Origin: Coleofasciculus sp. LEGE 07092
Lineage (GTDB): Bacteria; Cyanobacteriota; Cyanobacteriia; Cyanobacteriales; Coleofasciculaceae
NCBI RefSeq assembly: GCF_015207375.1
Contig: NZ_JADEWY010000064.1
Coordinates: forward strand, 1-36,603
Length of the DNA: 36,603 nucleotides
Reading direction: 5' to 3'
The position numbers and the translations under genes were made by a program. The notes below the pieces were generated by a model. The model did no database searches. It saw only the letters and a program-made list of their open reading frames with translations, and was not told the origin of the DNA. Below, piece by piece: positions 1 through 36,603 of the stretch (position 1 is its first letter; each line of letters begins with the position of its first letter).

Positions 1-631
1 ATGCCACGGTTGCTGCCACTTGTTTAACACCACCAAAGTCAATCAGGACGGGCAATCCGTCGGTACTGCGCATCATCAAATTATCAGGGGAGATATCCCG
101 ATGAATGACTCCCAAGGAGTGGATATACCTCAAAATCGGTAGAATTTGACGCAACAACTGAGTGACTTCTGTCTCGTTAAACCGTAGTCCCTGACTTTTA
201 CGAGCCTCAAGTAAGGCGTAGTAGGTTTGTCCGGCTACAAACTCTTGGATTAGGAATAGGCGTCCTTCGTTTTCCTGTTTGACTCGCAGCAGTTCGCGGA
301 ACTGAGGAATTTGTGGGTGTTCTAGTTTGTAGAGAATGCCTGCTTCCCGCTCGAAGAGTTCTTCGGCTTTTTGGAGGGCGTAGGTGCCTTGAACTTGCGG
401 TGCAAATTCTTTTAAAACACAAGGTTCGTTGAAGCGGTTGAGGTCTTCTGCCAGATAGGTGCGTCCGAAGCCACCGTGTCCTAGCTCCCGGACTATCCGA
501 TAGCGATCACCGAGGGTTATCCCTGAGTGGAGGTCTTGATTGATTGGAGACTCTAGCTTTTCACCGCAGTGGCTGCAAAAGTGATTGCTAGGAGGATTCT
601 CATGTCCGTGAGGGCAGTAGAGGGGCTTCAT
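1..631 (-). CDS. Ser/Thr protein kinase with N-terminal zinc ribbon (partial, C-terminus outside window)
   Basis: This reading frame starts at ATG 631 on the minus strand and stays open to the left edge, giving about 210 residues. It opens with a small zinc-ribbon-like segment (C6-P-H8 and C19-S-H-C22), then a kinase domain. Visible kinase parts are the glycine loop GHGGFG (about 51-56), a VLKEF lysine strand, HRDISPDN (near 176) and DFGG, where most kinases have DFG followed by another residue. Cyanobacteria commonly carry such cytosolic or membrane-anchored kinases with a Cys-rich N-terminus; substrates cannot be predicted. The activation loop, the C-lobe and any C-terminal repeat or membrane segment lie outside the window. 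It is transcribed away from the transporter gene at 949, so the two share the upstream gap. The kinase call is firm; the specific role is unknown. Confidence 0.9.
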   Translation of the reverse strand, partial: MKPLYCPHGHENPPSNHFCSHCGEKLESPINQDLHSGITLGDRYRIVRELGHGGFGRTYLAEDLNRFNEPCVLKEFAPQVQGTYALQKAEELFEREAGILYKLEHPQIPQFRELLRVKQENEGRLFLIQEFVAGQTYYALLEARKSQGLRFNETEVTQLLRQILPILRYIHSLGVIHRDISPDNLMMRSTDGLPVLIDFGGVKQVAATVA

Positions 632-948
632 TAATGAGAGAGTTTGCTACGGGGATAGGCGGGAAGGCGGAGGCTCAGAATCGGCAGGTTTCTATATTAG
701 CTCATGGGTTAAGAGCTGCAATATGATTTGAATGCATCCCTGGTAGCGATGGTTATGTTTTGATTTTAGATTATAGGGAAGGTGAGATGGGGGAGATTGT
801 TTTTTTAACGCAGAGGGGCGCTGAGGTTTTGGGGGAAGAGGAATTCAAGAGCAGCTTAGTGTAAGATAACAAGTTTGATGTTTGCAAGAGGGATAGAGTT
901 TAACCTTTTTGCTTTAAGGTTGTGTTAAAGATTGATACGTTTTGAACA
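632..948. promoter_or_regulatory. Divergent intergenic region with TTAA-spaced motifs before the ABC transporter
   Basis: This 317-bp gap lies between the divergent kinase and binding-protein genes. Most of it shows no clear structure. Close to the transporter gene, three TTAA cores occur at 900-903, 914-917 and 925-928 (TTTAACCT, TTTAAGGT, GTTAAAG), spaced 14 and 11 bp apart. Cyanobacterial Pho boxes are 8-bp PyTTAA-type repeats on an 11-bp period, so this could be a weak Pho-like operator. The match is imperfect and the assignment is inference. No strong Shine-Dalgarno sequence precedes ATG 949. Confidence 0.3.
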
Positions 949-1878
949 ATGTTTGCATTTAAAAAAATTTGGGTATCAGGGTTGCTGGTTCTACTGCTAT
1001 CGCCAATTGTGGCTTGTTCACCCTCATCGGAGTCAGCTTCATCCTCTGGTGATACAAAGACGATGGAACCTTTGGTTACGGGCGCGATTCCAGATCAAGA
1101 TCCGGAAAAGTTGCAACGACTTTACACGAAGTTAGCGGATTATTTGGAAGCTGAGTTGGGTGTGCCTGTAGAGTATAAGCCCGTAACTGACTACACGGCA
1201 GCAGTGACGGCGTTCCGGGTGGGAGATTTGGATTTGGTGTGGTTTGGCGGTTTGACGGGGGTACAGGCGAGATTGCAGGTTGAAGGGGCAGAGGCGATCG
1301 CTCAACGGGATATTGATTCAGAGTTTACTAGTGTATTTATTGCTAATAAAAATAGTGGGATAAACTCTATAACCGATAGTGATGGTTTACAAAAATTAAA
1401 AGGACATACTTTTACTTTTGGGAGTGAATCCTCTACCTCTGGGCGCTTAATGCCTCAGTATTTTCTAGAAAAAGCGGGAGTAATGCCAGAGGATTTCAAG
1501 GGAGAAGTGGGTTTTTCTCAGTCCCATGATGCCACACTTCAATTGGTAGAAGCAGGTACTTACGAAGCGGGGGCGTTAAATTCTCAGGTTTGGAAAAGTC
1601 GAGTTGAAGAGGGGGAAGTGGATCTGGATAAGGTTCAGGTGATTTGGGAAACTCCCACCTATTACGATTATCACTGGGTTATCAATCCAGAGGTGAAAGA
1701 GCAATATGGGGAGGATTTTTCAGAAAAAGTGCAAGCCGCACTGCTTAAGCTTGACCCTAAAAATCCAGAGCATCAGGAGATTTTAGAATTATTTGGGGCT
1801 GATAAGTTTATTCCAACTAAAAATGAAAATTACACTCAAATTGAGGAAGTGGGTCGGAAAATTGGTAAAATAAAATGA
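949..1878 (+). CDS. PhnD-type ABC transporter substrate-binding lipoprotein (putative selenate/phosphonate-class oxyanion)
   Basis: This is a 309-residue extracytoplasmic binding protein. The N-terminus is a lipoprotein signal: two lysines, a hydrophobic run, then IVAC with the lipidated cysteine at 23. The mature part follows the phosphate/phosphite/phosphonate-binding (PhnD) pattern, including GAIPDQDPEKLQ, DYTAAVTAFRVGDLDLVWFG and GSESSTSGRLMPQYF. From memory, this exact sequence style is closest to the branch annotated as putative selenate ABC transporter binding proteins; no selD gene is present here to support that. The ATPase gene follows 81 bp downstream. The matching permease lies 3.6 kb away, beyond an insertion. 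The ABC-importer role is very likely; the ligand (selenate, phosphonate, phosphite or other oxyanion) is inference. Confidence 0.9.
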   Translation: MFAFKKIWVSGLLVLLLSPIVACSPSSESASSSGDTKTMEPLVTGAIPDQDPEKLQRLYTKLADYLEAELGVPVEYKPVTDYTAAVTAFRVGDLDLVWFGGLTGVQARLQVEGAEAIAQRDIDSEFTSVFIANKNSGINSITDSDGLQKLKGHTFTFGSESSTSGRLMPQYFLEKAGVMPEDFKGEVGFSQSHDATLQLVEAGTYEAGALNSQVWKSRVEEGEVDLDKVQVIWETPTYYDYHWVINPEVKEQYGEDFSEKVQAALLKLDPKNPEHQEILELFGADKFIPTKNENYTQIEEVGRKIGKIK

Positions 1879-1959
1879 GTTTTTTCGTTTGTCCTTTGCA
1901 AAAAGCTAATGTGGCAACGGATTTGATAACGGATATAACGGATGTTTTACTAATGACTA

Positions 1960-2712
1960 ATGAGCAATGACCCAATTTTTGAGCTAAAAGGGGTTAATCA
2001 GCAGTTTAGTTCTTTTCCGGCGCTGGTTGATATTAACTTGCAAATTTATCCGGGTGAACGAGTGGCGTTAGTGGGGTCAAGTGGTGCGGGAAAAAGTACT
2101 TTGCTGCGTTTGTTAAATGGAACATTGCAACCGACTCACGGGGAAGTTTGGGCGTTGGGACGGAATTTATCGCGTTTGCCATCTCGCAAGTTGCGCCAAA
2201 TCCAAGGGCAAATGGGTACGGTGTATCAACAATTGCATTTAGTTGATAATTTGCGGGTGATTCATAATGTTAATGCCGGACATTTGGGGCGTTGGTCATT
2301 TTTTAAAGCGGCGGTATCACTGGTTTATCCATTGGAGGTAGAAACGGCGCGTCAAGCATTAACTCAGGTGGGTATTCCGGAGAAGCTTTACACTCGCACA
2401 GATTGGCTTTCGGGGGGACAGCAGCAGCGGGTTGCTTTAGCGCGGGTGCTGGTACAAAATCCTTTGGTAATTCTGGCGGATGAACCGATTTCAAGTTTAG
2501 ATCCTCAGTTGAGTCGGGAGGTGATGGATTTGCTGGAAAGCATGAGTGAAAAAGGGGGGAAAACGTTGGTGACAAGCCTTCATTCAATTGAGTTTGCTTG
2601 CAGTCACTGTCAGCGAATTGTTGGGTTGCGTGAGGGGAAGATTTTGTTTGATCTGCCAGCCGTGGAGGTGTCTGAGGAGCGGATTGAGGAGTTGTATAGA
2701 TTGGGATATTGA
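1960..2712 (+). CDS. PhnC-type ABC transporter ATP-binding protein
   Basis: This is a 250-residue cytoplasmic ATPase of the phosphonate-type importer family. It has Walker [10 protein letters not shown] at 39-47, a Q-loop around VYQQ (88-91), the signature [13 protein letters not shown] starting at 150, Walker B VILADEP (170-176) and a switch histidine in TSLHS. The length is normal for PhnC. The start is ATG 1960, overlapping out of frame with nearby ATGs, and no strong ribosome-binding site is visible. It should energise the binding protein at 949 and the fused permease at 5524. The permease is no longer adjacent because a block of unrelated genes sits between them. Confidence 0.93.
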
Positions 2713-2784
2713 AATTGCAGGCAGGGTTAGATTCCAAGCCATGATGCTAAACTGCAAATACACGAGCATTTTGGAGATGCAACC

Positions 2785-3003
2785 ATGCCCTCTCCATTTC
2801 CAGGAATAGACCCTTATTTAGAGCATCCTAGCTCATGGTCGAACGTACATTATCGATTGATTAGTGCGATTCCCTTCGGGATAGCTTCGCTTCACGCTAT
2901 TTCCTTAAATCCCCACTTGCGTCCGAAGTATCGAGTGGTTGTGGAGGAAGCGATTTATCAAACCCTTGGACAAGATTCACTTTTAGATCGCGTAATGGGT
3001 TGA
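2785..3003 (+). pseudogene. DUF4058-family gene remnant carrying an inserted palindromic repeat
   Basis: The 72-residue frame begins MPSPFPGIDPYLEHPSSW, the usual start of cyanobacterial DUF4058 proteins, which are normally two to three times longer. It continues to LRPKYRVVVEEAIYQTLGQDSLL and then stops. The function of DUF4058 is unknown. Within it, about 35 bp at 2866-2900 (with CCCTTCGGG and AGCTTCGCT palindromes) encodes residues out of place between SAI and SLNPHL, where homologues as I recall them have a short junction. This looks like an in-frame insertion of a dispersed small repeat. The reading frame ends just before the 3' end of the opposing radical SAM gene. I consider it a truncated, probably non-functional copy at the left edge of the block inserted into the ABC operon. 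Confidence 0.7.
2866..2900. repeat. Small palindromic dispersed-type repeat inside the DUF4058 remnant
   Basis: The segment starts GCGATTCCCTTCGGG and ends TTCACGCTAT. It contains the short palindromes CCCTTCGGG and AGCTTCGCT and has GCGAT/GCTAT-type ends. Repeats of this style are scattered through cyanobacterial genomes. Here it adds codons in frame without a stop. Whether it occurs elsewhere in this genome cannot be tested from this window. Confidence 0.5.
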
Positions 3004-3031
3004 TTAGTTAAACTGTTGCATGATCAGCGCG

Positions 3032-4090
3032 TCATACTTTCACAACTTCACTACTAATTTGTTGATCTAGTGTTGAACCTATCACGGATGAAGTTTCAGG
3101 TGATGAGTTTAAAGAATCACTACTCATCAGGGTTGGGGATGCAGCTTCCCATTTTTCAACTGTTGGTCTATACCACCAAGATTCAAGTAATCTTACATCC
3201 TCAACATATTCCTTAAGTCCTCGATCTGGCCAAATATGAAGACGCTCCTTACAATCGATGTGTTCGGCTGCTTTTTCAATGGCTTCCCACTGCCTGAGAA
3301 AATATTCTGCCCAGGTTTTTTTATTCATAACCGAACCAATGAATTCCACTCCTGCCGCCAGCATTCGCTTTCCATTAGTTCCACGAGCATTGATGGGTTC
3401 CCAAAAAATAACCTCTGGCTCAAGCTCCATTAACTTTCCTAAATGTATTTTGAAATCTTCAAATTCCATATTGGGAGGAGTAGGAGCTGCTGCTATGTAC
3501 AATCGGCATCCTGCTTTGTATCCCTTTACAAGAGCTTTATAGCGTTCAGAAGGAGGAGGAGCTTGTGGTTCTATCTTGTGGCTTTGCTCATCACTTAAAT
3601 TTGGCAGGCTCATTCCTACAGTGACATTTGGATTTTGCAGAATGTCAATATCTTTCACCCATAACAAGCCACGAGTGAGGATTCTAACTCGTTTGTTATG
3701 ATTTAATAAGACTTCAACGGTTTTGCGAGTTACTTTTGCTGTCTTATGATTCTGGTAAGGGTCGGTTCCAGAGCAGAGTAGAGTAACACCCTTTCCTGCT
3801 CGTGTATTACGCCAACTTTTTTTTCGACTGAGGATTTGTTCTAGTTTTTCAGGTATCTCCTCTCGGACAAACAGATATTCACCCCAATCCATTTGAGGAT
3901 CGCGCACTCCTTGATTGCGTAGGCTGATTTGCCTAGTCCTAATTGCTGGAGTTGATGGCACATAGCAGAAAGTACATCCATGTAAACAACCAGATGCTAC
4001 ATTAATTACATAGTCACATAAACCTTTTTTATTGAGCGCACTCTCTTGCAGGGGATTAACAATTTTTTCTGTTCCTTGAGTTTTAGACAT
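3032..4090 (-). CDS. SPL-like radical SAM protein (COG1533 type), possible partner of TcmP
   Basis: This is a 352-residue protein starting at ATG 4090, with a good GGAGG ribosome-binding site about 10 bases upstream. The radical SAM signature CxxxCxxC is C35, C39 and C42 in SGCLHGCTFCYV; it should hold a [4Fe-4S] cluster that cleaves S-adenosylmethionine. Further family-like segments are LLCSGTDPYQ, a VRILTRG strand and VTVGMSLP, as in spore-photoproduct-lyase-like radical SAM proteins. About 45 serine-rich residues at the C-terminus look disordered. It is not true spore photoproduct lyase by context; the substrate is unknown. It is divergent from the TcmP-like gene at 4232 with a 141-bp gap, which suggests joint control. 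Both sit inside a split ABC operon, consistent with acquisition as a module. Confidence 0.85.
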   Translation of the reverse strand: MSKTQGTEKIVNPLQESALNKKGLCDYVINVASGCLHGCTFCYVPSTPAIRTRQISLRNQGVRDPQMDWGEYLFVREEIPEKLEQILSRKKSWRNTRAGKGVTLLCSGTDPYQNHKTAKVTRKTVEVLLNHNKRVRILTRGLLWVKDIDILQNPNVTVGMSLPNLSDEQSHKIEPQAPPPSERYKALVKGYKAGCRLYIAAAPTPPNMEFEDFKIHLGKLMELEPEVIFWEPINARGTNGKRMLAAGVEFIGSVMNKKTWAEYFLRQWEAIEKAAEHIDCKERLHIWPDRGLKEYVEDVRLLESWWYRPTVEKWEAASPTLMSSDSLNSSPETSSVIGSTLDQQISSEVVKV

Positions 4091-4231
4091 AAGGTGGAAT
4101 CCTCCGATTATGAGCGAAAGGGTTAAGGCAGTAACTATTTCAAAAATATAAGGCTATTATATAAATGAAAATGGCAGAGCTATACTAACATAATACATCA
4201 ATAATTTAATTAAATTGAGAAGAAGGTTAAA
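4091..4231. promoter_or_regulatory. Shared divergent promoter region of the radical SAM and TcmP-like genes
   Basis: This AT-rich 141-bp gap separates two divergent start codons. Towards TcmP there is TATACT at 4181-4186, a possible -10 box without a convincing -35, and AGAAGG just upstream of ATG 4232. Towards the radical SAM gene there is the GGAGG ribosome-binding site. No operator palindrome is obvious. Confidence 0.35.
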
Positions 4232-5488
4232 ATGAATAAAAACGAAACATTCTGGAGTGGTGACGGAAGTTATTTACCTAAAATTAAGCCGCATACAAAA
4301 GCTAAACATCGAATCTTGGCTGATTATCTAGAGAGATATTTAGTTACTCTTTGCGGAAACAATAGAGGCAAAAGAAAAACTTTAACTTTTGTTGATGGTT
4401 TTTGTGGTGGGGGTATGTATCGCGATCCAGATAATAATGATCAATTATGCGAAGGCTCTCCTTTAATCATGATCAAAACTCTTCAAAAAGCTTTAAACAT
4501 AATCAGGACTGAAAAGTCAAAACCAAATTATGAAATTAATGAAAAATTTATATTTATTGATAGCAACGAAGAACATATTGCCTGTCTGAAAAACCAGATA
4601 GCCAAAGTGGGATTAGAAGATTATTTGCATAACTTAGATATTTGTGAATTTATTGTCGGTGAATTTGAGAATTGTATTAATCGGTATATTGATGAAACTA
4701 GAAAGCGGAAGGGTTCATCATTTTTCTTCTTAGATCCTTTTGGCTATTCTGATGTATCGATGCAAAGTATTCGTTCTATTATTAGTCTGGGTAAATCTGA
4801 AATTATTTATACCTATATGATTGAGGATATTATACGACATTTATACGAAAGAAATAATCTATATGGTAATATTTATAACAACATTTTAGAAACTGAAGGT
4901 TACTATAATTTTTCTAGCTGTTTGGATGGATTTGCAAAACAAAAATATATAAGAGACGAGACCTATAGATTGTTCAGAGAAAGAGGTCAAGTTCCATATA
5001 TATATGCATTTGCATTAATGCCTAATAGAACTCAACCCAAATATTACTTGATGCATTTAGCTAGTAATCCACCAGCTCAAAGAGAAATCAAATATACTTT
5101 ATGGAACAATAATACCTTAGACTTAGTTTACCAGTTTGAATATGATATTTATGGTCTTGGATTTAGAACACCCGATTATTATGAAAATAATTTAAGTGTT
5201 ATTGACATAGTTCAAGAAAATAAAATTAAATGCAGGGATAATTTACGCAAATCTTTAATGCCAATAATTTATGAAATGCCTGATGGTATTCCTTTGATTG
5301 AACTTCATAATTCAACCATGCAAATGAATCCTGCTACCCTGGATGATTATATTAAAATGATAAATGAAGAAGTCAGTGAAGGAGAAATAAATATTTTGAG
5401 AAATGGCAAAATAACCCCTGCCAAAAACCTAAAAGCAGATGATTTAATTGTTAAAGCAAAATTCAAACAGTTGCATTTGTTCTCTTGA
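4232..5488 (+). CDS. Three-Cys-motif partner (TcmP-like) protein with class-I methyltransferase-type fold
   Basis: This is a 418-residue protein with a strong AGAAGG ribosome-binding site. The pattern fits the TcmP family: N-terminal HTKAKHRILADYLERYL, then a Rossmann-like motif I, TFVDGFCGGG (52-61), an acidic strand end FIFIDSN (D110), and FFFLDPFG (164-171) where methyltransferases have a DPPY-like motif. TcmP proteins are named for being encoded beside 'three-Cys-motif' proteins; here the neighbour is a radical SAM protein with a CxxxCxxC motif. The catalytic activity is not established as far as I know. The gene is visibly AT-rich, with AAA, AAT, TTA and ATA codons, unlike its GC-balanced neighbours, which suggests recent horizontal transfer. 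It ends 35 bp before the permease gene. The family call is fairly confident; function is unknown. Confidence 0.8.
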   Translation: MNKNETFWSGDGSYLPKIKPHTKAKHRILADYLERYLVTLCGNNRGKRKTLTFVDGFCGGGMYRDPDNNDQLCEGSPLIMIKTLQKALNIIRTEKSKPNYEINEKFIFIDSNEEHIACLKNQIAKVGLEDYLHNLDICEFIVGEFENCINRYIDETRKRKGSSFFFLDPFGYSDVSMQSIRSIISLGKSEIIYTYMIEDIIRHLYERNNLYGNIYNNILETEGYYNFSSCLDGFAKQKYIRDETYRLFRERGQVPYIYAFALMPNRTQPKYYLMHLASNPPAQREIKYTLWNNNTLDLVYQFEYDIYGLGFRTPDYYENNLSVIDIVQENKIKCRDNLRKSLMPIIYEMPDGIPLIELHNSTMQMNPATLDDYIKMINEEVSEGEINILRNGKITPAKNLKADDLIVKAKFKQLHLFS

Positions 5489-5523
5489 AAATAGAACCTT
5501 ATTAGATATGAATTTTAGGTAGT

Positions 5524-7290
5524 GTGAAGCATCACCGCTTATCTCGTCCCCCCCTACTGAATCAGCAAACAGGATGGGGACTAATATTTTTAGCAGCAAT
5601 AAGCCTCTCCCTCTACCAAGCCGGAATCTTTCAGCAAGATATAGTTAATCCTGGCGGATTTCCCCTACTTTGGCGTTTTCTCAAAGCCAGTATACAGCCA
5701 GATTTAAGTCCTGAATTTCTGCGCCTGACGCTGGATGCTACCCTCACAACCCTAGCCTATGCGGTTTGTGGTACGTTTCTCAGCGTCTTACTCGGTATTG
5801 TGGGAGGAGTATTAACCTCTGAGGTGTGGTGGTTAGCCGTATTTCCCCGTCACTTCCGTTATCAACCCTCTGGAATTCAGTTAGGATTACGAACAGCGCT
5901 GGCAGTTCCTAGGGCAATTCACGAACTGCTTTGGGGATTGTTTTTTGTCAATATTTGGGGACTTGATCCGTTAGTGGCAATTTTAGCGATCGCTATTCCC
6001 TTCGGTGCAGTGGTTGCTAAAGTATTTTCAGAGATTCTCGACGAAACACCTCGCCAACCCCTAATCGCGTTGCTCAATAGTGGCGTTGCACCACTAACTG
6101 CATTTCTCTACACCCTAATTCCCCAAGCGTTTTTAAATCTACTTTCCTATACGTTCTACCGCTTTGAATGTTCAATTCGTTCAGCAGCAGTACTGGGAAT
6201 TATCGGTGCAGGAGGTTTGGGCTATGAAATTCTGCTCAGTCTGCAATCCCTGCGCTATCAGCAACTCTGGACATTTTTCTACGCCCTAATCATCTTAAAC
6301 GGTATTGTAGATTTTGGGAGTGCTGGGTTGCGCGATCGCTTGGGGTGCACCAGTCGGTTAGACTTAAATGCGCGGAAATCATCCAATACAGTTCGATTAA
6401 ACTCTCCTAGCGGGGAAGATGGGTTAGGTTTGCCTTCTCGTCCTACATCCCCACTTAAATCACAAGTCTATAAAAGAGATACTCTAGTCAGTTTCGTGAG
6501 TGTAGCAGTTTTGCTGCTGATTCCTTTTTGCTTCTGGTACGTTCACCCAGACGTTTCTAAACTTTGGTCGCCTCGCACCTGGACATTACTCGTTGATGCC
6601 GTTCAGGTATCCATTCCACCGGATATTAGCGGGGAACAATTCCCGAAATTACTGATATTGTCGATGCAAACTCTATCGATGTCCGTTTTAGCGATCGCTT
6701 TAGCGGGTATCGGTGGTATCTTATTATCATTTCCGGCGGCTTATAACTTTTTTCTGCCGGGTGGGTTGCTCAATCCCAGTTTTCAGGATAAAAGCAACTC
6801 GATGGGGGCGTGGCTAAGTTTTCTCGCGACACGAATTGTTTTACTGTTCTGTCGTGCTATTCCCGCACCCATTTGGGCATTAGTGGTTCTGTTTATTTTA
6901 TTTCCCGGTATCTTACCGGGAGCGATCGCTCTCGGTTTACACAATCTCGGCATTTTAGGGCGACTGATGGCAGAAGTCACCGAAAACCTCCCCCAGCCGC
7001 CTTTGCAAGCCCTCAAAGCCCAAGGAGCCCCGGCTGCCTTAGTGTTTCTCTATGGGGTGCTACCCATGACTCTGCCCCGCTTCCTGGCGTATATCCTCTA
7101 CCGTTGGGAAGTCTGTATGCGAGAAACGGTGATTGTGGGTTTGGTGGGGGCTGGGGGTTTAGGGCGTTTGCTCAACGAACAACTCAGTAGTTTTGATTCT
7201 CAAGGGGTACTAACCAGCCTCGGATGCTTAGTGATCCTCACCTTCTTAGTTGATTGGGTGAGTAGTGTCATGCGGCAAGCTCTCCGGTAA
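5524..7290 (+). CDS. Fused double-domain ABC permease, PhnE-PhnE type
   Basis: This 588-residue inner-membrane permease is about twice the length of a single PhnE and clearly contains two copies of the permease domain. The first copy (about 1-275) includes RAIHELLWGLFFVNIWGLDP and ends GIIGAGGLGYEILLSL. The second (about 325-588) includes ALVVLFILFPGILPGAIALG and ends GLVGAGGLGRLLNEQL. A hydrophilic linker (about 280-315) separates them. One chain can therefore supply both membrane halves of the importer. The start is GTG 5524 with a weak AGG upstream. It belongs with the binding protein at 949 and the ATPase at 1960 but is cut off from them by a 2.8-kb block. It may now need its own promoter or read-through from the TcmP-like gene. 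It converges with ppx, 15 bp away. Confidence 0.9.
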   Translation: MKHHRLSRPPLLNQQTGWGLIFLAAISLSLYQAGIFQQDIVNPGGFPLLWRFLKASIQPDLSPEFLRLTLDATLTTLAYAVCGTFLSVLLGIVGGVLTSEVWWLAVFPRHFRYQPSGIQLGLRTALAVPRAIHELLWGLFFVNIWGLDPLVAILAIAIPFGAVVAKVFSEILDETPRQPLIALLNSGVAPLTAFLYTLIPQAFLNLLSYTFYRFECSIRSAAVLGIIGAGGLGYEILLSLQSLRYQQLWTFFYALIILNGIVDFGSAGLRDRLGCTSRLDLNARKSSNTVRLNSPSGEDGLGLPSRPTSPLKSQVYKRDTLVSFVSVAVLLLIPFCFWYVHPDVSKLWSPRTWTLLVDAVQVSIPPDISGEQFPKLLILSMQTLSMSVLAIALAGIGGILLSFPAAYNFFLPGGLLNPSFQDKSNSMGAWLSFLATRIVLLFCRAIPAPIWALVVLFILFPGILPGAIALGLHNLGILGRLMAEVTENLPQPPLQALKAQGAPAALVFLYGVLPMTLPRFLAYILYRWEVCMRETVIVGLVGAGGLGRLLNEQLSSFDSQGVLTSLGCLVILTFLVDWVSSVMRQALR

Positions 7291-7305
7291 AGGAGCGATC
7301 GAAAT

Positions 7306-8958
7306 CTAACTCACTGTTGCCACTGCTGGTTCCAACTTTGCCACTAATTTGACATCATATTCTTCTTCAAATACGCCTTTTTTGTAATCCAAACTCCAGA
7401 GTTCCAAGGCGCAGTCATCATTAGGATGGGTGGGAATTAAATGCAAGTAGAGTTCTTTTACCTCTGGATAATAGTGGCAGCGTACCTGAGAAATAGCACC
7501 AATTTGTCGTCGGTCTAGAGCAACTGCCAATCGCAAGATAGCACTAAGCTGATTCACGATTTGCCGATGTTTTTTACTGGGTAAATTTTTGTAGTTCTCG
7601 TGTTTTTTCTTCGGAGTACTCTTACGGTGGTAGCGGGCTAAGTTAGCGATGGTTTCAATTTCCGCTTCCGTAAATCCCAACAGTTCACCATTGCAAATTA
7701 GGTAATAGGAATGCTTGTGGTGAGCCGAATGATTCACATAAATGCCGCAGTTGTGCAAAATCGCTGCTGCCCAAAGCAGTTCTCGTTCTTCTGCGCCCCA
7801 GTTGTGAAGATATCCTTTGGTTTGGTTAAATAGTGACAGAGCAAAGTTCGCGATGCGATCGCTAGAGTCCACATCGACCTGATACTTCTGAGCAACCTTC
7901 AAAACGCTGCGCTTGCGAACTTCCCCTTGGAAGCGCAGGCGGTCTTCAATCAAGCCTTGGGCAAGCATCCAGTCAACGATAACACCCTCTCGCAATGCCC
8001 GTTCGCTTACCGTGAGAGACTCCATCCCCAGCAGTGTCATTGCCTCCAGTAAAATAACGGCACCCGCGACAATAATTTCGGCTCGCCTCTCTGAGAGTCC
8101 CGGAATTGTCGCCCGTTCCGCGCAACTAATGGATGCTAGGCGCTTGACCATCGCTTTAAGATCTTTGCGACTCAGTTGATAGCCATTCAGGAGATTTGGT
8201 GCAACACCCAGCTTTTCTCTGGCATAAACGCTGATCAGGGTTTCAATGGTGCCAGAGGAGCCAACTAAACAAGGCTCTTCCTTCGGTTCCAAGTGAGCTA
8301 AAATATTCTCAACCGGTCGCTCTAACATCCCCCGGATGTAGGCTTGCAGGTATTGAAACTCGTTCTCGTCAATGGGGTCAGTAGTAATGAACTCATTGGT
8401 AAGGCGAACGGCTCCTATCTTAGTGCTGTTGAGAGAACGGGCAGCGTGACTATCTCCCAAGATTAATTCGGTTGACCCCCCGCCGATATCGATAATGATA
8501 TGAGGCTGGTTGTTAAATTCCATTCCCGACAAAACGCCCAAGTAGATTCGCCGCGCTTCTTCTTGACCGGAAATGAGGTTGACAAATAAGCCTAATTCTG
8601 AATCAACCCGCTGCAAAAATGCTCGTCCATTCGGGGCTTCCCGCACGGCGCTGGTTGCTACGGCAACAATTTGTTCGGCATTGAGGCTTTTTGCCAGTTC
8701 CTGGCAGCGTTGTAGGGCTGCGATCGCTCGATCCATGGCTTCGGGGGTCAAACTGCCAGTTTTCGGATCGCGTTCGCCCAAGCGTACTGTATCTTTCTCT
8801 CTGGCAATAATAGTATAGGCAGGTAGCACTGGGTCAATCTGCACTACCACCATATGAATGGAGTTCGTACCAATATCAATCGCAGCAAGAATACGGTCTT
8901 GCTCTACAGCAACACTAGACATATTCGCAAAACTCTTTTTGGCAGTGAAATTACTCAT
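7306..8958 (-). CDS. ppx: Exopolyphosphatase / guanosine pentaphosphate phosphohydrolase (Ppx/GppA family)
   Basis: This 550-residue protein of the actin-like ATPase fold removes terminal phosphate from polyphosphate and/or pppGpp. The N-terminal phosphate-1 motif is AAIDIGTNSIHMVVVQI, and the second nucleotide motif is IIIDIGGGSTELILG. The C-terminal part is HD-domain-like (AAAILHNCGIYVNHSAHHKHS), as in long Ppx enzymes, and the length is typical of cyanobacterial versions. A GTG lies one codon upstream at 8961, but ATG 8958 is the simpler start. It is divergent from ubiA. The family is certain; the choice between polyphosphate and pppGpp as main substrate is open. Confidence 0.92.
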   Translation of the reverse strand: MSNFTAKKSFANMSSVAVEQDRILAAIDIGTNSIHMVVVQIDPVLPAYTIIAREKDTVRLGERDPKTGSLTPEAMDRAIAALQRCQELAKSLNAEQIVAVATSAVREAPNGRAFLQRVDSELGLFVNLISGQEEARRIYLGVLSGMEFNNQPHIIIDIGGGSTELILGDSHAARSLNSTKIGAVRLTNEFITTDPIDENEFQYLQAYIRGMLERPVENILAHLEPKEEPCLVGSSGTIETLISVYAREKLGVAPNLLNGYQLSRKDLKAMVKRLASISCAERATIPGLSERRAEIIVAGAVILLEAMTLLGMESLTVSERALREGVIVDWMLAQGLIEDRLRFQGEVRKRSVLKVAQKYQVDVDSSDRIANFALSLFNQTKGYLHNWGAEERELLWAAAILHNCGIYVNHSAHHKHSYYLICNGELLGFTEAEIETIANLARYHRKSTPKKKHENYKNLPSKKHRQIVNQLSAILRLAVALDRRQIGAISQVRCHYYPEVKELYLHLIPTHPNDDCALELWSLDYKKGVFEEEYDVKLVAKLEPAVATVS

Positions 8959-9115
8959 CACGTTGTATCCAGGATTACAACCCTAGCCCGCACCCTATCG
9001 ACAACGATATCGTAAATAGGCAGCATCTCCTATGGGGATTTCCTGGCTCACGTGAATATTGCTCCGGAAACTCAGCAGGAGCTGCTATTACTCGATTGAA
9101 TAAGAGGCTTGCACT

Positions 9116-10000
9116 ATGTTAATCCAGCAACAACCCAATTCTGTACCCACTTGGCTTGCTATCCTGCATCTTTTGCGATGGGATAAGCCAGCCGGACGCC
9201 TGATTTTGATGGTTCCGGCTTTATGGGCAGTCTTTTTAGCTGCTCGCGGCACCCCTCCTATTCCCCTCATTGGTGCGATCGTTTTAGGAACCCTAGCAAC
9301 GAGTGCTGCCGGTTGCGCGATCAACGATTTATGGGATCGGGATATTGATCCGCAAGTTGAACGAACTCGCACTCGTCCCCTCGCATCTCGCGCCCTCTCA
9401 ATCCGAGTCGGTATCGTTGTTGCCGCGATCGCTATGGGTTGCGCTGGGATATTAGCTCTCTATCTTAATGCTTTCACTTTCTGGCTTTGTGTGGCGGCAG
9501 TACCGGTGATTATTTTATACCCCTCAGCCAAACGGGTGTTTCCTATACCGCAATTGGTACTGGCGATCGCGTGGGGGTTTGCTGTTCTCATCAGTTGGAG
9601 TGCTGTAACGGCTAACCTGGAACCAGCTACTTGGCTGCTGTGGGGCGCAACAGTCCTTTGGACGTTGGGTTTTGACACGGTTTATGCCATGTCAGACCGC
9701 GAAGATGATATCAAGATTGGGGTGCGTTCTAGCGCTTTGTTTTTTGGCGATCGGGCTCCGGAAGCCGTTGGTATCTTCTTTGCCGCTACTGCTGGTCTTT
9801 TAGTACGGTTGGGGCTAGTGATGGAGTTACACTTCAGCTTTTGGATTACGTTGAGCATTGCGACTCTCGGCTGGATTTGGCACTATACCCGACTGCGCCA
9901 ACCTGATATCCCCAAACCCGTTTATGGTGAAGTTTTCCGCCAAAATGTCTGGATTGGCTTTGTTTTACTCTTTGGCATGATTGCGGGTTCTATTTTTTAG
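9116..10000 (+). CDS. ubiA: 4-hydroxybenzoate polyprenyltransferase (UbiA family)
   Basis: This is a 294-residue integral membrane prenyltransferase with about eight to nine hydrophobic segments. The two Asp-rich prenyl-diphosphate/Mg sites are clear: NDLWDRDID at 70-78, and YAMSDREDD in the second half, followed by KIGVRSSA. In cyanobacteria the UbiA orthologue attaches the polyprenyl chain to 4-hydroxybenzoate in plastoquinone synthesis. Homogentisate prenyltransferases for tocopherol are related, but the N-terminal LRWDKPAGRLILMVPALW segment fits UbiA better. AAGAGG before ATG 9116 is a good ribosome-binding site. The gene is divergent from ppx, with 157 bp between the two starts. Confidence 0.9.
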   Translation: MLIQQQPNSVPTWLAILHLLRWDKPAGRLILMVPALWAVFLAARGTPPIPLIGAIVLGTLATSAAGCAINDLWDRDIDPQVERTRTRPLASRALSIRVGIVVAAIAMGCAGILALYLNAFTFWLCVAAVPVIILYPSAKRVFPIPQLVLAIAWGFAVLISWSAVTANLEPATWLLWGATVLWTLGFDTVYAMSDREDDIKIGVRSSALFFGDRAPEAVGIFFAATAGLLVRLGLVMELHFSFWITLSIATLGWIWHYTRLRQPDIPKPVYGEVFRQNVWIGFVLLFGMIAGSIF

Positions 10001-10077
10001 ACAGCAATGCCAGATGCACGGTAGCTCAAACGACTGTTAAACTAACTCAAAAGCGCTCATCTGTGACTAGAAGAAAA

Positions 10078-10431
10078 ATGAAAATACATTCGTACCCCCT
10101 CTCAATTATCGGTGCCTGCTTACTAGCACTTGTGAGCGCCCCCAAAGTAAGTTCCCAAGACGTTGATATCATCTCCCAAGAACCAACCACTGGTTATCCC
10201 CCGGAGGTGGTAGAGATTTACATGGAAAACTGCGTCAGCGATGCAGGTCAAGAACTAGAATCGTTCTGTGCCTGCACCATTGAGACAATGCAACAGATTT
10301 ACACCCTTGGTGAGTTCATCCAACTCGGTCAAACAATGCAGGCAGGCGAGGAAGTTCCTGAGGAATTCAATCAAATTATTGTGTCGTGTTTGACAGCCAG
10401 TGAGGAGCTTGAATCGACTTTACCGGACTAA
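10078..10431 (+). CDS. Small secreted protein with four to five cysteines
   Basis: This is a 117-residue protein from ATG 10078, chosen because AGAAG lies just upstream; the longer GTG 10063 start lacks a ribosome-binding site. The N-terminus is a signal peptide (KIH, then SIIGACLLALVSA, cleavage near VSS-Q), so the product is exported to the periplasm or thylakoid lumen. The mature part is acidic, with cysteines in MENCVSDAG, FCACT and IIVSCL, suggesting one or two disulfides or a metal site. I do not recognise a named family. Its TAA stop overlaps the ATG of the next gene by one base (TAATG), so the two are translationally coupled, although the partner appears cytosolic. Confidence 0.75.
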   Translation: MKIHSYPLSIIGACLLALVSAPKVSSQDVDIISQEPTTGYPPEVVEIYMENCVSDAGQELESFCACTIETMQQIYTLGEFIQLGQTMQAGEEVPEEFNQIIVSCLTASEELESTLPD

Positions 10432-10922
10432 TGAGGAAAATTGTTGTGGGCGTGATGGGACCGGGTGAAGGTGCCACTGCCACGGATAGAAAACGCGCTT
10501 ACCAACTGGGACAGCATATTGCTCGGCAGGGGTGGGTGCTACTGACTGGTGGCAGAAATGCTGGAGTGATGGATGCCGCTAACCAAGGAGCAAAAGCGGC
10601 GGGGGGATTAACGTTGGGTATTTTGCCGAGTAGTAATACCAGCAATCTCTCTGATGCAGTGGATATTGCGATCATTACGGGGATGGGGAGTGGGCGAAAT
10701 ACGATCAATGTTCTTTCGAGTGATGTGGTGATTGCCTGTGGGATGGGCATGGGAACTGCTTCAGAAGTAGCTCTCGCTTTGAAAAATGGCAAGAGGGTGG
10801 TTTTATTGACTGACCATCAAGAGAGTCAGCCGTTTTTCGGGAGTCTGTCACAAGACAGTATTTTTTGGGCAAGTAGTCCAGATGAAGCGATCGCATTTGT
10901 CAAGGACGCTCTCCAGATTTAG
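10431..10922 (+). CDS. LOG-like Rossmann-fold protein (TIGR00725-type)
   Basis: This 163-residue cytosolic protein belongs to the lysine-decarboxylase-like/LOG nucleotide-binding superfamily. It opens KIVVGVMGPGEGAT, has LTGGRNAGVMDAANQGAK, the counterpart of GGGxxGLM, and GMGMGTASEVALAL in place of the LOG PGGxGTxxE loop. Related proteins are annotated as cytokinin-nucleotide phosphoribohydrolases or molybdenum-cofactor carriers. The altered loop here, lacking PGG, makes a standard LOG reaction uncertain. It overlaps the preceding secreted protein gene by one base. The fold is confident; the activity is unknown. Confidence 0.8.
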   Translation: MRKIVVGVMGPGEGATATDRKRAYQLGQHIARQGWVLLTGGRNAGVMDAANQGAKAAGGLTLGILPSSNTSNLSDAVDIAIITGMGSGRNTINVLSSDVVIACGMGMGTASEVALALKNGKRVVLLTDHQESQPFFGSLSQDSIFWASSPDEAIAFVKDALQI

Positions 10923-11091
10923 CCGTAGTCATATAGGCTCAATTGATAACCTCTCTTGAATCCCAGCCCTACTTAATTTTTGTAGCACCAATTTAACAAA
11001 TCTTGATATTATGATACCTAACCACAGGCGTACGTTTAAAGTCTAAGTTCGTTTTAAGCTAGAAAACAGTATTTTGAGAGGATAGAACAGA

Positions 11092-11691
11092 ATGAGCTAC
11101 GAACTTCCCAATTTACCTTATGCCTACGATGCACTAGATCCTTATATCTCGGCTAAGACTCTAGAGTTCCATCACGACAAGCATCATGCTAAGTACGTGG
11201 GTAACTTCAACGAGATGGCACCCAAAGCCGGAATGGGAGACAAGTCTATTGAGGAAGTTATCAAGGCTACCTACAATGACTCCTCCAAGAGCGGTTTGTT
11301 CAATAATGCAGCACAGGCATGGAACCACACATTTTTCTGGAATTCTATGAAATCCAGCGGTGGTGGTACTCCCACAGGTGCCGTAGCTGACAAGATCAAG
11401 TCGGACTTGGGCGGATACGAGAAATTCAAAGAAGAGTTCAAAAAAGCGGCTACCTCGCAGTTTGGTAGTGGTTGGGCTTGGCTTGCCCTCGATAAGGGTA
11501 CGCTCAAAGTGGTTAATAGCCCCAATGCCGTCAACCCCATTGCCCTAGGTATGACTCCTTTACTAACCTGCGATGTTTGGGAGCACGCCTACTACCTCGA
11601 TTATCAGAACAGACGCCCCGACTTCGTTGATGCCTTTATCAACAACCTGATCAACTGGGACTTTGTTAATCAGCAAATGGCTGCTGCTTGA
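11092..11691 (+). CDS. sodB: Iron superoxide dismutase
   Basis: This is a 199-residue superoxide dismutase converting superoxide to H2O2 and O2. All four metal ligands are seen: H27 in LEFHHDKHHAKYV, H79 in WNHTFFW, and D161 and H165 in CDVWEHAYY. The glutamine in NNAAQAWNH (Q75) and the NLPYAYDALDPYIS start are typical of the iron form. No signal peptide is present, so it is cytosolic. GAGAGGA precedes ATG 11092. A strong Rho-independent terminator 56 bp downstream of the stop marks it as a single-gene transcript. Confidence 0.97.
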   Translation: MSYELPNLPYAYDALDPYISAKTLEFHHDKHHAKYVGNFNEMAPKAGMGDKSIEEVIKATYNDSSKSGLFNNAAQAWNHTFFWNSMKSSGGGTPTGAVADKIKSDLGGYEKFKEEFKKAATSQFGSGWAWLALDKGTLKVVNSPNAVNPIALGMTPLLTCDVWEHAYYLDYQNRRPDFVDAFINNLINWDFVNQQMAAA

Positions 11692-11746
11692 GAAAGCCCA
11701 AGTGAAAAACGGCACTAAACTCCCCCTACGTTCTGCCTAAGGACTG

Positions 11747-11787
11747 ACCCCGTCTGATTCCAAGAATCAGATGGGGTTCTATTTTTT
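11747..11787 (+). terminator. Rho-independent terminator of sodB
   Basis: A 14-bp stem, ACCCCGTCTGATTC (11747-11760) pairing with 11764-11777 with one G-U pair, closes a three-base loop and is followed by CTATTTTTT. It is a textbook intrinsic terminator just after sodB. Confidence 0.92.
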
Positions 11788-11808
11788 GCACCGAAGCAAT
11801 GAGGATTC

Positions 11809-12024
11809 ATGGATAGTCAAGATTTAGCTAAGTACATTGAAGCGAAAAACGGAATTTCTAAGCCTTGGTTGTTAGTACAACTGCGTTTACAGAAACTGCA
11901 AGAGCGTAGAACCACCCTATCTCCAGATGCCTACGAGCAGGAACTAGCTGGGATTCACCAAGATTTAATGAATTTGGGTGAGTGGTGGCACGGCATTGAA
12001 GATGAAGTTTTTGGGAGTCGGTAA
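11809..12024 (+). CDS. Small conserved hypothetical protein (71 aa)
   Basis: This 71-residue soluble, helical protein has a TGAGGATTC ribosome-binding site before ATG 11809. It contains KPWLLVQLRLQKLQERR and a Trp-rich end, NLGEWWHGIEDEVFG. I do not recognise a characterised family. The site, composition and amphipathic helices support a real gene. It stands alone between the sodB terminator and a gene-free stretch. Confidence 0.65.
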   Translation: MDSQDLAKYIEAKNGISKPWLLVQLRLQKLQERRTTLSPDAYEQELAGIHQDLMNLGEWWHGIEDEVFGSR

Positions 12025-12403
12025 GGGCAGTTGCTCGTCCCGGTTTTTTCCTAACCACAACTCCTCCTGCCTGTCACCAGGCTAGGCATAGGTTTACCAA
12101 TCCGCGCCCTAGTCGGATTTGAGGCTGGTTTAAAAGGAGTGATCTCACTCACAGGGCTGACCTTTAACTGTCACGGTTCTCAAAAAAGTTTCATCACACC
12201 TTATTCCTGTATTTTTATTACATTAGAAATATTGAGTCCAGTTTTCAAGGCTATAGTCATTGTCAGATTAAGCTTAATACTCCTAAGGATTGATAAATGA
12301 GGAATTTTTGACACCGATTTCACTTATTTTTATCTCGAGAATAGAGCCGATGACTGCTCTATAAATTTCCATTCCCTGATGACTTCTATTGAGAGAACGT
12401 TCT
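12025..12403. other. Gene-free stretch upstream of the HD-domain gene
   Basis: About 380 bp separate the small protein gene from the HD-domain gene. I see no open frame, tRNA or convincing terminator. The right half is AT-rich and may hold a long 5' leader for the HD gene. No riboswitch class is recognisable. Confidence 0.4.
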
Positions 12404-13267
12404 ATGTTTGACGCAACCCAAATCCTAATCGACCACTTTGTTCAAAAGATTCAGGAAGGCTACCGCCGCACCTATGGTGGTTGGAAGTCTGAGTACTCCG
12501 AAATTCTTGGTTGGGCGGGTGGTATGGCTTTAGAAAACATTGCCAACAGTGATGCCCTCTACCATAATGTCGAGCATACGATTTTAGTCACCCTAGTGGG
12601 ACAGGAAATTTTGCGAGGCAAGCACATTCGTGAAGGCGGTATTTCTTGTGAAGACTGGATGCATACCATCATTTCCCTACTGTGCCATGACATTGGTTAT
12701 ATCAAAGGAGTCTGCCGAGAAGACCGCCTGTTTGAAGGATTGTACGCTACGGGTGTAGACGGTGCGAGGGTAAGTTTGCCACCGGGGGCGACGGATGCAT
12801 CCTTAACTCCTCACCATGTAGACCGAGGAAAACTGTTCGTCGAGGAACGCTTTGGCGGTAACTTGCTGATTGATGCCGAAGAAATTAAGCGTAATATCGA
12901 ACTGACTCGCTTCCCTGTGCCAAGCGATCAAGACCATCTAGACACAAAGCACTGTCCGGGTTTGGTGAGAGCTGCCGATCTAATCGGTCAGCTTAGTGAC
13001 CCAAGATACTTAAAGAAGATTAGTGCCTTGTACTATGAGTTTGAAGAAACTGGTGTGAACAAAGCCTTGGGCTATACCCATCCCGGAGATTTGCGCCAAA
13101 ACTATTCCAAGTTTTACTGGAATGGGGTGTACCCTTACATTAAAGACTCCTTGCGTTATTTGCAGTTGACCCTAGAGGGAAAACAAATCGTTGCAAATCT
13201 TTACGCGAACGTGTTTGTGGTGGAACACGAAGAGTCTGTACTCAGAGCAACAGCAAGTGCGGCTTGA
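12404..13267 (+). CDS. HD-domain metal-dependent phosphohydrolase-like protein
   Basis: This 287-residue soluble protein starts at ATG 12404 (a TTG at 12389 would add five residues). HD-superfamily metal ligands are visible: H54 and H58 in YHNVEHT, and H95-D96 in LLCHDIGY. It matches a cyanobacterial family I recall as 'Npun_R2479-type HD-domain metalloprotein'. The HD superfamily hydrolyses phosphomonoesters or phosphodiesters, often of nucleotides; the substrate here is not known. There is no fused GAF, PAS or response-regulator domain, so the signalling cue is not apparent. A terminator hairpin follows the stop. Confidence 0.82.
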   Translation: MFDATQILIDHFVQKIQEGYRRTYGGWKSEYSEILGWAGGMALENIANSDALYHNVEHTILVTLVGQEILRGKHIREGGISCEDWMHTIISLLCHDIGYIKGVCREDRLFEGLYATGVDGARVSLPPGATDASLTPHHVDRGKLFVEERFGGNLLIDAEEIKRNIELTRFPVPSDQDHLDTKHCPGLVRAADLIGQLSDPRYLKKISALYYEFEETGVNKALGYTHPGDLRQNYSKFYWNGVYPYIKDSLRYLQLTLEGKQIVANLYANVFVVEHEESVLRATASAA

Positions 13268-13301
13268 GTTGTAAGCTGCTGCACATTTAGTTGACATGAC
13301 T

Positions 13302-13343
13302 GAGCGACGGAACAGAAGCAATGGCTTCCCCGTCGCTCTTTCT
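13302..13343 (+). terminator. Probable terminator of the HD-domain gene
   Basis: GAGCGACGG (13302-13310) pairs perfectly with CCGTCGCTC (13330-13338). The loop contains a second small stem (GAAGC/GCTTC). TTTCTGT follows. The T-tract is only moderate, so efficiency is uncertain. Confidence 0.6.
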
Positions 13344-13490
13344 GTAGCTAAAAATTGTGAACTCCCCCCTAAAGTTTAACAATTTTTTTAGCTTTTTGTG
13401 AAGCGATGGGATCACGAGGAATAATTCGGCTTATACTCAACCTAGACAATCTAAAAAGATTGTTAAAATTAGCGAGCGGGAAATAAACTT

Positions 13491-13727
13491 ATGCTGATAG
13501 CTATGAATCCCTCAACCTTACATCAACTTTGGTCTTTGATAGGAGCCACTCACACCACGACCTTAATGACACTTGATGACTCTCAATTAGTTGACTGCTT
13601 GACGCAGCAACTGGGCAATCGTTGTTTGCTCAATGGCGAAGAAGCCGAAAGAGTGAGCTGTTACCTTCGTTCCAAACTCTCCCTAATGCGTGATTTGGCT
13701 CAGACTGGACAGCTTGGATATGCCTAA
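13491..13727 (+). CDS. Small conserved hypothetical protein (78 aa)
   Basis: This is a 78-residue soluble protein; an internal ATG at 13503 (MNPSTLHQLW) is an equally good start. It contains LHQLWSLIGATHTTTLMTLDDSQLVDCL and ends GEEAERVSCYLRSKLSLMRDLAQ. I do not recognise a function. The pattern of hydrophobic positions is helical and looks like real protein. It precedes, and is convergent with, a decayed ABC transporter gene. Confidence 0.55.
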   Translation: MLIAMNPSTLHQLWSLIGATHTTTLMTLDDSQLVDCLTQQLGNRCLLNGEEAERVSCYLRSKLSLMRDLAQTGQLGYA

Positions 13728-13797
13728 ACTACAGCGTTTTTCATTGGGGTAATGGGTTTGCTTCAGGTAAGAGAAAACGAACTACCCATTACCAAGG

Positions 13798-14406
13798 TTA
13801 CAGCAACTCACCCGTTTCTTGAAGCGAGTGCAGACGCCAGTAAATCCCTTCGTGGTGGAGCAATTCTTGGTGGCTACCCACTTCTACAATCCGACCTTGG
13901 TCGAGAACCACAATTTTATCCGCGTCGCGTACCGTACTCAGTCGGTGAGCAATGATAATTGTCGTACAGGTGCCTTGGATACTCCGCATTGCTAACTGAA
14001 TCGAGCGCTCAGATTCATAATCCAGGCTAGATGTTGCCTCATCAAAAACCAGAACATCGGGTTCTACCAATAGTGCTCTGGCAATTCCCAAGCGCTGTCG
14101 CTGTCCACCCGATAGTCGCACCCCTCGTTCGCCAACAATAGTAGAGTAGCCCTGAGGTAGTTGCTCAATCACCTCATCTACTCTGGCAATACGACAGGCT
14201 TCTTGCACTTTCTCAAAGCTAATTTGGGGATTGCCATAGGTGAGGTTATCCAGTAGTGTACCGTTAAAGACATCAACTTCTTGGTGAACGATCGCTAAAC
14301 GCTGACGATACCCAGTAATATCGAGACGGCGAATATCAGTCCCATCCATGAGGATACAACCCCGCTCTGGTTCAAAGTACCGGAACAAAAGCTTGACTAA
14401 AGTAGA
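13798..14406 (-). pseudogene. Truncated ABC exporter (C-terminal nucleotide-binding domain only)
   Basis: About 203 codons match the end of an MsbA/HlyB-type ABC exporter: STLVKLLFRYFEPERG, the Q-loop VHQEVDVFNGTLLDNL, signature LSGGQRQRLGIARALL, Walker B VLVFDEATSSLD, H-loop IIAHRLSTVRDADKIVVLDQG and a normal C-terminus. The whole membrane domain and the Walker A lysine are missing. Homology begins exactly at the serine after the expected GxGK, where the sequence passes into a 12-bp inverted repeat at 14405-14416. Without Walker A and the membrane part it cannot work as a transporter. A start codon at 14427 inside the inserted sequence would give a 209-residue product, probably meaningless. 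The rest of the gene is not found to the right, so a deletion accompanied or followed the insertion. Confidence 0.85.
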
Positions 14407-14496
14407 ATGGCACTGAAATAAGCCCAAGTCAGAGCGTGGAACCCTTGTAAATTGGTAGTCCAGCCCACCAATTTTCCCCTTAAGTCAGTGCCATTC
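14405..14496. mobile_element. 92-bp inverted-repeat-bounded element remnant (MITE-like) at the ABC truncation point
   Basis: The perfect 12-bp terminal inverted repeats GAATGGCACTGA (14405-14416) and TCAGTGCCATTC (14485-14496) enclose 68 bp without coding capacity. Just inside both ends is a further TAAG match. The left end coincides with the break in the ABC exporter reading frame. This fits an insertion sequence that lost its transposase or a non-autonomous derivative. No target-site duplication is obvious, in line with loss of the rest of the target gene on the right. Confidence 0.65.
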
Positions 14497-14524
14497 ATCT
14501 ATAGGTTATTTCTGCCACGCTAGT

Positions 14525-15037
14525 CTAGTCGTCTTGCGGAAATCCTTGATGATGGATTTGTAGAGTCAAGACGTAGTGACCCAAATGAAGCTTTTCTGAC
14601 CAGAGTTCATACTCCAGTTCTAAGCGTTCGGGAAAGGGGCGACCTTCTAGCTTGAGCATCCGGGTGTAATTCCGCAACTGTATAGACTTATGCCCATTAA
14701 ACGGCTCGGATTGTATCCAGTAGCGACTGATGCCGTAAACTCCTTTCTCCCAAAGGTGGCGATATCCTACATTACCCTTGCCCTGCATTGTCATGTTGAC
14801 TCGGTAGGGTGAGATTTCCAGCCACAGAAGGCGGTGATTGTCGCGCTTGAGGGGATTGGTATCACCAGCAATGGATGGTTCTGGTTCTAACCCTTGAATG
14901 GCAGGTTCCTTTAAGAGCAGGTGAAACCGCTCTTGGTCTTTCTGATAGATTGTAGCGGCAGTCTCAAGGGTGAACCAAAGCGGTAGGTCGGTAGACACCA
15001 GAGAAAGGCAAACAGGCAAACGGTGATGTGTCAGCAT
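14525..15037 (-). CDS. Conserved hypothetical protein, soluble (170 aa)
   Basis: The reading frame from ATG 15037 gives 170 residues; a TTG at 15064 would add nine. It has no signal peptide or membrane segment. Many Trp/Tyr/His residues alternate with strands (LWLEISPYRVNMTMQGKG, YGISRYWIQSEPFNGHKSIQL, LELEYELWSEKLHLGHYVLTLQIHH), suggesting a beta-rich fold. I do not recognise the family. Its 5' side faces the tRNA-Asn gene on the other strand. Confidence 0.6.
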   Translation of the reverse strand: MLTHHRLPVCLSLVSTDLPLWFTLETAATIYQKDQERFHLLLKEPAIQGLEPEPSIAGDTNPLKRDNHRLLWLEISPYRVNMTMQGKGNVGYRHLWEKGVYGISRYWIQSEPFNGHKSIQLRNYTRMLKLEGRPFPERLELEYELWSEKLHLGHYVLTLQIHHQGFPQDD

Positions 15038-15201
15038 GGAATTCGAGAAGACAAAAGGGGACAACTAGCAAAGCTTTCCCCTTCATACTAAGATTGGCAA
15101 TGGCTTGCCTACCGTATTTTTACTAAATTTTTTCAAAGTGGTTGTCAAAAAGTGTCTCTTGTCGGTATGATAAGTAATCGTGACGAAGGTTGATTTCACA
15201 A

Positions 15202-15273
<72 letters not shown>

Positions 15274-15398
15274 TTATTTATTTGAATCTTATCAATAACT
15301 TCTTACTAAGACTAAGATGGGTTCCTCGGTAGTGAGCGTACCGGAAGCCCTTCCTGTACAAATTCTAGGGAAAAGACAGTCCCCTTTTCCCTAAACAA

Positions 15399-16478
15399 TC
15401 AATTGCCTCGGCTGTAAAGGATTTGAGCGAGTTCGTTGCGCAATAGGGCTTCAGTCTGGGTATCTCCCAAGGCATTCGCCAGTGCGATCGCTTTTTCATA
15501 AAAAAGCCGAGTGTTCGCTAAGTCACCTTGAGATTGATAAAACAGCGCGTACATCCGTAGTGAGAGTAATTCTTCGCGGCGGTTTTCCTGTTCCTGAGCT
15601 AAAGCTAAGTGTCGGTCGAGGTATCGTAATGCTAGTAAATCGGGTCCTACTACACTGTATGACTTTGCCAAACCCCGCAGGGCGCGGAACTGATTGGGAA
15701 TATCGCGGCTATCCTCAGCCAGTTGCAGGGTGTATCGATAGGAACCGATCGCATCCTGGTACTGATTCAGTACTAAGTAGGCGTCTCCTAAGTTATTGCG
15801 TGTATTCGCTTCTCCGAGGGGATCGCCCAAGCGACGCCGCAAGGTTATAGCCGCTTCGTAGCGCTTAATTGCCTCCAGATAATCGCCCGCCTCGGCTGCG
15901 ACTAAACCTAGGTTGCTTAAGGTGAGTCCTTCCCCTTGCCGATTCCCTACAGAACGGGCGATTTCTAAGGCTTCTGCAAAACTTTCCTGCCCTGCTTCTA
16001 AATTCCCGCTTTGCAGCAAGAGGGTTCCTAAGTTATTTAAGCCGTAAACCTGCCCTTGAAAATCTCTCAGGTAACGGGCAACCCCTAAACGACGACGCAG
16101 GGCTTCTTCTGCTTGTGGGTAGCGCCCTAGGTTGGCATAGGTCAGACCTAAGTAATCGTAAGTTAAACCGAGTCCCTCAAAGTCACCAATTTGGTGATAA
16201 AGGTCGCGGGCTTGCTGCCAATAAGCGATCGCTTTCTCCAAATTCCCCTTGCGCTGCGCCTGTCCGCCCAGTCGCAGCAGTAAATCTGCTTCATTTCTGG
16301 CTTCCCCTTGAAGATCGTTATTTAAGGGGACTTGTAGTTGTTCTTGTAATGCCGGCGGTTCAGTTCCGGGTAAGGCAGGTTGACTCAATGCCCTCGGACT
16401 GGGCAGTAGTACTAAAGCTGGAAGCAAGGCGATTACACTCAGGGGCATCACCCCTACCGATAGATACCCTTTTTTCAT
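15399..16478 (-). CDS. Exported tetratricopeptide-repeat protein
   Basis: This 359-residue protein starts at ATG 16478 (a TTG lies one codon upstream). A signal peptide (KKGYLSVGVMPLSVIALLPALVLLP) is followed by about seven TPR units, for example GLGLTYDYLGLTYANLGRYPQAEEAL, VYGLNNLGTLLLQSGNLEAGQESF and EANTRNNLGDAYLVLNQYQDAIGSY. TPRs of this 40-residue spaced kind mediate protein-protein contacts. There is no CHAT or kinase domain. It lies 16 bp downstream of a sigma-70-like gene on the same strand, so the two probably form an operon. A periplasmic scaffold or sensing role linked to the sigma-like protein is inference. Confidence 0.82.
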   Translation of the reverse strand: MKKGYLSVGVMPLSVIALLPALVLLPSPRALSQPALPGTEPPALQEQLQVPLNNDLQGEARNEADLLLRLGGQAQRKGNLEKAIAYWQQARDLYHQIGDFEGLGLTYDYLGLTYANLGRYPQAEEALRRRLGVARYLRDFQGQVYGLNNLGTLLLQSGNLEAGQESFAEALEIARSVGNRQGEGLTLSNLGLVAAEAGDYLEAIKRYEAAITLRRRLGDPLGEANTRNNLGDAYLVLNQYQDAIGSYRYTLQLAEDSRDIPNQFRALRGLAKSYSVVGPDLLALRYLDRHLALAQEQENRREELLSLRMYALFYQSQGDLANTRLFYEKAIALANALGDTQTEALLRNELAQILYSRGN

Positions 16479-16494
16479 CAATGGTTCAATCCAT

Positions 16495-17154
16495 CTAAAT
16501 GGGTACAGCGTCTGGCTGCGACTCTGACACTGGCGGCGTTACTTGTGCCCTCAAGTAGATAACCCGAATATCTTCGGGTAAGTCAGCTTCTAAGATTTGA
16601 TATCCTTGCTGAAGCTGGGTTCTCACTTGGGCGGGTGAAATCGGTTCTCCCTCCGCTTGCAGGTAAGCTGCAATCCGGGTTTCGCTCCAGTGGAATGTCT
16701 GAGCCATAACTGTCATCAACCTCACCCCCGGTCGAAGTTTGTCTAGTGCCTGTTCTAGGTAACACCACAAGGGGGGAGGGGCTGCTTTTAGATCGTAGTG
16801 AATAGACTCGACTGACGGCAACTCTGCCTGGTTGATGCAGACAGCAGTCATATTGATCAGCCAATTTTGGAAAGAACTCGACTCAGTTGTTTGATCTTCG
16901 CGCAAATCCAGTCCCCGCAGTTCGTAGAACATATGACGCCAAGTCATGGCAAATAAGTAATCTGCTTGTACGGGCGATCGTGCCGAATGCCGAACTAAGG
17001 TATAGACAATCGGACTATAGCGGCAGAAAATTGCCGTGAAATACTTACCCTGCTCTGGATGGCGCTGAAATAAAGTGAGCAGTTCGCGATCGCTGTAATG
17101 AAACAGCGATTTGACGAAGGGATGATTGGATTCTGAAAAATGCGGAATATGCAC
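16495..17154 (-). CDS. Sigma-70-like (ECF-type) regulatory protein
   Basis: This 219-residue cytosolic protein has a GTG start at 17154, since no internal ATG precedes the conserved part. The first half resembles sigma region 2 (ELLTLFQRHPEQGKYFTAIF, CRYSPIVYTLVRHSARSP, FAMTWRHMFYELRGL). The second half resembles region 4 with a helix-turn-helix (LDKLRPGVRLMTVMAQTFHW, SETRIAAYL, VRTQLQQGYQILEADLPEDI). Similarity is distant, and the usual DAEDLxQE motif is replaced by QADYLFAMTW, so RNA polymerase binding needs proof. It is upstream of, and probably cotranscribed with, the exported TPR protein gene, an arrangement like sigma/anti-sigma pairs. Confidence 0.6.
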   Translation of the reverse strand: MHIPHFSESNHPFVKSLFHYSDRELLTLFQRHPEQGKYFTAIFCRYSPIVYTLVRHSARSPVQADYLFAMTWRHMFYELRGLDLREDQTTESSSFQNWLINMTAVCINQAELPSVESIHYDLKAAPPPLWCYLEQALDKLRPGVRLMTVMAQTFHWSETRIAAYLQAEGEPISPAQVRTQLQQGYQILEADLPEDIRVIYLRAQVTPPVSESQPDAVPI

Positions 17155-17662
17155 GGGTATCTTAATAACAGCTCAAATCAGGACAATTAGAGCAGATGCC
17201 TCCCCCTATAGTTACACGGTCTTCCTCTGGTAAAGAGGCGATTTAGTGTTTTCCTGACAGCGAGGTTACAGGCAACCAACGAGTGAGTGACACATCAAGG
17301 TGATCAGATGTTCTCCAGCCAGGTGATTGTTGAACTTAGCTAGAATTAGTACCATCTATGGACAGGTCTGATGGTAATAATCTTACAGGAAAGCGATATA
17401 GAGACATTAACATAGAGACATTAACGCTGCTATCAAAATTGTCAAAGCAGCACTTCGTACCGTAGGGCATACGGGAACATTCCAGGACTACTGGATAAAC
17501 GCTTCTGGACAGATGAGCCTCTTGTGTCTTGATGAAAATCAATATACTAAGCTCGCTGAGTGAAGGAAGAATCTCACGCGATTTTAGACGTGGGAGTGTC
17601 AACTGTAACTTCGACAACGAATTCATCAAGGTTAAAATCATCTCAGCACGCTTTGTTAGTTC
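17155..17662. other. Gene-free stretch with a 14-bp tandem duplication
   Basis: About 500 bp separate the sigma-like gene from the VOC gene. One perfect tandem duplication, ATAGAGACATTAAC twice (17398-17411 and 17412-17425), is the only clear structure. A minus-strand open frame across 17336-17641 has Ser/Leu-rich composition and no ribosome-binding site, and I do not believe it is a gene. Confidence 0.4.
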
Positions 17663-18256
17663 ATGATTTTATCAGTGGATACTATTTCCTTACTACTTCC
17701 GTCCATCCTGGCACCTGGCGCTTTTATACCCTCTCTGGATAGCCTGTTTTCCACGCAGGGGATCATGGTAATGCTGCTCGCTGCTTACGCCGTTGCCATG
17801 TGGATGTTTTTAACTAGCGCTCCAAAAGTCTACACCATGATGGTGTCGGATTTAGAGGTGGCGCGGCAGTTCTATGAAGGCTTGCTGGAATTATCAGCGG
17901 CAGAGGTGCCGTTACATTATTACTACAACTACGAGCAAACCTTAGGAGCCACAGGCATCGACCCCCTTTATATGTCTGCCGGCACCGGAACCGCAAGTGC
18001 TACTCAGCTACAAGGTACTGAGGGTTTGTGGTATCAGCTCAAAAAGGATACGCAGTTACACGTCATTTCCGGAGCAAGCTACGGTCAAAAAAATCGCCAC
18101 CGTCATGTCTGTTTTGATCATGACTGTCTCGAACAGGTATTGATGCGAGTGCAAATGCGACGCCTTAAGTATAAAGTTCGGGAGCAAAAGCCGCTGAATT
18201 TTTTGGTGAAGGATGTGGAAGGGCGCGTAATTGAAATGGCGGAAGTGTCGAATTAG
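17663..18256 (+). CDS. Membrane-anchored VOC (glyoxalase/dioxygenase-fold) protein
   Basis: This is a 197-residue frame; ATG 17765, with AGGGGATC just upstream, is an alternative start giving 163 residues and may be the real one. One hydrophobic segment (VMLLAAYAVAMWMFL) is followed by a vicinal-oxygen-chelate-like domain. KVYTMMVSDLEVARQFYEGLL is the typical first beta-alpha unit, and HRHVCFDHDCLEQVLMRV, PLNFLVKDVEGRVIEMAEV the second. The VOC superfamily includes glyoxalase I, ring-cleavage dioxygenases and antibiotic-binding proteins; substrate and metal use are unknown. Confidence 0.72.
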   Translation: MILSVDTISLLLPSILAPGAFIPSLDSLFSTQGIMVMLLAAYAVAMWMFLTSAPKVYTMMVSDLEVARQFYEGLLELSAAEVPLHYYYNYEQTLGATGIDPLYMSAGTGTASATQLQGTEGLWYQLKKDTQLHVISGASYGQKNRHRHVCFDHDCLEQVLMRVQMRRLKYKVREQKPLNFLVKDVEGRVIEMAEVSN

Positions 18257-18323
18257 AGTTGAAAAGCATTAAGCTCATTCCCTGCATCGGCGAACCCGGC
18301 AAGAGTTAAAACTCCTTTCATAA

Positions 18324-18463
18324 CTTGCACCATTCTCAACACGTCGAAAAACAAGAGCCTCCCAGCCCCCTTCCCACCTCTTCCTAACCCTCTCCTACTC
18401 TTGAGATTTTATTCATGGAGGGGTTGGGGGAGGGGTCAAATGGCTAATTGCAAATGGTGCAAG
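18324..18463. repeat. Small inverted-repeat element with CTTGCACCATT ends
   Basis: CTTGCACCATT (18324-18334) is repeated in inverted orientation as AATGGTGCAAG (18453-18463). The 118 bp between are non-coding and include a pyrimidine-rich arm (about 18355-18400) and a purine-rich arm (18417-18437) that could partly pair. The same end, extended to 16 bp, recurs at 29528-29543. This looks like a non-autonomous mobile element or dispersed repeat. Confidence 0.5.
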
Positions 18464-18469
18464 ATCTGA

Positions 18470-18708
18470 GATTTAACCCAATCGGTAGGGTGGAAGAGGA
18501 TGGGTACCTAAACCAAACAGGTTTCCAACTAATCCGATTTAACCCACTCGGTAGGGTATCTCGTCAATACAATACAGGTGAAGAGCTGTCTTCTACAGTT
18601 TCCAACTAATCCGATTTAACCCAATCGGTAGGGAGTTCCACTACTCCTTCTTATGGTAGTACATCCCTTCACGTTTCCAACTAATCCGATTTAACCCAAT
18701 CGGTAGGG
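18470..18708. CRISPR. Short CRISPR array, three full and one truncated repeat, no cas genes nearby
   Basis: Three 36-bp repeats lie at 18521-18556, 18598-18633 and 18673-18708. Each begins GTTTCCAACTAATCC and ends ATCGGTAGGG or CTCGGTAGGG; the first has one mismatch. Spacers of 41 and 39 bp (18557-18597, 18634-18672) are unrelated to each other. A fourth copy keeps only its last 21 bp (18470-18490) and is followed by a 30-bp gap. The repeat contains an inverted CCGATT...AATCGG pair that can fold. Read on the minus strand, the repeat ends GTTGGAAAC, like the 3' handle ends of other cyanobacterial repeats, and the degenerate copy would then be the trailer end. The array is probably an orphan or relic; no Cas protein is encoded in this window. 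Confidence 0.78.
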
Positions 18709-18968
18709 AGTTCGTCTAGCAGCCCTTGCCCAGTAAAGGTTTCAGCCGCTAAATCGATACCACTACTGAAATTATAATGCATCCTTCCAAAAATTGCTCC
18801 AAACACATACCTCAAATCCTATCCCAGTAAGGCATCGACACCACTCAAAGGAAAATATAAGGTTTCAGCGATTGGGCGAGTGGTGTCGATAAACATCTGA
18901 AAATTGCCCTCAAACCTAGATACATCAAACTATTAAGACCTTAGATAGGCATTTGAGGCAAAGCACTC
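18709..18968. other. Repeat-rich region flanking the CRISPR array, with a 13-bp perfect inverted repeat
   Basis: ATCGACACCACTC (18834-18846) is perfectly repeated in inverted orientation at 18878-18890. GGTTTCAGC occurs at about 18738 and again at about 18861. A related copy, ATCGATACCACTAC, lies near 18754, and CCCAGTAAAGG/CCCAGTAAGG precede these. No open frame is present. If the CRISPR is read on the minus strand, this is where its leader would be. Confidence 0.5.
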
Positions 18969-18996
18969 TTGTTCCAGAACCAACTTGTAGTATAAT
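18969..18996 (+). promoter_or_regulatory. Sigma-70-type promoter of the Eis-like gene
   Basis: TTGTTC (18969-18974) and TATAAT (18991-18996) are separated by 16 bp, placing the start of transcription about 30 bp before ATG 19033. The -10 box is consensus and the -35 box four of six. Confidence 0.55.
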
Positions 18997-19032
18997 AGAC
19001 AACATATTGTATTATAAGGGTGCGACATCGAT

Positions 19033-20211
19033 ATGAGTTCTCAGCTCGAATATGGCACCGTCTCCAGTCCAGAAGACGCTCAACAACTTGGGAAACTGCT
19101 GTCTCAGTGCTTTGGCGATTCGCTCACCGATTGGCAACCCTACTTTGAAAGTATCGGTCAAGACAACTTCCGGTGCATCCGCCAAGCAGGACAAGTCGTT
19201 GGTGGCTTGGCGATTTACTTTATGGGGCAATGGTATGGTAGTCAACTCGTACCCATGGCAGGAATTGCGGCAGTTGGTATCGCACCAGAGTCTCGCGGTA
19301 CAGGCGCGGCTTATGAACTGATGAAAGGCACTCTTCAAGAACTATATGATCGCGGAGTGCCAATTTCAACACTCTATGCAGCCACTCAAGTCCTCTATCG
19401 GAAAGTCGGGTACGAACAAGGGGGAAGCCGATGTTGTTGGGAATTATCAACACAGAGCATTCAGATTAAAGACCGCCATCTCCCCATACAAAGCATAACG
19501 CCTGTGGGTTACGAAGCCTTTCAAGACCTGTATTCCCAACAGGCTCAACTTAACAACGGTAACTTAGCTCGACATCAAGCCCTCTGGAAACGAGTGGTAG
19601 AATCATCGAATGAACAGCCCATTTATGCCTATTTGCTCGGTTCAGAAAATCAGCCAGAGGGTTATGTTATTTTTACTCAACGTCAAGAAACTGGAGGATT
19701 GCTGATAGGGATAAAGGATTGGGTAGTGCTAACTCCAGCCGCAGCACGTCGGTTTTGGACATTCTTAGCTGACCATCGCTCCCAGGTAAGTCGGGTGCGT
19801 TGGTTTAGTTCACCAATGGATTCTTTAACGCTATTGCTACCCGAACAAACCGCTAAAATCCACCAACAAGAACGCTGGATGCTGCGAATCATTGACGTGC
19901 CGAAAGCTCTCAAAAAACGAGGGTATCCTTTAAGTATTGACACCGAATTGCACTTACAAGTCCGAGACGATTTGTTTCCCCAAAATAACAGCAACTTTGT
20001 CTTTAACGTTTCTGCGGGACGCGGTGAAGTAACCAAGGGAGGAAAGGGCGAATTCTGCTTGGATGTACGCGGTTTAGCCTCTCTTTACACAGGGTTATTT
20101 ACCCCTCACCAACTGCAACTCATCGGTCATTTAGACGCTACAACAGAGGCACTTTCAAGAGCAACACAGCTATTTTCCGGTTCCTCACCGTGGATGCCAG
20201 ATTTCTTTTAA
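19033..20211 (+). CDS. Eis-like GNAT N-acetyltransferase
   Basis: This is a 392-residue cytosolic protein. The N-terminal GNAT domain holds the acetyl-CoA loop in VGIAPESRGTGAAYELMKG (RGTGAA at 88-93), preceded by a beta strand GIAAVGIAP. A second, degenerate GNAT-like part and a C-terminal SCP2-like region (FVFNVSAGRGEVTKGGKGEFCLDVRGLASLYTG) follow, the order typical of Eis proteins. Mycobacterial Eis acetylates amines of aminoglycosides and proteins. Bacterial homologues vary, so the substrate is unknown. A consensus promoter is directly upstream. Confidence 0.85.
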   Translation: MSSQLEYGTVSSPEDAQQLGKLLSQCFGDSLTDWQPYFESIGQDNFRCIRQAGQVVGGLAIYFMGQWYGSQLVPMAGIAAVGIAPESRGTGAAYELMKGTLQELYDRGVPISTLYAATQVLYRKVGYEQGGSRCCWELSTQSIQIKDRHLPIQSITPVGYEAFQDLYSQQAQLNNGNLARHQALWKRVVESSNEQPIYAYLLGSENQPEGYVIFTQRQETGGLLIGIKDWVVLTPAAARRFWTFLADHRSQVSRVRWFSSPMDSLTLLLPEQTAKIHQQERWMLRIIDVPKALKKRGYPLSIDTELHLQVRDDLFPQNNSNFVFNVSAGRGEVTKGGKGEFCLDVRGLASLYTGLFTPHQLQLIGHLDATTEALSRATQLFSGSSPWMPDFF

Positions 20212-20239
20212 TCACTTTTTGAAATTTTAATTTTAATTC

Positions 20240-21163
20240 ATGCCACTCCATCAAACCTCTGGTCGTTGGCACTTGGGGCTAGGGCTATCTCTAGTGACAG
20301 TTTTCATGTGGGGAATTCTGCCCTTGGGTTTAACTGTAACCCTCCAAGTACTCGATATCTACACACTTACTTGGTGTCGCTTTCTGATAGCGTTTGGGTT
20401 GCTGGTTCTGTACTTAACGGCACGGCAGCAACTTCCCTCACTGCAACAACTGCGTTCGGCTTCCCCAAAACTGTTAGCGATCGCTACAGTATTTTTGGGG
20501 CTAAATTATCTACTTTACCTGCAAGGACTCGATCAGACCTCCCCTACCAATGCCCAAGTACTGATTCAATTGGCTCCAGTTCTGCTGGGTTTAGGAGCTT
20601 TAGCCGTGTTCAAAGAACGTTATACTCTGCGTCAATGGTCAGGTTTGGGTATTCTGACGGTGGGGTTAGCTCTCTTCTTTCACGAGCAACTCAAGATAGT
20701 ACTCACTACACCATCGACTTATCTGCTAGGTAATTGCATCATTGTTTTAGCAGCAGCAACTTGGGCAGTTTATGCCCTTGCTCAGAAACAGCTTTTGCAA
20801 AAATTACCGTCCACAACCATAATGCTGGTAATTTATGGGGGCTGTGCTATCTCCTTCACTCCTATTGCGGCACCGCAACCTATTCTCACCTTGAGTCCTT
20901 TACACCTGAGTTTATTGCTATTTTGCGGTTTGAATACCCTAATTGCCTACGGAGCTTTTGCAGAAGCTTTGGAACATTGGGAAGCATCCCAAGTCAGCGC
21001 CGTCCTAGCGCTAACACCTTTAGTGACATTAAGTTCAGTTTGGATTGCTTCCCGCTTTGTTCCTACTCTGATTGCACCCGAACACTGGACAGTCTTGGGA
21101 CTGTTGGGTGCTGTTTTAGTGGTTTGCGGTTCGATGGCTATTGCTGTGGGACGGAAGCGATAA
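20240..21163 (+). CDS. DMT-superfamily (EamA) transporter
   Basis: This 307-residue inner-membrane protein has about ten hydrophobic segments forming two EamA halves. The first contains LNYLLYLQGLDQTSPTNAQVLIQLAPVLLGL and ALAVFKERYTLRQWSGLGILTVG; the second contains ALEHWEASQVSAVLALTPLVTL and ends LLGAVLVVCGSMAIAVG. The family exports amino acids, nucleotide sugars and other metabolites, and sequence alone does not give the substrate. It begins 28 bp after the Eis-like gene on the same strand, so cotranscription is likely. Confidence 0.88.
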   Translation: MPLHQTSGRWHLGLGLSLVTVFMWGILPLGLTVTLQVLDIYTLTWCRFLIAFGLLVLYLTARQQLPSLQQLRSASPKLLAIATVFLGLNYLLYLQGLDQTSPTNAQVLIQLAPVLLGLGALAVFKERYTLRQWSGLGILTVGLALFFHEQLKIVLTTPSTYLLGNCIIVLAAATWAVYALAQKQLLQKLPSTTIMLVIYGGCAISFTPIAAPQPILTLSPLHLSLLLFCGLNTLIAYGAFAEALEHWEASQVSAVLALTPLVTLSSVWIASRFVPTLIAPEHWTVLGLLGAVLVVCGSMAIAVGRKR

Positions 21164-21265
21164 CGTCTCGATTGGGTAAAATGCAGCCTAGTAGGGGTAG
21201 GGTGTGGGGTGTAGACAAGGAGACTTTTGAGGTTTTACTCATCCCCCCATCTCCCCCACTTCTAC

Positions 21266-24200
21266 CTAAAAGCGATTTTCATACTCAATCAGCAATCTAC
21301 TCTCCCCAGAAAAATCTGTACTACCCCGTAGCAAAACATTATCGTTGAGCCGATAGCGCAGACCCAATTGGGGAGAATCGTCTACAGTTATATCTTTCAA
21401 CACTGAAACTGAGATATTGTCGGTAATATCGACCCCAGCTTCCGCAGCCACCCCTAGGGTGGAAGTGCGCCGTTCGTCATCGGTCGTGAGGGTAGGGAAC
21501 AAGCGAAACTCCGCCAATCCCAAAGCGTCACCGATGATATTGCTGACATTACCCAGTAGCGCTGACCCGGCAAGGTTCGCTAAACCCAGGGTCGTATCTC
21601 CCCGACCCAAGGTATCCACAAAACTGCCGCCCAAAAGTGCCACAATTTCCGCTTCGCTACGGGCGGGAGTGCTGGTTAGTTCCAACTGATCTGTTAGTTC
21701 GCTAGCCGGTCCTTCAACATTTGCCACAATGCGAACCGTTTGCACCCGACCGACACCGAAGTCTGGGGCATCGATAATCTCAGCAGACTCAGGACCTTTT
21801 GCCAGTCGCCGTTGGGAGGCTTCAGCAACCGATGCAACCAAACGTACATCTAAATAAGGGTCTAGTCCTTGACTGGGAGTAAATACGGCAGTATTTTCAT
21901 AACCCCGTGCCAACCGGAATTGGGTAGTAAAGAGATTCACCTGACCGCGCCGTAATTCAATCTCACCTTGAGGTTGCAAGTTATCCAGAGAACCGTTCAG
22001 AGTTAGCGCCCCTTGTGCGAGAAAATTCAAAATCGGAGCCTTCCTAATTTCAACGTTTCTAACCAGTTCGATTTCTAAGTCATTAAACTCAATGGGGATG
22101 CCAGACTCACCACCACCCCCTCCTGCAACCCCTGCACCTGTTGCTGCACCACTGCCTTGATCCGGTAGCGGCACAACTCCATTCACTAAGTTAATTTCAC
22201 CGCCAATGACCGGATTCAGAACTGTACCCGTCAGCACTACTTGACTTTCTTGAAGCTGACCTTTGTAAAGCCCTTTTAAATTGAGTGCCAGTTCGCCAAT
22301 ATTCACCGTCAGAGGATTTTCCTGAGGGGCACGTTGGTAAATAGGAATCGTTCCCGACGCCACAATTTGACCGCCACCGAAATTACCGATCAAGTTTTTC
22401 ACATCAACTTGGTTAAAATTAAACTCGATTTCGCCAGTAACATCCGTAAGCGGTTCGGGTAGAACTTGAGACGCAATGGTAGCATTCTGAACCGTGGCAA
22501 ATCCCTGAGCTATTAGGTCTGTGGGGCGACCTTGTTCTTGGTCAAAAGTGCCTTCAATCACCAAGTTCACATTCCCCATACCACCTTCCCAGGCAACTTG
22601 CTGACGGGTGAGTATGTTGAGTAGTGCCAGTCCCTCATCTTCAACATTGATATCGAGGGTGAGTTGGTCACTTTCTGGTGCAACGGCTTCAGGATAAGGT
22701 AGCTGGTAGGGGATGCTACCCGCCGCCGTTAGTAAGGGTTTGGCACCGGGGGCGGGAAGACTTTCGGCTGAAAAGTTGAGGCGGGCGTTGTTGTAACTGA
22801 AACTGCTCTCAATGGATTCAATTTGCTCTTGGTTGAGGGTGGCGTCTGTCACAGTGACTGCCCCTCTCACTTGCGGATTGGCAATACTACCAGAAAGAAG
22901 GGCAGTAGCATCAAGGCTGCCGGTAAAGCCAATTGCAGGTGGCAAATTCACCACATCTCGAATTGAAGCAATGGGGATGTTCTCCAACCGTAACTGACCC
23001 GATGGGGTTTCGCCACCAAGGGTGCCAGAGAAGATGGCAAAGCTCTCTCCTGATTGCAGGCGCACCGGCAGGAGAGTCAGCACACCATTTTGATAGGTGC
23101 CTTGGATCAGCGCCTGGTTCACCTCAAAGGTATCCCATTCCCAGTCTTCTCCCCGGATGTCAAATGCAGCATTAATGCCAGATGCCAAGGAGCCGCTCAA
23201 TTCAACCGTGCCACTAAAGGTGCCGTCGAGTTCCTCTAAGTCCGGTAAGCCAGAGGCTTGTTCCTCCTGTTGCTGCTGTCGTTCTAAGAGGGCTTCAATT
23301 TCCGAGAAGCGGCGCAGTTGGCTTTGCAGTTTACCCTCTGGCATTCCTACCGCAGCGATGTCTAAAGGAGCATTGAAGGTTGGACTTACGTCAGTTAGGT
23401 TGACTATTTGCAAGGCAGCAACTAAGGTTTCAAGTTGCCCTTCCTCAATGTTCAGCTCTCCCTGGAATTGAGGACCACTGGGAGTTTGGACGATATTACC
23501 CGATAACACATACCGATTTTCAGCCAGTTCGACTTCATTCCCCAACCGATCGCCAAAAATAGGACCTGCAAGCTCTACCCGGTTCAAGGCAACATCGAAG
23601 GTATTCAGATTGATGGCTAAATCTCCAGAGATATTTCCAACCAGGGGTTGATTCGCAAATGCTACGGGGACAGGCGCTATATCTCTAATTAAAGAAATTG
23701 GAATATTCTGCGCGTTCACTTGCAGTATATCCCCCTCACGGGTGCCTGTAGCGATCGCTTCGCCCCGTTGAATATCAAAGGAAACGGGTTGGTAGTCTGC
23801 TCCGAGTGCTACTTCAATGCGATCATTATTCCCTTGCAGATTAAGTTCCACCCCTTGCCCTGGCACCGTACTCACAAAACCGATGAGTAACGGTTCAAAC
23901 GCCAAACCACTAACGATAAAATCTGCGAGTGCTAAGTCGCCCTGAACTCTAGGGTTAGTAACTGTACCCGCAATCGTCCCCTCAAAATCAGCTAAACCCA
24001 CGACATCCACATCAGCCGCCGCCGCTGGCAGAAACGCCGAGAGTTGCTCTAAATTTAGGTCAGTTGCTGCCACATCCAAATTCAAATTATCAACGGCAGC
24101 TAAAAGTCCCTGATCAAACTGTGCTGGGTTGACTTCAACAAAGCCACTGGCGGAAAGTCCCTCAGCGGTAGCGTTTTGAATTTGTATCCCTTGCCCTGTC

Positions 24201-27037
24201 CACTGAAACGCAGTTTTTAGGGGACGGTCAATGATGGAAAGTCCTTCACTAAAGGTTAGCTGACCGTCGGCTCGCAGCGATCGCGCGATCGCTTCAGGTG
24301 TAAGGGTGTCCAAGTTGACAGCCAAATCTACCTTACCCCTTAGGGTTCCCTGCAACTGCTCCCCAAAACGCCCCAATTCAATGCCTTGGGGTAGCAGCAT
24401 TGCCTGTAAATTACCGTTACTTAACTGTAGATTTGTAGCAGTAACGGTTCCCCCCGCTACAGCTAAAATTCCCTGACCTTGTGCTTGAATCTGATTAAGA
24501 GCCACTTGATCTAAACCTCCAGCCAAATCAAAGGAGCCGGTGAAAGCTCCGGCAAATTGCTCCGGCAACTGAGGCAGTAAATTTCCAAGCTGGACACTAC
24601 TCGCCTGCACATCCGCCTGCCAGCGTCCTGATGCCAGTTGTATGTCTGACGCTCTAATCGTACCCCCTGCTAGATTCAGTCGCCCATTGCCCCTGCCCCT
24701 AATCGTCGAAAGCGCTAACTCCTCTAAACTACCTGACAGATTAAAAGCTCCGGTTAAGGCTCCAGCGAATTGCGGTGGGAGTTGGGGAGCTAAACCTGCT
24801 AACCGGACGCTTTCTGCCGCAACTATTGCTTGCCAGCGACCGGCTTGTACGTCCACCTCTGATATCCGAACCGTTCCCCCACCCACATTCAAGCGTCCGC
24901 TACCAGATACGTTGATTGTCGAAGGGGAAAACTCCTCTAGAGAACCGGAAACCAAGAAAGTACCCGTGAACGGAGATTGTAATTGGGGAGGGAGTTGGGG
25001 TACTAACTGTCCAAGCTGAATGCTAGTGGCTTGTACTCGTGCCTGCCAACGACCCTCTTTTAAGTCCACCTCTGATAAAGTAACCCGACCCCCTGCTGCT
25101 GTTAGGGTAGCATTTCCCATACCACGAATTCCCGCAACTGACAAGTCTTCCAGGGAACCGGACAGGGCAAATGTGGCGTTGATGGGTTCTTGCAGGGGTT
25201 CTGGAATTTGAGGAAACAAACGCCCAATCTGGACACGATTGGCTGTGACATCAGTCCGCCAGCGACCTTGGGAAAGTTGCAGGTTTTCTGCCACAACCGT
25301 CCCCCCCGCCAAGTTTATGCGTCCCGAACCACTCCCTCTAATCCCTGGCAAGGTAAAGTTATCCAAAGGGGTCGAAACAGCAAACTCACCTGTCAGGGAA
25401 CCGCTAAATTGAGGGGGTACATCGGCAAGGCGTGCCAGTTCTATCCCGCGTGCTCGTAGCTGGGCGGTCAGTCGGTTGTTGATAACCTGTAGGTTTGTGG
25501 CAATAACAGTGCCACCTGCAACGCCAACACGAGCAGTTCCCGTGGCACGGAAGTTTTGGGGCTTGTCGAGGGGAGCGAAAATCTGGATGTTAGCGGCGGC
25601 GGAACCGACGGGAACGGGTAGTGTTGTTCCGTAAGCTTTAGCAAGGACAGCGGCTGGAACTTTATTCGCTTGCAGGTTGAATCGCACGCCTCCTTGCTCA
25701 CCGAGTTGGATGTTTCCCTGCCCTGTGACTATCCCCCCAATAGTGGGGAAGGCTCGCAAGTTGCTAACGGTTAGGAGTGCAGCCTCTTCAGGTTCGGCGG
25801 GTGTATCGAGCTTGAAGTCAGTTCTGATGGTGCGGAAGGTGATTTGATCGATGCGACTGGGTTTGGTGGTAACTGCCTCTCCGACAACAACGGGTTGAGT
25901 CAAAGGTCCGGTCACTTTTAGGGCAGTTTTCACTTCTCCCCCCAAAGGAACAGGAACGCTTTTTATATTAAAGGTCTGTAAAACCTGCTTGATCTGAACA
26001 GATTGGGTTTGCGCTGTTAGGTTGAACCCGTCCTGTAAATCGATGAACCCGTTGGCTTCAGCAGGAATTTGACCGAAGCGGGTGTTGACCTCTTCTAAGC
26101 CAATGGTTGTGCCTTTAAAGCGGAGCCGACCGTTGGTGTTAAAAAAGGGTTGTGGCAGTTGGGGAACTTGTGCAGTTACGTCGTCTAAGGTGGCATTTCC
26201 CCGCAACTGTAGGGGTTGTTCGGGCTGGAGTTTTATCTCTAAATCGCCACCCACTTGACCCGCTTGTAGGTTGAGGGGTAAGGGAAGTAGACTCCCGAGA
26301 GGTTTAGCCGCCACGTTTTGCCCAGTGACTTGCAAGTTAGTTTCGCTAGTTGGGTAGAAGTGCGATCCCTGTAGTTCAAATTTACCTCCACTGGCTATTT
26401 GACCTTGCAACTGGAAGCGAATCAGTTCGTTATCTTGCAAAAATTGACTGCTGCCGCGAGGAATCTCAACGGTTACGGCGGGTTGCACTTTTCCCTCGTT
26501 TGACCTGGGTACTAGCACTACATCGGCATTCCGTACCCCCAGCCCTTGCAGTTCTATCTTAATTGGTCCGGGTTCTCCCGTCTTAAGTTCGAGGTTAACC
26601 CAGCGACCATCGGCTGCCTGTTCAATGTAGGCATCTGGCTCGATTAGCGTAACTTGTAGCTCTAGCCTGCGGTTTAGGAGGAGTTGGAGTGGGTTGTATT
26701 GGACTTCCACCGCTTCTACTGAGGCGTGGTCGGGGTCTGTGGGTGTTGCTGGCAAGGCGGCGCTATCAAAGCGCAGACTATTGAGAGAGAAGCGTTGTAC
26801 ATCTCCCATTTCCACCGGACGATTGAGGAGTTGTGTGAGGTTTCTCTCTACCATCGGTGCGAGCATACGCTGAATGAAAATCCATGCCCCGGTAATGCCT
26901 CCGGCGGTTCCTAGCAGCAAAACAACACCGAAAGCGATGAATAAGCGCTGTCGCCAAGAACCTCTGGGAGTAGGGGATTCGGGTTGAGGAGTTGAATTTT
27001 GCTCGGGTTCGTTACCGGGATTGGGAGCGTTGGTCAT
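21266..27037 (-). CDS. TamB-domain translocation/assembly protein (Tic236-like), 1923 aa
   Basis: This very large envelope protein has one N-terminal membrane anchor (RLFIAFGVVLLLGTAGGITGAWIFI, about 31-55) after a short Pro-rich cytoplasmic end. The rest is periplasmic beta-rich sequence. The C-terminal DUF490/TamB domain is clear (RSEAEIVALLGGSF, then ISVSVLKDITVDDSPQLGLRYRL and terminal ESRLLIEYENRF ending in Phe). TamB and its chloroplast relative Tic236 bridge the inner and outer membranes with partners of the Omp85 family and help insert outer-membrane proteins or move lipids. Residues of about 490-905 consist of tandem units of about 70 residues, each with a GGT(V/I) strand, a GRWQA strand and LPQLPPQF. 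AAGGA precedes ATG 27037. Family membership is firm; cargo is unknown. Confidence 0.93.
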   Translation of the reverse strand: MTNAPNPGNEPEQNSTPQPESPTPRGSWRQRLFIAFGVVLLLGTAGGITGAWIFIQRMLAPMVERNLTQLLNRPVEMGDVQRFSLNSLRFDSAALPATPTDPDHASVEAVEVQYNPLQLLLNRRLELQVTLIEPDAYIEQAADGRWVNLELKTGEPGPIKIELQGLGVRNADVVLVPRSNEGKVQPAVTVEIPRGSSQFLQDNELIRFQLQGQIASGGKFELQGSHFYPTSETNLQVTGQNVAAKPLGSLLPLPLNLQAGQVGGDLEIKLQPEQPLQLRGNATLDDVTAQVPQLPQPFFNTNGRLRFKGTTIGLEEVNTRFGQIPAEANGFIDLQDGFNLTAQTQSVQIKQVLQTFNIKSVPVPLGGEVKTALKVTGPLTQPVVVGEAVTTKPSRIDQITFRTIRTDFKLDTPAEPEEAALLTVSNLRAFPTIGGIVTGQGNIQLGEQGGVRFNLQANKVPAAVLAKAYGTTLPVPVGSAAANIQIFAPLDKPQNFRATGTARVGVAGGTVIATNLQVINNRLTAQLRARGIELARLADVPPQFSGSLTGEFAVSTPLDNFTLPGIRGSGSGRINLAGGTVVAENLQLSQGRWRTDVTANRVQIGRLFPQIPEPLQEPINATFALSGSLEDLSVAGIRGMGNATLTAAGGRVTLSEVDLKEGRWQARVQATSIQLGQLVPQLPPQLQSPFTGTFLVSGSLEEFSPSTINVSGSGRLNVGGGTVRISEVDVQAGRWQAIVAAESVRLAGLAPQLPPQFAGALTGAFNLSGSLEELALSTIRGRGNGRLNLAGGTIRASDIQLASGRWQADVQASSVQLGNLLPQLPEQFAGAFTGSFDLAGGLDQVALNQIQAQGQGILAVAGGTVTATNLQLSNGNLQAMLLPQGIELGRFGEQLQGTLRGKVDLAVNLDTLTPEAIARSLRADGQLTFSEGLSIIDRPLKTAFQWTGQGIQIQNATAEGLSASGFVEVNPAQFDQGLLAAVDNLNLDVAATDLNLEQLSAFLPAAAADVDVVGLADFEGTIAGTVTNPRVQGDLALADFIVSGLAFEPLLIGFVSTVPGQGVELNLQGNNDRIEVALGADYQPVSFDIQRGEAIATGTREGDILQVNAQNIPISLIRDIAPVPVAFANQPLVGNISGDLAINLNTFDVALNRVELAGPIFGDRLGNEVELAENRYVLSGNIVQTPSGPQFQGELNIEEGQLETLVAALQIVNLTDVSPTFNAPLDIAAVGMPEGKLQSQLRRFSEIEALLERQQQQEEQASGLPDLEELDGTFSGTVELSGSLASGINAAFDIRGEDWEWDTFEVNQALIQGTYQNGVLTLLPVRLQSGESFAIFSGTLGGETPSGQLRLENIPIASIRDVVNLPPAIGFTGSLDATALLSGSIANPQVRGAVTVTDATLNQEQIESIESSFSYNNARLNFSAESLPAPGAKPLLTAAGSIPYQLPYPEAVAPESDQLTLDINVEDEGLALLNILTRQQVAWEGGMGNVNLVIEGTFDQEQGRPTDLIAQGFATVQNATIASQVLPEPLTDVTGEIEFNFNQVDVKNLIGNFGGGQIVASGTIPIYQRAPQENPLTVNIGELALNLKGLYKGQLQESQVVLTGTVLNPVIGGEINLVNGVVPLPDQGSGAATGAGVAGGGGGESGIPIEFNDLEIELVRNVEIRKAPILNFLAQGALTLNGSLDNLQPQGEIELRRGQVNLFTTQFRLARGYENTAVFTPSQGLDPYLDVRLVASVAEASQRRLAKGPESAEIIDAPDFGVGRVQTVRIVANVEGPASELTDQLELTSTPARSEAEIVALLGGSFVDTLGRGDTTLGLANLAGSALLGNVSNIIGDALGLAEFRLFPTLTTDDERRTSTLGVAAEAGVDITDNISVSVLKDITVDDSPQLGLRYRLNDNVLLRGSTDFSGESRLLIEYENRF
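24330..25560 (-). repeat. Tandem ~210-bp coding repeats within the TamB-like gene
   Basis: Six or so diverged units encode the pattern G.GR.N.AGGTV...L.L..GRWQA.V.A..V.LG.L.PQLP.QF.G...G.F.LSGSLEE... These correspond to residues of about 490-905. They are diverged at DNA level, so the expansion is old or selected, not a recent slippage event. Confidence 0.7.
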
Positions 27038-27317
27038 TGTCCTTTTTAGTATCTGGAGATGATGTCGAATCCGCTAATCATCTATCATAAAAACTTCTTC
27101 CCTTTCTCCCCTTCGGTGCTAGTGGGTAATCAATAAACTTGATATAATTAAGGGTTAAGGTTAGTAAAATTGTGTTACTGCTGTCACCGATAGAAATCGT
27201 GGGAGCTATGGTAACTTAGCATAGACCCTAGAGGGGAATAAGCTGATTCTCCCCCAGGTATAGATTTTGATTTGACAGAAGTTGTTCCGGATTACTGAAT
27301 ATTTGAGCGATCGCCAA

Positions 27318-28382
27318 TCAACTATGCTTAGGTCTACGGGGTAAGTGAGAGCGAAGGGGACTGAGGGTGCGGTTGAGTAGGCGGATTTGCTCGGCGGTTC
27401 CCATGCAGATGAGCAAATCTCCTGGCAGTAATGGGGTGTTGCCATCGGGTCCAGCAATCAGATTACCATCAGCACGGCGAATGGCGAGTACTAAAGCACC
27501 GGTTTGCGATCGCAATCGGGCTTGTCTGAGTGTTTGTCCGACTAGGGGACAGGTTTGGGGGTCAACAAGGAACTCTTCCATATAAAATGAGCGATCAGCA
27601 CCGGTCAGAATTCCATCTACAAAGTCCATAACTTCGGGTCGGAGGGCAGCCGATGCCATGCGCTTCCCCCCTGTGATGTAGGGAGAAACAACGGCATCTG
27701 CACCAGCACGTTGGAGTTTTTGCAGGGCTTCTTGGGAACTGGCACGAGCGATCGCGCGGATTGTTGGGTTGAGGGTTTTTGCTGAGAGTACGGTATAGAG
27801 ATTTTCGGCATCAGAGGGTAGGGCTGCTACTAGGCAAATTGCCCGTTCGATTCCCACTTTCAGGAGCGTATCATCTAAGGTTGCATCCCCTTGCATCGCC
27901 ACATACCCTAACGCCTGGGCTTCTGTGACTGGATCTAGCTGAGAGTCTATCAGCACAAAGGGGATACCTTCGGCTAAAAATTCTAGTGCTACCTGATGCC
28001 CTGTGCGTCCAAAACCGCAAAGAATGTAGTGGTTCGTTAACGAATCTATCAAGCGCTGTCGTTGCCTCAATCGAATTCCTTGTTGAAAATAGCCCTGAAT
28101 TAAGGCTTCTGTAAATCGATTGACGATATAAGCGATCACAATAACACCCATCAAAATCAGGGAGATGGTGAATAGGCGTCCGCGATCGCCGAGGGGGTTT
28201 GTTTCTGAATAGCCAACCGTCGCTAGAGTAATGACTGTCATGTAGGCGGCATCCGACCATGACCAGCCTTCTACTAGCTTGTACCATAACGTCCCAATGA
28301 GGGCGACTCCTAACAGGGATAGTACTCCACCAATCAGCTCTTTGCGCAGGCGCTGATATTTCTCTTCAATTTTTGAGTACAC
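27318..28382 (-). CDS. Two-TM potassium channel with RCK/TrkA-N and TrkA-C domains
   Basis: This 354-residue protein has a first membrane helix (about 16-33), a pore helix with selectivity signature TLATVGYSE (52-60) and a second helix (about 71-89). These are followed by a Rossmann RCK domain (HYILCGFGRTGHQVALEFL, GxGxxG at 123-128) and a C-terminal RCK_C domain. The last filter residues are YSE in place of YGD, a variant also found in working prokaryotic channels. The layout is that of MthK-like K+ channels gated by ligand binding to the cytosolic ring. The start is GTG 28382, without a good ribosome-binding site. Confidence 0.88.
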   Translation of the reverse strand: MYSKIEEKYQRLRKELIGGVLSLLGVALIGTLWYKLVEGWSWSDAAYMTVITLATVGYSETNPLGDRGRLFTISLILMGVIVIAYIVNRFTEALIQGYFQQGIRLRQRQRLIDSLTNHYILCGFGRTGHQVALEFLAEGIPFVLIDSQLDPVTEAQALGYVAMQGDATLDDTLLKVGIERAICLVAALPSDAENLYTVLSAKTLNPTIRAIARASSQEALQKLQRAGADAVVSPYITGGKRMASAALRPEVMDFVDGILTGADRSFYMEEFLVDPQTCPLVGQTLRQARLRSQTGALVLAIRRADGNLIAGPDGNTPLLPGDLLICMGTAEQIRLLNRTLSPLRSHLPRRPKHS

Positions 28383-28605
28383 CGATGTAAGTGACCATTA
28401 CTATGGGGTGGTGAATAGTCTTTCGGATAACGACGGAAAGAGGGGGCTGTCACTGAGGGCATTCTCATTATTAACCATGCCAGTATCAGCATAGTTAGGG
28501 TAGGAGAAATTATTCAGTACGCTGTATCTAAACTATTTGATATTTTCAATCCAGGGAATGAGTTGTATCGTGTATTAAGTGTGCTGATCCGTTCACGGAA
28601 TTTTA

Positions 28606-28833
28606 ACCTATTCAGCCCCATCAGTTTAGCCGGAGATCCTGAAAATATGGGCGTTTAGAAGTCCATAAAGTTTACGGATTAGATTTAACCAAGACCACAA
28701 ATTTACTGGTTGTCAGCGTCTGTCAAACCAAAATTGGTGAATTAAGCTAAGGGGCTGAAGTGGTGGGACTCAATCGCGCTTTTATTTATGCAGGAACGCC
28801 TACAATTATTGCAAGTTTACTAGAGATTCCTTC
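28606..28833 (+). pseudogene. CHAT-domain peptidase remnant
   Basis: From about 28649, the plus strand reads GRLEVHKVYGLDLTKTTN, LLVVSVCQTKIGELS, a TAA stop, then GAEVVGLNRAFIYAGTPTIIASL. This is the C-terminal part of a CHAT (caspase-like) domain, with the catalytic-cysteine region VCQT (usually SACQT). An in-frame stop, a frame disruption upstream (near 28641-28650) and loss of the rest of the gene make it a pseudogene. CHAT-TPR proteins are common in cyanobacteria. Confidence 0.8.
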
Positions 28834-28962
28834 CTTTTTATGCCTAAAGGAATAAGCATAACTTGACTCTTATTCCTATAATAGAGGTTGTCTTTGTTTC
28901 AAGGGGTCTTCTTTAGTGTGAATGCCCCAGCAACAAGATAAAGTAGTCTAGCCAAAAAGCTT

Positions 28963-29256
28963 ATGTTTTCCTTAATACGAATACGGCAAGTTCTCTTGCT
29001 TCCCCTTGCTGCGCTTCTTGTTGTCTCAGCAGGTTGTCGTGTTCAGCAAGAAGAAGCCGGCGAAGCCCCAGATGTTGATGTTAATGTAGACCCTGGTAAA
29101 TTACCAGAGTACGACGTTGATGGTCCAGAGGTTGAGGTAGGAACGGAAGAAAAAGATGTCACCGTTCCTGAAGTGGAAGTCACCCAAGAAGAAAAGACAA
29201 TTAATGTTCCCGATGTTGACGTTAATCTTCCCACAGAGGATAAGCCTCAAGAGTAG
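28963..29256 (+). CDS. Small acidic lipoprotein (97 aa)
   Basis: This is a 97-residue exported lipoprotein. The signal peptide FSLIRIRQVLLLPLAALLVV ends in the lipobox VSAGC with cysteine 25. The mature part is very acidic and built from repeated Val-Pro-(Asp/Glu)-Val-(Asp/Glu)-Val units (APDVDVNVDPG, GPEVEVGTEEKDVTVPEVEV, INVPDVDVNLP). There are no cysteines after the lipidated one and no known domain. It could be a surface or periplasmic spacer or a cation-binding protein; this is inference. Confidence 0.75.
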   Translation: MFSLIRIRQVLLLPLAALLVVSAGCRVQQEEAGEAPDVDVNVDPGKLPEYDVDGPEVEVGTEEKDVTVPEVEVTQEEKTINVPDVDVNLPTEDKPQE

Positions 29257-29339
29257 TCAAAGGTAGTAAGAAGTTCCGATTTAAATTTGACCGGAAAATA
29301 GGGGGAGTTTGAGGGGGTGAAACGCAAGCCCCTATCATG

Positions 29340-29520
29340 AAGGGTCGCTCCTCTCGATTTCTTAGACAAGAATTTGCTTGGGTAAAAAGCCGGATTCCGA
29401 CACTGTGGACAAACTCCTAGCGCGGGGAGTCTTCAACGAAGGGAGTAGGCTGCCGCCGTGAGCGTCAGTCCACCGGGAGTGGGTAAAAAACTCAATGTAC
29501 CTCACAACGCTAGGAAATTC
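29340..29520 (+). ncRNA. Orphan IS200/IS605-type TnpB right end with omega-RNA-like fold
   Basis: The stretch has GTGGAC (29405-29410) pairing with GTCCAC (29468-29473). CCTAGCG (29416-29422), inside that stem, pairs with CGCTAGG (29508-29514) outside it, so together they form a pseudoknot. It ends CGGGAGTGGGTAAA...CGCTAGGAAATTC, a style I associate with the 3' ends of cyanobacterial TnpB elements, where the omega-RNA scaffold finishes and the guide begins. No tnpB frame is present upstream. The call rests on base pairing and remembered similarity; a covariance-model search would decide it. Confidence 0.5.
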
Positions 29521-29527
29521 TATAACT

Positions 29528-29543
29528 GAGATCTTGCACCATT
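29528..29543. repeat. Second copy of the CTTGCACCATT dispersed end
   Basis: GAGATCTTGCACCATT is, apart from its outermost base, the inverse complement of the sequence at 18453-18468 (AATGGTGCAAGATCTG). It lies 8 bp after the putative omega-RNA end. Confidence 0.5.
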
Positions 29544-29568
29544 CACTGTAGGTTGAAATTTTAGTACG

Positions 29569-29606
29569 AAGAGAGGCTCTAGGAGGATAAACCTAGAGCC
29601 TCTCTT
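29569..29606. other. Perfect 15-bp stem-loop
   Basis: AAGAGAGGCTCTAGG (29569-29583) pairs perfectly with 29592-29606 around an 8-base loop, AGGATAAA. There is no T-run after it on the plus strand (TATTAACTGG), so a classic intrinsic terminator is doubtful. It could be a processing site, transcript-stabilising hairpin or element end. Confidence 0.55.
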
Positions 29607-29969
29607 ATTAACTGGGGGTTAAGAGTGCAAATTTAAAGCCTTCTTCTACTCAGGAAACAGCCGTCGTGTGCCATAAGCAGCCGTCTGAGAAGCATTAATC
29701 TGTTGTTTGAGGCTCGGCGGGTGAGGGTTACGGCTGATGAAGATTGGTGTAAGTGATTATAGTTATGTAGTATTTGTATATTACATTTACAACCTAGGAA
29801 TTCCCTTTAACGCTTTTTAATTGAGAAAGGTTAGCGTTTGAGTTCCGTCTATTCTAGACTAGTGTAGGAGAGTTGAATCGTGAAAAAACTTCCTATCCTA
29901 AAGGTCTTCAGCAAATCTTTAAGACTATGCTGTTGACACTAATGATAAAATATTGCATTTTGAAGGAAA

Positions 29970-30230
29970 ATGAGTTCACCCAGTTCCAACCTAAAAGTCG
30001 GTCAAGTCATTGAAGTTAATCAAGCAGATCGGTGGCAAGTATACCGCCGCCTGCAAGAACTATCGATTCAGAGTCGGTGTGGAACTAACCAGCCGCTAAT
30101 TGCACAAATTGATGACGTAGCTGCCGCGATTCAACTTTGGAGTGTCGTCAGACAGCTAACTGTGCCGCGCCACAATCTAGCATCTTGGCTAGAATGCTGC
30201 TGGCAGCTTCCTGGTAAAAGCGATCGCTAA
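29970..30230 (+). CDS. Small conserved hypothetical protein (86 aa)
   Basis: This 86-residue soluble protein has a good GAAGGA ribosome-binding site before ATG 29970. It reads NLKVGQVIEVNQADRWQVYRRLQEL and ends NLASWLECCWQLPGKSDR. It is small, Trp-rich and helical. Asr-type small proteins of this sort are frequent in cyanobacteria, but I cannot name the family. A TTGACA at 29933-29938 may belong to its promoter. Confidence 0.6.
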   Translation: MSSPSSNLKVGQVIEVNQADRWQVYRRLQELSIQSRCGTNQPLIAQIDDVAAAIQLWSVVRQLTVPRHNLASWLECCWQLPGKSDR

Positions 30231-30405
30231 ACAACATCTAAAACTAAAACTAGCACCGTATCTAACACTCAGTCCTAAACGGGCAGTTCTACCTGCCGGG
30301 GTACGCAATGCGTCTATTGATCGCTGACTGGTGCAGTCGGCAAAAATAGCAGCGTAGAATGTTCGGCTAGCCTCAATTGTCAAGTCTCGAAATCTCAAAA
30401 CTCTG

Positions 30406-31554
30406 ATGAAACAACCAGCAATTCTGCATTTAGAGAACATCACCAAGCAGTACGAAGCCGTTACTTGCCCAGCCGTTGCCCACGTCACACTCATGCTGCG
30501 CCAAGGAGAGTTGCTAGGATTGCTCGGTCCATCGGGCTGCGGCAAAACCACGCTGTTGCGGATTGTGGCAGGCTTTGAGCGCCCCGACTCTGGAACTGTA
30601 GAGTTAGCGGGACGCTTGGTTGCGGGTTCGGGGGGTTGGGTGCCGCCAGAGCAGCGGAATACGGGTATGGTGTTTCAAGACTACGCTCTCTTTCCTCACC
30701 TGACAGTGGCAGAGAATGTCGCATTTGGGTTAAAAAACCGCCGGAGCAAAAATAATAGACTCTTTGTTAAGAAAAGCACCGCAGAAGCGATCGCCTTGGT
30801 GGGATTATCAGGGTTAGAAAAACGCTATCCTCACGAACTGTCAGGCGGTCAACAGCAACGGGTTGCCCTCGCCCGTGCCCTAGCACCACGCCCCGAACTG
30901 ATTCTGTTGGATGAACCCTTGAGCAATCTAGATGTGCAAGTGCGCTTGCGGTTGCGCCAAGAAGTGCGATCAATTCTAAAAGAAACTGGCACCTCAGCAA
31001 TTTTTGTCACTCACGATAGAGAAGAAGCCCTTTCCATTTCTGACCGAGTTGGCGTTATGCGCTCCGGGCGTTTGGAACAGTTGGGAACACCCGAAGAAAT
31101 CTACGCTTATCCAGCATCTCGCTTTGTGGCAGAATTTGTTACTCAGGCTAACTTTCTACCCGCTCGTCGCCAGGGACTGCATTGGGAAACGGAAGTGGGT
31201 TCTTTTGAAGTATCGAGATCGGAACTAGGCAACCAGGAAACAGGGGAGCGTGGGAGCTGGGGAGCTGGGGAGAGCTTTCCCATCCCTGTTCACATTCAGG
31301 ATAAAGTACTTCCCGAGGCTGGTGAGTTAATGCTGCGGGAAGAAAGTGTGATTTTAAAACCTGATGATAATGCACCTGTGGTGATTCAAGACCGACATTT
31401 CTTGGGTCGCGAGTACCGCTACTGCTTACAAACTCCTTCTGGCAAAAGGCTCCATGCTCGCACGACCCTAAGTACTCAGTTACCCATAGGAACTCGGGTT
31501 AGGTTGTCGGTAGCGACCTCATCGGTACAAATTTTTCCAGCAGCCATCGCCTAG
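30406..31554 (+). CDS. FbpC/PotA-type ABC transporter ATP-binding protein (iron(III)/sulfate/spermidine class)
   Basis: This is a 382-residue ATPase. It has Walker [10 protein letters not shown] (41-49), Q-loop [22 protein letters not shown], signature [16 protein letters not shown] (from 145), Walker B LILLDEP (165-171) and H-loop [22 protein letters not shown]-terminal TOBE-like region follows (about 250-382). FbpC/FutC proteins energise ferric-iron import, and close relatives serve sulfate, molybdate or polyamines. No permease or binding protein gene is adjacent, so it must work with partners encoded elsewhere. Inside the TOBE region, a Gly/Ser/Glu-rich patch ([13 protein letters not shown]) is encoded by GGGAGCTGGGGAGCTGGGGAG-like simple repeats and probably is a recent insertion. 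Confidence 0.88.
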
Positions 31555-31560
31555 AAACGC

Positions 31561-31663
31561 GATATATAGCGGTTCTTACTGACATGAGGTAGAGTCCTAC
31601 TCTCCACTCCCTACTCCCTACTTTCATCAGGGTGTACCTCACCAGATAGAAAAACGCTATATT
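31561..31663. repeat. MITE-like small repeat between convergent genes
   Basis: The left end has ATATAGCGGTT and the right end AACGCTATAT in inverted orientation. Internal GAGGTA (about 31586-31591) and TACCTC (31635-31640) also pair. The centre is ACTCCCTACTCCCTACT-type simple sequence. The right end reaches into the 3' end of the channel gene at 31657, whose TAG stop is formed by ATATAG of the repeat. Confidence 0.55.
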
Positions 31664-33144
31664 GTGTCTTTACTATCACTGTTTTGATTGGATTTTCGTC
31701 GCTTTTTAGATTGGAAAGCGATCGCTTTGCCAATGTTCGGTAGGCGGCGAGCAATCACCACAAGCCGATCCCCGGACATGAGGAGTTCCTTTTTGGGAGG
31801 GTTGATGAGGGTTTCCCGACTTCCATCAATTTGTCGTTCCACAGCGATCGCAATACTATCAAACTCCTCTTTCAACCATTGCCCACTTTCCCAAAACGAT
31901 ATGCCAACCCACTGCTGCGGTACAGAAATCTTGTAAATTTGGTTGCCCCTCTGTACAGTAAGCAATTCTGACAGTATATCCACCGAACCCCAGTTCCGAA
32001 CTGAGGTGGCAATCAAGTGACTTGCCAGTTCATCCGCCACAATCACATCTTCAACTCCCGCAACTCGAAGTTGGGCATTGTTTTTGCCGTCTAGGAGTTG
32101 CGCACAGGTGTAAATACCTGGACGGAGTTTTTCAATCGTCAACGCCGCTAAAACCGTCCTAGCATCTCGATCTTGGTCACTGCGGGGATGGATGGCATCA
32201 GCGAGTAGGATAGCCCGCGAAGCGTGATGAATTCCCACCATTTCCAGTACGTCGATGGTAGTGTAGTCCCCACTGTAGAAATAAACTTGGGAAAGATTGA
32301 CACGTTTGAGTTCTCGTTCTGGTGTTTGGATAAATTCAGCAACAATGACAATCAGATAATGTTTTAGTCCTGGATCAGCTTGGATCTCCTCTATGAGTAG
32401 ATGTCCGCTGCGGTTCCAGCCGCAAATAACGATATGGTCGCGCAGTTCATCGAGTTCCCAGTATTTAACTTCCATCACCGTTCTCAGTCTTTGAATCATG
32501 ACGGCAGAGACAACCCCGGTAAACACCGCAAACATTGTCAATCCACCCAGGACAACCATGAGTGTAACCAAACGTCCAACATCAGTTTGAGGTTCGCCGC
32601 CAATTGGCTCTCCTGATACGAGGGTGAAAAAGCTCCACCAGAGAGAATCTTTCACTGACTTAAAATCTTCATTTTGACGCCCTTCCAGTAGGTGAATACT
32701 AAGTGCGCCCACCAGAACGATCAAGCCAACAATCAGAAAAACCCCAATCTGAACGCCCAGACTAACTGCCACAGTAGAATAGACGCGGTTCAGGTTGCGG
32801 TTTAACAAAATTCCCACCCTTAGCAACCGTAAAATTCGCAATACTCGCAACAGGCGAAAGGGTCTAAACAAGGGCATCACGGCAATAATGTCAAGCCAGT
32901 AATGCCGGAAGAAACGTTGCTTGTTGTATGCCGTGTAATAGCGAATCGTCAGCTCTAGAATAAAAATGCCCGTGAGTAGGTTTTGGGCGAGGTAAACCTG
33001 TTGGTAATATTGACCCCTATTTTCAAGAGCAACTTCGGCAATCACCAAAATGACCGAAAGCAGAATTAACAGGATCAGCAGGAATTCTGTTGGAGGAGAG
33101 TGGATGAAGCGGTCGAGACGGGATTTTAGGGTTTTTTGAGACAT
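31657..33144 (-). CDS. Six-TM voltage-gated-type ion channel with TrkA-N/RCK cytoplasmic domains
   Basis: This 495-residue protein has S1 (about 20-39), S2 (about 50-72), S3 (about 81-92), an S4-like helix with arginines at 94, 97, 100, 103, 106 and 109, S5 (about 123-152), a pore loop and S6 (about 190-215). The cytosolic part has a Rossmann domain (HIVICGWNRSGHLLIEEI) and a TrkA-C-like end (ELLMSGDRLVVIARR). The pore signature is TLVSGEPIGGEP (174-185) where K+ channels have TVGYGD, so ion selectivity is in doubt. The dinucleotide loop is GWNRSG rather than GxGxxG. The layout is that of a ligand-gated cation channel, distantly like CASTOR/POLLUX or bacterial Ca-gated channels. The last residues come from a small repeat. 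Confidence 0.82.
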   Translation of the reverse strand: MSQKTLKSRLDRFIHSPPTEFLLILLILLSVILVIAEVALENRGQYYQQVYLAQNLLTGIFILELTIRYYTAYNKQRFFRHYWLDIIAVMPLFRPFRLLRVLRILRLLRVGILLNRNLNRVYSTVAVSLGVQIGVFLIVGLIVLVGALSIHLLEGRQNEDFKSVKDSLWWSFFTLVSGEPIGGEPQTDVGRLVTLMVVLGGLTMFAVFTGVVSAVMIQRLRTVMEVKYWELDELRDHIVICGWNRSGHLLIEEIQADPGLKHYLIVIVAEFIQTPERELKRVNLSQVYFYSGDYTTIDVLEMVGIHHASRAILLADAIHPRSDQDRDARTVLAALTIEKLRPGIYTCAQLLDGKNNAQLRVAGVEDVIVADELASHLIATSVRNWGSVDILSELLTVQRGNQIYKISVPQQWVGISFWESGQWLKEEFDSIAIAVERQIDGSRETLINPPKKELLMSGDRLVVIARRLPNIGKAIAFQSKKRRKSNQNSDSKDTI

Positions 33145-33234
33145 TTTGGGGAAATGGGAATCATACCCAATCCAAGTTCAGACCCACCTTTTTAATTTAT
33201 AGAGATGTTGCATCCAACGTCTCTAGATCAGGGC

Positions 33235-35079
33235 TTAAGCTGGAACCTGGATTTTCTGGCTTCCAGCCAAACCAAACGCTTTGTGAATGGCTTGCAACGC
33301 TGTTACCCCATCTTCCTGAGCCACAACACAGCTAACTTTAATTTCGGAAGTGGTAATCATTTGAATGTTAATTTCCTGTTGGGCTAGGGCATCAAACATC
33401 CGCGCTGCCACACCAGGTTGTCCGACCATTCCAGCACCAACGATACTAACTTTAGCAATATTAGAATCAACGAGAATCCCATCATTCCCTAGAAAAGGGG
33501 TTGCTTCTTGTAACGTCTTCCGGGCAATTTCCGCGTCAGCTTGGGACACAGTGAACGCAATATCGCGGGTAGGTGTACCATTAATAACTCGACAGCGTTG
33601 GGACTGGATGATCGTATCGACGCTAATAGCCTGCTCTGCCAAAAGCCCGAAAATCTTTGCTGCCATGCCGGGACGATCCCGAATGTAACGAATTGCCAGA
33701 CGAGCTTGGTTGAGATCGAGGGCAACACCCCGCACCGGAGGATGGGACGTAGAAGAGGATAACTCGTCTTCTTGTCTTTCTGTCTCAGCTAAAACGGGCA
33801 GTCGGGCTGGGGAACTGTTGATTTTGAAGACTTCACAGAGAGCAGCGATCGCGCGATCGCACTCAGCCGCACCAATGACACAGCTAACTTTCACCTCTGA
33901 GGTGGAAATCATCTGAATATTGATTCCGGCATTCGCCAACGTCGAGAACATCTGTGCTGCAATTCCAGGGTGTCCAATCATTCCAGCACCCGCTATCGAG
34001 ATTTTGGCGATATCGCGCTCAACCATAACCTCGGCTTCGTCAGAATTAGCGTTGGCATCGCTGCGCAAGACGGGAGCAATTGCTTCTGCCACAGCTTCTG
34101 CTCGTTTGAGAATGCCTTTGCTGACGGTAAAGGCAATATCGTTGGTATTTCCCTCATGAATGGACTGGATGATCAAATCTACATCCAAGTTGCGATCAGA
34201 AATTTCCCCAAACAACCGCGCTGCTATACCAGGATGGTCTGGCACTCGCAATAGTGCCACTTTCGCCTGATCAGTGTCAAATTCTACAGCATCCACGGGG
34301 CGGGCAATTTCCAGACCTTCTAGGGAACGGGGTTGAGGCGTCGGGGAGACGACTTTTGTACCAGGATCATCTGTCCAACTCGATAGCACAACCAAAGGCA
34401 TCCCATAGTTTCGAGCAATTTCCACAGCACGGGGATGCAGCACCTTTGCCCCCAAGCTAGCCAATTCCAGCATTTCATCAGCGGTAATTTCGTCCATGAG
34501 CTGGGCATCAGGAACCACGCGGGGATCAGCCGTCAAAATTCCCGGTACATCTGTATAGATTTCACAGCGAGACGCTCCTAAGGATGCTGCCAACGCCACT
34601 GCTGAGGTATCTGAACCCCCACGTCCCAAGGTCGTAATTTCCCACTCACTGGTGCTGCTGATGCCTTGAAACCCAGCCACAACGACAACTTTACCCTCTT
34701 CTAGATGTCTCAAAATCCGCTCGGTTTGGATATTGAGAATCCTCGCCCGACTGTGGTGCGCTTCTGTGACAATGCCAACCTGAGCACCTGTCAGAGAAAT
34801 AGCGGGCTGTCCTAATTCCTGTAGCGCCATCGATAGCAGGGCAATGGAAACTTGTTCACCTGTGGACAACAACATATCCATTTCCCGCCGATTGGGGTTG
34901 TCAGAAATTGCGCTGGCTAGTTTCACCAAACCATCCGTCGTCTTACCCATCGCCGAAACGACGACGACTAGAGAATTACCATTTTTAACGGCTTTGATGA
35001 CCCGCTGGGCAACGGATTGAATACGTTCGACTGACCCAACAGAAGTACCACCAAATTTTTGAACGACTAGCGACATCAT
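33235..35079 (-). CDS. lysC: Aspartate kinase with duplicated ACT domains
   Basis: This 614-residue enzyme phosphorylates aspartate, the first step to lysine, threonine, methionine and diaminopimelate. The N-terminal kinase domain shows VQKFGGTSVG (6-15), VVVVSAMGKTTDGL, TTLGRGGSDTSAVALA and VPGILTADPRVVPDA. After a linker come four ACT domains in two pairs (VALLRVPDHPGIAARLFGEI, ISIAGAGMIGHPGIAAQMFSTL, LAIRYIRDRPGMAAKIFGLL, VSIVGAGMVGQPGVAARMFDAL). This duplicated arrangement is characteristic of cyanobacteria and suggests allosteric control by lysine and threonine. ATG 35079 and ATG 35076 are adjacent alternative starts. Confidence 0.97.
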   Translation of the reverse strand: MMSLVVQKFGGTSVGSVERIQSVAQRVIKAVKNGNSLVVVVSAMGKTTDGLVKLASAISDNPNRREMDMLLSTGEQVSIALLSMALQELGQPAISLTGAQVGIVTEAHHSRARILNIQTERILRHLEEGKVVVVAGFQGISSTSEWEITTLGRGGSDTSAVALAASLGASRCEIYTDVPGILTADPRVVPDAQLMDEITADEMLELASLGAKVLHPRAVEIARNYGMPLVVLSSWTDDPGTKVVSPTPQPRSLEGLEIARPVDAVEFDTDQAKVALLRVPDHPGIAARLFGEISDRNLDVDLIIQSIHEGNTNDIAFTVSKGILKRAEAVAEAIAPVLRSDANANSDEAEVMVERDIAKISIAGAGMIGHPGIAAQMFSTLANAGINIQMISTSEVKVSCVIGAAECDRAIAALCEVFKINSSPARLPVLAETERQEDELSSSTSHPPVRGVALDLNQARLAIRYIRDRPGMAAKIFGLLAEQAISVDTIIQSQRCRVINGTPTRDIAFTVSQADAEIARKTLQEATPFLGNDGILVDSNIAKVSIVGAGMVGQPGVAARMFDALAQQEINIQMITTSEIKVSCVVAQEDGVTALQAIHKAFGLAGSQKIQVPA

Positions 35080-35143
35080 ACCAAGGGGTATTTAACATTC
35101 ATTAACTTAACCAAATTAGCAGACTTAGCTAGGTCAGAACTGA

Positions 35144-35602
35144 CTAATTTGACATAAATCCCTGTTGACCTGCTATACCCAGACCAAAACCCGTCAAAGA
35201 AAAGACAGCTAGAATTACAAAGGCTTGCCATTCCTTATAACCTGCTACTTGTAAGTCTAACCGCGCTAGCGCACCGGCTGACAGTAGCACCAAAATACGG
35301 ATGAAAACATTAATCCAGCAGAGGATGAGTACAGCCAAAAAAGCGCCTATAATCACTGACATAAATGCTCGGGTATCTGATTTGATCCAACTGCCGTAAA
35401 CGGTTTGCAGCAGCGTCAGGGGTGCTGTCAGGGCTAAAGCAATTAATACGACATACCCTGCTCCCATCAGCCAGAACAGCCAGGGTCGATCCGTTTTAGA
35501 CATCCACTCTGAGGCAGCAATCAGCCAACCAAAGACGCTATTGGTGAATAAAAGGAGTAACAGTGAAGTCCAAGGCAGTTTCTTGACAAAAAACATCATC
35601 AA
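35144..35602 (-). CDS. Small integral membrane protein (four TM), function unknown
   Basis: This is a 152-residue protein with about four hydrophobic helices (LPWTSLLLLLFTNSVFGWLIA, LFWLMGAGYVVLIALALTAP, FMSVIIGAFLAVLILCWINV, AFVILAVFSLTGFGLGIAG) and short loops. It is conserved-looking, without charged catalytic motifs. I do not recognise a named family. Three consecutive Met codons at the start (MMMFF) leave the exact start open by two residues. It lies 64 bp upstream of the aspartate kinase gene on the same strand and could be cotranscribed with it. Confidence 0.7.
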   Translation of the reverse strand: MMMFFVKKLPWTSLLLLLFTNSVFGWLIAASEWMSKTDRPWLFWLMGAGYVVLIALALTAPLTLLQTVYGSWIKSDTRAFMSVIIGAFLAVLILCWINVFIRILVLLSAGALARLDLQVAGYKEWQAFVILAVFSLTGFGLGIAGQQGFMSN

Positions 35603-35833
35603 TGCAATCAGGTGACTTCCTGAAAGGTACTACACAGGTATGCAGATGCCCTAAGTGACATTTATACCAAAAGAGGATTAGTCCTGCGATCGCTGTTGCT
35701 TCTGCCTTGCTCCCATGGCTCTGAATCTAGAAGAAGACACCTAGATTTATCTTAGAGACTCTGTTGACTATGATCACATTCACAACAATTAGCTGATCGA
35801 GATCGCAATCGAACAGTAGCGACTCAAAGCATA

Positions 35834-35919
35834 CTAGGGGAAGACTGAACTCTAGCCGAGTCATCAATAGGGAACATACAAATAGCCGACAGGTTCTCCC
35901 CTAGAGACTGTCGGTTTTT
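35834..35919 (+). ncRNA. Possible small RNA with intrinsic terminator
   Basis: No gene on the plus strand explains the terminator at 35886-35919. Upstream, CTAGGGGA (35834-35841) is complementary to TCCCCTAG (35897-35904) in the terminator loop, so an alternative helix or pseudoknot is possible. CATACT (35830-35835) is a possible -10 box but overlaps that arm. This would give a transcript of roughly 80-90 nt. It is purely a structural prediction and does not match an RNA family I can name. Confidence 0.35.
35886..35919 (+). terminator. Intrinsic terminator on the plus strand
   Basis: CCGACAG (35886-35892) pairs with CTGTCGG (35908-35914) around a 15-base loop and is followed by TTTTT. In the opposite direction the trailing sequence is CTATTTGTAT, so it could weakly serve apcD as well. 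Confidence 0.6.
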
Positions 35920-35929
35920 CGTATAACTA

Positions 35930-35988
35930 TTGGTCATCAATCATTAGTCACTCATCAGAGGACGGAATGACTAATGGCTGATGACCAA
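35930..35988. repeat. Imperfect 23-bp inverted repeat (TTGGTCAT type)
   Basis: TTGGTCATCAATCATTAGTC and the following bases (35930-35952) match the inverse complement of 35966-35988 at about 20 of 23 positions. TTGGTCAT/ATTAGTCATTAGTC-type simple repeats are widespread in cyanobacterial intergenic DNA. It sits just after the 3' end of apcD. Confidence 0.6.
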
Positions 35989-36014
35989 GCAGGAAAATAG
36001 GCTTACCCCAACAA

Positions 36015-36500
36015 TCAAGACATGGCTTGAATAATGTAATCGAAGTAAGGAGCCGCTGCCTTGGCATCGTCCTGACTCAGCAACGAAAGCGAAGCCTCTT
36101 TTAGGCAACGGATTGCCTCTGCCATTCCAGCCACGGGGACACCGAGGGAATTGTACATTTCTTTGACCCCAATCAAACCGATTTTTTCAATCGGTTCCTT
36201 ATCACCTGCTAAAACACCGTAAGTAATCAGCCGCAAGTACCAGCCGTAATCGCGCAAGCACAGCGATCGCTGACGTTCACCGTAAGCATTGCCGCCTGGA
36301 GAAATGAAGTCAGGACGTTTCTGCCAAAGCTTTTTGCTGGCTTCATCGCGGATCTTTTTTTCATTTTCCGTTAGCGTGGAAACGATGCGCATCCGCTGTT
36401 CGCCGGTTTGCAAAAACGCTTTTATACTTGTCAGTTCACCGGAACTGGGATATCGAAGTTGGTCGTCTGCTTTGAGAATAACTTGGCTAACTACGCTCAT
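36015..36500 (-). CDS. apcD: Allophycocyanin alpha-B chain (ApcD)
   Basis: This is a 161-residue phycobiliprotein starting at [19 protein letters not shown]; an in-frame ATG at 36527 would add nine residues that do not belong to the family. The chromophore cysteine is C81 in [14 protein letters not shown]. Other family landmarks are [34 protein letters not shown] and the C-terminal [10 protein letters not shown]. ApcD binds one phycocyanobilin in the phycobilisome core and is a terminal emitter that passes energy mainly towards photosystem I and in state transitions. It stands alone, as apcD usually does, away from apcABC. This gene is strong proof of a phycobilisome-containing cyanobacterium. 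Confidence 0.97.
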
Positions 36501-36603
36501 TTTAATTGTGTTAACGCTAAGTAACATTTGTAGTTTAGCGATTCTCTGCTACACAAATAAAGGGGTGCTGAGATGCGGGGGGGCTGGGGAGAAGAGTAAC
36601 ACC

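Follow-up and report, generated by a model that had tools for sequence, protein, structure and literature searches.

A gene pair for a radical SAM protein and TcmP in an importer operon of Coleofasciculus: a fairly constant radical SAM protein with exchanged TcmP partners

Introduction

TcmP is named after its partner, the three-Cys-motif protein of the DUF5131 family (PF07505). Both have been annotated across many genomes without an assigned function, and they are represented in PADLOC by the candidate systems PDC-M30 and PDC-M41, whose B component (PDC-M30B, PDC-M41B) is matched by DUF5131. A different mobile pair is described by TIGR04470, the radical SAM mobile pair protein B, which has another radical SAM protein, pair protein A, as its partner. 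Known enzymes with related folds are SPL, a lesion-reversing enzyme that reverses the spore photoproduct, and two RNA methyltransferases: RlmJ, which acts at N6 of A2030 in 23S rRNA and has DPPY as its motif IV, and Trm1, the N2,N2-dimethyltransferase of G26 in tRNA. The literature searched, mostly non-subscription, contained no functional study of TcmP with its partner; in one study, 68.8% of the P. aeruginosa strains with PDC-M30 (n = 32) were resistant, which is a correlation only (PMC10855318).

We analysed a window, meaning the whole stretch of 36,603 nt on the forward strand of contig NZ_JADEWY010000064.1 from Coleofasciculus sp. LEGE 07092 (GCF_015207375.1), in which TcmP adjoins a radical SAM protein that we refer to as the window type.

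Results

The pair lies in an importer operon

The radical SAM gene, the TcmP gene and a DUF4058 remnant are placed between the ATPase and permease genes of a PhnD/C/E-type importer (Table 1). The reading frames are as described in the original prediction, which had the two genes divergent over 141 bp at this position and a truncated DUF4058 gene at one edge. It had also taken the pair for an acquired insertion, in agreement with its absence from the importer permease loci of relatives (0/19) and its occurrence on plasmids elsewhere. Of the two outcomes that the prediction had named as refuting it, namely no such neighbours in other genomes, or one gene order with matching base composition in all relatives, neither was observed. 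The pair landed in the importer operon and has no visible tie to transport.

Table 1. Features of the interrupted importer operon and of the inserted genes.
Feature	Position	Strand	Evidence
SBP of the interrupted importer	949-1878	+	TIGR04553 'putative selenate', 372.6 bits (cut-off 250)
PhnC-like importer ATPase, last gene ahead of the insertion	1960-2712	+	ABC_tran; TIGR02315 PhnC, 247.7 bits (slightly below the cut-off of 266.1)
DUF4058 gene, 5' remnant, left edge of the insertion	2785-3003	+	PF13267 positions 1-59 of 254, 61 bits; 72 codons plus stop
Window-type radical SAM protein, SPL-like; CxxxCxxC (C35/C39/C42), loop Cys106	3032-4090	-	PF04055; fold match to SPL, Z 18.9; adjacent to TcmP
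Divergent intergenic region, 141 bp	4091-4231	.	Gap between the two starts
TcmP, methyltransferase fold; motif IV D168-P169-F170-G171	4232-5488	+	TIGR04474, 171.7 bits; RlmJ fold, Z 17.5; PADLOC PDC-M30A
Fused PhnE-type permease, first importer gene past the insertion	5524-7290	+	TIGR01097 PhnE, 313.1 bits (cut-off 216.7)

Between positions 2600 and 5700, promoters, terminators and repeats did not rise above chance, promoter-like matches being no more frequent than in shuffled sequence, and no convincing target-site duplication was found. An importer-linked role, such as modification of the imported compound, was rejected because the neighbours of the viewed pairs vary by locus and the relatives' importers lack the pair.

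The radical SAM protein is SPL-like and distinct from DUF5131

The radical SAM protein (352 aa) belongs to the superfamily (Radical_SAM PF04055, 41.2 bits, cut-off 29.5), and its three motif cysteines are invariant across 35 rows. It gave no match to PF07505 up to E 0.1, and DUF5131 is absent from the window's own genome. Neither this protein nor the one haloarchaeal relative checked matches any PADLOC model, the B components of PDC-M30 and PDC-M41 included. When window-type and DUF5131 profiles were compared (hhalign), the probability was 18% (E 0.0013) over an alignment of 120 columns that starts at the CxxxCxxC region, a result compatible with a shared origin within the superfamily. The original prediction had missed that this protein is not DUF5131, as well as the swapping of TcmP.

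The predicted fold is best matched by SPL (PDB 4fhc; rmsd 3.3 over 259 residues), followed by the family of the RiPP maturase SuiB (Z 15.9). With 15% identity to SPL, however, the protein falls below the cut-offs of the SPL families (PF20903, 12.8 bits vs 27; TIGR04070, 12.3 vs 400), and differs from SPL also in its coupling to TcmP (see below). Its best NCBIfam matches are PA0069 (NF033668) and Rv2578c, with 77.8 and 50.2 bits far below the cut-offs of 360 and 430. It shares a TDPYQ loop with these proteins. TIGR04470, likewise the radical SAM member of a mobile pair, scores 47.3 bits against a cut-off of 410, and its partner is not a TcmP.

Cys106, within LLCSGTD, follows strand 103-105 of the model, and in SPL, too, a strand is followed by a loop Cys, in the stretch EAACTSD. 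Automatic alignment of the window's protein with the SPL stretch leaves Cys106 and SPL Cys140 unpaired (z 0.8), so that their equivalence, paired by eye only, is a guess from position. The loop Cys is found in 76 of 78 window-type rows (the pattern is absent from 2/78), whereas all 12 PA0069-like proteins examined have Ser at the loop position. In haloarchaea, the Cys lies five residues further along than Cys106 of cyanobacteria.

TcmP combines a predicted methyltransferase fold with a DPxG motif

TcmP (418 aa) scores well above the curated TIGR04474 cut-off of 53 bits. As a candidate RlmJ/Trm1-like class I SAM-dependent methyltransferase, it has a predicted fold closest to RlmJ (rmsd 3.1 over 218 residues), with Coq5 (Z 14.8) and Trm1 (Z 14.6) tied behind. 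Identity to RlmJ and Trm1 is about 11%, and TcmP has an extra C-terminal part. Its motif IV is not DPPY as in RlmJ but the DPFG string that it has in common with Trm1, whose PDB chains carry DPFGS or DPFGT. Three TcmP classes have the consensus motifs DPFG, DPYG and DPWG, and a fourth (Pseudanabaena type) is without DPxG. TcmP is less conserved than its radical SAM partner. Fold matches by themselves reveal no function, for either protein.

In PADLOC, TcmP matches the A components PDC-M30A (2.5e-25) and PDC-M41A (1.9e-13). The locus resembles these systems in the TcmP component and in the adjacency of two genes, one for a CxxxCxxC-type protein and one for TcmP, but differs from them in its radical SAM protein, which is outside the PADLOC models and PF07505, and in that the relative gene order is variable. 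The pair is most likely a variant of these known candidate systems with another radical SAM protein.

TcmP goes with either of two radical SAM families

Of the 386 genomes of the phylum, 57 have TcmP. A radical SAM gene lies within 3 kb of 55 of the 56 places at which TcmP exceeds the cut-off (the broken gene G347 contributes two of the places). The partner is DUF5131 at 44 of these and the window type at 11, with both together at none. The one exception carries a stop, and the five partnerless TcmP rows are all below the cut-off or carry a stop. The partner of TcmP can come from one or the other of two distinct radical SAM families, and the occurrence of TcmP as a unit with a radical SAM protein, foreseen in the original prediction, extends to all 11 TcmP-bearing haloarchaea (of 126 genomes). 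These are the same 11 that have a full-length window-type radical SAM protein, two in each genome, with an internal stop in 3 of the 22 genes; none has DUF5131. Three further haloarchaeal genomes have C-terminal partial radical SAM matches only. A simple two-step scheme does not account for the two radical SAM genes per TcmP, which counts against the reading favoured below.

At 65% identity or more, the window type occurs at 12 places in the phylum sample, all adjoining TcmP. Five are divergent and seven co-directional, which does not bear out a conserved orientation; overall, the two genes can be divergent or convergent, and where they share a strand the partner may be upstream or downstream. 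The count was based on the 14 of 74 rows with at least 50% identity, two of them short fragments without TcmP (G107:C31, G113:C1), and the remaining rows (at most 35%) look PA0069-like. DUF5131, counted on 73 of 86 rows after 13 short or weak ones were dropped, lacks a neighbouring TcmP at 30 of these 73 places, and therefore does not need it.

TcmP adjoins the window-type radical SAM gene in 57 of 60 named loci (44/47 cyanobacterial, 13/13 haloarchaeal), including six divergent Pseudanabaena-type partners that were taken as TcmP since the single one examined exceeds the TIGR04474 cut-off (56.6 vs 53). The three others lie beside terminase genes (one) or an integrase or ParA-like gene (two). 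Viral contigs held no relative of either protein, and six phage records, including Acidianus two-tailed virus, gave matches at 23-33% identity. A single-sequence TcmP scan of named genomes also gave no relative, its patterns having probably been too stringent.

TcmP is exchanged beside a fairly constant radical SAM protein

On a quick tree of 78 radical SAM rows, with unsure placement of the long rows L118, L135, L191, L149 and L124, the partner class changes 17 times vs a shuffled mean of 34, a rough count because 24 rows are haloarchaeal and mostly paralogues sharing one TcmP. If only the starred branches are considered, fewer changes are required, namely 4 for the long TcmP and 7 for the short. 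Loci L130 and L131 have in common the left flank (87%), the radical SAM protein (94%) and the right flank (87% over 4.8 kb), and yet one has a long, co-directional TcmP and the other a short, divergent one, 23% identical over 171 residues. The radical SAM protein is kept fairly constant while TcmP is exchanged, in this instance with both flanks retained.

Low GC is a habit of the TcmP family

Relative to 22 other non-overlapping ORFs of the window (each at least 150 aa), the GC content is 0.303 for TcmP (z -8.9), 0.410 for the radical SAM gene (z -3.6) and 0.434 for the SBP gene (z -2.4); the ATPase and permease genes have 0.471 and 0.480. Both genes of the pair are therefore AT-rich, TcmP far more so. 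Among the named loci with a TcmP and at least 2 kb of flank, TcmP is lower in GC than its own flanks in 43/43 cyanobacterial and 13/13 haloarchaeal loci, and lower than its own radical SAM gene in 43/43 and 12/13. The AT-richness of TcmP noted in the original prediction is confirmed, but it is a family habit and not solely a mark of arrival at this locus.

Neighbours include single defence examples

On a Nostoc plasmid, the pair is adjoined by BrxA, brxL, pglZ and a DarT-like gene. Judged by product names, defence genes occur in 3 of 10 annotated plasmid stretches; another has only a VapC toxin. Beyond such single examples, the proposed enrichment in defence islands did not emerge: no clear enrichment in defence genes was found in the two closest ORFs (120 aa or longer) at 65 loci, and the Pfam family matched most often was the housekeeping PNTB (5/128), the most frequent families being metabolic. 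The scan covered 128 of 664 ORFs within 8 kb; L118 and L127 dropped out, four duplicate loci were removed, and 4 of the 128 are Pseudanabaena-type TcmPs themselves. At E 1e-10 the neighbours matched 119 PADLOC families vs 58 for a control (20 arbitrary stretches in eight pair-carrying genomes, with 128 of their 174 ORFs scanned), but these are redundant families rather than per-protein counts. PD-T4-6 models occur in both lists, among the matches listed. As support for a defence island, the difference was judged weak and set aside.

Discussion

The reading that we favour, tentatively and at somewhat less than an even chance, is that of a mobile module in which a constant radical chemistry on nucleic acid is combined with an exchangeable methyltransferase-fold partner, probably for antiviral use. 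The nucleic-acid substrate and the defence role are what we infer for the pair. The original prediction had allowed for modification of nucleic acid, a peptide or a small molecule; the resemblance of both folds to nucleic-acid enzymes speaks for the first. With its SPL fold, the radical SAM protein would act on nucleic acid by radical chemistry, the loop Cys being a possible hydrogen or thiol donor, and TcmP, with its RlmJ fold and a DP[FYW]G motif as in Trm1, may methylate or bind the same nucleic acid. The variable body of TcmP would determine where the module acts. TcmP would depend on the radical SAM protein, which we propose as the reason why it is hardly ever found alone, and the radical SAM protein could act alone, as in prophage. 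The most likely use of such a module would be antiviral.

A toxin/antidote arrangement, in which TcmP sets a harmful nucleic-acid mark that the SPL-like protein reverses, would account for lone radical SAM genes of phages and plasmids as counter-measures. It fits the reversal of lesions by SPL, the near absence of TcmP without a partner (1/56, with a stop) next to lone radical SAM genes of both families (30/73, 3/60), and the lower GC and conservation of TcmP. We consider it unlikely, since radical SAM proteins as similar as those of L130 and L131 serve very different TcmPs, so that any specific antidote would have to act on a mark common to them, and since haloarchaea have two radical SAM genes for each TcmP. 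A pair for housekeeping-type RNA modification, inserted here by chance and with no role in defence, is slightly less likely still: housekeeping RNA enzymes are among the closest folds and metabolic families are matched most among the neighbours, but the distribution is patchy, in the phylum as in haloarchaea, and the pair is plasmid-borne, has low GC and exchanges TcmP at one site. RiPP clusters commonly hold radical SAM and methyltransferase pairs, and SuiB is the second-best fold family; decoration of a small peptide or metabolite precursor is nevertheless very unlikely. When the ORFs of 20-110 aa around the core of 48 cyanobacterial loci were clustered (1797 ORFs, up to 1.5 kb away), the 12 largest clusters contained no small ORF common to distant loci and joined only loci with radical SAM proteins at least 87% identical, and an annotated exporter adjoins the pair in 0 of 10 plasmid stretches, though many neighbours are hypothetical.

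Within the favoured reading of a mobile module, one can speculate on a new antiviral layout, although we regard it as rather unlikely in this full form. The SPL-like protein would write or erase a radical-made mark on nucleic acid, exchangeable TcmPs would direct where, and phage pressure would drive TcmP swaps at a fixed site, like those of restriction specificity subunits. The core would be common to cyanobacteria and haloarchaea, the latter with a duplicated radical SAM protein and one TcmP.

The pairing of TcmP with either radical SAM family, the family-specific loop Cys of the SPL-like member and the exchange of TcmP at a fixed site offer concrete residues for tests and pose a clear question about the action of the two enzymes on nucleic acid and its target. 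Viperin is an example of radical SAM chemistry in immunity; if the module is antiviral, SPL-type radical chemistry would enter immunity alongside it.

Results

Location of the pair

The radical SAM gene (352 aa) and the TcmP gene (418 aa), the starts of which are separated by 141 bp, split an importer between its ATPase and its permease, and each has a single match in the 6.7 Mb genome. Because the substrate-binding protein scores far above the cut-off of a putative selenate family, the importer may, judged from sequence, be for a substrate other than phosphonate.

Coordinates of the features discussed (L-handles denote loci from the scan of named genomes)
Feature	Location	Remarks
Substrate-binding protein	949-1878	TIGR04553, putative selenate type
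PhnC-like ATPase	ends 2712	importer gene before the interval
DUF4058 remnant	2785-3003	within the ATPase-permease interval
Radical SAM gene	3032-4090	minus strand
TcmP gene	4232-5488	plus strand
Fused PhnE-type permease	starts 5524	importer gene after the interval
Permease locus of a close relative (G008)	L155:4038-6857	
Radical SAM, Halorussus vallis plasmid	L201:8944-10014	window type, no annotated TcmP
Radical SAM, Gloeothece plasmid	L152:11989-12939	window type, no annotated TcmP
Radical SAM genes with intein-like insert	L129:8631-10598, L130:3151-5124, L131:8861-10819, L132:3941-5908	insert site read in three of the four

Neither gene was found by tblastn at the permease loci of 19 relatives (up to ~1.5 kb on each side), so the pair was seen at this spot in no sampled relative. 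At 11 of these loci the permease match is preceded on its own strand by an ATPase match, at a distance of 78-602 bp in ten and of 854 bp in one, where an opposite-strand ORF of 283 aa lies between them. In the nearest two relatives, with permeases of 72-75% identity, the 13.7 and 9.5 kb read contain the permease but neither an ATPase nor a binding protein; in one of them, G008, we read an LpxD-like ORF next to the lone fused PhnE-type permease. The AT-richness ascribed to TcmP was confirmed, with a GC content of 0.303 versus 0.47-0.48 for the ATPase and permease, and 0.410 for the radical SAM gene. TcmP is the AT-rich member at 43 of 43 cyanobacterial loci, 12 of 13 haloarchaeal loci and 29 of 32 DUF5131 pairs.

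TcmP pairs with either of two radical SAM families

In 386 genomes of the phylum we looked for TIGR04474, the window's radical SAM protein and PF07505 (DUF5131), the three-Cys family to which TcmP owes its name. Of the 56 TcmP places above the cut-off, 44 lie within 3 kb of DUF5131, 11 lie near a relative of the window's radical SAM (window type), and none has both. The single place with neither carries a stop, as do two others of the 56; a broken gene in genome G347 counts twice. All 12 places at least 65% identical to the window's radical SAM, one of them a fragment, lie at most 487 bp from a TcmP match. TcmP occurs in 11 of 126 haloarchaeal genomes, and each of these 11 contains two window-type matches covering nearly the whole profile, on the contig of TcmP and within ~3.2 kb (a stop lies inside three of the 22), and none contains DUF5131. 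Three other haloarchaeal genomes have C-terminal partial window-type matches only.

The scan of named genomes yielded 60 loci (47 cyanobacterial, 13 haloarchaeal). TcmP is a neighbour at 57, including six divergent Pseudanabaena-type partners counted as TcmP (the one tested exceeds the TIGR04474 cut-off, at 56.6 bits), and 11 of the 13 haloarchaeal loci have two radical SAM genes. Three cyanobacterial loci lack TcmP; one adjoins phage terminase genes and two adjoin an integrase or ParA-like gene. Thus the pair recurs across genomes, as the original prediction anticipated. Orientation is not conserved: the 12 window-type places are divergent in five cases and co-directional in seven, and DUF5131 places are convergent in 28 of 44.

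The radical SAM gene of the Halorussus vallis plasmid is part of a tightly packed series of small co-directional genes, and an integrase lies ~8 kb further on. Haloarchaeon G441 has five places (contigs C3, C6 and C10) with open frames of ~170-230 aa that match the C-terminal half of the window-type profile only, without the Cys-motif part. A radical SAM protein of Acidianus two-tailed virus, an archaeal bicaudavirus, aligns with 62% of the window's protein at ~32% identity.

The TcmP partner is exchanged

The window's radical SAM protein is 64-68% identical to those of ten other cyanobacterial genomes, and its TcmP is 38-53% identical to eight other long TcmPs. Further TcmP classes are short (~290 aa), mid (~375 aa) and of the Pseudanabaena type (~280 aa). 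A quick radical SAM tree of 78 rows requires at least 17 changes of partner class versus 34 in shuffles, a rough count because haloarchaeal paralogues share one TcmP. The clearest swap is between Microcoleaceae MO_207.B10 (L130) and Okeania SIO2B3 (L131), which share a left flank (87% over 917 bp) and the radical SAM gene with its right flank (87% over 4.8 kb). The TcmP enclosed by these shared stretches is long and co-directional in one locus and short and divergent in the other, and the two TcmPs have 23% identity over 171 residues. In a second swap, between loci L125 and L117, one flank and the radical SAM gene are common (87% DNA identity), a long TcmP is replaced by the Pseudanabaena type, and the right flanks diverge shortly past the gene.

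Several window-type radical SAMs (Lyngbya, Microcoleaceae, Okeania) carry an intein-like insert of ~340 aa at the third Cys of CxxxCxxC. The one insert tested, from L131, matches LAGLIDADG_3; NCBIfam holds a similar case for the Rv2578c family.

Predicted structures

The radical SAM model (35 rows, pLDDT 86.6) is closest to spore photoproduct lyase (SPL; Z 18.9, rmsd 3.3 over 259), followed by SuiB (Z 15.9), whereas the sequence scores far below the SPL family cut-offs. A Cys is present in the loop past strand 103-105 in 76 of 78 window-type rows, within CSGTDPY in cyanobacteria and five residues on in haloarchaea (SSGTDCY, SFSTDCY). In contrast, PA0069-like relatives have MSSVTDPY or MSSATDPY there (12 of 12 read). 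In SPL, the Cys within EAACTSD is the hydrogen donor. Our guess is that the loop Cys corresponds to it; automatic alignment of the window's protein with SPL leaves the two unpaired.

The TcmP model (AlphaFold2, 29 rows, mean pLDDT 85.7) best matches E. coli RlmJ (Z 17.5, rmsd 3.1 over 218 residues), followed by the Coq5 (Z 14.8) and Trm1 (Z 14.6) families; Foldseek ranks RlmJ first and Trm1 second. The motif IV consensus is DPFG in long (one has Ala at the third position), DPWG in mid and DPYG in short TcmPs, and this DP[F/W/Y]G consensus is absent from the Pseudanabaena type. Trm1 chains have DPFGS and DPFGT. The final 90 residues are modelled as helix-helix-helix-strand-strand, which would suit a winged helix.

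Discussion

Our analysis demonstrates a mobile, almost always paired module, in which a conserved radical SAM protein is combined with an exchangeable methyltransferase-fold partner. A role in defence was also raised in the original prediction. In PADLOC, TcmP matches the PDC-M30A/M41A models and DUF5131 the PDC-M30B/M41B models; these are candidate systems. The pair adjoins BrxA, brxL, pglZ and a DarT-like gene on Nostoc plasmid pC052_C, and on a Haladaptatus plasmid it follows DUF499, DUF1156 and a helicase gene, a run we take for a defence cluster. Against this, the count of defence genes among the pair's neighbours is indecisive, and most of ten plasmid stretches have no defence gene. One publication gives a phage resistance of 68.8% for 32 P. 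aeruginosa strains carrying PDC-M30 (PMC10855318), and in another a Sinorhizobium meliloti expression-change table lists the TcmP gene SMa2243 alongside the defence gene hna (SMa2245) (PMC12445080).

TcmP and its DUF5131 partner are already known as names and listed candidates. New, as far as we searched the literature, are the second, SPL-like radical SAM family that replaces DUF5131 beside TcmP, its duplicate presence in haloarchaea, a loop cysteine specific to that family, and the replacement of whole TcmP genes at a single site. We propose that both proteins would act on one and the same nucleic acid, with the radical SAM chemistry being identical everywhere, and that TcmP may place this chemistry or add a methyl group. 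The exchange of TcmP, the low GC content, the plasmid carriage and the patchiness most likely reflect an antiviral use.
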